DNA of 64,000 bases. Source: Spisula solida (Eukaryota > Mollusca > Bivalvia > Venerida > Mactridae). How positions within the stretch are numbered: position 1 is the first letter of the stretch; every line of letters begins with the position of its first letter. The notes beneath the pieces are model-generated. The model was not told the origin of the DNA. It ran no database searches and saw only the letters and a list, made by a program, of their open reading frames with translations. The stretch spans positions 3,596,001 through 3,660,000 of the forward strand of contig OX365948.1 in NCBI GenBank assembly GCA_947247005.1, given 5' to 3'. The position numbers and the translations under genes were made by a program. Positions 1-64,000 of the stretch are shown here, in pieces.

Positions 1-363
1 TATTGGTTTAAGGTACGTTTTACAACACAACTTCTGCTTTCTACTATCATTCTGAACACCTCATTCATGATGGTATCCATCTCAACGAAGTTATGAAAGA
101 AGAGTAACATGGTGATCTCCTAGAGCCAGACGCAGTGGAATACTGACAATAATCATGTTCATTTCGCGACTATGGTGGGAACTAACGTTCTCCAGCACTT
201 AAAGCAGACACTCCACCACCAGGTTTTCGATCCGTTTTAAGTAGATATTTAACGTTTGCCAAACAGCATTATGACTGTTATACTGCTACTGATACGATTA
301 CATACATAGAAATGACAATGATTGTAAGATAACTGTTTTTGTAGAAAAGCTACGTTGTCTTAC

Positions 364-1430
364 CAGTTGTTATATCTAAGGCATTAAACAGTGTATTGGC
401 ATCTTCGTCTTGTCCGAATATTGACTGTATTTCAAGAAGTGTAACGGCACCATCCTTATTTGCGTCATAAACATCAAAGTCACATTGGTCTGCTCGAACC
501 TTCACGGTGTAGAAACGACCATTCTGGCAAAATGGACACAACAATATCAATAGTATGCATTTCTATCAAAGTTAAGTTCTTTAAAAATTAGAAAATACTC
601 AACTACATTGTATGTAGTCAAATTGTTTAACTGGTCACGTTTCTGGGACAACTGTTACTGGTCTTGAGCGAAATGCCTGAGTCATCCATACTTAAATATT
701 GCCTACTTCATAACATAAAACAAAAATCTTGTAATATGTATAGTTGTATATAGTTATTATTATGTGCATGCATGTATTAAAATTGGGTACGTACCATGTC
801 TACGCTTCTTTTCTTGAACTTAATCTTTAGACCTGCTTTAGCCTCAACATTTCCATAGGAATCTGCTTCAGCTGATATACCAGCTTCCCAGTTCTTGTCT
901 TTATGACTTAACCCTAGTGATGTGGAATGAGCTCCGTGGTTATCTCTACCGTGAGTTACACCAAACGATGTTTTGTCGTCGGAAAAAGAAAGTCCTGCTT
1001 CCGTTAAAGAATTTCCATAGTTATCTTTACTGGTCTCAAAAGATCCGGTCCATCCGTTTTCCGTATGACTTACACCGATGGATGACGTTTTTCGACCACC
1101 ACTGTCTATACTTCCTGATGCACTAGCTGATGTTTTATCATCTGAGACAGAAAGCCCACCACCAATATCCCAATTGCCTATGTTATCAATGGATCCCCCA
1201 AACCCACCACCCAAATTATCACCTTGATGATTGACGTCTGCACTGACTGATCTTCCACCATCACTGGTAGCTCCTACGTTTACTTCTACAGATGTTCCTT
1301 TAGGCTTACTACTGCTGCTCGATGATGATCTTCTACTCGATGATGAGCTACTTCTCGATGACGAACCACCACCCCACCATGCTGTCGTGTGATGGCAGGA
1401 TGATACTAATAGAACGATTACTACAACTCT
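364..1430 (-). CDS. Secreted Gly/Ser-rich EF-hand protein, copy A (two internal exons; partial in window)
   Basis: Family not recognised by name. Two exons are visible on the minus strand. The upstream exon (1430-795) follows a pyrimidine-rich acceptor ending cagcag. It encodes a hydrophobic run (VVVIVLLVSSC) typical of a secretion signal, then WWGGG, then a Ser/Arg tract of about 25 residues, then Gly-rich repeats with a GW/GNW-centred pattern (for example ENGWTGS, NYGN, KNWEAG). It ends KKRSVDM at a donor GTACGT, phase 0. After a 271-bp intron comes a 160-nt exon (523-364) starting Asn-Gly. It holds the motif DQC and a canonical 12-residue EF-hand loop (DANKDGAVTLLE, ligands at 1, 3, 5 and 12, Gly at 6), then ends LDITTG at donor GTAAGA, phase 1. 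The start codon must lie in an upstream exon that I cannot place. The terminal exon seen in copy B is absent down to position 1, so it is probably outside the window. Exon boundaries agree with copies B and C. Likely secreted and calcium-binding; biological role unknown. Confidence 0.85.
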
Positions 1431-1440
1431 CTGCTGTAAA

Positions 1441-4414
1441 AGAAATCAAACACAACTGTAGAGTATTGTACGAAGTATCCATGGGTACATGTATTATGTA
1501 TTAATTTCTGACATAAACTGTAAAATATAGTTTAGTAACACATATTTTCTAAACTTAAAACAGTGATAGAAATATGACAATACAAACAGAATGATGTACG
1601 TGGGATATCCAAGAGTTGGAGCCAAATATTCCATGGCAGTCTTACATTGATATCAACCTGGAACCTACCTACTTCTTCAAGAGATCTTTATAGAGCTTAG
1701 TGTCATTAAAAATAAAACAACCACTATAGGTGAGACTGTGCTGAATGTAACGCGCCAACAGATTGTGTGTAGATTTTAAAAAATAATAATATAAATATAA
1801 AAAGTTGATAATATACGAACGTTTGCCAGCAAAAATCTAAATGACTTGCTGTCTGTCTATTCAGGAATGTCAATTCTATACAGATAGCATTACAAATCAT
1901 CATATCAATTTATAGTTTTGAATATTTTAATTGAAAAGGCAGTTAAAACTAATACATTATTCACAATGCCACAAACGATACACATGATATGTATTAAAAT
2001 AAGACATTTTAACATAAGTGAAATTGCAATGTTTATGTACACAATGATATGTAAACGAATGACTGGTCTGATTAATTTACATTTCTTTTAGTGAATAACA
2101 TGGGTTTTTTTGGTTTTTTATTCAATTCAAATAATACCAGTACAAAAAGATTACATAGCTACATCAAGAATATGGTTGTTTTCTTAATACGCAAAATAAG
2201 AAACTATTACAACATTTAAGTTAAAACAATTTATAGTGTAAAGGATACTAAGTATAATATCTTACCATATTGGCGGCTATGCTATGGAACGAACAATTGG
2301 TATGAATTAACAAACGAACTATATGATTCGTTTATATAGGCAGAATATTTCGTAATTGGAATTGTTAAATTTTCCATTGATATATTAATAAACGAATTCC
2401 TCGTATAATTGTGCCTAAGAATCAAAAACAAACAGCTTATTATATTTTTTGATGATAACAATATCCGCGAGTTGTGTAGGGGAATAACCGCGAAAATATA
2501 TTCGTGGAACGAAAACTACAATCGTTTGTGGTGGTAGTGGTTTTGCAAGTATAAGTTCAACCATGCGTGCAATAGATGTAATGGGCACGTGTAATATAGA
2601 CCGTTGTATTAAGCAGTCAGACAACAGATTCATCAAACGTGTGTTATGCAGTAAAATGTTGTCTATTTAAATTCATGCAGGTTTATATCAGTATTTTGAT
2701 AATTAATACTATTAATTAAGTACTAAACAGAGTCACTATCAGATGATATTTTTATCTCAAGTAGACTGCTAATATTATTTAGCACTGGTCAGCTGATAAG
2801 CCCACTGGGAATCTAGCACGATAAGGGTTAACAGCATGATGATGAACTAGGTGTGACCTTTATGCTCGCCCATATGGGTTATCCCGATGGCGAGGGTAAA
2901 TAAATCCAAACATTCGTGGAGTGACCAATTGAATTAGTTCCAGGGGCGTAGCAAGGCTTGATTTGATGTTTTGCACACACGCCTTGAAGTTGCCGTGTGT
3001 GATACGGGTATTGTACATCTTGCGACGGGAAATATCAGTGTTGATCGTCGTATTAGAGATTATTCTTATAGATCTACATATCTACAGATGTTTTAACAGT
3101 ATAGTATTTCTAGCATAATGCAATGACCAGCAGTCACTGAAGGCAAACAGCAATTAATATTTAGATCTATATTAATTCATTCTACGCATTACGTTAATAC
3201 CCGTAGGACAGCTAAAATTACAGAACATTACTATGTATTCATGACACGTGTCATTATATCAACGTATAAGAGACTGCGTGAATCAATCTCCTATCCGCCT
3301 GCTCAACCATCTTGTAAATAATAAATTTGAGCTGATGTGTACACGAACAGTACTGACTCATAACTGATTATCGTATACATTGCTGTCGCATGTCCGCCGT
3401 AAGAATATTTCACAATATCCACAATTAAACAGTTCATTATGTGTATTTCTACTTGATCATTGGATGTATGTATACATCAAGGATGAATGTCTATTTGGTC
3501 AAACTACGGAGATCGCCCTCCTGCAATAACTAAAATCACGGGTAAAGCCACGGCAATATTTCCCCGCAAAAAACTCTGCGCTCGCACGGCATGGCGAGTC
3601 ATCGGAACGGGTAAAAACGGGACAGTTCACGCTATCACCCGCCCATTCCCGGGGTTGGGCGCGTTTAAATTGAATGGTACATTAAATCATATTTAGGAAT
3701 TTATATATGACGTAATTAAGTTGACCAGTGACCAATAGTTTGATACAACATCGACCAGTTGTGCAAAAAAAGCTCGCATATTTTTATGTATTCAACAATT
3801 CGGAAATAAGTTTTACCTACAATTTGCAGGTACAGTGGTTACCTACTTTACCTCTGTCGGTCATCCGTTCACAGTTTAACACATGATTAGGCATTTTTAA
3901 TTTGCTTTACATTCACATGTATTAGATAGATACATTTTTATTACCCATTTCCAAGTTCGGTCATAATTTTATAACTTCCTGTCACATACGGGCGTCGTGT
4001 GATATATCAGATAATAGTGTCATATCATAAAATCAGTGATCACATACCGACATGCTTAGACAAATGGACGCACGTTGTTCGATACTACATAGTTATATCG
4101 TATAGCACCAGGGCCCGCACACTGACATCATGCTGAGAGAGCAGATACACTTTCGTTGTATCGGTAACTGTTACACGGTATAGCACACTGGGCCGTCATA
4201 TCACACTCTGTTAATTAGTTGGCTTTTATCATAAAGAGAAATGTGTATGGATTAAAAAGACGATAGTTATCTTCATGGCAGAAATTAACATATGTGGACA
4301 ATCCTTTAAACAATGATCCAATTCAATATGAAACTGTTTACTACCAAATAAGCTAGCGCGTAATTAATTAACAATAGATTAATTAGTTTGTGTGTGTACA
4401 ATATATAAATGTAT
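1441..4414. other. Non-coding, no recognised gene
   Basis: AT-rich sequence with stops in all frames. Copy A's missing first exon should lie here but I cannot fix it. A locally GC-rich patch at about 3500-3665 stays open for 70 codons without resemblance to a known protein. Motifs with CGCGAAAATAT at about 2490 look like scraps of a foldback element seen elsewhere in the window. Confidence 0.4.
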
Positions 4415-4670
4415 ATATCGCTGGCTTAGAACTAGAAGGTCGTAAGTACTTCTTACGACCTGATAAGACGTATGCATATTTGAAATCTGCTTCTCGAGGC
4501 GTTTCTTGTGAGCCTAGTTTAATGAAAATCGGAAGTGGTCATGTTGGCCAAGTTAAAGTTTAAAAGGCTTGTTTTTCCAGAATTAATTATTTGTTAACAG
4601 GCAGTGTTTTCCTTTTTTGTAAAAATTTTGATTCTGTACTTAGAACCTCCTAATTCTAAACCAGCGATAT
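4415..4670. mobile_element. MITE with about 35-bp terminal inverted repeats
   Basis: Left end ATATCGCTGGCTTAGAAC... (4415-4449) matches the reverse complement of the right end (4636-4670) over about 35 bp with several mismatches. A further small perfect hairpin (AGGTCGTAAG/CTTACGACCT) sits just inside the left end at 4437-4461. 256 bp, no ORF. Family not identified. Confidence 0.75.
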
Positions 4671-5983
4671 TTACACATAATGTACTTCAGTCTACATGTA
4701 TATCCTTTCCGCTACCACGATTTTTTGGAGGGCAATGAGAAATTCATACCCCGTCCCTGAGACACTATTGACTTGCAGCACTGATAAAAACTCGATAAAT
4801 CCGGATACTTCACACCTGCCCCAAAGTGAAAGTAGAAAAATTGTCGACATTTCGACTAAAGGTCACCGGAAATGACGATGTGACGGTGAATACTTTATTT
4901 TTAGCTTCGTAGGCCTACTTTTAAGCCCCCTTAGAACACTGATCTTGACCCCTTTGTCTAGCCTTATATAGAAAAATAAAAACTTGTTGGCGCTTAATAT
5001 TAATGCAATCCCACAGGAAATCGTACCGCAATTGCGGATGGCGGGTAGGACCAGTAATTTCAGTTTTAGAAAATCTACGTCCAAAGCCCTCTTGAAAGGG
5101 GACCACAGGGCAGTGGGCCCAAAAACCTGTGCACGACCTTGGGCCCGTAATATCCTTTAGTCTGGGATGCCTGTGTACCCATGACAGCAAACTTCCCGAA
5201 TTTGGGCCTTTAGGTCGAAAACTCCGGAAGGCCGAAATGGCCATCCCGGCCAGTCTACATTAGTACGCTATGGTAGCGGAAAGGATTTATATTCGAGTGT
5301 ATTATCGCGTTTCAATTAATTCGTAAATGCACATGTTTTCAGTTTCTTACTCATGGAGTACACGCGTCAACAAAGTGCAGATCCGATCCCATCGGACCCC
5401 GTGTAGAAAGTGCACTACAATATGCATATGTCAGGTTTCTAATTGGCCCCCTCACATGCGAGAATCAACACATCGACAGAACTCACTATAACCTCAATAT
5501 CAAAGTCAACTCCCTAATGAGACCAATATAGATGAATAACGTCAGTGGTATGTCAGACTACTTCCACTGGGATGATTTAGACAAAATAAGCAGGCTCTGT
5601 GGTTGGAAAATAGACCTAGAAATATTGTCTAATTCCTCTGAGTCTATTCACCGTCAAAATATCGATAGGTACATTAATGGTATGAAATTATTCGTTACAC
5701 TCTTCGACGACGGGAGGTACCGGTCCAATCCTAGTCCGCGTCATACTTCATGAAGTAAAAAGGGAGCCACTATTCCACTTGCTTGACGTTCAGCATAAAA
5801 TTGTCAGTAATGAGGTGTCGGGGTTGGAAAACTACCAACAAAGGAAATACAGAATGCTACAAGCATAGTTCGGACAAAGACCTGCGATAGTATATTTTAA
5901 GTACGGTGATACATGTATATACGGTGATGATTAATAACAATTCTTGTACTCATGTTATACTACAAGAATGATATATTTTAATT
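4671..5983. other. Non-coding; unassigned open stretch at 5532-5753
   Basis: The 73-codon reading frame 5532-5753 has an unbiased composition and no recognisable motif. A GC-richer patch (5050-5260) contains GGCCGAAATGGCC-type palindromes that suggest an old repeat. No gene supported. Confidence 0.35.
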
Positions 5984-7424
5984 GTCTGCCTCATATTGTC
6001 TAGTACTGTTATACTGTCTGTCTCATAATGTCTGCTCCGGCTATAATGTCTGCCTCATAATGTGTGTTGCTGCTATAATGTCTGCCTCATAATGTCTAAT
6101 ACTGTTATAATGTATGCCTCATAATGTGCATTATTGTTTTATCACATAACCTGCGGTCCAGGAGTGCCGTAAAGCCGTGCCGTAAATATCGTTCGGCACT
6201 CCCAGACTGTGCAATAAATATTTAAATTAGCTTGACGTGGCGTTAGCCAATCCATGCGTTGATCCGTCAATGACGTCAGGATAATATCAACGTCGCCATG
6301 ACGTCGCGCTCTATGTACCGCTGAATTTTGGCTGAAAAATATGCAGCGCACATTTTCCTTTGAACAATAACGTGCATTTTTAAGGTTATGTGATAAATAG
6401 AATCTTACATTCGTGCTCATTACATACGAGTTTTATTAAACTCGTCGACAAAAACAATATGACACTCGGCAAAGCCTCGTGTAATATCATTTTGTCCACT
6501 CGTTTAATAAAACTCGTATGTAATGAGCACTCATGCAAGATCATATATATAATGTATGCCTCATAATGTATATTATTGGTATAATGTATGCCTCATAATG
6601 TCTATTACAGTTATAATGTATGCCTCATAATGTATATTATTGGTATAATGTATGCCTCATAATGTCTATTACAGTTATAATGTATGACTCATAATGTATA
6701 TTATTGGTATAATGTATGCCTCATAATGTCTATTATTGTTATAATGCATGCCTCATAATGTCTATTACAGTTATAATGTATGCCTCAGAGTGTCTATTAC
6801 AGTTATAATGTATGCCTCATAGTGTCTATTACAGTTATAATGTATGCCTCATAATGTCTATTACAGGTATAATGTATGCCTCATAATGTCTTTTACAGTT
6901 ATAATGTATGCCTCATAATGTCTATTACAGTTATAATTATGCCTCATAATGTCTATTACAGTTATAATGTATGCCTCATAATGTGTATTACAGTTATAAT
7001 GTATGCCTCATAATGTATATTATTGTTATAATGTATGCCTCATAATGTATATTACTGGTATAATGTATGCCTCATAATGTCTATTACAGTTATAATGTAT
7101 GCCTCATAGTGTCTATTACAGTTACAATGTATGCCTCATAATGTCTATTACAGTTATAATGTATGCCTCATAATGTCTATTACAGTTATAATGTATGCCT
7201 CATAATGTCTATTATTGTTATAATATCTGCCTCATAATGTATGTTACTGCTATAATGTCTGTGCCTATTAATGTATGTTAATGTTATAATAGCTGCTACT
7301 GCTAGAATGTCTGCCTCATAATGACTGTTGCTGCTATAATGTCTGCCTCATTATGTCTGCTACTGCTAGAATGTCTGCATCATAGTGTATGTATGCCTCA
7401 TAGTGTCTATTACTGTTATAATGT
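5984..7424. repeat. 32-bp minisatellite (TATGCCTCATAATGTCTATT...), interrupted
   Basis: A unit of 32 bp, roughly TTATAATGTATGCCTCATAA plus TGTCTATTACAG, repeats about 28 times from 6546 to 7424 and about 5 diverged times before 6138. Variants alternate TATTATTGG and TATTACAGT endings. The outer units are more diverged, as expected for an array homogenised in its centre. Confidence 0.9.
6138..6545. mobile_element. Foldback insertion inside the 32-bp array
   Basis: Two inverted structures lie side by side. The first is TTTATCACATAACC at 6138-6151 against its exact complement at 6384-6397. The second is a hairpin with about 28 perfect paired bases plus imperfect extensions (6400-6441 with 6502-6543), whose loop contains CACTCGG/CCTCGTG. 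The flanks are array units, so this inserted into the satellite. Confidence 0.75.
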
Positions 7425-7591
7425 AAAAATAAGACAAAGTGATCTTCACGACGTGAAAATATTATGGAAAACGCCGTTTGACAGGATACTGGTCGGAGTA
7501 ATTAGCGTCCTTAGGGAGCGGTAAACCCAGAATTCACAGAATTGTCTGGCCGACAAACACCTTTCACCAAAACGTCATTAGAGAAAACGTC

Positions 7592-9045
7592 ATGGTGAAA
7601 TGTAAATACTGTGGCTATAAGTCTCCAGAGATGCCAATGTCAGACACCATTCAAACACCAGCAAACAAGACAGCAGGTGCTTTAAACAGCATGTTGGTTT
7701 TACCTGTGTTAAAATCCAAAATAGGACAGGAAGATGCCAGAAATGTACTGACATGCCTAAATGTCAAGCCCCCCAGCAAACCAATACTACAAAAGAAACT
7801 TAACTGCATGGCAAACAATGCTGTAGACTTGAATGAGAAGCAAATGGTAAGCAACCAACAGTATATAGCCCGTGTGCAGCAAATAGCCGGAGCAGAGGTC
7901 CAATTTGATGTGGCTTACACCTGTCGACCACAGGGCGGATGCGAAAAGGCGGCTCAGAGCTTCGGCGCCTAATTGAACACACAACTACGAGGAAACTTCC
8001 AATCGCAATTGCTACAGCCAACAAGCACTGCAAGAAGAAGGGATGTAAGCATGTGGATTGCCAGAAGAACTTCCAGACTGAGGCATCAATTGCATCAAGT
8101 GAACGCATACTTTTGCACAGGTCACTGGAGAGCGTTGTCAATGCCGGACACTTGAGCATTATTTCTATCACTACTGACGGAGGGACGCAGTCGGCAAAAG
8201 CTATACGCGACTACTACAATGACAGACGACGACAGGCAGCCATTCATTACAAGTGCCTTGTCCACAAACTACGGGTCCTTGAAAGGAATCTAACACAACT
8301 GGATGTAAAAAGTATTCCGCGAAAACAAGACAAGCAATCCTATATGCGCAAACTTGCTTCTAGCATTCGAGTCCGAGCTCGACTCGAGCTTACGAGGATT
8401 AACAAACAATGCAAAAACGACACAGCGGAATTCCTTCGTTCAGCAAGTGCAGCGCTCGACAACATTACAAACTGCTTCTCTGGAGATCACAAGCTATGCC
8501 GACAACTCTCACAAGCATGTTGTAGCCATTTACGCATGCAGTACAATCATCTTCCATATGGCGAGCCGTTAAAACTGAGCAAAGCTGATCTTCAGACCGT
8601 ACAAGCAAAAATAGCAAAAGCCTTTGATCGGACTGGTCTGCAAGAAATATCTAAATTGTTCAACACAAACATGTGCGAGAGTTTAAATTCTACAGTGTTC
8701 AACTACGCACCCAAATCAACATGCTGGACCCGTAATTTTACCGCCCTGTGTCATTCAGCAACCCACTCGCGAACTGAAGGGCCAGGACAAGGCACCACAG
8801 AGTAGTTAGCTGCCAAATGTGGAATTCAAGTGAACAAAAACAGTGCAATGTACATAAAACTAACCGCCAAGGATAGGTTAAGACATTATGATCGCCTTCG
8901 AAAAGCCTCAGCAAATTATAAACAAGCTCGCCATTATCTACGAAAGAGAAAAATGAACAAAGCTCTTTTTAAAGACTCTCTATACAGTTCGGAGAATGTA
9001 GCTTCTGGCAGTGCTATTGAACATAACTATAGTTTAACAGTGTGA
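7592..9045 (+). pseudogene. Mutator/Kolobok-like transposase, frameshifted and interrupted
   Basis: Two open segments read as one transposase. The first (7592-7972) has an N-terminal CxxC (CKYCGY) and ends in the motif AYTCRPQGG. The second (7939-8805, next frame) carries CKKKGC, TTDGGTQSAKA, a basic HYKCLVHKLR block, CFSGDH, LPYG and NTNMCESLNS. It is then followed in the same frame, past a TAG at 8803-8805, by LAAKCGIQVN and a basic tail ending at 9045. A single frameshift lies near 7965-7970. Candidate acidic triad residues are the D of QFDVAY, the D of TTDGG and the E of MCESLN; this assignment is inference from how such transposases are built. The architecture resembles the 'Mutator-like transposase' proteins common in mollusc gene sets, usually classed with Kolobok. 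The sequence is non-functional as it stands. It converges on the nuclease ORF on the other strand. Confidence 0.75.
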
Positions 9046-9503
9046 ACATTAACAAATGAACTAAACCAATACTCAAACAACAGAAATGGAACTGGACAAA
9101 CTATGTTAATTACCGCATTCAGGTTCAGAAGACATCTCTTGTAACCCCTGTGACCTGTGCATTCACCAATTAATTGACACAATTTCCTAGCATTATTAAC
9201 AGTGGCAGACTCATATGACAGGTGATCAGGTTTAATGCAAAGCTTGTTGTGACAAACATGTGAGACATGAATTTTTGGATCAAGCCGAATAGTTGGGACG
9301 GAGAGAAAAAATGACAGCCGGTGCACAAGCAGTCGGAGCCGCTTATTATTCACGGAAAACCGGTGCACACCATAGCCATATCTATCCGTTGGACCGGTCC
9401 ATAGCAAACACTGATCTACCGGGTGACTTTTATCGGAAAGAGCCATTGACAAGTTCACAACAAGCTGGGGACAGAGCGCTTGTCGGTAAAATGCAGAGGC
9501 CAT
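9027..9503 (-). CDS. I-PpoI-type His-Me finger (HNH) zinc-bound endonuclease, intact ORF
   Basis: This 158-residue ORF starts with ATG at 9503. It shows the complete two-zinc His-Me-finger signature: C32, C84, C89 and H94 as site one, and C109, C115, H118 and C124 as site two. The catalytic histidine candidate is H82 in SHVCHN, and the metal-binding Asn candidate is N103. Spacings His-x-Cys-x4-Cys-x4-His-x8-Asn-x5-Cys are the same as those I recall for the slime-mould homing enzyme I-PpoI (H98, C100, C105, H110, N119, C125). An upstream CxxW, a YGYG turn and HR at 61-62 also fit. The last roughly 30 residues look unrelated and may be read-through. The gene is antisense to, and overlaps by 19 bp, the 3' end of the transposase pseudogene, inside the same repeat-bounded region. 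It probably cuts double-stranded DNA. Whether it serves transposition or its own spread is unknown. Confidence 0.83.
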   Translation of the reverse strand: MASAFYRQALCPQLVVNLSMALSDKSHPVDQCLLWTGPTDRYGYGVHRFSVNNKRLRLLVHRLSFFLSVPTIRLDPKIHVSHVCHNKLCIKPDHLSYESATVNNARKLCQLIGECTGHRGYKRCLLNLNAVINIVCPVPFLLFEYWFSSFVNVHTVKL

Positions 9504-9838
9504 ACTAGTCGGGGTCGACTGTTACAGCTGTAATTAGCAAAATACTGTAAAAGGTACCTTTTTCTATTTAATAAGCAGTTTTCTTAAAAACATTACCAGC
9601 TAGCAGTGCATAATTGCTTTGAGCTTACATAAAAACTCAGAAAAAAGTTCTATTAAGCCTTCATAATTTGGTAAATTTTTCCTACTTTGATTGCCTCCCT
9701 TAGTTAAATCCCTATAATTTTCATTTGAATAGACCCAGGCTCCTTAAAATCACAGATTTGTGGTCCAGTAACCCCATATTGTTAGAAAAGTACAATAACA
9801 ACCTGTTTTACTGCATGTCATAATTCACATTTTTACCT

Positions 9839-10465
9839 TAAAGGGAGCGGTAAACCCAGAATTCACAGAATTGTCTGGCCGACAAACACCTTTCACCAAA
9901 ACGTCAGTAGATTTGAAGTTAATCACACACCTGAAAAGAAATGCACACAAAACAATAGCCACAAAACAACATCTTGACACATTGAGGCACCAAGTAGTCG
10001 TTTGTTTGGGTCGCGAAAACATGTGAAAAAGACGCCAAAATTCCGTATCTTCAGCTCAGAATAAAATGGCTTATCGGATTGGTATCCATCAACAGCATAC
10101 TTGTTTGGCTTCCTTAATACATGCTTAACTCACAATTGGATCCAAAATAATAGGGTTTCCAGACCGTTTTTCCACAAATTTCATGAATGTAAACCTACCA
10201 GAGAAAATGCCGTATTTTCCGGTCCCAGAGCTAGAAAGCCTAGTTTCGCAGTTTTTCACCAGTTCTCATTCAAAACACTACAAAGGTCATAACCCTTGCA
10301 AATAATTTATTGCAAACATGTAGTTATTCAAGATTTTAACACAAAACTCACTTGGATTATTCTTACTAATGATAGAATGGTTCAGAAACACAGCCTTTGT
10401 CTTATATTTACAATTTTGACCATGGCCAATTCGAATATTTGGCTTCTCTGGGTTTACTGACTCCT
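9839..10465. mobile_element. Short non-autonomous relative of the 7.5-kb element
   Basis: About 630 bp bounded by imperfect terminal inverted repeats of about 23 bp: left AAAGGGAGCGGTAAACCCAG, right in reverse AAAGGAGTCAGTAAACCCAG. No coding potential seen inside. Similarity to the 7512 end stops abruptly about 66 bp in. Confidence 0.6.
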
Positions 10466-12218
10466 TTAGTAATCAATTGAAACGGCGCTATTTTCTGCCC
10501 ATATATGTTGTAATTTAAACGCCACGTCATATACTGTATTTAGCTTTTAATTATGTTTTGCCTATTTTGAATGAGTATATGACTTTAAGAACTTATACTG
10601 TATATAATGTTCTTGGCTTTGATAAATAAAGCCCATTTTCAACTTCAATCTGTGTCGTTTTGTATCCAATATACTAGCTTCACCAGTCACCATCACCACA
10701 AGGATTATAATTATTATTTACATCGTATTTGATCCATTTCAAGGAATAATGTAGAAAATTGTAAAAATGACAAATATATGGGTCAGTTTCTTACATATCG
10801 TACTAATTAAGGTATATTTGGGTGTATTTGGGTATATTTGGGTATTTCGTGCCGCCCGATTCAACGGTAGTTCTAACACCACAAGCATCCCCATTGTATA
10901 CACAAACACCTCTGATGAACCCTCCTTCGTCTTGAAATATTATCATATCGACGTGGATTTACAGTGTTGACATCTTAATCTTTTAGTTTTACACAGTTTG
11001 TGATGACGTAATATGGCGCTCATAATAAATAATTTTTCGTGAAGACTGGTTGATTTAGGTCACACACCACAACATCTGAGTTCTAGACGGTTGTCGAAGG
11101 CTGTAGCAGTACTCTTATCATTTTGGGGCCTTCATGATGTCAACAATATTTTAGCACAAAAGTTCCAAGGTGTGCCCAAAATACTAACTATCGATTGGCT
11201 AACCCCGTTATCGGTCGGTCCAATGAAAAGATATGTTACAATGGGACGTACACGTGCTGCCATTCTGTGATTCACTGCGGGACAGTAAAATGACGAAATG
11301 CGGAAGCGAAAATATTTTGAAATAGATGGGCTAGGTCACTTTTCACGGACCTGTGGTACAGTGTACCAATGGACACAAAAATAAAAGTACAATGTATACC
11401 AAAAAGTACATTTTTACTGTACAGAGTACAGCATTGAGAGACCTCGGAAGTTGAAACGACAAGTAGTATGCAGTCTTAGCATGTGTATGTCAACATAATA
11501 TTTAAATCATAGGACGCATCAATGTCCTTTGGTGCGCATGAGTCCGCCTGATACGACAGTCAATAAGGTGCACAACTACTTGTAAGTGCGTGTACAGTCA
11601 CATCTGTGTGCAAAAAGATAAAATTAAGTCGGACAGGGAAGGCAGCTCTAAACTTGACCAGCCAAGCACAAAAAAACAAACATTTATAAGGCACAATGCC
11701 CAACACACAATCAAACGAGAAGATTACTTTCAAGAGTACTTGCAAACAGAGACCATTTTGATAAATCATGTCTTCAGCGATCAGTACTAGTAAGCACACC
11801 TTCGGTCTGACCATTTTCAATAATACTCAAATCGTCAATAAGCCACTTGTCAAAATACCGCCGCAGTTCACGCACTGCCAACAGCACTCAGAGATAGTAA
11901 AACACTACCGTATTTCAAGAAAGCGCTAAAAACACACGGTTTTACAAAAGCTTATTCTGGCTGATTATTAGTTTGACTTCTTAAAGGTCTCCTAAAAGGT
12001 AGTACATTTATTTCTTGTAGAAGTGGTATGTGACGCTGTTCTTGAAACACTAGTACAGTAGTAAATAGTGTCTTATAAGTTGGGGGTCTCCTGTCTCCTT
12101 AAAGGAAGTATCACTATTCCTTTGGAGTCAGTACTGTTTCTTAAATGAAATAAAAGTATTATTATGTTTTAGTTACAAGTTATCTGCTGAACATTCACAT
12201 TTTATCCTTAAACTTTAA
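10466..12218. other. Non-coding with short repeats
   Basis: Contains a small tandem run of GGTATATTTGGGT-like units at 10810-10848 and a dispersed-repeat copy at about 11614-11740. The rest shows nothing I recognise. Confidence 0.4.
11614..11740 (+). repeat. Dispersed repeat, copy 1 (unknown family)
   Basis: Shares roughly 75% identity over about 120 bp with 13400-13520 (same strand) and 48060-48190 (opposite strand). The common stretch is AAAAAGATWATATTAAGYCGGACAGGGAAYGCAGC, then an ACAGAAAAACATT-like stretch, then GCACAATRCCCAACM. None of the three copies preserves a common open frame. Confidence 0.6.
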
Positions 12219-12841
12219 TATATGAGCCAGTCTCCAGGAAGACCTGCTATTTTGACAAAACATTTGATTTTGAGATTTTTTATTATCTAAAAGAGTAATC
12301 TTAATGAAGCAAAATGCAAATGAAATTTTGTTAGTATCTTGATTTTTAAGAAAGTTACAGTTGTTTTGTTGAGACCCTATTCAGACCCTTTTTGCGTGAC
12401 GTCGCAAACGTCATTCAAGCGTTATTCGACGTCTTTGTAACAAGTACTTTATACATACTGCATTTGATCAATTATTTACATCAACTGGTCAAAATGGTAT
12501 CAAGTTTTAGAATGATGTTTTAAGTTTTTAAATATACATCCAAATTGTAAATGTTCACATTTGGAGAAAGACTACTACAGTAACTGTTTTAAACAACTAT
12601 ATCCTCGTTTTTCTCAATCAGAGTACTCTTCTGAAATTGGTCACCATAGCAACGAAGTAAATGATTTCGACATAATGCATAAGACATTTTAAAGCTAAGG
12701 TTAGTAATATATGGATAAATGACTTAAAATTGAATCTATAGATATGTTTTTTTTCTTATTTGAAAGCCTTTCAAAACATTGTTACATGCAGTAATTACTT
12801 AATGTCAATATAGCAGGTTTTCCTGGAGACTAGCTCATATA
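12219..12841. mobile_element. DNA transposon remnant with 32-bp TIRs
   Basis: Left end 12219-12250 (TATATGAGCCAGTCTCCAGG...) matches the reverse complement of 12810-12841 with two mismatches in 32. TA dinucleotides border both ends. 623 bp with no surviving ORF; non-autonomous. Superfamily undetermined; the TA flanks would suit a Tc1/mariner-type mechanism. Confidence 0.8.
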
Positions 12842-14247
12842 TTTATACATTTGTTGATATATCCATGTCCAATTGTTTTAACCATGTCTTAAATGTGATT
12901 GTACAGCACTTTTGAACGTGCAATTACTGATAAAAGTGCTATATCAATACGGTATAATAATATCAATTCCCCTGGGTGATCACTATAGACAGGTTGGACG
13001 GTATTATAAATTTATTAAAGATGTTTCTTTCTGGTGACAAATGTCTGTTTTCGAGACCGACAATATCACCACTTCTAATATCTGCGTATATACTGGTGAA
13101 CATAACATTCTTGTATTTTGTTAAGGATATTTCAATCTACACTATGCACAGTTTTGCGCGTTCGTGTTTGACTTGAGATTGCTTGATAGAACATATTACA
13201 CTCAATTACATGCATGTTAGTCGTGTTGAACTCACGGAATATTGTTATCGCCTGTTTGTTCGATTTCTCTCCCTTGGTTTACACACCGTCTGGTATTATT
13301 TTACATGTTTGTTTTATCGTGGTAAACAAGGTTTTCCAACTTTCAACTTCAGCGTTTATCGCCAATACAATCTATAATGTGGCAAGTTGAAAATTTTAAC
13401 AAAAAGATAATATTAAGTCGGACATGGAACGCAGCACGGCACAGAAAACATAAACACATACAACGCACATTGCCCAACACACAACCGAACGAGAAAATGA
13501 TCCGCCAAAGTCCCAAAAAGCTAAATGATCTTGTTTCAAAAGCATATAATAAGGTTTACGCAGCTTCATTTTGTACTCGTAAAACTACGGACAGTGTACA
13601 GAGATTCATTGAGTTGGTATACGCGAGAAGAGACGAATTTTAAAGTAGATAAAAACAACAACTTGGGTGAAATGTATTTATTTGAAATGTTCATTTTGTA
13701 TGTTTGTATACTCATGGGCATAATGCCTAACGTATTGCAAAAAAAACCTGTAAACTCTAAAACTGTATATTGTTGTTTTATTGAATGTTATTTCTATTCG
13801 CAAAGGTAACTCTCTTTCTATCAAACCAAGCTGTGGCATTTCGAGTAATTTGAAAGCGAAAGCATATTTTGAAATAAGGAACTGTTGTTTCAATTGCATT
13901 TGAATGTAAAAAATTTGAGGTTGGAGAAAAAAGGTACGGAACAAAACAGTTAAAATTAACTTAAACCGCATCAAACCAGTACATAATTTATGTCATTCCA
14001 TATTTTATTTATTATATTACATAAACATTTGTAAGTTAAGAATTCAGATTATACAGTTAAATCTATAAAACACGTTAAATGATATACCGGTAATAAGGTC
14101 CCCCTATCATTTTACTCAATACAACACTCTGCCAATAGTCTCTCCCTAAAATGTTACGAAGAACACTCTACGAAGAGAAACTGTATGACCATTGTTGACT
14201 TTCTTCTGGACAACTCTACCCTAGTACTATACTTATATACAAATATC
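12842..14247. other. Non-coding apart from one dispersed repeat
   Basis: Open frames here are short and AT-driven. Nothing recognised beyond the dispersed repeat at 13400. Confidence 0.35.
13400..13520 (+). repeat. Dispersed repeat, copy 2 (unknown family)
   Basis: Same family as 11614 and 48060. It happens to sit in an 88-codon open frame (13377-13643), but that frame is not conserved in the other copies, so I do not call a gene. Confidence 0.6.
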
Positions 14248-15075
14248 TTATCCTTTGAGGCTCTAGAACACTCTACTTCCGGACACTAGTATCCTTTGAG
14301 GCTCTAGAACACTCTACTTCCGGACACTAGTATCCTTTGAGGCTCTAGAACACTCTACTTCCGGACACTAGTATCCTTTGAGGCTCTAGAACACTTTACT
14401 TCCGGACACTAGTATCCTTTGAGGCTCTAGAACACTCTACTTCCGGACACTAGTATCCTTTGAGGCTCTAGAACACTCTACTTCCGGACACTAGTATCCT
14501 TTGAGGCTCTAGAACACTCTACTTCCGGACACTAGTATCCTTTGAGGCTCTAGAACACTCTACTTCCGGACACTTGTATCCTTTGAGGCTCTAGAACACT
14601 CTACTTCCGGACACTAGTATCCTTTGAGGCTCTAGAACACTCTACTTCCGGACACTAGTATCCTTTGAGGCTCTAGAACACTCTACTTCCGGACACTAGT
14701 ATCCTTTGAGGCTCTAGAACACTCTACTTCCGGACACTAGTATCCTTTGAGGCTCTAGAACACTCTACTTCCGGACACTTGTATCCTTTGAGGCTCTAGA
14801 ACACTCTACTTCCAGACACTTGTATCCTTTGAGGCTCTAGAACACTCTACTTCCGGACACTAGTATCCTTTGAGGCTCTAGAACACTCTACTTCCGGACA
14901 CTAGTATCCTTTGAGGCTCTAGAACACTGTACTTCCGGACACTAGTATCCTTTGAGGCTCTAGAACACTCTACTTCCGGACACTAGTACCCTTTGAGGCT
15001 CTAGAACACTCTACTTCCGGACACTTGTATCCTTTGAGGCTCTAGAACACTCTACTTCCAGACACTAGTATCCCT
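14248..15075. repeat. 41-bp satellite array
   Basis: About 20 head-to-tail units of 41 bp (TATCCTTTGAGGCTCTAGAA, then CACTCTACTTCCGGACACTA, then G). Units are almost identical; the few variants are ACTTG for ACTAG and CCAGAC for CCGGAC. This is strong evidence of recent homogenisation. Confidence 0.95.
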
Positions 15076-15920
15076 TGTCGCTCTAGAACACCCTACCCGG
15101 ACATATAATGCACCTTGTCGCTCAAGTACACTTCACTAAGATACTGATGCTATTCTTTGCCGCTCTCGAACACTAGGCCAAACAAACCCTAATGCAATTT
15201 GTCGCCCAAGAACACTCAACAAAGAGACCCGGTATCCTACGCCATTCGTCACTCTAGAACATACTACCGAGAGACACCCTACGCCATTCGTTACTCTAGA
15301 ACACAATACCGAGAGACACCCTACGCTATTCGTTACTCTAGAACACAATACCGAGAGACACCCTACGCCATTTGTCACTCTAGAACACACTACAGAGAGA
15401 CACCCTACGCCATTTGTCACTCTAGAACACAATACCGAGAGACACCCTACGCTATTCGTTACTCTAGAACACAATACCGAGAGACACCCTACGCCATTCG
15501 TTACTCTATAACACACTACTGAGAGACACCCTACGTCATTCGTCACTCTAGAACATACTACCGAGAGACACCCTACGCCATTCGTCACTCTAGAACATAC
15601 TACTGAGAGACACCCTACGTCATTCGTCCCTCTAGAACATACTACCGAGTGACACCCTACGTCATTCGTCACTCTAGAACACACTACCGAGAGACACCCA
15701 ACGCCGTTTGTCACTCTAGAACATACTACTGAGAGACACCCTACGTCATTCGTCACTCTAGAACACACTACCGAGATACACCCTACGCCATTTGTCGCTC
15801 TAGAACACACTAACGATAGACACCCTACGCCATTCGTCACTCTAGACCACACTACCGAGAGACACCCTACGTCATTCGTCACTCTAGAACACACTAACGA
15901 TAGACACCCTACGCCATTTC
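15076..15920. repeat. 42-bp satellite array related to the 41-bp array
   Basis: After about 150 bp of transitional, degraded units, about 16 units of 42 bp run on (CACTCTAGAACACACTACCG, then AGAGACACCCTACGCCATTC, then GT). Both arrays share CTCTAGAACACNCTAC. The period is a multiple of three, so long open frames run through it on both strands (for example 15136-15894 minus). These are artefacts of the repeat. Confidence 0.93.
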
Positions 15921-16656
15921 CTAAGAGTATGTCATTGTCCTTATAGTGTAAAACTTGACTAAGATACCGTTGTTATCACCGCTTGATGACTATTTCAAGG
16001 AGCCATACATGTACATGTACAGCCATTTCTCTCCGTATTGCACTCTTCCCAATGAATAGAATATAATACTTTAATGGTCTGTTCCAATTATGGGCCCTTT
16101 CTGGCATAATTATACTTACATTCAAATATATACACACGTTTATGAAATGAGACAAAACATAATAAAGGTTTGATTTTTGATTGGAAAACACAAATAACAA
16201 AAAGAGAAATACATGTAACGTAAATAATGATAAATCATATATTACAATGTAATAGTAATTCGAACTCGCGTTCAAAAGATAGTTTATGAATATAATGACG
16301 CGCAGATTTCTTACAAGACTCAAGACAGGATGAGACATTCATCATTTTGACTACATTATGATGTATGCTGTGGTAGTAATAGTCATCATAAAAGGTATTA
16401 TATCAGTGTTGCTCAATTATAACTAGGTATTCAGTGTGGATGCGATATTAAAATCCACTTAAAACAACAAAGAAACAAAAGAATTGCTAGTAATCATACA
16501 CGAGTGCAGATTTATCATGCATAGTGTAATTCAATGCGCTAAATGTGTCATTATTTCCAGGGGAATTCCCTTAAATTTAACACCGACTGAAATCACTGTA
16601 CCATAATTAATATTCTACATAACACTTTATATGTACATTGTATTTAACAGATTATA
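15921..16656. other. Non-coding, nothing recognised
   Basis: AT-rich, stop-dense sequence between the satellite and the TTAA-flanked element. Confidence 0.4.
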
Positions 16657-16660
16657 TTAA

Positions 16661-17388
16661 AGGGGCATGTCCTTGAACTGACGTGTCTCGAATACCAATT
16701 GAATTGGTTTATTATTTGCTTTCAATGAATTATGGAGATTTTTCAGTGAAATAAACAGTGAATATTTTACAGTGAAATTACCACTTTCTAATTTTCACTG
16801 TTTGAGATGCTGGTTCCAGTATCATGCTTCAAAGGAAACGTAACGCCAACGGCACCGGGCTTTAAAATATGCTTGACGTCATCATGACGTCATAACTCTC
16901 ACGTCGTGACGTTCTAATTTCGACGTGATTTTTCCAATTAAGCCAATTACGACACCTATTTAAGAGGAATTGAGGCATATAATAGACAGAAAATTTGTTG
17001 ATTTTGCTGTAAGATCAATTTTATTTCACTACGCCACTCGTGAAAATATTGATTTTCTGTGATCATTCGGTGAAATAAAATTCGATCTTACACCAAAATC
17101 AACAAATATCCTCTATATCATTTTTATATCTCAGTCAAATAATGAAAACCCTGTAAAAAGTTACGAAATATCCCGCTAGTTTAAAAAAAATATTTCAAGA
17201 ATAACTAAATATCATTGCCATCAATAAAAGGCAGACAGTATTTTATTCAAAACGATATACAAAATCTCTAAGCGCGCGATTGTAAGTCAAATTCTTCTTT
17301 GACTTTTCGGTAATAGTTGGCTTTACAAGTGATTAACGCGATTTTGTTGAATGCAAACCAAGCCACTCCAGTTTCTGGACATGCCCAT
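16661..17388. mobile_element. TTAA-flanked non-autonomous DNA transposon
   Basis: TTAA at 16657-16660 and at 17389-17392 directly bound ends AGGGGCATGTCC and, inverted, ATGGGCATGTCC. TTAA duplications are known for piggyBac and Kolobok elements. The interior holds a strong hairpin (16993-17028 with 17070-17107, about 35 bp) and CGTCATCATGACGTCAT palindromes near 16876. No transposase is present. Confidence 0.8.
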
Positions 17389-17392
17389 TTAA

Positions 17393-18740
17393 GTATGGCG
17401 CGTAAAAATATGACCAAATCTGGCAGATAATTAAATGGATTTGATCGAGGTTTTACCAAAACATTTCAACTACATGTATAACCTATTCTTTTCGATTTGG
17501 TCCAGTGGTGAGCAGGTTATCGCACGACTATCCCGGTTTTACCGAACGTCATTTTGCAAACTTAACATTCCCAAGGATTTAAGATTCATACGAATATCTC
17601 AGCACTTTTTCTGCGGTGATGCACTCCATGTTTCTCGTGAAATAGACACTAATTAATATTCAAACCACAAAGATAATTTATGTATATGTGTTTTTGTTAA
17701 TTAAGGTATTTTGCAAGATGGTTTTTGTTACGGTACTCATTAGGGAAATGCGTAAATATTACGAAATTTAAGCACGTACATGTATATTTCTCGGTATAAT
17801 ACGAGAGCCCAAGTAAATGGTATATAAAGGGTACTTTTTCAATCGATGTTGCATTCGCTATACTTACTTCATTGAAATATTCAACAACACTTTAAGCATG
17901 GTAAGTCTGCCTTGTACTGACATGGCATTTACAATACTTAAGCTTCGTCCTCATCATTTTATTTCTCTACTTAAACTTGCATCGAGAACGTTGTTTTACT
18001 ACGGAATCGTTTTCATGATATGTTTACATAATTATGATTTGTAAAGTAAATTGGACGCGTAGATTTTATAAGCTCTCTATGAAACGTTAAACATAGTAAA
18101 CATTTGTCGAAAGACAAAGAAATTCAAATGTGATCAGGACGTCTAAACATTATAAATAATTTTAGATGCGTACGATTGGTAAGATTATTAGTTAGACTCA
18201 CAGGTAATTGTACCATTAAAAACGAATAAAAAATGATTTTCTTATAAAATTTATGTAATCTATAATAGTATATCGACTTCTGTAAAATAATTCTTTATCA
18301 ATGTTAAAATCGGCTCGATCCCCGTCTGTGTCTTCAACGAAAAATAGCCCACATTCTTCATTCGACCCGGTTGTACGAATGGGTAACTGGGAGAGCCAAA
18401 GGTCAATATGCTGATACTGCTGGCTGTTATCGACGTCTAGTGATTCAGCCGACTTGAGACTAAATAATTGGGGATGTACAGACGATTGAACCGACGTATG
18501 AAAGAAAACTCTTCATTCAACCAAAGTTTAAAACATTACGAATCCTATCGTGAAGTACATGTATTTGCATTATCCTCTCGCTTGCATTATGCTCTTACAT
18601 TAACACATATTATATTCTTTTCCCGAACACGGAATGGGGCAAGGTGCCGAGAGTGTTTTAAAAAAAAGAGGGCAGTCGACCTGAAATAAATATGTTCAAG
18701 TAACCACATTTATTATACATTTGTAATTATATGATTTCAG
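17393..18740. other. Non-coding; upstream region of copy B
   Basis: Should contain the promoter and first exon of the copy-B gene, but no start codon in the right phase followed by a donor could be fixed. No other gene seen. Confidence 0.35.
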
Positions 18741-20558
18741 AGACTACTTGTTTTTATCACCATTGTGTTGATGTGCAGTGATTAAACGTCCGCCTTTTGG
18801 GGCGGTCGTTCTAGCAGCAAGAGCAGTAAGAGTCGCCAGAGCAGTAAGAGCAGTAAGAGCAGCCAGAGCAGTAAGAGCAGCCAGAGCAGTAAGAGCAAGA
18901 AAGAGAGTAGTAAGACTGAAACCAATATAGAAGTTAATGTATCAGTAGGCAATGAAGGGACTAAGGCTAGTTGAAGTATTGAACATACGGGAGATGGATG
19001 GTCAGGAAGCGTAGATGCTTCTGTAGATTCTAATGGAAAGTTGGAAGTTAATTCGAAAGTTTCTATTGATGGCGGGAAACGAAGCATTGACTGGGTAAGT
19101 TGCTAACATTCGCTGATCTCACAGTAAATGATAAAAACAGTAATAACGAAGTCGGCAATATTTTGTTTCTGTCACAGTGGTCGAGGCTTGCAACGTCTTA
19201 CTCTTGCTCTCCTTCAGCAATGGAGCTACATATGTATATAACTACCGTTTTATTTACCAGCCTTAGCTTGAACCAACAGTCTGGACACTTTAATAACCCT
19301 AGGCGTAGTGCCATTCGGTTTTACTCCTGCCTAATTTGCCAATGAAATCCGGCCTGGAAGGAGAACAACATTTCGAATGTAATGGGTCGGATATATTAAT
19401 ATATATATATAGTTACCGGATTGGGTTATTTTTGTTATGAGACTTTGGTACCGTAACTGTCCAACCTTCAATAATTTGATATGTAACATACATTTACTGT
19501 TTGTTTATTCTTATTTCAGAATGGCCACCATTACACCATCACATTACACATAGATCAGTGTATCTTTAACGTATACGACTTGGATAGAGATGGCTTTATT
19601 ACCAAGAATGAAATTCGGGAATTATTCAAGGATGATATAAAAGCGGACAACTTCTACAATGATCTAGATATAACAACAAGTATGGTAAAAAAATCAATTA
19701 ATATGATATTACTGATTAGGATTGACGTAATTTTGGTACAAGTGCAATCACTCATCTATCATATGTAAAAGTGCAGCCGGAAAACTTATTTACATTTCTT
19801 ACATATTTGATTTACATGAGATACCACATTTAGTTGGCCCCATGTTTGACCATATGATTGAATACTGTTGTAAATGGACGGGTATAAAGCCAATCTAAAT
19901 TTGATTACTAAAAGTTTGTCTTAAAGTCGTAAATGAACCCTCACCCGTTGGGTGGAATTCGAATACACGACCAAAACAACAACGGTGCCTAGTACCGAAT
20001 ATAAAATTGATAGCTACTGACCCAGGCATTTATAAAGCCACGTGGTGTGTCTATCATGGAGGCAAAATAGATAGCAAAATATTATCAGAAATAAGAGTAG
20101 GGTTGTAAGAATAGAGACCTGGGTACTGTTTTATCAAAGAACGGACTATAATCTTAAAGTTACGCTCAAATTTAAACCCTACGCAATCCATTTACAGTTG
20201 CAATTTTTGGTAAGGGGTTTGTAAAAATTAATTAATAATGTTTCAGTAAATGCGCTGCTTCAAACTACGTATGTTCATAAAGTTAATTTTGTTCAAGAAT
20301 TATGAAGAATTTAAATGTATGCGTGACTCCACGATCTCCTTAAGTGCTTTGATAAAGCAATACTCTGGTCCTTGCCACCTTTAATATCCAACATTTGTCA
20401 AATTGTGAGTCGTTTGATATGCTTCTATTGTATTAAACTAGCACGATGTTACACTTGTATTTACAGGTGACGGTAAAGTGGATATACATGAATTCCTTGC
20501 CATGGCACCTTTAACTATCAAAGGTTGTGAGGATACAGAAACCCCATTCGCTGTCTAA
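18741..20558 (+). pseudogene. Secreted Gly/Ser-rich EF-hand protein, copy B, broken by two in-frame stops
   Basis: Homologous in order to the copies at 0.4-1.4 kb and 34.7-36.1 kb, on the opposite strand. Exon 18741-19094 follows acceptor gatttcag and reads RLLVFITIVLMC (signal core), then SAFWGG, then a tract built of Ser-Lys/Ser-Gln codons (agcagtaag), then one Gly/Trp repeat (HTGDGWSGS, SNGK). It ends GGKRSIDW at donor GTAAGT. In this frame TAA at 18783-18785 and TGA at 18972-18974 interrupt the reading. Exon 19520-19679 (160 nt) keeps an intact EF-hand loop DLDRDGFITKNE and ends at GTATGG. Exon 20467-20558 completes a second, unusual loop (13 residues, DITTSDGKVDIHE) and ends PFAV-stop. 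All splice sites look functional, so the damage is confined to the first exon. Alternatives are a short non-functional allele or sequence errors at both sites. Confidence 0.85.
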
Positions 20559-20604
20559 GCATATTATGTTTTTCAGTTTTATGTCTAATTTTCAGTTTTA
20601 TGCA

Positions 20605-20610
20605 AATAAA
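20605..20610 (+). terminator. Polyadenylation signal AATAAA of copy B
   Basis: A consensus AATAAA lies about 47 bp past the stop codon of the copy-B terminal exon, in the usual place for a short 3' UTR. It supports the placement of the last exon. Confidence 0.6.
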
Positions 20611-20669
20611 TAATTTGATAAAAAGAAACCATTTTAACGTGTTGTATATTTAAATTTCTGATAAGTCAT

Positions 20670-20766
20670 GTACTGGAACCAGAGTTTGAGGATTATTTTA
20701 TAAACCAGGGTACCCTTAGCGGGTCTCGTTTTTTATAAACTAATCCTCAAATTCTGGTTCCAGTAC
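20670..20766. repeat. Foldback with 35-bp arms just past copy B
   Basis: GTACTGGAACCAGAGTTTGA at 20670 begins an arm whose inverse ends at 20766. 33 of 35 bases pair around a 27-nt loop. It lies 60 bp beyond the copy-B polyadenylation signal. Confidence 0.85.
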
Positions 20767-21171
20767 AAGTCAGTACCAGATGCGTACCTTATTTTGTTGA
20801 AACGTTGTTTTTAGGAGGATACTTTTTATATGGGCTGCGGTTTCGAGTCCGCTAATTATAGCGGACAATACGCAGACCACAAGGCCTGCGGATGTCGTTC
20901 CGCTTTACGATAACACGTGTGCACGTGGTTTGGTCAGAGTTTGAATTCACTAATGGATCTAAAAATTTGTGTTAAAATCCCGCACTGAAGCAAAGATACT
21001 AGAAAATGGCTGCTAATAGAATAACACAAACAATTAAAATGCGATATTCGGCAGCTCATAAATTTTCTTTTATTTTTTAATGATGTTTAAAATATTCCAA
21101 AAACTAGCGTAGGCCCTTGTCTAGAAAAGAAAAGATAATAATTATCAGTCTTCCATGGTTGCTATGCAACC
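20767..21171. other. Non-coding
   Basis: Contains a small perfect palindrome GTCCGCTA/TAGCGGAC near 20850; otherwise nothing recognised. Confidence 0.35.
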
Positions 21172-21742
21172 AATCTTTTTATATGGGGAGGGCTATTTCC
21201 TAAATGTTTGGACACAAAAAAGGCAGCCATTTTTTTGCCCACTTCGGAAGGAAATTTTAACATTTTCAGTGCATAAACGATGCTACAAACTGTTATGAGA
21301 CACATGATTACTCTGAGATAAAGAATTAAGTCGAGCGGGAATCGTTCATATGCGCGAAATATCAACCAATCTTTAGAAAATCTAATGAAAAAGACACAAG
21401 TTTCGGTTATTTCCCATCGCAAAGTTTGCAATACAATTAATTAAAGTCCGTTTCGGGTATTTATGGGGAGGGCTATTTCCTAAATGTTTGGACACAAAAA
21501 AGGCAGCCATTTTTTTCCCACTTCGGAAGGAAATTTTAACATTTTCAGTGCATAAACGATGCTCCAAACTGTTATGAGACACATGATTACTCTGAGATAA
21601 CGAAGTAAGTCGAGCGGGAATCGTTCATATGCGCGTAATATCAACCAATCTTAAGAAAATCTAATGAAAAAGACACAAGTTTCGGTTATTTCCCATCACA
21701 AAGTTTGCAATACAATTAATTAAAGGCCGTTTCGGGTATTTA
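21172..21742. repeat. Tandem duplication, two units of 280 bp
   Basis: The segment from TATGGGGAGGGCTATTTCCT at 21182 recurs at 21462 with about 97% identity. The differences are a one-base deletion in a T run and a few substitutions. Both copies read open over short stretches but share no known motif. Confidence 0.92.
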
Positions 21743-22689
21743 CGTATCTAGACCGGACGATGATAATCCACATCGTAGTTGTAGGTTATTGTAAAGAAAG
21801 TAAAACAAATGCATTTTCGTAATTCCTCGCCAAGTTGTAATTAAAAAATCCCTCCAAAATCGTCAAAAAATATTCGCGGGATGAAGGTCGCGAAAACTAA
21901 TTACATGTTGTTGTTGTCGTTATTGGATACAATAAAACCCGTAATTGTCCGTCTAAATCTCTTTTATGTTGTGACGATTTGCAGGGTTTATTTAACGAAA
22001 AAAGGTGTTTAAGATTAAAGATGTTTGATATTTAATCGTAATATTTTTGATTGAAATAAAAATAGCCTTTTCTTTTGAACAAAGGTACTATCTGGTATGC
22101 TCATGCAACCCATTAAAAAAAGATAAAATATTAAATAAGGCCTAGAAATCAGTTTTTATCTGTGTTTATATCTAATTATTCATTTTTAAATTAGTTACCC
22201 CTGAATTAAGTAGACCTAGAATTAAACAAATTGAAAGACGTGTATTATTCGTGTTCATTCGGACTGACAAACGATATAGCAGGGTTGTATCGTCTTTCGT
22301 TACTTTGTACCCAATATTTCGTATCAAACCGCTATCGCGCGCTTTCTTGTGCAACGAACCGCTTCGATAGGTTGCATAGACGTAGGAAAGCGCTCGGTAG
22401 CGCTTTTTGGAAACGGCTTGCTCCAGATTCGTAACTTCGTAACCAAACAATTTTTTGTGAAGTAATGCATCACAAAAAAATCCAGTACTAGATGAGCATG
22501 TTACAAATAATGTAGGACAACTGACATAGTCCGCTACATATGCTGTGCATTAGTTCATATTATTCTTTTTCAATATTTTGACCGTAATATATTTCATTAA
22601 CCTATGAAGGATAAGTATGCTTTGTTCTTAATACAAATTTGTTCTTTTCATTTATATGAAGTTAAGTCCGCATTGTGTATTGTATGTAT
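21743..22689. other. Non-coding with a CpG-richer patch
   Basis: 22230-22440 is richer in CG (CGCTATCGCGCGC, AGCGCTCGGTAGCGC) and may be an old repeat. No gene recognised. Confidence 0.35.
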
Positions 22690-22945
22690 TGCTAATCTTA
22701 ACATTGCTAACGCACCAGTCAGTTTAAACCACGGCCCTACAAGCCGGGGGAATGGCGGGAATAGAGGGACAACTGTCTCGTGTTTATACCTTACGGATGT
22801 CCCCGCACTGTCGTGTAAGTGCGAGGCCTTTTTCGTGCCAAAATACCGGGGAAATATTAACAATTTGTGGGATTCAAACCCAAGCAACAATCTGAATTTA
22901 GATCCATAAGCCGTAGCTTAGCCAACTGCGTTAAGGTGGCCGATA
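22690..22945 (-). mobile_element. tRNA-derived SINE relic
   Basis: Read on the minus strand, a box-A-like AACGCAGTTGGCTAAGCTA (about 22934-22915) is followed about 40 bp later by a box-B-like GGGTTTGAATCCC (22881-22869). These are the spacing and motifs of a tRNA-type internal promoter. A full tRNA cloverleaf does not form, so this is a SINE head or tRNA relic rather than a tRNA gene. The unrelated body runs down to about 22690. Confidence 0.55.
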
Positions 22946-23645
22946 TAGGTTACTGTTTCCAATATATGTTTCGACTCTGATTTGTATAAATGCACACCCT
23001 TTACCTGGATTATTTCATGATTAAAAGTATAGAACTTTACGCCCGAATAGTTAACCCCACCGGTTCAATACCAGACCACACTCAACCCAACACAGACATT
23101 CTACCCTTCGTTTTTCCGTGTGGACAAGTGATACGTCTGTAATTGTTCCAGCTTTATTGTTTTGATTTCTTGTTACTCGCTTAATCCTTGTGCATTTACT
23201 GATACAAACATATGCTATGATAAACCCGCATCTTTGGCCACAATCAATAAAGATACACATGTACTATAGCGGTAGAGTATATGGGTAGAACACGACAGTG
23301 AGTCACCTGCAACTTAAAATGAATACGCACCAAACATACGTACTGCGGTACTAATCATTTCATGCTCGCATCATTTTTCAACAATATTTCATTCGTAAAT
23401 GGCAACCAGTACCCTGTAAAAACTAATATTTTGTGAATTTGACAAAATATTCACGTAGCCGAAAATTACTACTTTGACACGTAAGAAACACTGAGTACAA
23501 CAACTACTACTACTAGTAATAATAATATTAAAGGCTTTCTTTATAGAGGGAACATACTTGAAATAACTGTCACTCTGTCGTAAGGCCCTCAAAAGTTAAA
23601 CATTGAAACAACAGAAACATCAATAAGTCTAATGACTACTAGTAT
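22946..23645. other. Non-coding, nothing recognised
   Basis: No open frame with a recognisable motif and no clear repeats. Confidence 0.4.
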
Positions 23646-23822
23646 GTACAAAATATCAAGCGTATGGATATATTATGAAACTATAAATATGTCATATAAT
23701 TTGTTTAAGATGGTAGACACGACAATTATTTAACTTAAACAACTGTCATGTCTACCATCTTAAACAAATTATATGACATATTTATAGTTTCATAATATAT
23801 CCATACGCTTGATATTTTGTAC
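23646..23822. repeat. Perfect 74-bp inverted repeat (cruciform-capable)
   Basis: 23646-23719 is the exact reverse complement of 23749-23822 (74 of 74), with a 29-nt spacer that itself partly pairs. It starts GTACAAAATATCAAGCG. No coding content. A foldback element or a palindromic duplication. Confidence 0.95.
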
Positions 23823-24779
23823 TACTATTATAGTATACATAACAACTACAATTTCATTACATACCAACATAAGTGTATATGAACATGACTTTATAGGTAT
23901 CAAAATGTTTCCCACATTGTGTTACCTCATAGTATAGAACCATTTTATTTATAGGGATTTGAACTGATTGAGTGCAGCAGACTTCTGAACAGGATTGGGT
24001 AACGTACTGAACCAAGACATGTCTGGTCCGAGGATTTGTTACCGGTGCTATTCTCAGGTGACATCAAACACATAACACATAATGAACAAACTATGGTGAA
24101 TACAATAGATGTAATCAGCACTGCACGACCAACTGAACGCTTGTTTCAAGCGTAGATTGAAAGCGTAATATGAATTAAAAGTAATATAGCACGAGATCGA
24201 ACAAAAGTCGGCAACGGAAATGCATTTAATGGTCCATGTGTATTTGTTATTAAGGCTGGTGTTATCATCGGTGGACTATACCCGGACGGTCCCATTTCAA
24301 TTTTCAAACCAGTCATTTATTCGATATGGCACCGACACATGGAGTATTGATTGCTCCATTTGAATACTGTATTCCTAGATACTTTCGCGGATACAATGTT
24401 ATATGTGCATGTATATAGTTACGTTGTGAGGCTGATTAGGGAGAAATGTTTGAAATAACTGTTGTGGTACAGCGGCATAGACCACCACGTATTTCAATCA
24501 TTGGCATTTGGTTATATGCCCTTTAATCGATTGTCGTACTCGACTTTCTCATTTATAAATAAAGTGAACGTGTGTTCACTGTTTGTCATTTCTCCTGATA
24601 AAAACTACATAAGTTGCAAGAGGCATAACTATATTCCAAACCATTTGGGGAATCACTTGCGCTTGATTTTGTCTATGACGATAGTGTTGTAAGCACGAGT
24701 TCGATACAAACAGTAATTGAAACCATACAGTTCAGAGATTGCGTGTGTTCATGAAGCGCTTACTGCATGGTAGGAATCT

Positions 24780-25115
24780 CGATACTTCTCAGTTCCGTCA
24801 GATAATTATTATGTTTTCATACGGCTCTGACGGAACTGAAAATTGATGTAACGCTCTGACGAAACTCAAATATCCTGAGTTCCGTCAGGCAACTATTCTG
24901 ATTTCGTATGGAACTAAATACCGATATCACACTCAAACGGAACTCAAATGTCATGTAACCTGGGTTCCGTCAGGCAATTATTCTTTTTTGATACGTTCTG
25001 ATGGACCTGAATACCGATGTTACGCTCTGGCGGAACTCAAATGCCATATATTCTGAGTACCGTCAGAGCCATATGAGAACAGAACACTTCTCTGACGGAA
25101 CTGACAAGCTGTGTA
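24780..25115. repeat. Tandem hairpin units carrying TTCCGTCAG/CTGACGGAA
   Basis: About three to four diverged units of roughly 110 bp. Each pairs a CAGTTCCGTCAG-type motif with a later CTGACGGAACTGA-type motif, separated by AT-rich spacer with ATTATT. Later copies have decayed (CTGGCGGAACTC, GAGTACCGTCAG). Confidence 0.8.
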
Positions 25116-25820
25116 TCGGGATGCATACCGTGTACAAGGCGGACATGTGTCAATCTATTGGACTTAGTACCATCGCGTATAAACCAAATCACTGTACGTC
25201 TTATTGGGATACTATACAATTCAACTTGTATGACTTATTGTGATTGAAACATCCGGTGATTTCCTATCACTGTACGACTTATTGCAAGACAATACAATTC
25301 AACATGTACTCCTTATTGCGATAACTGGAAGTTGACTCGTTTATACACTGTAAGTATACAAGTCGCTGTATGGGCTGTTGCATTAGTTTAACAATCAATC
25401 ACTAATTCACAACAAGGTGGGCCAGGTGACCAAATAAATCACAGAACTATCTCCCGTCGTCCTGTCAGCATTACATCTGTACAAATATATATCCGGACAC
25501 GTTGTAAAATTCTATTCTTGTTTTTGGTTAATTTTGATACATATACTCGTATATCAGTGTTTGTGTTGGAGTGAGACAGTCGTACGTGCAGCGTTGTCTT
25601 CTGGTTTTCAGTTCATCTCTGGTTGTATCGGAAATATTAAATGATATATTCCCACATGAAAAGGTCGGGATTCAAAGTAAGGATCCTTTAAATAGTTTTC
25701 AAGAGCGATACTCACTCGATCACCGTACCACAATAGAGCGGTTTACTATGTGCGAACTGAGTTGAACTATATAATATTATTATGCTGGCTCGCATTACGA
25801 TAGCAATTTACTATAAGACC
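25116..25820. other. Non-coding, nothing recognised
   Basis: Two short TTATTG-type repeats near 25200-25320; no gene. Confidence 0.35.
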
Positions 25821-26008
25821 AACCTAAAACCTCGAACACTTCCAAATGCGGTATCCAGCTTCGGCGCCTTTATGCCTTTATCACCTAAACGAAGCCAGGT
25901 AACAGTCAGATGGCCCACCTAAAACCTCGAACACTTCCAAATGTGGTATCCAGCTTCGGCGCTTTTATGCCTTTATCACCTAAACGAAGCCAGGTAACAG
26001 TCAGATGG
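25821..26008. repeat. Tandem duplication, two units of 95 bp
   Basis: ACCTAAAACCTCGAACACTT at 25822 recurs at 25917, with about 97% identity through AGTCAGATGGCCC. Confidence 0.92.
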
Positions 26009-27207
26009 CCCGACAATTGTAACAGCCATCGCGATTGGTAGAGACAAAAAATAGCCAATGAAAAATGGCCTTTCAAAAGCGGTTGCGCCAATTAGGATTT
26101 CTCACGGGTGCCACAGGTGCGGCCATATTTGTTGTTGTGGTTATAAGGTTAGATTTTAAAAAAGCTAGAAGTTGCTCGGTTCGTATACCTCTGTCTCTTA
26201 TTGTAGTGTCTTGGATTAATTAAGCCCAAACACATGCTTTACATTGTTACATTAAAGTAAAATTAGCCAAAATAATAATCAAATAAAAAGTAGGTTTAAC
26301 AGGGTTTCTAAACAATATATCAGTTATAATATGGTTTCGATTAACCTTACCAGTTTAACAGCAACTTATGTACATGAGGAAATGGACACTACTGCATGGA
26401 AGAGTACGACCTGTTACAGTTGGATGTCCAACCCGGATGACCGGATTGCATATCCAGTGCACTAACAACTGCTGCAGCTACTCGAGTACATGTAATATGT
26501 ACGTGTAGACAAAAATCATATAACCGATAATTCCATGGTGTAGAGAGACAAAAAGTCATGATTATCCGGACTTTTTTGTTATGTTCGACGAAATAATTTT
26601 AATTGTAACCATAGAAATATACATGTAAGTTATAGTGAAGACAGTATAAATAGTTTAATGAATGTACGAAATTTGTTTTGGAATGTTTTATAACAAAATA
26701 ATGGAAATCATATGTATAACTGATACATTGTTCAGAAACGGCGTTAAACCCAAAACATCTAAGCACATTGTTCTGTTCATGTCAACAGCTCTCCGGTTAA
26801 AAAGTACGAACCGAGCCACTTCTAGCTTTTTTTTAAAGCTAATATGCAATGACATTAATAAAATAGAGAGCCGATGGCGAGTCTTTTATCCAATGTATAT
26901 TTATTGCACGCTTGTCCATATTCTATTCATTAAATTAAAACTTACTTATTGATTCGAAAAAATGTCCCTCTATATTTATATTGTAAGAAATTGTATTGAG
27001 AGCCGTTATTGAGTCAATCAATACGTAGTAAAAACGGAGACAATTTCATCAATAAGCCAGTAACATGTTTCGGATGGTTCGCCATGAACAGTTTGATACA
27101 TTGTATAATTATATGTAAACTCTTCAATGAAGTGTCGTTGTTATGTCCTCCTGCTCCTGGTTCAAATACGGACGGAGTCACTCATACCGCGACAGTGGCC
27201 CAGTGGT
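26009..27207. other. Non-coding, nothing recognised
   Basis: The 96-codon frame 26662-26952 has no known motif and no codon signature. A box-A-like GTGGCCCAGTGG at 27195 is unaccompanied by box B. Confidence 0.35.
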
Positions 27208-29280
27208 TATAGGCGAGTCATTTTAAATTTTAACCTCAAACTAATTGCAACACAAATTTTTATAGTTTTAAATTGTACATCTAGCTAATGTTAACCGTGA
27301 AAGAAAAGTCCTAAGAAAAAATTCCATTGGCTTTTCGAAATATGCTCATAATATTGAATTGGCACATGTTTTCGCGATACTTGTTTCTTTTGGAGGGTAT
27401 ATGTCTTGACTTGTATGAGTATTTCACGTTTAATGCGTTTTAATTGTAAACCATAATTGTGAATCAACCAAGGAACAGTCCTGTAACATTTGTTTTCTAT
27501 GAGATATTCAGTTTCGGCGAAGAAAGTGTCCAATGTTTTCTATTACAACCACTACGAAAAAGTGGAATTTATTCCCTAGCGAGATTGTCTTTCGACGAAC
27601 CTCAATTATTTCAAGGGATTAGATAGAGAATCACCCAAGTAATTTATGAGCGAATTTATTTTAAAATCAAACTGCAGGTTCTTAAGAAAACGACTGAGAA
27701 AGTTGTAAATGCTAGTACATCCATATAGGGAAAATGGGATTCACTTCCTAATATTCATGTTTTTGAACATCTAATCAAAGTTAGTTTCTGATTTTTGGAA
27801 GAGGGTTACCCAATGACCATTTGTGCCAAAATAATTCTAATTTAGAGCAGTTGTTTAAAAAAAGATGTTTAAGCCTTATAATATGTGATTATCTATAGAG
27901 GAAATGTGCCACGCCCTCTGGTGGTCTTGTATTAATTCGAGTCATAGCGCTGTTTATGTATTTAGTTTAGAGGGTCAACAAACAACCATGTGTGCCAAAG
28001 TATTTTGAAATCGGAACATAATTTTCTTAAAAAACGGTTTTCAAAAACTATATAACTTTTGACCTCTAATTATGGCCTTGACCTTTGAGCTTGGGACCTA
28101 GGTCTTGCGCATGGCACACCGTCTTGATGTGGTGAACATTTGTACCAAGCAATGTAAAAATCCAGTAAGAAACGACAAAGATACAGAGTGGATGCGACTT
28201 GCATGACTATAAAACCTTTGACGTCTAAGTTTGACCTTGACCTTTGAGCTAGGGACCTATATGTCTGGCGCATGACACACCGTCTTGATGTGGTGAACAT
28301 TTGTACCAGGCAATTTCAAAATCCTGTATGAAACGACAAGTAGCAGAGCGAACGCGACTTACATGACTATATAACCTTTGACCTCTAAGTATGACCTTGG
28401 CCATGGAGCTAGAGATCTGGGTCTTGAGCATGACATACCGTCGTGATGTGGTTAACATTTGTACCAAGGATTTTTAAAATCCAGTAAAAAACGATCTAGT
28501 CACATAGCGACAAGATGTGAATGACTATATAACCTTTGACCTCTAAGTGTGACCTTAACCTTTGAGCTAGGAAGATGGTGGTGTACATGGCACACTGTCC
28601 TGACGTGGTCAACATGTGTACCAAGCAATTTTAAAATCCAGTTAGAAGCGACAAAGTTACAGAGCGGACACGGTTTTGCTAACAGAAATATATTCGGGAG
28701 TATTTTGGGCATCTTCAGCCATTTATACTGTCTGAACAAGAAGTAGTATTTACTTTAGATACACAGGTATATAATACATGGTATGTGTGATTTATAAACC
28801 AATCGGATTGAAATTACAGAAATGATTAACATTGATGTTACCCCTTCCGAGTGCTAATATGACTCACTTTGTCGACAATTCAACAGGTATTACCCCTACA
28901 TGTATAATGCCATACAGGTGGATATCACATTCTCCGATGATAATATCATTTTTGTTTTCGATAGAGGAATGTTGTATTTTTCAGAAAATATGCACTTTTA
29001 TGTACATTTAGTGAATATTTAACTACCTACTGAGGCATTATCAGAACTTAAAATGTCCCTCGTACTATGAATAAATGAACATGCTAAACTGGCCTTAAAC
29101 TTAAACTGGTCAAAAGTGGCCTTAAACATGTAGATTTTTTCCAACTTTCCTGCAAAATATTTAATTAGGATTTTTTTTCTAGAGTGTATAATAGTTTGTA
29201 GATTATGAAACTGTAAAAAATCTTTGTGTTGCAATTAGTTTGAGATTGGCCCTATTTTTGAGCTTAAATGACTCGCCTAT
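27208..29280. mobile_element. Long-TIR element with a 4x160-bp repeat core
   Basis: Left end ATAGGCGAGTCATTTTAA (27208) matches the reverse complement of the right end at 29280 over about 80 bp with one gap. The strongest block is CTCAAACTAATTGCAACACA. The core 28061-28690 has four units of 158-160 bp, each starting near GACCTCTAAGTNTGACCTTG and containing ACCAAGCAATTTNAAAATCC. Tandem cores like this are typical of bivalve non-autonomous elements (pearl/Helentron-type). Classification is inference. Confidence 0.7.
28061..28690. repeat. Tandem core, four units of about 160 bp
   Basis: Unit starts at 28061, 28220, 28380 and 28538. Units differ by 15-25%, so the array is old. The open frames across it on the minus strand repeat the same phrase and are not genes. 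Confidence 0.9.
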
Positions 29281-29425
29281 TTACCTTTACCGTATGCCTG
29301 TCATATTTCAGCAAAAAGCTAACTGGTGAATAAAGGCTATTCTCAATACATGTTTTATTGAAAACATACATCATTTGCTGACACTAACCTGTCATAAACA
29401 GCCATTCAATATGTTATTAGATCTA

Positions 29426-30402
29426 CAGGGTGTCCCAAAAACGGGGACCTACCAAATCCTCTATGATTTTTTATGAATTTGACTTGAATTTTGTGAGAGT
29501 GTATAAAAGTGTTAATTTCTAATTATAAAATAGGTACTGGTTAATAGGTATTGCTTTAAATCCGGAATTGACGTCATCATTTTACATACGGCGTCATTTC
29601 CATTTTTTGCTGACTTGTCTTGAAAATGTTATCTTTAGATACGGCATTGTTGTCTAGAGTGTTCATATTTAAAAAACAAAGTAACTGTTCTAAAGTCACA
29701 GAGGTGATGAAAATATTGTTAAAAACCGAAGAACTTTGCATAAAATAATGAAAGAGGGGAGAAAGTGACAGGTTTACTGAATAAAAGGGAAGCAGACAAA
29801 CTTTAACCTATTAATTAACAATCACCAAAGAAGCAAAATATAAAGATTCATTTATTATTATTGAGAACAATCAACAAGAAAGCTTAGTAAGAAGCAAAGG
29901 GTAATAATGTGAACTTATATCCAAATCAAAAGTTCATAAATGTATATCAGAGGCATATAGTGTGTCAGCATTTATAAAAAAGCAGAAACCACTTATTACA
30001 ACAAGTCAACAGCAAAATCATGATATATTCGCAAGAAATTACTGACATTTGACCTCATACCTTAGGGCAATTGGCTCGGAGACGGACCAAATATTGAATC
30101 TGTTTGCCATACATGATGAACACGTGTATGCATCTCCATTATCCTTGACTATGGAACATCTGAGATGACATTTGCGGTCAACATGTAAATCTATCTATGA
30201 ACACACTGAAATTCGATGTTCACTGTATGCTAATGGAATTGAAAACAAGGGAGATAACTATGGATATGGGGACTAAATAGTTACAATTATGATGTTGGTA
30301 TTTTGAACTGTATGCATCCCTAAATTTTTGTCATATTGACAATGTGTTACTAAAAAAGTTACGAATATTTAGCCTAGGTCCCCGTTCTTTTGGGACACCC
30401 TG
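29426..30402. mobile_element. TA-flanked mariner/Tc1-like element, decayed
   Basis: Ends CAGGGTGTCCCAAAA (29426) and, inverted, CAGGGTGTCCCAAAAGAA (to 30402) sit between TA dinucleotides, the hallmark target duplication of Tc1/mariner. Both ends continue to ACGGGGACCTA. Inside, around 29650-29750, a short frame resembling a helix-turn-helix start (SRVFIFKKQSN) survives, but no full transposase. 977 bp. Confidence 0.85.
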
Positions 30403-30404
30403 TA

Positions 30405-32570
30405 CATAACATGTGGTTACTAAAATGTTGTTTGTTACAGATGATGATTGTAGGGGCGTCCCCTACTACAACTCAGATATGTTATATTTCCAAAGTCCAT
30501 GTTATAATTATGTCGGACAATAGCTATTGTTTCTTTGTTTAGTACATGTATCATACTTAAAATAAAGATTGTATTGTTTTGTAACTGCGCATCGAGAAAG
30601 TATAAATAAGTTCCGTGTTTCAAGTGTTCATGATTTATTTTATCATCACGTCAACTACAAAACAATACAGCTATATATAGTTACAAACCGAACAAAAACT
30701 AGAAGTAATTATTAACATTGACAGCCAATTTATACTAAATAATAAATATCCAGGGTTTTTGAAACACGTGTAACAAAAGTGTCCCTCAAGGAATTCTATA
30801 ACACGTGTTACTCAAGTGTGCCTCCAGGGTTTGTGTAACACCTGTAACACGTGTAACAAAAGTGTCCCTCAAAAGTTCTAACCCACCAGTTTATATTTCA
30901 TTCCCGTTTTGTGAAAAATGCATGACATTGTATTCACCTGAAATTTCGCATACCGATATATGATTAAGAGATGCAGCGGAGTATTGGTTTATTTTGACCG
31001 TTTAGCAGTTAATTTCAGTGCTTTCGGTGTAGTGCGTAATAATGCATTTTCGCACGTGCAATGCGTGTGGACTTGAATTCATGCACCCATAAACAAAATC
31101 GGCATTACTGATGACGGTTCATCTTGAAAAAACACATAAAATGCCGAAACTGACTCGAGAAGAACACTAATGAGATTACGAAAAACCACTGTGAACACAA
31201 TTCCAAGTTGACATTTTTTCATTTTATCAATATTTTTTAATAATGCATTTATTAACACGAAATTTTACATAATGACATAAGAATATCCAATGAAGCCTAA
31301 TATTTGTTTATTTTGGCCTTCTTACTGTCTAATTCACCGTATTAGACTCGTTACGTAATCTAGAATAATTTACACGTGTAATGCAATTGCGTCGAAAAGC
31401 ACCTTTTTATGTACGGTTTTGATGTAAGTGAAGATTATCCTACGCGAAAAACACAACTTGTCACGAACAGAACGCAATTGACCTGTCGGGATGTCATCAG
31501 TTTGGATAAAGTTGCCGCCCTTAGTTTTTATAACAAAAATGATTTTCTATTTCGTTTGTGATTGTTATTTTAATGATTATTTCCATTTTTTTCATTCACA
31601 GAAACCTTAAAGTTTTGAAATCAACACTCAAGCAAAATTTTCAAAATTGACATTTCATTGAAATAATCTTTGTGAAATTTTGTTATAAGATTCTTAAACT
31701 TCATCTAAGTTCGTTTTGTGTCAATCTCGGCATGTCACGTGTTTTCCTGGGAGGGCTGACATCGGTTGTGCTAAATGTTAATGGATACGTGTTTGTTGCG
31801 TTGCAATATGCACGTGTTCATGAACAAATTGTGTGAAATATTTTTTGACTTTGTAAAATCGACTTCATTACGTAACGCGCCTGTAACGAGTAACACGGCC
31901 GTATATCTGCCAAAATAAATCAATATTTAAATACAAGTATTATTACCTGCGAGTCTTGAGCGAGCAGGTATATTGGATTGCCTTAAGTAAAAAGCCCATG
32001 GAGGGGCACGTGACCTGTTCTCGATGGTTTACGATTTCAAAATATAAATCCAAAAAAAGATGCATTTCGTAAGAATGTCTAGAACCAGACTAATTCCATT
32101 ATTCCATGCGGATAACATCGGTCTTTGTCGCATTGCAATAGTTAATTTACCGAAGAAATCAGAACTGTCCGAAATTTCAGTGAGCGCCAGGCAATATTGA
32201 GACCATGGATCTAAACAGCAGGTGACTGCAGCTGCATTGGTTTATGATCTTTGATATTGTTGAACACTGAAAACATGTCTTATGATAATACCTTTTAATG
32301 AACTGATACGAGGTTTTATTTATAAGCATATACATATTATATGGAACAAGGGAGTCACAATATGCAATTAAGTGTCTTGAAAATTGGTTTGTTACACATG
32401 AAATTATTTAACAATTTGTTGATAAATTTTGTATGTCAAATTATCGTGCATATAGTTTTCCCAATTTGAAAGCTACCGGCCTATCGCGCTTATTTTTCTC
32501 TCACGATTTTGAGATTTTCATGCTTAACTTTATACACATCAGCTATGCATTATTGTTAAAATTTACTTGG
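30405..32570. other. Non-coding; small tandem repeat and a probable old inverted element
   Basis: 30765-30880 holds about three diverged copies of an ACACGTGTAACAAAAGTGTC unit. Around 30980-31930, copies of TATTGRTTTATTTTGRC occur at 30982 and inverted near 31925, suggesting an element of about 950 bp. A hairpin ACCTGC...GCAGGT lies at 31948. No gene. Confidence 0.4.
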
Positions 32571-32573
32571 TTA

Positions 32574-34334
32574 AGGCCCTGTCACACCACAGTGCGTTTT
32601 CACCGCGTCAGCCCGGCGTTGTTAAAATTTCCAGAACGCCGTGTGATCGCCGGAAAAATCTAATATCTAAGTCATGGCGTTCGCACGGCGACTAATGCGT
32701 TGCTACCGAGTTCACTCGGCGTTCCTATGGAGTTCTATTGCGCGCCTACGGAGTTCTTTTGCGTGCCTACGGAGTTCTTGTTGTGACTGTCGGCGCTCTC
32801 ACAGCGCATCCACTGCGTTCTCTGCGCGTTCAATGCGCCTTCACGGCGTGTATGCTGCGCTCGTACAAGCCCCCACACTGAGTTTAAAGGTGTGTTGAAG
32901 ACGGTTGCAATACATTGTATTTGTAACAATAACATCTTTATCATTTGTATATTTGCACGCGAACAGGTTAGACAATGCCAGCAAAAAGCGCAGGAAAATC
33001 TGCTAAAGCCAGAAAATAAATACGAAAAACTCTACCCTCCATCGTTAGAAGATAGCACAATAGATAAACTATCATCAACCAAGGATCCCCTATGTTCGGG
33101 CACTACATCAGCCGTGCTTCCCAATGTATCGACCAGCAGCCAGCCAAGACCATGCGTGAAATTCGACATGAATCACCAAATTCGCAGTCACCTCGCTCCA
33201 GCATTCGATCAAACATTCCCATCCAGCCCCAAAAGAAAGCCAAGCCTGTTACAAACTTGACTATTGACCAAGAGGAGGATATGGCCATATGGTTAAGTGA
33301 TAACCAACAGTTGTATAACAAAAAGCTAAACGCATACAAGGACATCAGAAAGAACGATGCTCTATGGTATTCCAAAGCAGATAGTTCAGGTGTTAAAGAC
33401 CTGGTACAGGTCTATTCGCACTCGCTTTACCCGCCTTATGCACAGGAAGTCTGGACGTGGCACGACCGAATTGACAGAGCGTGACCATTGGATCATTTCG
33501 AACTTCGATTGGTTGAAATCACATGTCATCGAAGTCAAGAAGAAACCAACAGTCGGTGTAAGTAGATCGAACTTTCTAACGTTTCATTTAATTTGTAAAA
33601 TGAACTATTCTTAATGTGAAATAGAAATATCGGACTCATTTATGACTTGAGCGATGCAAACGCAACTACAAAGCCACGACGTCCCATCCGAAAGTCTCAG
33701 CACCAGTCAGTCAAGACGGAGTAATAAGTCCATATCTCGACCAGGGAAGAACAATCCGTCGCTTTCCAGACTAAAGAGTTCGAGCTGCTTGTCCCATCCA
33801 GGGCAACAGAGAGGACACGTTACGCCGATTGGGCAAATGAGGTAAAGATAAGCCTACATCCATCCCTTTGGCTATGTTTCAATGATCGCAGTGACAACTC
33901 CGTAGAGTCGTTGTGAGAGCGCAGTAAAATAAAATACACTCCATACAAGCGCCGTAGACGCGCACAAGAGTCGCAGTGACATCTCATAGAACGCCGTGGA
34001 GTCTATGTGCAAACGCCAAGTACCACTGCGGCGTTCTCGCTGCGATCTCTCTGCGCTACCACGGAGTTCCCGTGGCGTTGATAGAGATCGTATCGGGCTT
34101 CAACGGCGACCCTACCGCGCGCTTTTCAGAGCGCCGACCGACGGCGATTGTTTTGAGCATACCAAAAAAGCGCGCCGTCACTAGGCGTTCTGCGCGATCC
34201 CACCGCCTCCACTTGCGATGCCACTGCGATATTGCGGCGATGCTTGCGATCGTACTGCGCTGCGCCGGCGTTCTGAAAATATTTTTGACGCCGTACGGTC
34301 GCCGCGAGGACGCCTCCCTGGTGTGACAGGGGTT
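32574..34334. mobile_element. PIF/Harbinger-like element, non-autonomous
   Basis: TTA at 32571-32573 and 34335-34337 bound ends AGGCCCTGTCACACCA and, inverted, AACCCCTGTCACACCA. A 3-bp TTA/TAA duplication is characteristic of Harbinger. Subterminal regions (32580-32880, 33890-34320) are CpG-rich with repeated GGAGTTC/GCGTTC words. The interior retains a broken MADF-type accessory gene but no DDE nuclease. Confidence 0.82.
32960..33850 (+). pseudogene. MADF/Myb-like accessory protein of a Harbinger element, frameshifted
   Basis: The frame around 33230-33390 reads QEEDMAIWLSDNQQLYNKK and KNDALWYSKADSSG, the hydrophobic/Trp pattern of a MADF domain. The frame then slips, and from about 33385 the next frame gives LKTWYRSIRTRFTRLM, SGRG and LTERDHWIISNFDWLK. 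These are the phrases that follow in Harbinger accessory proteins. A further remnant (RTRYADWANEVK) is at about 33809. Such proteins help the transposase bind DNA and enter the nucleus. At least one frameshift, so non-functional unless spliced around. Confidence 0.65.
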
Positions 34335-34683
34335 TTAGAAGGCTATTTTGTGAAGGCGTAAATACGTTTGTAAGATTTTAAATTTCACTAGAGCATTATA
34401 TGGTTGACGGATTATTCGTATGATATTTTGAGTGATAATCTCAGGAATAAGTACAGGGTGTTAAAAAAGTTTAATCTCAAATTTAAATTCATTTTCAATT
34501 TTATCTGAGCGATGCACGCAGTGTACAATGTTAATTTCTTACTCTTATAGTTTAATTTAATAATAGAGTGATTAGAACCATGGTAGAACGATCTCGAAAT
34601 TAACTTGAACATTTCAAATTCCTCTGACGTCAGATAAACAAAGTATTAGGACTTAAAAATTGAGAACACGCTGAATGTTATAC
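34335..34683. other. Gap between Harbinger-like element and copy C
   Basis: Searched for the copy-C terminal exon (expected GGTGATGGAAAAGT-like start on the minus strand); not found. AT-rich, no gene. Confidence 0.4.
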
Positions 34684-36058
34684 CTGTAGTGAGGTTGAGG
34701 TCGTTAAAGAAGTCCTTGGCTTGTTTAACATCTCCGAATATAGCCTGAATGTCTTCTTGTGTTATATAACCGTTACCGTCTCTATCATACACGTTGTAGT
34801 TACATTGATCCACAGTAAATGTGATGCTATAATGTTTACCATTCTGAAATTATAATATCACCACAATCAAGATTCACATATTAAGATGTATTTGTTAAAT
34901 AATTAGATATCAATAACCTGTTTTTATTGCCTTGTGTTTTCCCATTATTTTATTATGTATTTAATCTATGATATTTGTGTTTTGACCATGCAAGGCCAAT
35001 TCAGCTTTATTTCCTTTAATATCCTTATTTGATATGCATATTTGGTTGAAACTAACCATTATGTTTTAATAATTTCATTCGTTAGTCATTTTATATGCCC
35101 CATGATTTGTTAAATAAACTATTCTTATCATCACTAAGCTCGCGAGAGGAAGTACGCTAAGTTTACCAGGCAGTGGAGTCAGTAACTGTTTCGGGCAAAA
35201 ACTGGGTTTTTTACACAAAAAAATTAAGTTGCGTGGATAGTTCTCATTATCGGCTTGGGTGTCGAGGATGTCTCGTTGAAATCGGTTGAAGAACAAAAGA
35301 CGGTTGTTTATAACTTTGAATTGCCAAATTATAACTTGCGGTCTTAGCCGAAAATCACATCTGATTCACTGAAAATGCTACATGTAGCAGTTCTGCACAA
35401 ATTGTGCATGTGAAGTTCGGAGCAATGGTAAAGTGCCTGATTTCAGATAATGACAAAACTAGGAATGTTTTGGTTTTAAAAAGGCTTGGCTGACCAGTCA
35501 GTACTCTGTAAATACTAAAATTTTACCATCAGATCATGCTAAACTCCAGTGACATTTACGACAAAGTGCTTAATAAGGAATTTCTACCACGTTCTGTTAC
35601 TTTAATTTTGCATATTCAAGAGACGATACACAATGAACAAACTTGGTGAGATTTGGTTTACATAATTATTTTCTAAGATAATACAGTGTTCATATACAAC
35701 AAATTGAACAGATTATAATTATATCATTGGGACATATTAACCCTTAACTGCAGCATAATTATGAACGTAAATTCGTGTAAAAATACATCCATCGTACCCG
35801 CTGAATACTCCGTTTACCGAGCTCTATGGATACACCGGCACTAACTCCCCAGTTACCATTCGAGTCTAGAGATCCACCCAATGATCCTTTCCATCCGTTA
35901 CCTGTATGTTTTACACCAACTGTAGCTTTGTGTCCTTCATTGTTCTTCTTTACACCAACATTTATAGTTGTCTTTTTCTTTCTAGATCGTCGTCTCCAAC
36001 CGGAAGTTGGTGCGAGTTCCATACACATCAGTATCATAATAATGAATAATGTGACCCT
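34684..36058 (-). CDS. Secreted Lys/Arg-Gly-rich EF-hand protein, copy C (two internal exons)
   Basis: The first visible exon (36058-35798) follows acceptor atatttcag and opens RVTLFIIMILMCMEL, a signal-peptide core aligned with copies A and B. A basic tract (WRRRSRKKK) follows where copy A has serine, then a single Gly/Trp repeat (HTGNGWKGS, SNGNW). It ends GKRSIQR at donor GTACGA, phase 0. After a 954-bp intron, the 160-nt exon 34843-34684 encodes NGKHYS, DQC, and EF-hand loop DRDGNGYITQED, ending LNLTTG at donor GTATAA. No stop interrupts either exon. The start exon is not identified; the region upstream holds a 33-bp minisatellite. The expected terminal exon was not found between this exon and the Harbinger-like insertion ending at 34334, nor in the sequence just beyond it. 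The gene may therefore be truncated, or the exon may lie further away. Confidence 0.83.
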
Positions 36059-36499
36059 CTGAAATATTGCAGAATATCGTACATATAATCACGTTACTTC
36101 TAGATCCCTATACAAAATGTACAATTATTGTAATTAAATGGTGACAATTATGTAAATATTTGCAACTGTAAATGACATACACTTGGTGATCACAACTCTT
36201 TGTCAATGCGAGTGTAATGACGTTTCTTAACTTTCTTCAGTGACATGTACAGCGACATATACACCTATCCTGGCTTTTCCTGGAATGTATCTTTACAGTA
36301 CAAACTTACCATACCAAAAGGAACCAGCAACTCATCCACATTCGGAGGAACGGTGGAAACTCGACATTGGTGATTGTAAACAATTACGGTCGCTGACTGG
36401 GAACACTTCACATAATTTATACATTTTTGATAAACACAGACACATTTCTACATTCCTGCTCTCCCTTTCATGTTATAAGTTATGCAAATAAATTCATGT

Positions 36500-37440
36500 T
36501 CATTAACTCATGTGTACAATTACACAGTGTCTTCATTAACCCATGTGTAAGCTTTCACAATATCTTCATGAACACATGTGTACAATCACACAGTATCTTC
36601 ACTAACCCATGTGTACAATCAGACAGTATCTTCACTAACCCATGTGTACAATCACACAGTATCTTCACTAACTCATGTGTACAATCACACAGTATTTTCA
36701 CTAACCCATGTGTACAATCACACAATATCTTCATTAACCAATGTGTACAATCACACAGTTTCTTCATTAACCCATGTGTACAATCACACAGTATCTTCAC
36801 TAACCCATGTGTACAATCACACAATATCTTCATTAACCAATGTGTACAATCACACAGTATCTTCACTAACCCATGTGTACAATCACACAGTACCTTCATT
36901 AACCAATGTGTACAGTCACACAGTATCTTCATGAACCCATGTGTACAATCACACAGTATCTTCACTTACCCATGTGTACAATGACACAGTATCTTCACTC
37001 ATCCATGTGTACAATCACACAGTATCTTCACTAACCCATGTGTACAATCACACAGTATCTTCACCAACCCATGTGTACAATCACACAGTATCTTCACTAA
37101 CCAATGTGTACAATCACACAGTATCTTCACTTACCCATGTGTACAATCACACAGTATCTTCACTCATCCATGTGTACAATCACACAGTATCTTCACTAAC
37201 CTATGTGTACAATCACACAGTATCTTCACTTACCCATGTGTACAATCACACAGTATCTTCACTCATCCATGTGTACAATCACACAGTATCTTCACTAACC
37301 CATGTGTACAATCACACAGTATCTTCACTAACCCATGTGTACAATCACACAGTATCTTCACTAACCCATGTGTACAATCACACAGTATCTTCACTAACCC
37401 ATGTGTACAATCACACAATATCTTCACTAACCCATATGTA
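36500..37440. repeat. 33-bp minisatellite upstream of copy C
   Basis: About 28 units of 33 bp (TGTACAATCACACAGTATCT, then TCACTAACCCATG). Because 33 is a multiple of three, long repetitive frames open on both strands (11-residue periods such as VYNHTVSSLTH); these are not genes. It lies 440 bp upstream of the copy-C signal-peptide exon, so probably within its first intron or promoter. Confidence 0.93.
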
Positions 37441-38554
37441 CGACATACCAGCAGTGACATGTACAATTAACGAGATTGTAAACATAACGCACTTACCATG
37501 TTTAAAGATAAAACTTCTATGTCAGATGTAGAAACGACGTCTGTGTTAAAGTGATCAGGCAATGCTAACATCTAGACATTTATAAGTAGATGTTTCAGGA
37601 TCTAAGTATTTCAAAATTCAAATTATAGAAATCCCCAAATCTTTCGAAGTAGTGGTTGTGCTTCGAGGAAAACCAAAACATAGCATTAACCACAAGAATG
37701 TGTTGTCATTACAATTTTGAATATCAATTGCGTAATCCTTTATTAAAATATTAAGTTTGAGTAAAAAGGTGGGTAAGTGCGGTTTAAATGACATACTTAT
37801 TTGAAAGACAACCGCAACTAAATAGTAAGTTCAATTTTTGATACAGTGTGAAATAACGGGGAATTTCCCAAGGAAAACATAATTAAATACAAATTATGTA
37901 CGTAACGTTAATTATTATAATTCAAATTAAGGGTTAAGGTATCTTTCTAATGCAAAAATGTTCATACAGTCCAGTTAGGATATTGTGAGAGTGACGTAGT
38001 CATTTATGTGTACACAAAATATTACAACCATTGTCTGAACAGGTAGAGCAAGTATAATACAAGATTACAAGTTTATTCATACTAAATTTAACATAAATTA
38101 CTAAAGATTGTTTAGCTAAAAAATGACACACGAACAAACAACATAGAAATGTAATGGTTCAATGCGAACAATAAATTTATATTCAGTATATGAATAATAG
38201 TTATATAATAATATAAATACGTTATCAAACAAAGTCACATTTTCAAATACATGTAGGCCACAAGTATGTTAGTTTAAAATTGAAATTATAGCTGACTGGA
38301 TGAACTGAAATCAGTAAACTGTTGTCTCCTGGTTTGTCTGGTTCATAAAACCGTCATAAATCAAAACGGTTCGTCGCCGATAAATTCGCCCCAACTGTAT
38401 GGGTTTTTTTACCCGAAACAGTTCAAATATTACCTGCTGGTCCGTACAAACACACCCACCAATCAAAATGAAGTCAAAATCAAGTGTAGAAAAAGTCATC
38501 GTAATATGAGCAATGTTGAATTTGAATTAAGAAATAATGAATACGTAGCTATGT
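37441..38554. other. Non-coding, nothing recognised
   Basis: AT-rich sequence without a supported gene or repeat. Confidence 0.4.
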
Positions 38555-38652
38555 TTTGTTGCGTAATAAAATATAGGCACGTGTTTGGATGCGTAGTAAT
38601 TAAATGTAATGTACGCATTCAAACGAGTGCCTATATTTTATAACACAACAAA
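38555..38652. repeat. Foldback with about 41-bp arms
   Basis: TTTGTTGCGTAATAAAATAT (38555) pairs with the stretch ending at 38652, about 36 of 41 bases, around a 16-nt loop. Confidence 0.8.
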
Positions 38653-38934
38653 GCACATCTCCTGTTTATTATTTCGATTCTAACATCGCCAATGATTTAC
38701 CATTTATACCACCACAAGACAGGTTGACGTCAAACTACTTTCTTTCCTAGGAACGTTACCGTCACCGTTACGTCATTTGTCATACTTTATGACGTCAAAT
38801 GTGAAGTCATCAATCAGCTATATTTTATCGCGGTAATAAAATATGGTAAGATCAATATACGCAAAGAAGGCTTATCTCACGTGCTATGTTAGCATCATTT
38901 GTTCGAACCGTCTGTTACGCCATAGACCTGATTA

Positions 38935-39420
38935 TCGTGGAGAACCACTGATGCCTTGAAGACACAGAGCAGCCGGATCAGTCGGTCGTCTGTTGGTTTG
39001 GCAAATGCAACGGGAGGTGGCCTACGAGCATGGTGTTAGCCAACGTGTAATACCAACTTTGGCAAAGTACTTTGACACAGGAGCCATCGATAGACGTGCT
39101 CAGAGTGGATGTCCAAAGTCAACATCTACGCGGGAAGACCGTACCATCGTTGTCATAGCAAAACCTCATGTTTTTGACTCAGCTGTAACAGGTCCTCTAA
39201 ATAGAGACTTCCAAACTGATTCGGTGCTCGAATCTCGACCCAAAAATATCGCAAACGTGTCCACAATGCTAATGTACGTGCTTGCTGCCCTGTAGTACGT
39301 CCTCTTTTAACACCAAGATATCACGAGACCCGCCAGATGTTTGCCAGAGATCACGTTAATTGGCAACCTAGGCACTAACTCCAACCTTCATTCTGGGCAA
39401 ATATTTATATCTTTGCAAGG
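38935..39420 (+). pseudogene. Tc1-like transposase fragment
   Basis: The 38993-39295 frame reads YEHGVSQRVIPTLAKYFDTG then RRAQSGCPKSTSTREDRTIV. This matches the HTH pattern (GVS..TV......TG....R...GRP..T...ED) of Tc1 transposases. Downstream, in another frame, RPLLTPRYHETRQMFARDHVNW (39298-39362) fits the following Tc1 segment before the catalytic core. The DDE region and terminal repeats were not found; a decayed fragment. Confidence 0.7.
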
Positions 39421-40219
39421 AAGATAACTATATAGGGGTTCAACTCCTTGTAAAAGTCACTGTCCTTTGCTTGTACAACCACAAACAAGGATTGTCAGAA
39501 ATAAGCTACTAAGGTAGGATGACGGCGACTTTGACCTACCGACCTCAAATCAATAGGATCAACTACTGATAGTAACCAACATACCTAAAATATTTGAAGA
39601 TCCTGGCCCAACAGCTCTTGAGTTATTGATCGGAAACCATTATGACTATTTATTTACGTCAAATGTCAGAGTGACCTTGACCTATGACCCACTGACCTTA
39701 AAATTAATAGATGTCATTAAATATTGATGAACAACATCAATATTAAGTTTAAGCATAATGGGATCGAGCATTCAGAGCAATTATTACTATTTACTGGTTT
39801 ATGTTGACAACACCTAGTGAAAACACTTTATGAAATCCTTTGTTATGAAGAGATTAATTGATCATCGTAATTGTTATCAGGTCAGTTAAGGTCACAATCA
39901 ATTCAATTTGATCATGTATACACGGATGGTGATGACAAACAGTCCAATTAAAATTGCGAGATGTGTCAAACATACCATTATGCCGTAGCGACATTAGTTT
40001 CGCGGAATTCGCGGACCTTATGATTCCGTGAAAATTTGTAGCCGCGAATATGCCGACTGTATGAAAAACGCGAAATATTGTATCCGCGAAAGTATCTGGG
40101 AATACAGTATACGCCTCGCCAATTATGGGGGACATAAACTTTCTTATACATTATGACATTGAGGGGTCATGTGTCGGGTCCAGCATCTTTTCTCTAGGGG
40201 TTCGATCAATTACCTTTTT
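39421..40219. other. Repeat-rich, no gene
   Basis: 39480-39790 contains TGACCTTGACCTATGACC-type words as in the bivalve tandem-core repeats. 39990-40110 contains several CGCGAAA/TTTCGCGG words from an old foldback element. Confidence 0.4.
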
Positions 40220-40918
40220 TGCTCACCTGAGCTAGGTCACTAGGTCAAATCAAAGAAAAACCTTGTTAACTCTCTAGAGGTCACATTTTTCACATAATCG
40301 TAATGAAACTTGATCAAAATTTATGTCTCTATGAAATCTAGGTCAAGTTCGTAATTGGGTCATCTGGGGTCAGCAGGCCAAATCAAAGATAAACCTTGTT
40401 AACACTATAGAGGTCACATTTTTACCTAATCTATATGAAACTTGATCACAATGTTTGTCTCTATGAAATCAAGGTCAAGTTTGTAACTGGGTCATATTAA
40501 GTTGAAAACTAAGTCACCATGTCACATCAAAGAAAAACCTTGTTAACACTATAGAGGTCACAATTTTGACATAATCTTAATGAAACTTGGTCACAATGTA
40601 TGTCTCTTTGAAATCTAGGTCATGTTTATAATTGGGTCATCTGGTGTCAATCTAGGTCACTAGGTCACATCAAAGAAAAACCTTGTTAACACTCTAGAAA
40701 TCACATTTTTGACATTATCATTATGACACTTGGCCACAATGTTTGTCTCTATCAAATCTATGTCAAGTTCGTAACTGGGTCATGTGCAATTTTATGAAGT
40801 CTAGGTCCAGTTCGCAACTGGGTCATCTGGGGGTAAGAACCTAGGTCATCAGGTCACTGATTCTGCCTAAACTGCTAGTCATCAGGTGAGCGCTATAGGG
40901 CCAATGACCCTCTTGTTT
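40220..40918 (+). mobile_element. Tandem-core element with hairpin + CTCTTGTTT end
   Basis: Starts GCTCACCTGA (40221) and closes with its inverse TCAGGTGAGC (40882-40891). Then comes a small hairpin AGGGCCAATGACCCT, then CTCTTGTTTC. The core has four units of 133-145 bp keyed on AAAGAAAAACCTTGTTAACA (40252, 40385, 40530, 40672). The end structure is compatible with Helentron-associated elements. That classification is inference. Confidence 0.7.
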
Positions 40919-41944
40919 CATCACAGAAGTGATCCGAATAATTAGGAAGCCCGGGTCAAACAAGCTATTTTTCTATAAAGCGTTGTTCTGACCAGACTCT
41001 AAGCACTGACCATTTCTTTTAAGTACAAGTAACCACACTTGCCAACCTTATATGGGCAACGCTCGCCTTTCCATCTTGAAATGCTCTTGGGTAACGTGGC
41101 TTTCACTGTGGGAATCCTCGGTATTTGAATCACATATGAATTTGAACTCCCTGAACAAGTAATCAGGTAATTTCTCCACAGTCAATTCATCCGAGCAAGA
41201 AACGAGTGTCAGCAAATCTCAACCAATATCGTAATGTTTAACCTTTTTTAAGAACATCTTCACTAGCAATTGATTTATGTTTTATTTTTTGTATAGTGTG
41301 AACTTTTGGAAAGATTATTTTCGATGATTTTCGATGAATTATTAATGTATTTGTGTAAAACATTCCTACGCGCTGTGAAATGACTCATGGTTTCTTGAGG
41401 GGTGATACAACTGTCACTGTTAAAGTAACCGGTTGAGCAGACGCCTTTTACACAATTCATGGTTTCATAACGTTCATTTTACAGTTAAGCTAGAAACTCC
41501 TATTACAACGTGCACTTATGTTTGACCAGTTACAATATTTTTCATTTGTTAAAAGTATTGATCGACGTTTCATCCATTAAATTACCACATATCTTCAGTA
41601 AAATAGTTTGCGTCTGTCGATAGAACAACCCTTTTCCAAGCGATGCTGCGTGTACAATTTTCCCGCCGAGAGTCCAGACCATATCGGCATATTTGTGTTT
41701 CGACCCCTATCTGATTCGTTTGCGCTATTTGTATCCTATCCGGTTCGTTTTTAATTTATGTATGCAGCTGAAGAGTTATCGAATTAGGAATTTGTGTTGT
41801 TGTTATTCGCTAGTTTGTTTTCATTTTCTTCAACCCATTCGACCGCTATCCATTTACTTATGCTCTTGTTTTACTACCATCAACATTATTTGTGCTTCAA
41901 CGGGGTGTTGGATACTGTTTTAAGTTAAGAAGAAGTTAAGTTAC
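40919..41944. other. Non-coding, nothing recognised
   Basis: No gene or clear repeat supported. Confidence 0.4.
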
Positions 41945-42287
41945 CAATTTTCTAGGGCTGCTTTCAGGAGTGCAGTCGTTCAGCCACCCTTTGACATTTA
42001 AACTTCCCCTGGTCATTTGGCTATCTATGGAAACCTGCGTTCGAGTCTCCCTGTGGAGACTATTTCTGTCCTGGTGGGTGTGCAGCCAACATGGACCTTC
42101 GGCGACCAGGACTATCGACCATGTTCAGACACAGCCCTCACAGGCACCAATTCACACCTTGGTCGAATGGAGCATGTGGGTTATTCGAGATATTAAGCAG
42201 TGGTCCAGACGGGGATTGAACCCGGTACCTCTCGATTCCGAAGCGCGCGCCCTACCTCTAGGCCACCGCTCCCCACAAGTATTTATA
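41945..42287 (-). mobile_element. tRNA-derived SINE
   Basis: On the minus strand the head reads GTGGCCTAGAGGTAGGGCG (box A, about 42266) and, about 40 bp on, CCGGGTTCAATCCCC (box B, about 42223). Anticodon-arm pairing is poor, so it is not a gene for a tRNA. About 260 bp of body follows. The head is clearly related to that at 44.2 kb. Confidence 0.65.
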
Positions 42288-43329
42288 TTCTATTCATTAC
42301 GCACCCTGCGATACTGTACCAAACCATATGACTCTTGATGTCAATGGAAACATATTGTTGTTCATTATTCTTGTAACGAGCATCTCATAACGTTATGTAA
42401 GTGAAAAACGGAAAACACGGCGAAACACGGAATCGAAAACATAATGTGACATATATAACTTAAGACTACTGTAGGTGTATTGCCTTGATAAGCTGTAGTA
42501 TTGTGAGTGATCCGGGTGATTTGAATGAGTCATGATTCACCGCGTCTCATAAACCGTGTGACACTATGTGAAATACATCACCATTAAAGTAGAATCCCTA
42601 TATTACCAGGAATTGCGATTTTCCCCCATTAAAATACTTCCAGTACTTTGATTACTTGGTACAAAACGTCAAAATCTCGGCGCGGAGGTTGTACAAGTAT
42701 GGTGTCAATTAAACCCCAGTGTTCGGTAGGACCTACCACCATCGATAGTAGGCGGGCTTATCAGCTGGTGAGGTTTAACCTGTTGTAGAGTAATATACTA
42801 TACCAGCATACATTAAATGGTGTATGAGGCAACCAGTGAGTTGATAATACAAAGGTAATCCTGGATGCTTGCTTGTTGGTATAAACACCATGCAGCAGTA
42901 TATTTCTGTTTACACCATGTGACTAGTTTCAAGCGTTATGTCAAATTCAAATTGTTCTCCCAATTGCTGTAATATTTCATACTTCAGATAAATCTAGTGA
43001 TTTAACAAAAAGTTGAAAATGAAAAATATTACCACCATTTTAAAGTCATATAAATGTCTACATTCTCCACATAAACCCAGAAATTGTCTCAAAACCAAAA
43101 ATACGCTGGATTACCAGTACCGCTATATCACTGCTGGGGACAAACCCTAATTGCCCCTTTGATTGGCAGCTATAATGACTGGTGGTCAGTACCATGTTTT
43201 CTTCAAAGATATGTTGATTTTATTGCTGATAAGCCCAAGTTGTCTAGAAATTTGAGAGTTTTATACAGAGTTTGTATTTCTGTTATTTTATCATTTTGTG
43301 AAAGACCTCATGAAAAAATCAGGGTGAAA
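42288..43329. other. Non-coding with repeat scraps
   Basis: 42690-42790 shares CAGCTGATAAGCCC (inverted) with 2790-2805. A 90-codon frame at 43084-43356 runs into the tandem array and is not supported as a gene. Confidence 0.35.
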
Positions 43330-43950
43330 TTGAAGAAAGTCCAAAAGGGAGCCTAATTTCAACAAAATGGTAAATAGAGTTACATGTATCTACTCCTGTG
43401 TAGGGCATGATGATGAACAAGTATATGTAAAGTATCAAAGCAATATATGAATACATAAACTTAAACATTTGCAATAATTTGAAAAAGGGGCATAATTTCA
43501 ACAAAACGTTGACAGAGTTTAAGTTACCCCTGTGTATGAGTTGGAGTCATGATGTGGAACAAGTATACAAAGTATCAAAGGAATATGACAATGCACTTTG
43601 AAGATCAAGAGGTTACAAAACTTGTACCTAATTTTTAACATTTGCACTAAGTAGAAAAACGGGACATAATTTCTACAAAATGCTTGTTAGAGTTACCTAC
43701 TCCTGTGTATGGGTTGAGGTCATGGTGGTGAACCAAGTATGCAAATATCAAAGCAATATGTCAAAGGACTTTGAAAAAATAAGAGGTTAAAAAACATGAA
43801 CCCAAACTTTAACATAAGCATTACGCCAACTCCAACTTCGACACTCGGGTGACTGCAATAGGCTACCTCCCATCATTCTACGAATAGTGGAGCTAAAATA
43901 AGGCCAATAATGTGTCGTGTTCTGTTTGTTGACAGCTCTAGTTTATAGTT
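43330..43950 (+). repeat. Tandem-core array, forward copy, with hairpin end
   Basis: Three units of about 140-180 bp keyed on GGGGCATAATTTCAACAAAA (43348, 43486, 43663). They are followed by TACGAATAGTGGAGCTAAAA (43879) and an end resembling hairpin + CTCTAGTTT (about 43930-43945). Confidence 0.75.
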
Positions 43951-44049
43951 GTATGTGTGTTTGTTTGCGATCTACTGAGACAGATGTATGTGCATATTGT
44001 CATTGATCACAACCTTAAGATTTGTGATATGCATATGGGTGCGATACCC

Positions 44050-44212
44050 ATGAGCTATTTCACAATAGACCCATTGGTTCATTTATATCACCGATGCACG
44101 CGAGACTAACTTTAGTTCACCAAAAATTGACCAAGTGTCCTGGCCGAAATTCAAACCCGAGACCTCTCGATCCAATGTCTGGAGCGCTACCCACTCGACC
44201 TCTATGCCACAA
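44050..44212 (-). mobile_element. tRNA-derived SINE head
   Basis: Minus-strand box A GTGGCATAGAGGTCGAGTGG (about 44211) and box B CTCGGGTTTGAATTT (about 44160), with GATCGAGAGGT between them as in the 42.2-kb copy. Same SINE family. Confidence 0.6.
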
Positions 44213-44716
44213 ACAACAACATTAATATAGTGGCATAATAGTGTGTTGTTCTTGGTTACTATAGAATTTAACATATCATAATTTATATCCAGATTTAAAT
44301 GTACATGTATCTCTGGGAGTGTATTTTCTCCTAAATTCCACTCACCTCTAATTCTAAGAGTGACCTGATAAATCACATGTGGTCAGCAGCATCTAGAATT
44401 CCCAAACTTGAAATTGATACTCTAGAGTAAATAAAACAGCAATTTATCTTAGTAACACTGTACTGTGCCTAACGGTCAGCGGTAATCAGGCGTATCCTCA
44501 AGTTTGAGGGAAATTCTGGGCATATGTGGACGAATACATATGCAATTTTAAATGTAAGCATAAATTTAATAATCATTTTATTTCAATAAAATGTATCGGA
44601 ATACAGAATGTTGCAAAATTCAGCAACCATTTGATATTAGGCTCCCCCCCTCTTCCTTTCATACAAATTCCTGGGTTTTAAGCGTGTAACCTTGCGCAAG
44701 TATCAATTTCTCCCAC

Positions 44717-45486
44717 TTTTAGCTCCACTATTCGTAAAATACATACTAGTTCGCAATCACAACCCCAACCTATATGCCAGAGTTTGTGACTCTATAAGGT
44801 ATTTTGTTGAAATTATGCCCCCTTTTTCTATTTTGTGCAAATAATGCAAATGTTAAAGTTTAGGTACAGGCTTTTCACCTCTAATACTTTCATAGCGCAA
44901 TTACATATTGCTTTGCATACTTGTTCACTATCATGACCCCAACCCCTACACAAGGGTAGGTATCTCTATCAAGCATTGTGTTGAAATTATGCCCCCGTTT
45001 GGACTAGGAAATGCAAATGTTGAAGTTTAGGTACAAGTTGTTTAACCTCTAATATCTTCAAAGTGCATTAACATATTTCTTTGATACTTTGTATTTTTGT
45101 TCACTATCATGACCCCAACCCAACAGGGGTAGATAACTCTATCAAGCATTTTGTTGAAATTATGCCCCTATTTGGACTTGGAAATGCAAATGTTAAAAGT
45201 TAGGTACAAGTTTTTTAACCTCAAATATCTTCAACATGGATTGATATATCGCTTTGATACTTTGCATACTTGTTCACCAATACGACCCCATGCTATTATG
45301 CCCCCTTTTCGGACTTAGAACTGATTGTTTGTCCACCTTCATGACGCAGAGGACCTACACGTGAGTAGGTAACTGTCCTGCATTTTGTCCGAATTATCTT
45401 CCTTTTTCGACTTAGGAGGCCCAACCTCTACACAGCAGAGGGTAATGCTGCTGATATGAAGCATTTTGTTTTGAATATATAACGAT
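44717..45486 (-). repeat. Tandem-core array, inverted copy
   Basis: Starts with TTTTAGCTCCACTATTCGTA, the exact inverse of the end at 43879. It continues as four units keyed on TTTTGTTGAAATTATGCCCC (44800, 44977, 45152, 45292), the reverse complement of the 43.3-kb units. Confidence 0.78.
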
Positions 45487-45560
45487 TATACCATCCTACC
45501 ATCGCACTGCGAATAGTGGATCGCGCTGTTCGTGGACAGCTCTTGTTCGTTTTTTGTTGC
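45487..45560 (+). repeat. Element end: GCGAATAGTGGA + hairpin + CTCTTGTT
   Basis: GCTGTTCGTGGACAGC forms a hairpin followed directly by TCTTGTTCG, preceded by GCGAATAGTGGA. It resembles the end at 43.9 kb and, in structure, that at 40.9 kb. Confidence 0.55.
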
Positions 45561-48059
45561 TTAGTTCTATTGGATTTTCACAAGATTCGTATCACCTCTT
45601 CGTCGCCCGAGAACCATAGTGTTATATCGTCATTTTTGCCAAAAATGAGTTTTATATACCGTTGGAAAGCTCTCGATGAGAGCTACGTCACTGTGACGTT
45701 GTCCTCTTTCGGGACCATCTCTATAATATATGTAGATATTTAGTTATCAACAGATCCATTTTGTTCTATCTGCAATTTTCATGTTTTTTGAGAACCAAAT
45801 TGTTTTATCTGTGTTTTGACCAATGGATTGCTCCCATCAAGTCACGTGATGTAAACTAACATGGCTGAAGAGTTAACATCATGCAATTTAACCAAACAAT
45901 TTTAAGTTAAGTCTAAAAATCACAAACAGCTGTAGTATTTATGTACGTAATGTTTTTTTATTTGAAACTCGTATATTCTTGTGCAGTTGTTCTGCTCTAT
46001 GAATGCCTCATTTACTTTAAATCTGTGAAACGTAAGTGTTGTAAATTTGGGTGAAAAAGTATTCGGACAAAAGTAATTCACTTCAATTGTACGCTTCAAT
46101 GACGTCTCCAAAAGCACTGAGCACGATCAAAGAAGATAGAGTGGCTGCAACATCTATTGGTTTGAGTTTTCTCATAGACATGTTTCATTGGCAGGGACTT
46201 GAAATACAACACTGGCCATATTCATAGTACAAGCCGATGTAGCAGGGATACACAATAGCAAGTGCCAGGTAGATCATGGTCCCTAGAATTTGTGCTGGGT
46301 CCCTATAATGTTGAGGAACGTGTCTGTATACATTTTAAACATTTTTTGCTCGACTTTTCGAAGAAAACAAGTCGAGTTATTGTCGTGAGGGAATTGTGTG
46401 CGTCTACGTCTGTGTTGGTTAGGTTTATTGTTAGAGTCATTTTCTCAAAAGCAATCATAGTTATTCACCATGCCAAGGGAGTCCATACTGACAAAGCTGA
46501 TAACTCTGTGACCTACATTTATGGAGTTATTTACCCTTGTTTGGACATATAAATAGTGGCAAATTTTACACATAAACTGATTTTATTTCAAACACTATCA
46601 AAGCTTTCAACTTGAAAGTCAGTTACTGTACGCTTGTGGAATATGATGATCTACATCTACTGACAGGAGAAAACAACTCTATACATCATTTTAGTAGAGT
46701 TTTTCTCCTTTTTTGAATTTGAATCTTCACACAAAAATGTCAATTACTCGAAGACTATCAAAGGTATCCACTGGAAACTCAACATAGTTATTTACTATCA
46801 CAAGGGGCGTTCATACAGACAAAGCTTGTAACTATGTTACCTATATTTATGAGTTATCTGTCCTTTACAGTTTACGCTTTAGAGGTCTCAAGTTTGTCAC
46901 TTGAGCATGTTTCTCTGTGTAAAATCTACATAGAACATCATGGTTCTAAGTGACAAGGCGATTACGTTTTGTATAATGTTCTTTCTGCAGAAGAACGATT
47001 TCGAGTGCGGTATGTTTGAATCAACGATTCTTCAAGATATTTGGAAGTGTTCCTGAGATCTACATAAATAAAACACATACCAATTTCTGTTAGAATTCGG
47101 CCACAAACAAAAAAGTTATAAAGCCCTGAATTTTAAAACCTGATTTTCTCGAAAACAAGAAAAAGACACATAGAACACTATGGTTCTCGGGCGACGTCTT
47201 ATAGGCTTCAAAACAGTGTTGTCTCAAAATGGACGCTCAGACTAAAAATGTTTTATCTAATGTTGACATGTTCAAGATAAATCAGCAAAAATAACAGGAA
47301 TTGACGCCATATGAAAATGATAACGTCACTTCCTGTTTTGAAGCACCACCTATTAACAAGCGCCTATTTGAGAAGAAGAAATCATTTAATAAACTCTCAC
47401 AAAACAGCAGTCCAATCATTCAAAATTTAGGCAAAGGGGTTCGACACATATTAAACCTAAAATGATTAAAAAAGAGTTTGCCTCCACATACATGTACTAC
47501 CTTATAGAACAGGGCAGTGTAAATACAATTTTCCCACCATTTAATGCCCCCTAACCAAACGGCCACAGAGACAGATAATGTAAAACATGACAGCAAGTGT
47601 GACGTCATTTTATATTATATTATAGCGATAGATGGCGGGAAATTTGTATTTAAACTGTAATGTTCTATAAGGTTGTCTATTGGGTAAGTGTGAGGTCTGG
47701 TGCAATGTAAAACATTTAAGGCCCCAGTGACAATTGTCGCTGTCCGTACCAAGGCGGAAGCCCTTTTGTCAACCTTCCTCTATTTATGTATTGTCCACTT
47801 TATAGTACAAATACAAAATTACAAAAATATTTCGCCATTGTGCCTTTCTGTTAAACTTTGTTCATTTTGTATATGCAGTTCTTGCAATTTCGTTGTCCAG
47901 CACAAAGCTGCTTCGTATCTTTCAAAATTGCATGTACAATATATATACATGTATGTTGTAGATTGTCCTTGTGGTGTGTAATGTCCAGTTGTTATTTTCC
48001 TCTTCACCTGGCTCTCGTTCCGTTTTAGTTTGACTGACTGAGGCGGCAGACTTTCTGGA
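45561..48059. other. Non-coding, repeat-derived
   Basis: Contains the hairpin GCTCGACTT...AAGTCGAGT (46348-46377). It also contains an inverted pair built on GTCGCCCGAGAACCATAGTG (45602 and, reversed, about 47200). No gene supported; open frames are short and lack motifs. Confidence 0.4.
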
Positions 48060-48190
48060 CGGGATGCCGTATTTTCGGTTGGGTATTGTGCTTTGTGTTT
48101 TTTTTAAATTTAATGTTTTCTGTGCTCGGCTGGTTAAGTTGAGTGCTGCATTTCCTGTCTGGCTTAATATAATCTTTTTGTGGGGAGTTT
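48060..48190 (-). repeat. Dispersed repeat, copy 3 (unknown family)
   Basis: Reverse-strand member of the family at 11.6 and 13.4 kb. It matches best in the first 70 bp read from 48190 downwards. Confidence 0.6.
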
Positions 48191-49507
48191 TCAGATTTCT
48201 GTAGAAATCGGTACAGGTTATCAATGCATCCGCACTTAGAATATTTATAAACGGTCATAGAAGATGGAACGCGGCATAAGAAACCTAGGATGAATTCCAT
48301 ACATCAAAACACCACAAGGATGACAGTCAAACCAGCAATGTCGTACTTAAATAATGAATGATATCTTGAAAGCAGACGGCTATGACAAAATGCGTCCACT
48401 AATTCCATGTTTATGTTGCAGAGGTTACACGCCGCAGGTTTATATGCCGCTATAATGTAAGTGATATGAGTGACCTGCTGGGTTTTGGCGCTAACTGTGG
48501 ACACCATAGGTTGAGACCGCAACAACTTTCACTTATTAACGTATAGTCGAACCAACGCTAGATCGTTTTACTATTAGTACGAGAGCCCACGGACTTTTAT
48601 TGCAACGAAGGAGGCTAAAGGCTAAAAGAAGTTGGTACATAATTTGAAAGGTTATTTCATATAGTATATGAAAACCCATTTCGTAAGTGTCAAAGCCTTG
48701 ACTACCTACATTTTTTTCTCAATTTTGTATCATAGTTTGTATGAACAAAATCATAATTTCCTAAGGGGGGTAGGGGTAGCTTTATGCCTAAAACAGAACG
48801 AAAACAATGTTAAATGTGGCAAATTGTTGCCTAATTTGAAAGAACACATAATGGGCAACACTTTAAACATAAAAAACATAACATCGACAAAGGTCAACAA
48901 TATGATAAAACCCATAGAATTTATACACATGCTCCAGTATATATAAATCATACGTTTACAATCATCATGGTATATATATAAAGCATACATTGCACACACA
49001 GATAGTATAAGTTATACTGTTATCTCAATATTTATAAGGAAGATTTTAGGTTATCAATTCAAAATTTTTATAAGCACATGTTTGCAGGTCATTAATATAA
49101 GGGTCTTGGTATAAATCAAGCAATTGTTATACAAGGAAATAAATAAGCTATACATAGATTATCCATTGTTTTTATACAATCGAACAATGGAAAATGGTAA
49201 ATACAAAACACTAGGTCATCGAGCTAGTTTTCCGAGTATTTAGCTCTGTTTGAAGTGCGTATGAATCTTATTTATAATTACATTGTAATTAGTTAATTGG
49301 TGGTGATGTTCAAATATTATTTTTATGAAAATCAATGAAAACATTTTAAAAGAAATTCATTGAACATGTAACTATCACGAAAACACATGAACACAAACCT
49401 GACTCACCTATTAGTCATTTGTCTTAAATAGCATTTTTTTACCTCACACTCCTATTGTGTAATGTATTTTTCGGAATGTACACCGTTATTTCGTTGAATA
49501 GGATAGC
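48191..49507. other. Non-coding, nothing recognised
   Basis: AT-rich with no supported gene; short frames only. Confidence 0.4.
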
Positions 49508-49563
49508 ACTCTCGTAGCTGTTGTATATGGGAGTTATAATCCTTATATAACAGCTACGAGAGT
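49508..49563. repeat. Hairpin with about 20-bp arms
   Basis: ACTCTCGTAGCTGTTGTATA (49508) pairs with TATATAACAGCTACGAGAGT (to 49563), one mismatch. Confidence 0.8.
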
Positions 49564-49709
49564 TATATCTGACTTAGACTATGTATAAAACATATTTGTT
49601 TATCAGGTACACTTCGCATAAAACCAAACAGTTTATTGGATGTGATAAACCATTTAAGTGTTAAGATATTTACAGTAATACCTCAATAATGAAACTCCTT
49701 CTTTGAACT

Positions 49710-51720
49710 CTAAAAATGTATCTCAATAATTGTAAGGTAACATCCATCACAGAGCAAAGAGATGAAAATGGAACGGAAAGGGTCTCAATTTTGAGCCGAT
49801 CGTATTTAAAAGGTGGCCTTCAAAATAAAGTAAACGTAGATATTACAGATATCAACGAAAATGAGGACCTCGATATAGAAACATATATTCTTAGAAACGA
49901 AATAAGACCATATGAAATAACGTTTGCAATTGAATAAATCCTGTTCAGGTACACTTATACCAGCACAATAAGTGTATGGACTTCACTATTTATTACTTTA
50001 GTACAGCTCGTCAACAAAATATTTTTATCTGGAGTGTTTCCTGAAGCACGGTCTGATTCTGATTCCTATTCATAAGAAAGGTTGGACAGATAATAATTAC
50101 AGAGGAATTGCTCTTCTTGACGTTTTTTAATACATTTATATCAGTTTCTTGAATAAAATAATTACTATGTTTACTGAATTATTTGACAAAGTTTATGAGT
50201 CATAAACTCAGCCAGAGCTATGTACAGTACAATTGACAATGCGTTTGTTTTACAGTCAATAGCCCGGAAATATTTGAATATGAAAGGGAGGAAATTATAT
50301 GTTAAGCTTTTGATTCAGTAAATAGAAACATACTATTCCAAAACCTGAGTCATAATAATATAAACGGAAGGCTAACAAATGCAATGGAAGCTATTTATAA
50401 AACAGTAAAATTATCTGTCTGGGGGACATTAAACCCGGTCAAACTGAATATTTCTGTAGCTTCACAGGTTTTTAAAAAGACAAGGTTGTAATCTAAGCCT
50501 AGTTCTATTTTCACTGTTTATTAATTATGGCATTCAATTAAATCCCACTTTTATTAAAATATGTTTATAAATGTTCGCTGATGATGTAGCCTTATATTAA
50601 TGTCGGACACAATAGTGGGTTTACAAAGACAGTTAAATTCAGTTAGTACTGTCTGTGAAGACAATAAACTCATAGTTAACAAAGACAAAACTAAAGTTCT
50701 TGTATTTAAAACTAAGAACAATGGTTTTATAACGGAACTCAATCTGGTTTTTCGTACTTTGGAATTTACTTCAGTATTCATCATTCAAAATGGCAGAACA
50801 AATACGTTAAAAGCCAAGAACGTTCTTAATATACTGCTTAAAGACTTATTGAACTTTCGAATTTGACTTCTTAAATTGTCTTTAAGATATTTGAAACAAA
50901 ATCACTTCAATATTACTATATGGGTGCGAATTGTGGGGAATACAAAACATGACCACAATTGAAAACATACATACTTATGCTTGTAAACGATTTCTTAATG
51001 CTTCAAACTGTGCTTGTAATGATGCAACTATGGGCGAGTTAGGTTGTTACCCTTTGCGAATAACTGCTTCTATACGTTGTATAAAATACTGGATTAGAAT
51101 ACTTGAATGTAATTAAGATAGTTATACAAAAGTTTGTTATGAAATTGTATGATAATTTGGTAATACACACTGGGTAACACATATTCGTGAACATTTAGAT
51201 AAAAATAATTTTGGGTTTGTTTGGGGGAACAGTGTGTACCTGACAAAACATTATTTATTAAGACATATACTCAACGTTTAAGAGATCAGTACCTCCAAAC
51301 GGGGAATGATCACTGTAACAACAACGGTAAACTTTTGACTCTTTATATTAATTTTAAAACTGATTTCTGAAAATTGTAGAGCCATAATAAAATATATCGT
51401 CGCTGTTTAGTCATACTTAGATCTTCTTCTCATAACCTGATGATAGAAGTAGGTAGGCGTCAGGGAGTACCGCGAAATCAATGATTTTGTAACTACTTTC
51501 AAAATACTGTAGAAGACGAATGTTATTTTCTAGTCATCTGTCAATTTTACTCTGAAATTAAATACATACCTGATAAACTCTCTAAGCATCCTAATCTGTC
51601 CTAGTTTAACATTCTACTAGCTGCTAGAAACACTACCTTTATAGTGAATTGTCTATGTATTTGTTTCATGCTTTTGAAAAAAGAAAACTTTTGTAATATT
51701 CAAAACACTGCATCTAAATA
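49710..51720 (+). pseudogene. LINE (non-LTR) reverse transcriptase, decayed
   Basis: Successive frames give the hallmarks in order. First is a linker (NEIRPYEITFAIE, then LVNKIFLSGVFPE, about 49895-50050), then PIHKKGWTDNNYRGIALLD (about 50072-50125). Next is YSTIDNAFVLQSIARKYL and FDSVNRNILFQNL (about 50220-50350). Then comes the catalytic FADDVALY at about 50576, SDTIVGLQRQL, and NKDKTKVLVFK. A C-terminal part has CELWGIQN-like, ACKRFLNAS and IKYWIRIL (to 51116). The tail reads SSHNLMIEVGR and VEDECYFLVICQFY (to about 51560). Many frameshifts and stops; no endonuclease domain; 5'-truncated. Domain order is established for LINEs. The clade is not determined. Confidence 0.8.
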
Positions 51721-51784
51721 CTAGTATAGTATTTTATTATACCTCACGTTACCTCTCAATGTATTTTCCCCATAGACCGTCCGT

Positions 51785-52745
51785 GTGATATTTTGTTCGA
51801 TCACTACGAGTAAAAACTAGGCTGGGCTATTTATAGAAATGTGTACTATTTGAGTCCGGAAAACACCCTGCTAGAGAGTCTCCGTATACTATTTATATGT
51901 TTGGGTGTATTTAACATGCTATTTTTAGTGAATCTTGTGGATTTCAACCGTTGAAACTGACAATATTTACTAGAAATAGCAAAAAAACATTAGAATCTTA
52001 TACGGACTGAGATTGTACATGCAAAATGATCATAACGGCAATCTAAATTCTGCTTACATTTGTTGATATTTTATTTCGCAAAATGGTTGTAATTTTGTTC
52101 GGTATAATAAAATAAATAACACATGGCTGCTCGGATGACAGTAAATAATACCAACCCTTGAATAGTCATATCACCCTCGGCTTCGCCTCGGGTGATACAA
52201 CTATTCTCGGGTTGGTATTATTTACTATCACCCTCGCAGCAATGTGTTATTTATATACGACCACTATGTGAATTTTGTTCGATCACTTCTAGTAAAAACG
52301 AGGCTGAGCTATTTATAGAAATTTGTACTATTTGAGTCCGGAAAACACCCAGCTAGAGAGTATCCGTATGCTATTTATATATTTGCGTATATTTCACATA
52401 CTATTTTTAGTAAATCTTGTTAATTTCTATGGTTGAAATTGACAAGATTTACTAAAAATAGCTTGAAATCATTAGAAACTGATACGGACTGAGATTGTAC
52501 ATGTAAAATTATCATAACGGCAGTCTAAGTTTTGCTTACATTTGTTGATATTTTATTTTGTAAAATGCTTGTAATTTTTTTTCGGTATAATAAAATAAAT
52601 AACACATGGCTGCTCGGGTGACAGTAAATAATACCAACCCTTGAATAGTCATATCAACCTCGGTTTCGCCTCGGGTGATATAACTATTCTCGGGTTGGTA
52701 TTATTTACTATCACCTTCGCAGCCATGTGTTATTTATATAACATT
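51785..52745. repeat. Tandem duplication of a 484-bp unit ending in a foldback
   Basis: The unit from TTTTGTTCGATCACT (51791) to the foldback recurs from about 52268 with about 90% identity. Each unit ends in an inverted repeat of about 65-bp arms: AATAACACATGGCTGCTCGG at 52116 and 52600, closing at about 52252 and 52736. The loop is CTCGGCTTCGCCTCGG-like in copy one. Each unit also has a smaller hairpin on CTATTTTTAGTAAATCTTGT. Confidence 0.9.
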
Positions 52746-53860
52746 TGTTATTTGACAATTGTGCAAGCCCTATTGAGATGGTTTTAAGATGAGGTCGTTA
52801 ATTGTGAATTCTTGGTTGTGGTAGTGTTGAAACGTAAGACGCCTTTGGGACCACTAAAACATTTAGTTGGTTTTAATTTCCAGGTTAAATAATAAGCTAA
52901 TCTATGAAAATGGAACTAAATTGTTGTCTTAGAAGAGAGGGTGATATTTAAGTTATTATTTAAGACACAATAGTACAGTACAACCTCTGTAGAGTAATAC
53001 CCTTTGGGGCTGCAAATATGTGTCAATGTTAAGAGGTTGTTGTCATACAAACGTTAAAAAGTAAATAATAACTTAAAGATATTTTGAATGTGTTGTTATA
53101 CAGAGGTTGTTGCACTACAGAGGTCCGCTCGAGGGAGGTTGTACTGTAGGCAGAGACGCTACTATAGCCTTCACCCTCTAATGATAATGCTGTCAGCTCT
53201 CAGCACATATGTTAGCAAGACCTTAATTGGTTAATGATCTATCAAAATCGTTGCCTCAGATTATGACTGTATTAGTGAACAAATGTAAATAAGGTTTGAC
53301 ATACATGTACTTTAATATGACCAATCATTACTTGTTTAAAATAACAGGTGTAATATTGTCTTAACTTGGTATCGAAAATATTTCGACATCCACATTGTTG
53401 TGCTAAATGCACCTTCCTATTGTTATATATACAACAGCAAAGTATCCAACACTTTTTGTCCACCCTTATTGGCTAGCTATTGAGATCTATGATATATTTG
53501 TATTTTCAACTTCAAATATTGATTTATTGATTAACGTCTCATCTTTGTACAACTGACATACACTACAGATGTATAAATATGCAATTACAGTAAAACATTA
53601 CAAAAAGCCATTCTAACAGGAATTATAAAAGACTATGTAAAGCAAAGCATATATAATATTGTTTCCCTACATATTTATATAGTAACTATACTATATAAAA
53701 CATAAAATATCCATTCTCTTAATAGAGAATTTATACACAATTAACGATAACTTATTAACAACCAAGGAGCAGTTGTTAATCTTCATGATAAAACTGTATT
53801 AAAATTGAAGATTATAAAAAAACTGAAACAGAAAATGAGTACTAATGCTCAATTACAATT
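52746..53860. other. Non-coding, nothing recognised
   Basis: Short matches of AGAGGTTGTTGNCNTACA around 53030-53130; no gene. Confidence 0.4.
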
Positions 53861-53980
53861 GGCCTAAGAAAACGATTAACACCTCGGTAAGGCCGTAGAT
53901 GAACTGATTATCAGCTTCTTATTGTATGCAGATAAAACGTATCTAATTGTAAATAATAAGGGCATTTTACAGTGGTAAAT
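53860..53980 (+). pseudogene. Reverse-transcriptase fragment with mutated YADD box
   Basis: Frame 53883-53978 reads LGKAVDELIISFLLYADKTY then LIVNNKGILQW-stop. This matches the palm motif LLYADDIVLI of LINE reverse transcriptases, with the second catalytic Asp changed to Lys. Flanks do not extend the match. Confidence 0.7.
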
Positions 53981-55965
53981 TGTTAGATGCAATTTAAAAT
54001 ATCATAACAGGTTTTGGCACAAATTCTAGCAACTGCCTGATTTGTAAAAATAAACGTAAGTTTATCAATATCAGAAAAAGAATTAAATTCGAAATTAATC
54101 GACACTTCTTTCTGCAATAGACGTCAATTAAACAATACACGGATCTCCGATTCCACTTTGTAACAGAAGGGAAATTTACGATCAAATACACTTGAGTTTT
54201 CATTTCTTCCGGTTTCAATTCTTATTGGTGCAACAGCACAGCTCGACTTCAAAACATGAATTAATAGTACAATAATCACTGAGTTTATTTCGGCCTCTTC
54301 CAGATTTCCCATCAGCCCTTGACAACGATACTTTCCAATCATCTATATAAACATACATTAAGTATTCAACAATGGTATAACGAGTTTTACAGCAAGCATC
54401 CAATTTTTTACAACCATTACATGCTTTGCTGTTAGCCCAGAGTGCTACACTCTTATTTAATCTAGTTTCTGGAGTATTGCACATTCTGGCACGTCCATTG
54501 GCGTACTGAAGGTATCCCGGCCATTTCCCTGGCCAATGCTGCGTTTGGTGTATATCGTTCAACTCCAGAGAAATATCTCATGGAACGATTGTGTACATTA
54601 TGTATACAGACGAAATGCATAATACTTATCGAAACTGTTCAATTGAGATTATTTTGAAACATATTTACCATAAAAGGGCACATGACATACTATGACAAAG
54701 GACGCATGCGCACTAAACCGATCACTTATTCATTAGTGACTTAAATCCTTTACTTGTTAAAGCACAATTACTATAACTATTTGCAATAAATGTTAGATGA
54801 TGCGTGGTGTATGTGCAGATTCTGTTAGTGATACAGTCTGGATGGTATGCATTATTGGTATCTAATACAGTTACTATATACAAGTAAGTGTACACAATTA
54901 AATCTTATAATATTCACCTATACACTTAAAAAATCTTATAAGTGAGCACGTGTTTTTCCTGTAAAACTGTTTTATTTATGAATATTTTGCATGAACTTTC
55001 GTGTATATGCTATTGAATAAAATGCTATTGACCCATGAAACATCAAAATACGCAAAAAGCCCGAGAAATTTACGCGAAGGTGCAAATTGTTTTTATTTAT
55101 GGTCAATTAGAATTTTAGATATATCGTTACATAAAAAATCATAGTGCTGCAAACGCTGAAGGCCTGAGGCTAAACGTTATTCGCTTGGGGAGCAATTTAC
55201 TGACTAAACTGAAGTAAATGTAAACGGGTCAAAAATGTTTTGTATAAATTAAAGTCCTCTTTTACTGCCAGTACGTGACCTTAGAAAGTTGTAGGGTTAA
55301 TCTATTGATCATGTTTAACTAGCCTCTGTACTGTTTAAGTACTACTAGTAATAAACAAGAGGTCTCCGAATCCCATTATCCCCCCTCTCAACTACCCACA
55401 TACATGCACAGTCACATAGATGGATAGATTTTATTCAGTATTGAATGTACATTCATGGATATATAAATCAACATGTATAATAAAACAAAGTATACATACA
55501 TGCATTTATAAATAACCACGACAGGCACACCAACACTAAGAATTACACAAAAAAGGGATAACTCTTATTTCCATTGTGGTCCTTTAGTGTTGGCGGCATG
55601 ACATAGAGAGGCATACTTATGTAAGTTATTATGTATCATTGACTATTGCACAAATAAATTAACTATATTGTATCACAGATAATCGGAATCAACAGTCAAG
55701 TTATGTTAAAAGGCAAGTTAAAGTTTAAGAAGTACAAATAATGCAAGTCTTTATCAAGCATAAATTTATAACTAAATGAATAAATAAAAATAAAAGATTA
55801 TCAAGATAATAAATAATAAATAAAAATAATTAATTAATTAAATGATAAAATAGATATAAATATTGAATCTCTTAGATCTTAATTAAATAGATAAATAAAT
55901 AAATAATCATTTTAACACACTAAAAATTTATACTAAATTGTCTAACAAATGTTTTTTAACTTTGG
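53981..55965. other. Non-coding; low-complexity AT stretch
   Basis: 54215-54562 on the minus strand is open for 115 codons with many Cys, but no known motif. 55770-55910 is (TAAA)n/(ATTAATTA)-type low complexity. 55420-55960 probably contains the 3' untranslated part of the adjacent minus-strand LINE. Confidence 0.4.
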
Positions 55966-57080
55966 CTTAAAAAACAGGCAATTTCTCAGTCAGTGCTATA
56001 CAAGCAGGCAATTTATTCCATAGACAAATACCTGAATAGAAAAAGGATTTTGTGCCAAACCCTTTAACTTTAGGAATTGCAACCCCCCCCCCCCCCCCCC
56101 CCTGTTGACTGACGTAACCTTGTATTGTACGAATGCTCAGAATCCTGTGGCGTGAAATTGTCACCAATGTAGTCCGGGGCTATGTTATACTTTATTTTAA
56201 AAACATGGCACAGAATGATCTGGTCTACACGTTTATTGACAGGTAACCAATTAAGGAATTTAAAATGTTCACTTCCTAAGTGTGACCTTTCATCTAAATC
56301 AAGCACAAACCTTATTAATTTATTTTGGGTTGTTTGAAGTTTGGATTTAAGTGACTTAGTGAGACCATGATACCGCATAGAGCAGGTATAGTCAAAATGA
56401 TACTTTGTATAGCTTTAAACAGTTTACCTTTCACTTCTATATTTGACAATGCATTATACAACAATTTTCGCTGGACTGAGTCAAACATCTTTCTTAAATC
56501 AATAAAGGCAACGTATACTTTAGGTTTTTTCATAGACAGATTTTTTGACAGAGATTGACAGAGTATAGGACATATACATTATCTATTGTGGAATATTCCG
56601 ACCTAAACCCGGCCTGACTCTCGGAGATTTTGTCAAATATGTCAACATAATCTGTTAACCGTTTAGTCAGAAAATGAATATAAATCTTGCTAAATATATC
56701 AAACAGGGCAATACCCGTATAGTTGTTACATTTATTGGACCTTTATTATGTACTGGAACAAGAACAACGTCCGACCATTTCCGTGGAAAATAACCACTTG
56801 TAAATATTAGGTTGAATACTCTGCACATGTATGGCAGTAGTTTGTTTATACAAAGGGTGAAATGTCTTGTGGTGAGGCTGCCAGAGCAATATTTATTCAG
56901 CTTCAAAGAACTAACAGCAGTTAGAATTTCATCATTCGATATTTGATCATTGAACAGTGATTGTTCCATATCACCATCAACATCTGGTAAATCATCGAAA
57001 TTATCAACAAGCTCATCATCTAAAGCAAACACATCTTTATACAGGTCATACCACTTATCAATACCAATTGGGCTAACAAC
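55966..57080 (-). pseudogene. LINE reverse transcriptase with internal deletion
   Basis: On the minus strand, 57032-56667 gives the linker (NDEILTAVSSLKLNK, FNLIFTSGYFPRKWSDVVLV). 56533-56400 gives palm motif A (AFIDLRKMFDSV). The sequence then jumps at about 56400 straight to the thumb phrase HFDYTCSMRYHGLTKSLKSK and TTQNKLIRFVLDLD, skipping the YADD core. The C-terminus (FKFLNWLPV, HVFKIKYNIAPDY, YNTRLRQS, LWNKLP) runs on to 55967 across a 20-C homopolymer at 56083-56102. Dead copy. Confidence 0.8.
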
Positions 57081-57717
57081 CTTAGTTCAACTCTAAAATT
57101 TTTTCAGCTTGAACCAAAAAAATATTTGATCATGTTTACTTGATTCTATTGATTTAATTGTATTCCTATTGTAATCATACTTTTTAATTTTACACATATT
57201 TGTGTATTCACTATACGGCATATTGCCCGCTACCCCCCTGACCGTAAAATTCCTGGTCAGGCAAAACGGGTTTTACCGTGTAATGTCGATATCGAGAATG
57301 TAGTGTTACCTTATTAATGTTTTGGAAAGTAATGCGAAAAGCCTAACGAAATTATCAATGGAAATCGAAATTACGGTCACCTTTTCATGCTTCCGTTTCT
57401 GCACTATAACAACGTGATCACCAATAATCAAAATTATCAGTATACCAAATCATACTAATTTGCCAAGCTCACAAAATGACGACATCGCATTGTAAACGTA
57501 GTGATAGGGGAGGTAATCCAGTCTAAGAATGATGCAATTGGAACGGTCCGTACGGCATTTATACTCCTACATAGTTATCTCCCTTGCTACTTTTAAAGGC
57601 GGGTTAGTGAGACCGAGAAAATTACTGTTACTGCGCATGTAGTGTTATTGTCAATGCAACGTTGGCTTCCATTCTATTTCTCTTACACTTGTCCATGATC
57701 ATGTCATGTTAAATAGT
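57081..57717. other. Non-coding; 5' flank of the LINE and a short repeat
   Basis: TTTTAAAGGCGGGTTAGTGAGA at about 57592 recurs at 58150 on the far side of a LINE tail, so both belong to one repeat family or one interrupted copy. Confidence 0.4.
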
Positions 57718-58148
57718 TCAAAGTTTATTGGCATAATCAGCAAAGAACATTGCTTTTGACCATTTACAAATAACAAATAAATATGGCAAAAACATTTTTA
57801 CAAAAAAATATATACAAAAATATATACATGCAAGCACAAATTCAATGACATAATAACAAGTAACATTAAATATTTAAGAGACATAGCATGTTTTATGAAT
57901 TTAGCTATATTTAGCATTTTTGACATTAGGGAAATAAATTTATTAGTAGTGGGCCATGATATATTACCTAAATATGTTTTTCTAATGTTTGAAAATCTAT
58001 TACAGCATAAAAGAAAGTGATATTCATATTCAACAACATGTTGGGTGCATAATTTACATATCCTTTAGTTTCTGTCAGTTCCATCATATCTTCCAGCTTC
58101 AATTTCCAAAGTATAAGATCCTAATCTTAAACGAGTGATGTTCTGCAT
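57718..58148 (-). pseudogene. 5'-truncated LINE tail
   Basis: Read on the minus strand from about 58140, the frame gives SLVLRLGSYTLEIEAGRYDG, then RICKLCTQHVVEYEYHFLL. This is the zinc-knuckle-like C-terminal phrase also seen at the end of the 50-kb LINE. It then tails off at about 57718. Only the 3' end is present, as expected for aborted target-primed reverse transcription. Confidence 0.75.
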
Positions 58149-58305
58149 TTTTAAAGGCGGGTTAGTGAGATCTGAGTAGAACTACATTAATTGAGCATGT
58201 ATGCGCATGTAATGTAATTGGGAGTTTTAGGAATTCGGATTTGGCCGTCTGCCAATTCGTCCCAGGCCAAAAACACAATTTATATGCGATTTTTCACTCA
58301 ACAAC

Positions 58306-59427
58306 ATGGTGGTTTTTAACTTTTCAAAATACATAGATAGAGACTTCCTAAAAACACAGTCATATGTACCACTAGTGTGGTGGAGATTTATTGACGATAT
58401 TTTCATGATATGGCCCCACAGTAGAGAGGAATTAGATTCCTTCATAATGGCCTTAAACAGTTACCATAGAACCATAAAATTCACAGTCGACATCAACGAA
58501 AAAACAGCCAACTTTTTAGACACAACTATAACAAAAGATGTCGAAGGAAATTTGACAACAACCCTGTACACAAAACCTACAGACGCGCATTTATATCTAC
58601 ATTACAGCACTTACCACCCTTTACATAAAAAAGCATCCAATACAACCAAGCAGTACGCCTACGGAGAATTTGCAGCACCAACAAATCATACAAAACATGC
58701 GCACTACAACTTCAAGAAAATCTCGAAATAAGAGGGTACCCAAAGCAACTGATATGAAAGCAGAACTACTCGACAGAATGACACTCCAAAATATCACGGA
58801 AAAAATACAGACACAAACAACCATACCACTCATTTTAACACACACCCTTTTAACATACCAACCGACAAAATCATCAGGAAATATATACACCTTCTGGAAG
58901 ATGCACCTTCTCTCGACCACTTCAAAAACGCACGCATCATAACTGTATACAGAAAATCAAGAAATCTACGCCAGTACTTCGTACAATCGAATTTGAACCA
59001 AATCTCCAGCACGAAAGGATCTCACCCATGCACCGAAAACTGCGTGGCATGCAAACACATATCCAGCAAAACCGAAATCAAATGCAACAACACAGACAAA
59101 TACTTCAAAATACACGGATCATTCACTTGCAAATCTATAAGCATAATATATGTCATCACATGTAAAAACTGCGGAATCCAATATGTTGGCCAGACAGGCA
59201 ACAGTATGAGATAATGACTTTACGGACACATGGCAGATATTAGAGCGGGAAACAACGTAAAACCCATTTCGGGGCATTTTATCAGCTGGAATAAAAACGT
59301 CAACGATATCGACGTCAGGGTCGTCGCGGCAACAGAGCGAAACGTTAACACACGACTCAGAACAGAAGAATCATTGATCATGAAATTCAGAACGAAATCA
59401 CCAAACGGACTCAATTTAATACAATGA
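58306..59427 (+). pseudogene. Penelope-like retroelement: RT palm/thumb and GIY-YIG nuclease
   Basis: 58306-58731 encodes RFIDDIFMIW (catalytic DD at residues 30-31), NFLDTTITK, LYTKPTDAHLYLHY and HPLHKK, the Penelope-type RT core. Two frameshifts follow; LEIRGYPKQLI and RKSRNLRQYFVQSNL continue the thumb. From 58993 a Cys-rich linker (C13, C17, C20) leads to IIYVITCKNC and YVGQTGNS, the GIY-YIG signature. Two adjacent stops (59212-59217) interrupt it before YGHMADIRAG, then ATERNVNTRLRTEESLIMKF carries the conserved Glu. 5'-truncated and inactive, but less decayed than the LINEs here. Confidence 0.85.
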
Positions 59428-59708
59428 AACCTCTGAACAAAGATAACTTCAAACTAATTAGCAATAAACTACGACAGTGCAGAAGATGTAACCAATTTAT
59501 TACCGGAACAAGCAGCAATTTTAGAAGACATTACAAAAGTAAACATTCAGAAGAACAGACCCGATTCAGATGCACCATCAACCTATGCAATAAAGAATAC
59601 GCTAGAAAACACTCCCTCAAGAAACACCAACTAAAAATACATGAAATCTCTAACACATCAACCTTCAAGACTATAACAACAAAAAGAAAAACTACGAAGA
59701 TATTATAA
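59424..59708 (+). CDS. Small two-finger C2H2 protein overlapping the Penelope-like element
   Basis: This 94-residue ORF starts at an ATG that overlaps the stop of the GIY-YIG frame in the tetranucleotide ATGA. Finger one is C19-x2-C22-x13-H36-x4-H41; finger two is C50-x4-C55-x12-H68-x4-H73, with a basic tail. It is intact, while the upstream frame is damaged. The sequence after it (to about 60060) reads in broken frames with a composition like coding DNA (LDDPLPDHISVSASSIT). The fingers could therefore be the N-terminal part of a second, tandem Penelope-like copy, or an accessory ORF. Nucleic-acid binding is likely; function otherwise unknown. Confidence 0.65.
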   Translation: MKPLNKDNFKLISNKLRQCRRCNQFITGTSSNFRRHYKSKHSEEQTRFRCTINLCNKEYARKHSLKKHQLKIHEISNTSTFKTITTKRKTTKIL

Positions 59709-60102
59709 AACTACAACCTTGGACGTGCTTTTGAGGCCAGAATAAAACCCAACTTTCGATTAACACCTCCACAGAACCCATGGATCCAATCTACAAACAT
59801 ACCAAAGGACAAAAAACTTAGCATCAAGAAGATTCTAAGAAAGATGACAATACCCTAACCGATTTCTCCACCTACATCCCCACGATCAGAACAAAATGGA
59901 CCTACCAATCAACCAGACTTACCTCTTGACGACCCACTTCCAGACCACATCTCAGTATCAGCAAGTTCCATCACAGAAACTTTTATCCAAGATGAGTATG
60001 AACATAGACAATTCATGACAGTTAGAATATACTCTGTGTACGGGATTTTCCCATCTGACTCAAATTAATTCTATTTTTAAAACAGTAATTTACTGTAAAT
60101 CA
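59709..60102 (+). other. Degraded coding-like sequence after the zinc-finger ORF
   Basis: A-rich plus-strand bias like the Penelope-like region continues, with fragments such as NQPDLPLDDPLPDHISVSAS and no complete frame. Probably the same element. Confidence 0.45.
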
Positions 60103-60619
60103 GGGCTGGTATTCACAAAGCTTCTTAGATATTTTCGTAAGATTTTCTTATCTGATAAGAAATTATTTTAGCTAAGAATAAAATTTATTTTTGTCTTAAG
60201 TTGTATTCAAGAAGCATCTTAGAAATATCTTAGCTAAAATATTATCCTAAATCTAAGAAATATTTTAGAGTGGTTGCTATGTAAAACGGGATTTTCTCGC
60301 TCTAAAAATAGTAACGGAAATGAGGACTCCTTCCAAGGGAGGGATTAGTCCTCGTTCATTTTCGAACCGCTTTTATTATCATTTGAAATCATACATGTAT
60401 ATAAAAAAATTAGTTGGGTTTCATGAATATTAATTTGTGTAATGTAAAACAGGGTGTCTATTATAAAAATAATTACTAAATTATATTTACGTACATGTGG
60501 TACATTCTGTTTGAATTACGTGTTTGAAGAGTTGTGTGTATAAAATACATGTAGTTTGTTTTTACTGAAGTCATGCGTGGATCCGGAGGGTTCCGAACCC
60601 CCGTGGAATTTTAGCATGT

Positions 60620-61030
60620 TGTTATCAAGTGTATCTTATACATATTTTGTCAGGGGGCTGCGAGTGTAATTACGGCACCGCTCTAAGAAAAATAGTAGCT
60701 GATAGACCCACTGAGAAAAATGTTAGTCGAATATCTTATAAAGTTACTTATGCACCAGACAATATCATGCCCGCCCCCGGGGGAATTAGACAGACGAATC
60801 TTCCCGACAGGCGCGAATTTGATAACCTTATCGACTCCGAGTCCCGTGAAAGGGAATGTTGACATCACGAAAGGCGACATCGATAGGCCTACTTTTATAC
60901 GTGTTTTTATTAAAGTACCTGGATGAAAAAATATGCCCCACGGTGGGGATTTAGACAGTGAGCATTGTCTCCATGGTGGGGATTTAGACATCAAAAATTC
61001 AAAAATGTGTAATTCCCCCTGGGTTGCCCG
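60620..61030. other. CpG-richer patch with short repeats
   Basis: GTGGGGATTTAGACA occurs at 60942 and 60975. The patch contains CGCCCCCGGGGGAATTAGACA. Open frames on both strands lack known motifs; likely an old repeat rather than a promoter island. Confidence 0.35.
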
Positions 61031-61546
61031 CCGCCGCCACTCAGAGAGACGAATAATGCCAATCACTGTTCTGATTTCTTATTTAATGTACAAATGCTAT
61101 ATGCAGTTGTATTGTAGATGTCACCCAGTAATAGTTGTAAGTTTTTACATACATCCTATGTGGGATCTCTTCACAGAATACACTGTATCATATTTCTTGG
61201 TACTTATTTGTGCTTGTGTGATTTCATACACTGTTAATGTAAGGAACAAGTATCTAGAAGGAAGAGGGTAAAGCCGATTTGCGAGTATTTTAAGCTGTAT
61301 AAGGTATAGGTGAGACAGTCATAACTCTCTACAAAAGTTTAACTCCCTTTCACAATTGTCGTAGGAATTTCTATATCTCCCGACGCTTCCGAATCTACAC
61401 CGAAATTCATCGGCATATGTCTTGAAATTGTAATTTTGTAGTGCGGTCACAATTGTCGTATATCGGACTCACGACGGTTCTACGATGACACACAGCATCC
61501 CTACGATGAACAGTTGTCGAACGCCATATTTTTACGAGTGTCGTGC

Positions 61547-61885
61547 AAACGTCGTTCGTGCGAATGTCCGCAAGAAGGTTGTGCGTATGACGTGCGACAA
61601 TCGCACGACCATCGCACGTGCATTGTCCATCCACCGCACGTCCATCGCGCGTTCTATTTCCTGGGTCAATACTGTAAACGTTATCATAAACTTCATCTAG
61701 TGCATTGTGAAATCTTATGAGAACTGATAATAATCGACTTTCTGCCAGAAAAAAAACATGTAAGAACATAAGCAATGTATCTACGAACCAATGATGCCAT
61801 TAAAATTGCTATTTCAGCCTTAAAGCAAACTACCCGTATGACACTTGTATGTCTATCAATTTACGTAAGATGGACCATTGTTATA
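61547..61885. repeat. Direct repeat, left copy
   Basis: From AAACGTCGTTCGTGCG onward this matches 63581 to the window edge at about 85-90%. It includes a run of TCGCACG words at 11-bp spacing and the block AATACTGTAAACGTTATCAT. Confidence 0.85.
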
Positions 61886-63551
61886 AACAACATGTACCAT
61901 TATATAGCCCTTATTTCAGCCTCACATTCACACAGCTAATGGTTTACACATATTTCGACAATGCCACAGAGTGGATTCAGTTACAATCACATTATATATC
62001 ACAGAAACATTATTATGTGACCATTCTAATACAGAATTATAAGAGACTAATTAATATTCACAACGATGTTACAAATCATAAATGCACCTATAATATACAT
62101 GTATACACATAATATTAATATATTTATCATTATCAAAAATGTAATTATATAGTATAAGTAATTAAAATCAAACTTTAAACAGACGATGAATAAAGGAACT
62201 TCTAAGTTTGGCCTATGAAGTGTGAACTGTGAGCTATGAAGTGTGAACTATAAAGTGCGCAGTGTGAACTATGAAGTAAGGACTGTGAACTATTAAGTGT
62301 GAACTGTGGAGCGTGGAGTGTGAAATGTGGAGTGTGAACTATGAAGGGTGAACTATGTACGGGTGTTTACATATAACATATGAAACATAAAGCAATATTA
62401 GACATGAAGTTCGAAGTATGAAGCTTGAAGCATGAACTATGAAGTCACCACCGGGCCTTCGAACAATAACACAGTCAGGTGTGCGGAACCCGTCCGGAGC
62501 TATTAGGTACGTAAAGCCGTACGGTGACCACACGGTGTCCGTTTGAGTACTTTTCGTTAAGGCATGCGAGCATCGACAAGCCTATTAGTGTTCAAATCCG
62601 TACGGATATCATACACAGCTCGTTTGATGTCGGTATGAGACCCGTACGAGATGTTCCCGACTTCGAAATCCCAGTGAATACGTGTACAACTCGGGAGTTC
62701 GGTGAAACATTTTCATTGATATACGAATTAAGATGATCGGTAGTCTACCATATCCACATTGGCTTATGGACGCCGTAGGCCTACTAGTTTGCAAAAGTCA
62801 GCTCGCCGTGTATATCTCGTCGCATAAATGTGACCAAGGTATAAGCGTATGCTGACATAATTGAACCTTAGTGTTATAGATCTACTATAGGCATAATAAA
62901 ACATTAGTGTTATAGATCTACTATAGGCCTACTTTGTGTTAGCCAGTTATTATTGTAGCGTGATTATTCTTATATACTTATTTACACTTTGTAAATTACA
63001 TATAATGCACGATGAATTTAGCAACATATTATAAATGCAAAATGTTGATATTTGAGACTATACATGATTAAACATGTATGCATCAATAATCCCGAATTCC
63101 GAAAACCTGTGTCCGGAGTTTCCACCTAACCTTCTACTTTCGCTTTAGGCGGATGCGACACCGGGTTATTTCCCTTGAACTGGGCGTTTGCGTGACGTTT
63201 TGATAAATTGCTAGGTTCTTTGGTCTAAAAGAATGATTTAATACGTATATTAGGGCGGTTCTTCATTGTTACCCATTGCTTGATGATTTCCAAGCTTTAA
63301 AACCGGTTTTAAACACATAATAAAAAGCTTCTTTTTTCATCTTAGAAATTTCTTAAATAGTAAGATACCTATGTACGTATCTTAAATATAGGCACATTTC
63401 TTAGTTGAAAATGGATATTTATGACAAAAAGTGGCTATTTAAGAAGATCTTAAGTTTAAGATATGTTGTGAATAGCGACTTAGAAATAAATTAAACTTAA
63501 GACAAATTTTATCATAACTAAGCAATTTATAGGATATTTAAGATATATTTT
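61886..63551. other. Non-coding with short tandem repeats
   Basis: 62210-62440 is a degenerate run of GTGTGAACTATGAA units. 62868-62928 has two copies of a 25-bp word (TTAGTGTTATAGATC...) 36 bp apart. No gene. Confidence 0.4.
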
Positions 63552-63580
63552 TATCTAAGAAGCTTTGTGAATACCAGCCC

Positions 63581-64000
63581 AAACGTCGTACGTGCGTCGT
63601 GCGATTGTCGTACGATAATGAATGTCCCAAATAATGCCGTGCGTATGACATGCGACAATCGCACGACCATCGCACGTCCATCGTTCGTCCATCACATGTC
63701 CATCGCACGTTCCATTTCCTGGTTCAATACTGTAAACGTTATCATAAACTTCATCTAGTGCATTGTGAAAACTTATGAAAACTGAATATAATCGACTTTC
63801 TACCAGAAAAAACATGTAAGAATATAAGCAATGTATCTACAAAACCAATGATGCCATCAACAATGTTAATCAAAATTGCTATTTCAGCCTTAGAGCAAAC
63901 GACCCGTATGGCACTTGTATTAAATTGTGGCAACTCATTTGACCATGTATGTCTATCAATGTATGTAAGATGAAACACTGTTTATATAATTATACAATGT
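63581..64000. repeat. Direct repeat, right copy, cut by the inverted-repeat element
   Basis: Similarity to 61547 begins at the first base after the 29-bp repeat ending at 63580, and runs to the end of the window. It carries one extra stretch of about 27 bp at 63932. Confidence 0.85.

What the first reader, a model, noticed from the sequence alone, without database searches (positions are those of the whole stretch)
9027..9503. I-PpoI-like His-Me finger nuclease in an animal DNA transposon
All eight zinc ligands, the catalytic His and the Asn are present with spacing matching I-PpoI, in an intact ORF beside a dead transposase. Homing-type zinc-bound HNH enzymes tied to a Kolobok/Mutator-like element would be a notable partnership, either as a transposition helper or as a hitch-hiking nuclease.
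Basis: partly seen in the sequence, partly recalled or inferred. Interest (0 to 1): 0.82.

Follow-up and report, generated by a model that had tools for sequence, protein, structure and literature searches.

The report
Decayed KolobokP transposon with homing endonuclease
This is a broken copy of a published kind of animal jumping gene, KolobokP, which normally carries a small I-PpoI-like DNA-cutting enzyme next to its transposase, so the pairing is real but already described.

Summary
The ORF at 9027-9503 (minus strand, 158 aa) is a His-Cys box endonuclease. It passes the Pfam PF05551 cut-off (5.7e-11), its best solved relative is I-PpoI by sequence and fold, and its zinc and catalytic residues are all present. 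It lies tail to tail with a broken Kolobok-type transposase. Kojima and Bao (2022, PMC9587614) say yes: KolobokP, in 7 animal phyla. The window copy fits: transposase on the direct strand, nuclease downstream on the complementary strand, both between direct terminal repeats. The right repeat is about 622 bp (9843-10464). Only about 70 bp of the left survive (7513-7582, one difference); a deletion apparently took the rest plus about 151 transposase residues. A frame shift near 7969 and a stop at 8803-8805 add to the damage, so this copy cannot make its own full transposase. No other copy was read as DNA: the genome search did not complete. A resemblance of the abutted ends to the I-PpoI target did not beat shuffles. 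Verdict: real, already known, low interest.

The parts
7514..10464 (+). KolobokP-like element as it stands: remnant left LTDR, INT, right LTDR (ends taken as GG..CC; the repeat match itself begins at 7513)
   Evidence: architecture as in PMC9587614
7513..7582 (+). Remnant of the left long terminal direct repeat; first 70 bp only, one difference from 9842-9911
   Evidence: (D5)
7583..7594 (+). Joint of the apparent deletion that removed the rest of the left LTDR and the 5' part of INT; AAAACGTCAT occurs at both 7569-7578 and 7584-7593
7592..9045 (+). Broken Kolobok/Mutator-like DDE transposase, lacking about 151 N-terminal residues. D1 at 7907-7909, frame shift near 7969, CCHC 8029-8061, D2 8176-8178, CxxH 8254-8265, second zinc finger 8473-8520, E 8677-8679, premature stop 8803-8805, end of frame 9043-9045
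   Evidence: motif labels assigned by eye from PMC9587614's description
9027..9503 (-). Intact His-Cys box (His-Me finger) nuclease ORF, 158 aa; zinc ligands C32, C84, C89, H94 and C109, C115, H118, C124; catalytic H82, N103; overlaps the transposase 3' end tail to tail by 19 bp
9843..10464 (+). Right LTDR, about 622 bp, with its own imperfect terminal inverted repeats (11 of 15 outermost positions match), ends GG..CC (RR..YY)
   Evidence: (I6)

Best explanation
[quoted passage not shown] Shown here: a His-Cys box nuclease with a complete set of active-site and zinc residues, lying antisense and tail to tail to a Kolobok-type DDE transposase, inside direct terminal repeats that carry their own inverted ends. 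In this copy most of the left repeat and the transposase start are gone, and the transposase also has a frame shift and a stop, so it could move only if a sister copy supplied transposase (inference). Inferred: in live copies the transposase mobilises the element. The nuclease, like I-PpoI, would cut a semi-palindromic site in or at the ends of an LTDR, or at abutted ends on a circular intermediate, and repair from the other LTDR would multiply or restore LTDR-INT units. That mechanism is Kojima and Bao's proposal and I saw no test of it; I put it at about 0.35 against 'passenger' or 'transposition helper'. The confidence below is for the identity.
Against: Only about 70 bp of the left LTDR remain, so a pair of full-length LTDRs is not seen. 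The right LTDR, 622 bp, is below the published size class of about 660. No clean target site duplication: CTTA on the left, TTTA on the right. No other copy was examined as DNA, because the genome search did not complete. Foldseek E-values for I-PpoI are 1.7e-3 to 2.3e-3, none at or under 0.001, with TM 0.35-0.40 and rmsd 6.2-7.1. The 288-aa transposase piece and P0065 have no Pfam match. That P0009 and P0065 lie on one contig is inferred from equal length only.
Confidence: 0.94

Rival explanations
1. The nuclease ORF is an independent hitch-hiker (for example a homing gene) that landed in this one transposon copy by chance.
For: Only one copy could be read as DNA here. The ORF is intact while the transposase is broken.
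Against: The same antisense downstream position is published for most KolobokP families. Nuclease and transposase relatives share a contig length of 4330. Intactness alone is weak: with 2 point lesions in about 1.45 kb of remaining transposase, a 477-bp stretch would escape about half the time (my arithmetic).
Confidence: 0.03
2. The nuclease is a transposition helper: it acts together with the transposase on the ends, for example by opening circular intermediates, rather than driving unequal crossover.
For: I-PpoI leaves TTAA overhangs and Kolobok makes TTAA target duplications (both stated in PMC9587614). Most families keep the gene.
Against: [quoted passage not shown] Some families, two of them named, appear to lack it, though the authors do not exclude decay. 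My test of the abutted ends against the I-PpoI site was not significant: 221 of 1000 shuffles reached the observed score.
Confidence: 0.3
3. The nuclease is selfish cargo maintained only by its own homing into empty LTDR alleles, with no benefit to transposition.
For: Its relatives I-PpoI and other His-Cys box enzymes are homing endonucleases of group I introns.
Against: The paper reports common multimers and solo LTDRs, which fit cleavage-provoked recombination that changes the element itself.
Confidence: 0.25

Closest known systems
KolobokP (Kolobok superfamily; Kojima and Bao 2022, PMC9587614)
   Same: Transposase on the direct strand, I-PpoI-like nuclease downstream on the complementary strand, direct terminal repeats with short inverted ends of type RR..YY, CCHC finger after the first D, CxxH signature
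   Different: Window copy has a left LTDR cut to about 70 bp, a 622-bp right LTDR (published classes about 450 and about 660) and a broken transposase; whether it belongs to one of the 228 published families was not tested
I-PpoI (Physarum group I intron endonuclease)
   Same: Active-site and first zinc-site spacing identical from His98 to Cys125; best fold match
   Different: Lives in a transposon, not a group I intron; second zinc loop spaced differently (recalled positions); 20-24% identity over the structural alignment
I-HmuI (phage HNH endonuclease)
   Different: Aligned range of the model is 9-112, ending before C115 of the second zinc loop

Membership tests
KolobokP | Kolobok-type DDE transposase with C/DxxH and CCHC finger | tested here: met
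   D, D, E, CxxH, CCHC and second zinc finger located; PF20700 2.5e-13; P0064 from Dreissena polymorpha 55% identical over 95% of the piece searched. No tree was built.
KolobokP | His-Me finger (His-Cys box) nuclease downstream on the complementary strand | tested here: met
   ORF 9027-9503 (-) overlapping the transposase end at 9045
KolobokP | Two long terminal direct repeats, about 450 or about 660 bp | tested here: inconclusive
   Direct repeat present but left copy only about 70 bp; right copy 622 bp
KolobokP | LTDR carries its own short terminal inverted repeats with 5'-RR and YY-3' ends | tested here: met
   Inverted pair I6; 11 of 15 terminal positions, GG..CC
KolobokP | Target site duplication of 3-5 bp | tested here: inconclusive
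   CTTA left, TTTA right, 3 of 4 (sequence)
KolobokP | Multimers and solo LTDRs elsewhere in the genome | not tested
   The genome search unanswered in nine calls; no further copy found in the window
His-Cys box endonucleases (I-PpoI group) | Eight Cys/His zinc ligands plus catalytic His and Asn | tested here: met
   All present in the window protein; kept in 44-48 of 48 rows. Zinc binding itself not testable here.
His-Cys box endonucleases (I-PpoI group) | Sequence-specific DNA cleavage | not testable with these tools
   Needs a biochemical assay

The most novel reading that the evidence does not exclude
Live relatives of this element exist as extrachromosomal LTDR-INT circles, and the nuclease opens them or re-integrates them. 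In the relatives list, 10 of 63 nuclease clusters have a longest contig of 4.0-4.5 kb and 5 of 63 of 3.5-4.0 kb, a second peak after the 15 of 63 at 1.0-1.5 kb. That is near one LTDR-INT unit, but it also overlaps the length of a whole monomer (4,022-4,748 bp in oyster), and an assembler collapsing the two direct repeats into a cycle would give the same. I could not see whether any contig is circular. Odds lowered from 0.15 to 0.12 on rechecking, because of the overlap with the monomer length.
Probability: 0.12. Interest if true: 0.5.

Novelty: already known. Interest (0 to 1): 0.17.

Why it matters
A homing endonuclease taken up by a cut-and-paste transposon with LTR-like direct repeats is an unusual partnership, and it would be important if it were new. 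It was described in 2022. The open question, what the nuclease cuts, stays open.

Tried and rejected
I-PpoI target idea: the INT/LTDR border and the abutted element ends looked like the I-PpoI site by eye. Scored against the 15-base consensus (seen as a passage of PMC6294500), the abutted ends reached at most 13 over 14 constructions (7 spacer lengths from either flank), and 221 of 1000 shuffles did as well. The in-place INT/LTDR border reached 16; 21 of 2908 window tiles score 16 or more (0.7%), but this border was picked after looking. I do not count this as evidence.

Recurrence in other DNA: genome contigs gave 8 pattern matches, none confirmed. Viral contigs with the nuclease profile gave 18 pattern matches and 3 confirmed loci at 36-40% identity. 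Only L002 of the three was read: a 156-aa HNH-like ORF, with a neighbour that looks by eye like a single-strand binding protein; no family search was run on it. Viral contigs with transposase P0067 gave 2 pattern matches, none confirmed. The second permitted genome-contig scan was not used.

Selection on the nuclease: considered and left, since no relative was available as DNA. Intactness alone is not significant (arithmetic in the rivals).

Literature: searches. 'KolobokP' is held by 1 paper of the library, the 2022 one. Of PMC9587614 I read the outline and abstract, parts 1-3 of 6 of the full text (through the end of the Results), part 1 of 2 of the Discussion, and the Methods; not its supplements. 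Of PMC6294500 I saw the start of the abstract in a listing and one passage.

Full report
Check of the observation. The ORF at 9027-9503 on the minus strand is open over 158 residues and matches Pfam PF05551, the zinc-binding region of homing endonucleases, at 5.7e-11, above the curated cut-off. Among solved structures only I-PpoI sequences come up: 5 of 5 at E up to 10 with the single protein, best 5.5e-4, and 5 of 5 at E up to 0.001 with a nine-sequence profile, best 5.7e-7. Starting at the catalytic histidine, the distances to Cys, Cys, His, Glu, Asn and Cys (+2, +7, +12, +16, +21, +27) are exactly those seen in the I-PpoI alignment. The second zinc loop is complete but spaced a little differently (I-PpoI positions recalled). 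In an alignment of 48 sequences (47 of the 63 relatives found, plus the window) Ser81, His82, Cys84, Cys89 and His94 are in all 48 rows, Glu98 and Asn103 in 47, Cys32 in 46, Cys109, Cys115 and His118 in 45, and Cys124 in 44. The core motif occurs once in six frames of the window.

The neighbour. The plus-strand reading from 7592 matches the Mutator-like transposase family PF20700 at 2.5e-13; its 288-aa continuation has no Pfam match of its own. In a search with that continuation the only relative listed with an organism name is a Dreissena polymorpha protein, 55% identical over 95% (P0064), itself a PF20700 member. Comparison with P0069 shows that about 151 N-terminal residues are missing and that the frame slips at about 7969; P0067 aligns to its last residue at 9042, and the frame ends at 9043-9045. 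An in-frame stop lies at 8803-8805. The three catalytic acids, the CxxH signature, the CCHC finger and a second zinc finger are still present (assigned by eye from the published description). The two genes meet tail to tail and overlap by 19 bp.

The element around them. The 70 bp at 7513-7582 recur at 9842-9911 with one difference. The second occurrence opens a stretch whose two ends are imperfect inverted repeats of each other, 9843-10464, about 622 bp. So both genes lie between two direct repeats of the same unit, of which the left has lost all but its first 70 bp. The loss runs on into the transposase, so a single deletion can explain both (inference). The sequence AAAACGTCAT stands at 7569-7578 and 7584-7593, on both sides of the joint. 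No clean target duplication is left: CTTA against TTTA. No other copy was found in the window.

What it is. [quoted passage not shown] Most families encode a DDE transposase on the direct strand and an I-PpoI-like nuclease downstream on the complementary strand; some, two of them named, appear to lack the nuclease. The paper reports 228 families, autonomous and nonautonomous together, in 7 animal phyla, especially in bivalves. The features tested here agree, apart from three that stay open: the decayed left repeat, the slightly short right repeat and the unclear target duplication. The finding is thus a decayed member of a known lineage. Whether its family is among the 228 was not tested.

How it probably works. 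The transposase moves the element; this follows from its family. The nuclease role is not shown in what I read. The authors propose that it cuts in or at the ends of the repeats, so that repair duplicates LTDR-INT units or inserts circles. I consider that the likeliest single option, at about 0.35, with helper in transposition and selfish cargo close behind. I tested one possible sign, that the abutted ends resemble the I-PpoI target, and it failed to beat shuffles. The intact ORF next to a broken transposase does not show selection: at the lesion rate of the transposase, a stretch of this length survives about half the time (arithmetic, no call).

Limits. One such sign is that nuclease P0009 and transposase P0065 share a longest contig of 4330 bases from the same source. 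The source species was not identified. Contig lengths of nuclease relatives have a second peak at 4.0-4.5 kb (10 of 63, after 15 of 63 at 1.0-1.5 kb), which fits one LTDR-INT unit, a whole monomer, or repeats collapsed in assembly.

Verdict.

Noticed in passing
window 5941-7434: Long, interrupted tandem array of a 32-bp unit ending about 80 bp left of the element.
   Followed up: no
window 15136-15894 and 36427-37531: Tandem arrays that stay open as long ORFs, strong GC skew in those bins.
   Followed up: no
window 58306-58731: ORF that looks to me like a Penelope-type reverse transcriptase piece (recalled resemblance); no Pfam match at E up to 0.1.
   Followed up: partly
window 11611-11724 and 13400-13498: Diverged direct repeat pair, 92% and 81% identical in two blocks, about 1.8 kb apart; possibly another repeat family.
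   Followed up: no
window 12217-12257 and 12803-12843: Inverted repeat arms of 41 nt, 93% complementary, 545 nt apart, like a small non-autonomous transposon.
   Followed up: no
P0022: A nuclease relative listed as from a Sedimenticola sp. MAG on a 4143-base contig; perhaps host DNA carried over into a symbiont assembly.
   Followed up: no
window 777-1214: Glycine-rich ORF of 145 aa on the minus strand, no Pfam match at E up to 0.1.
   Followed up: partly
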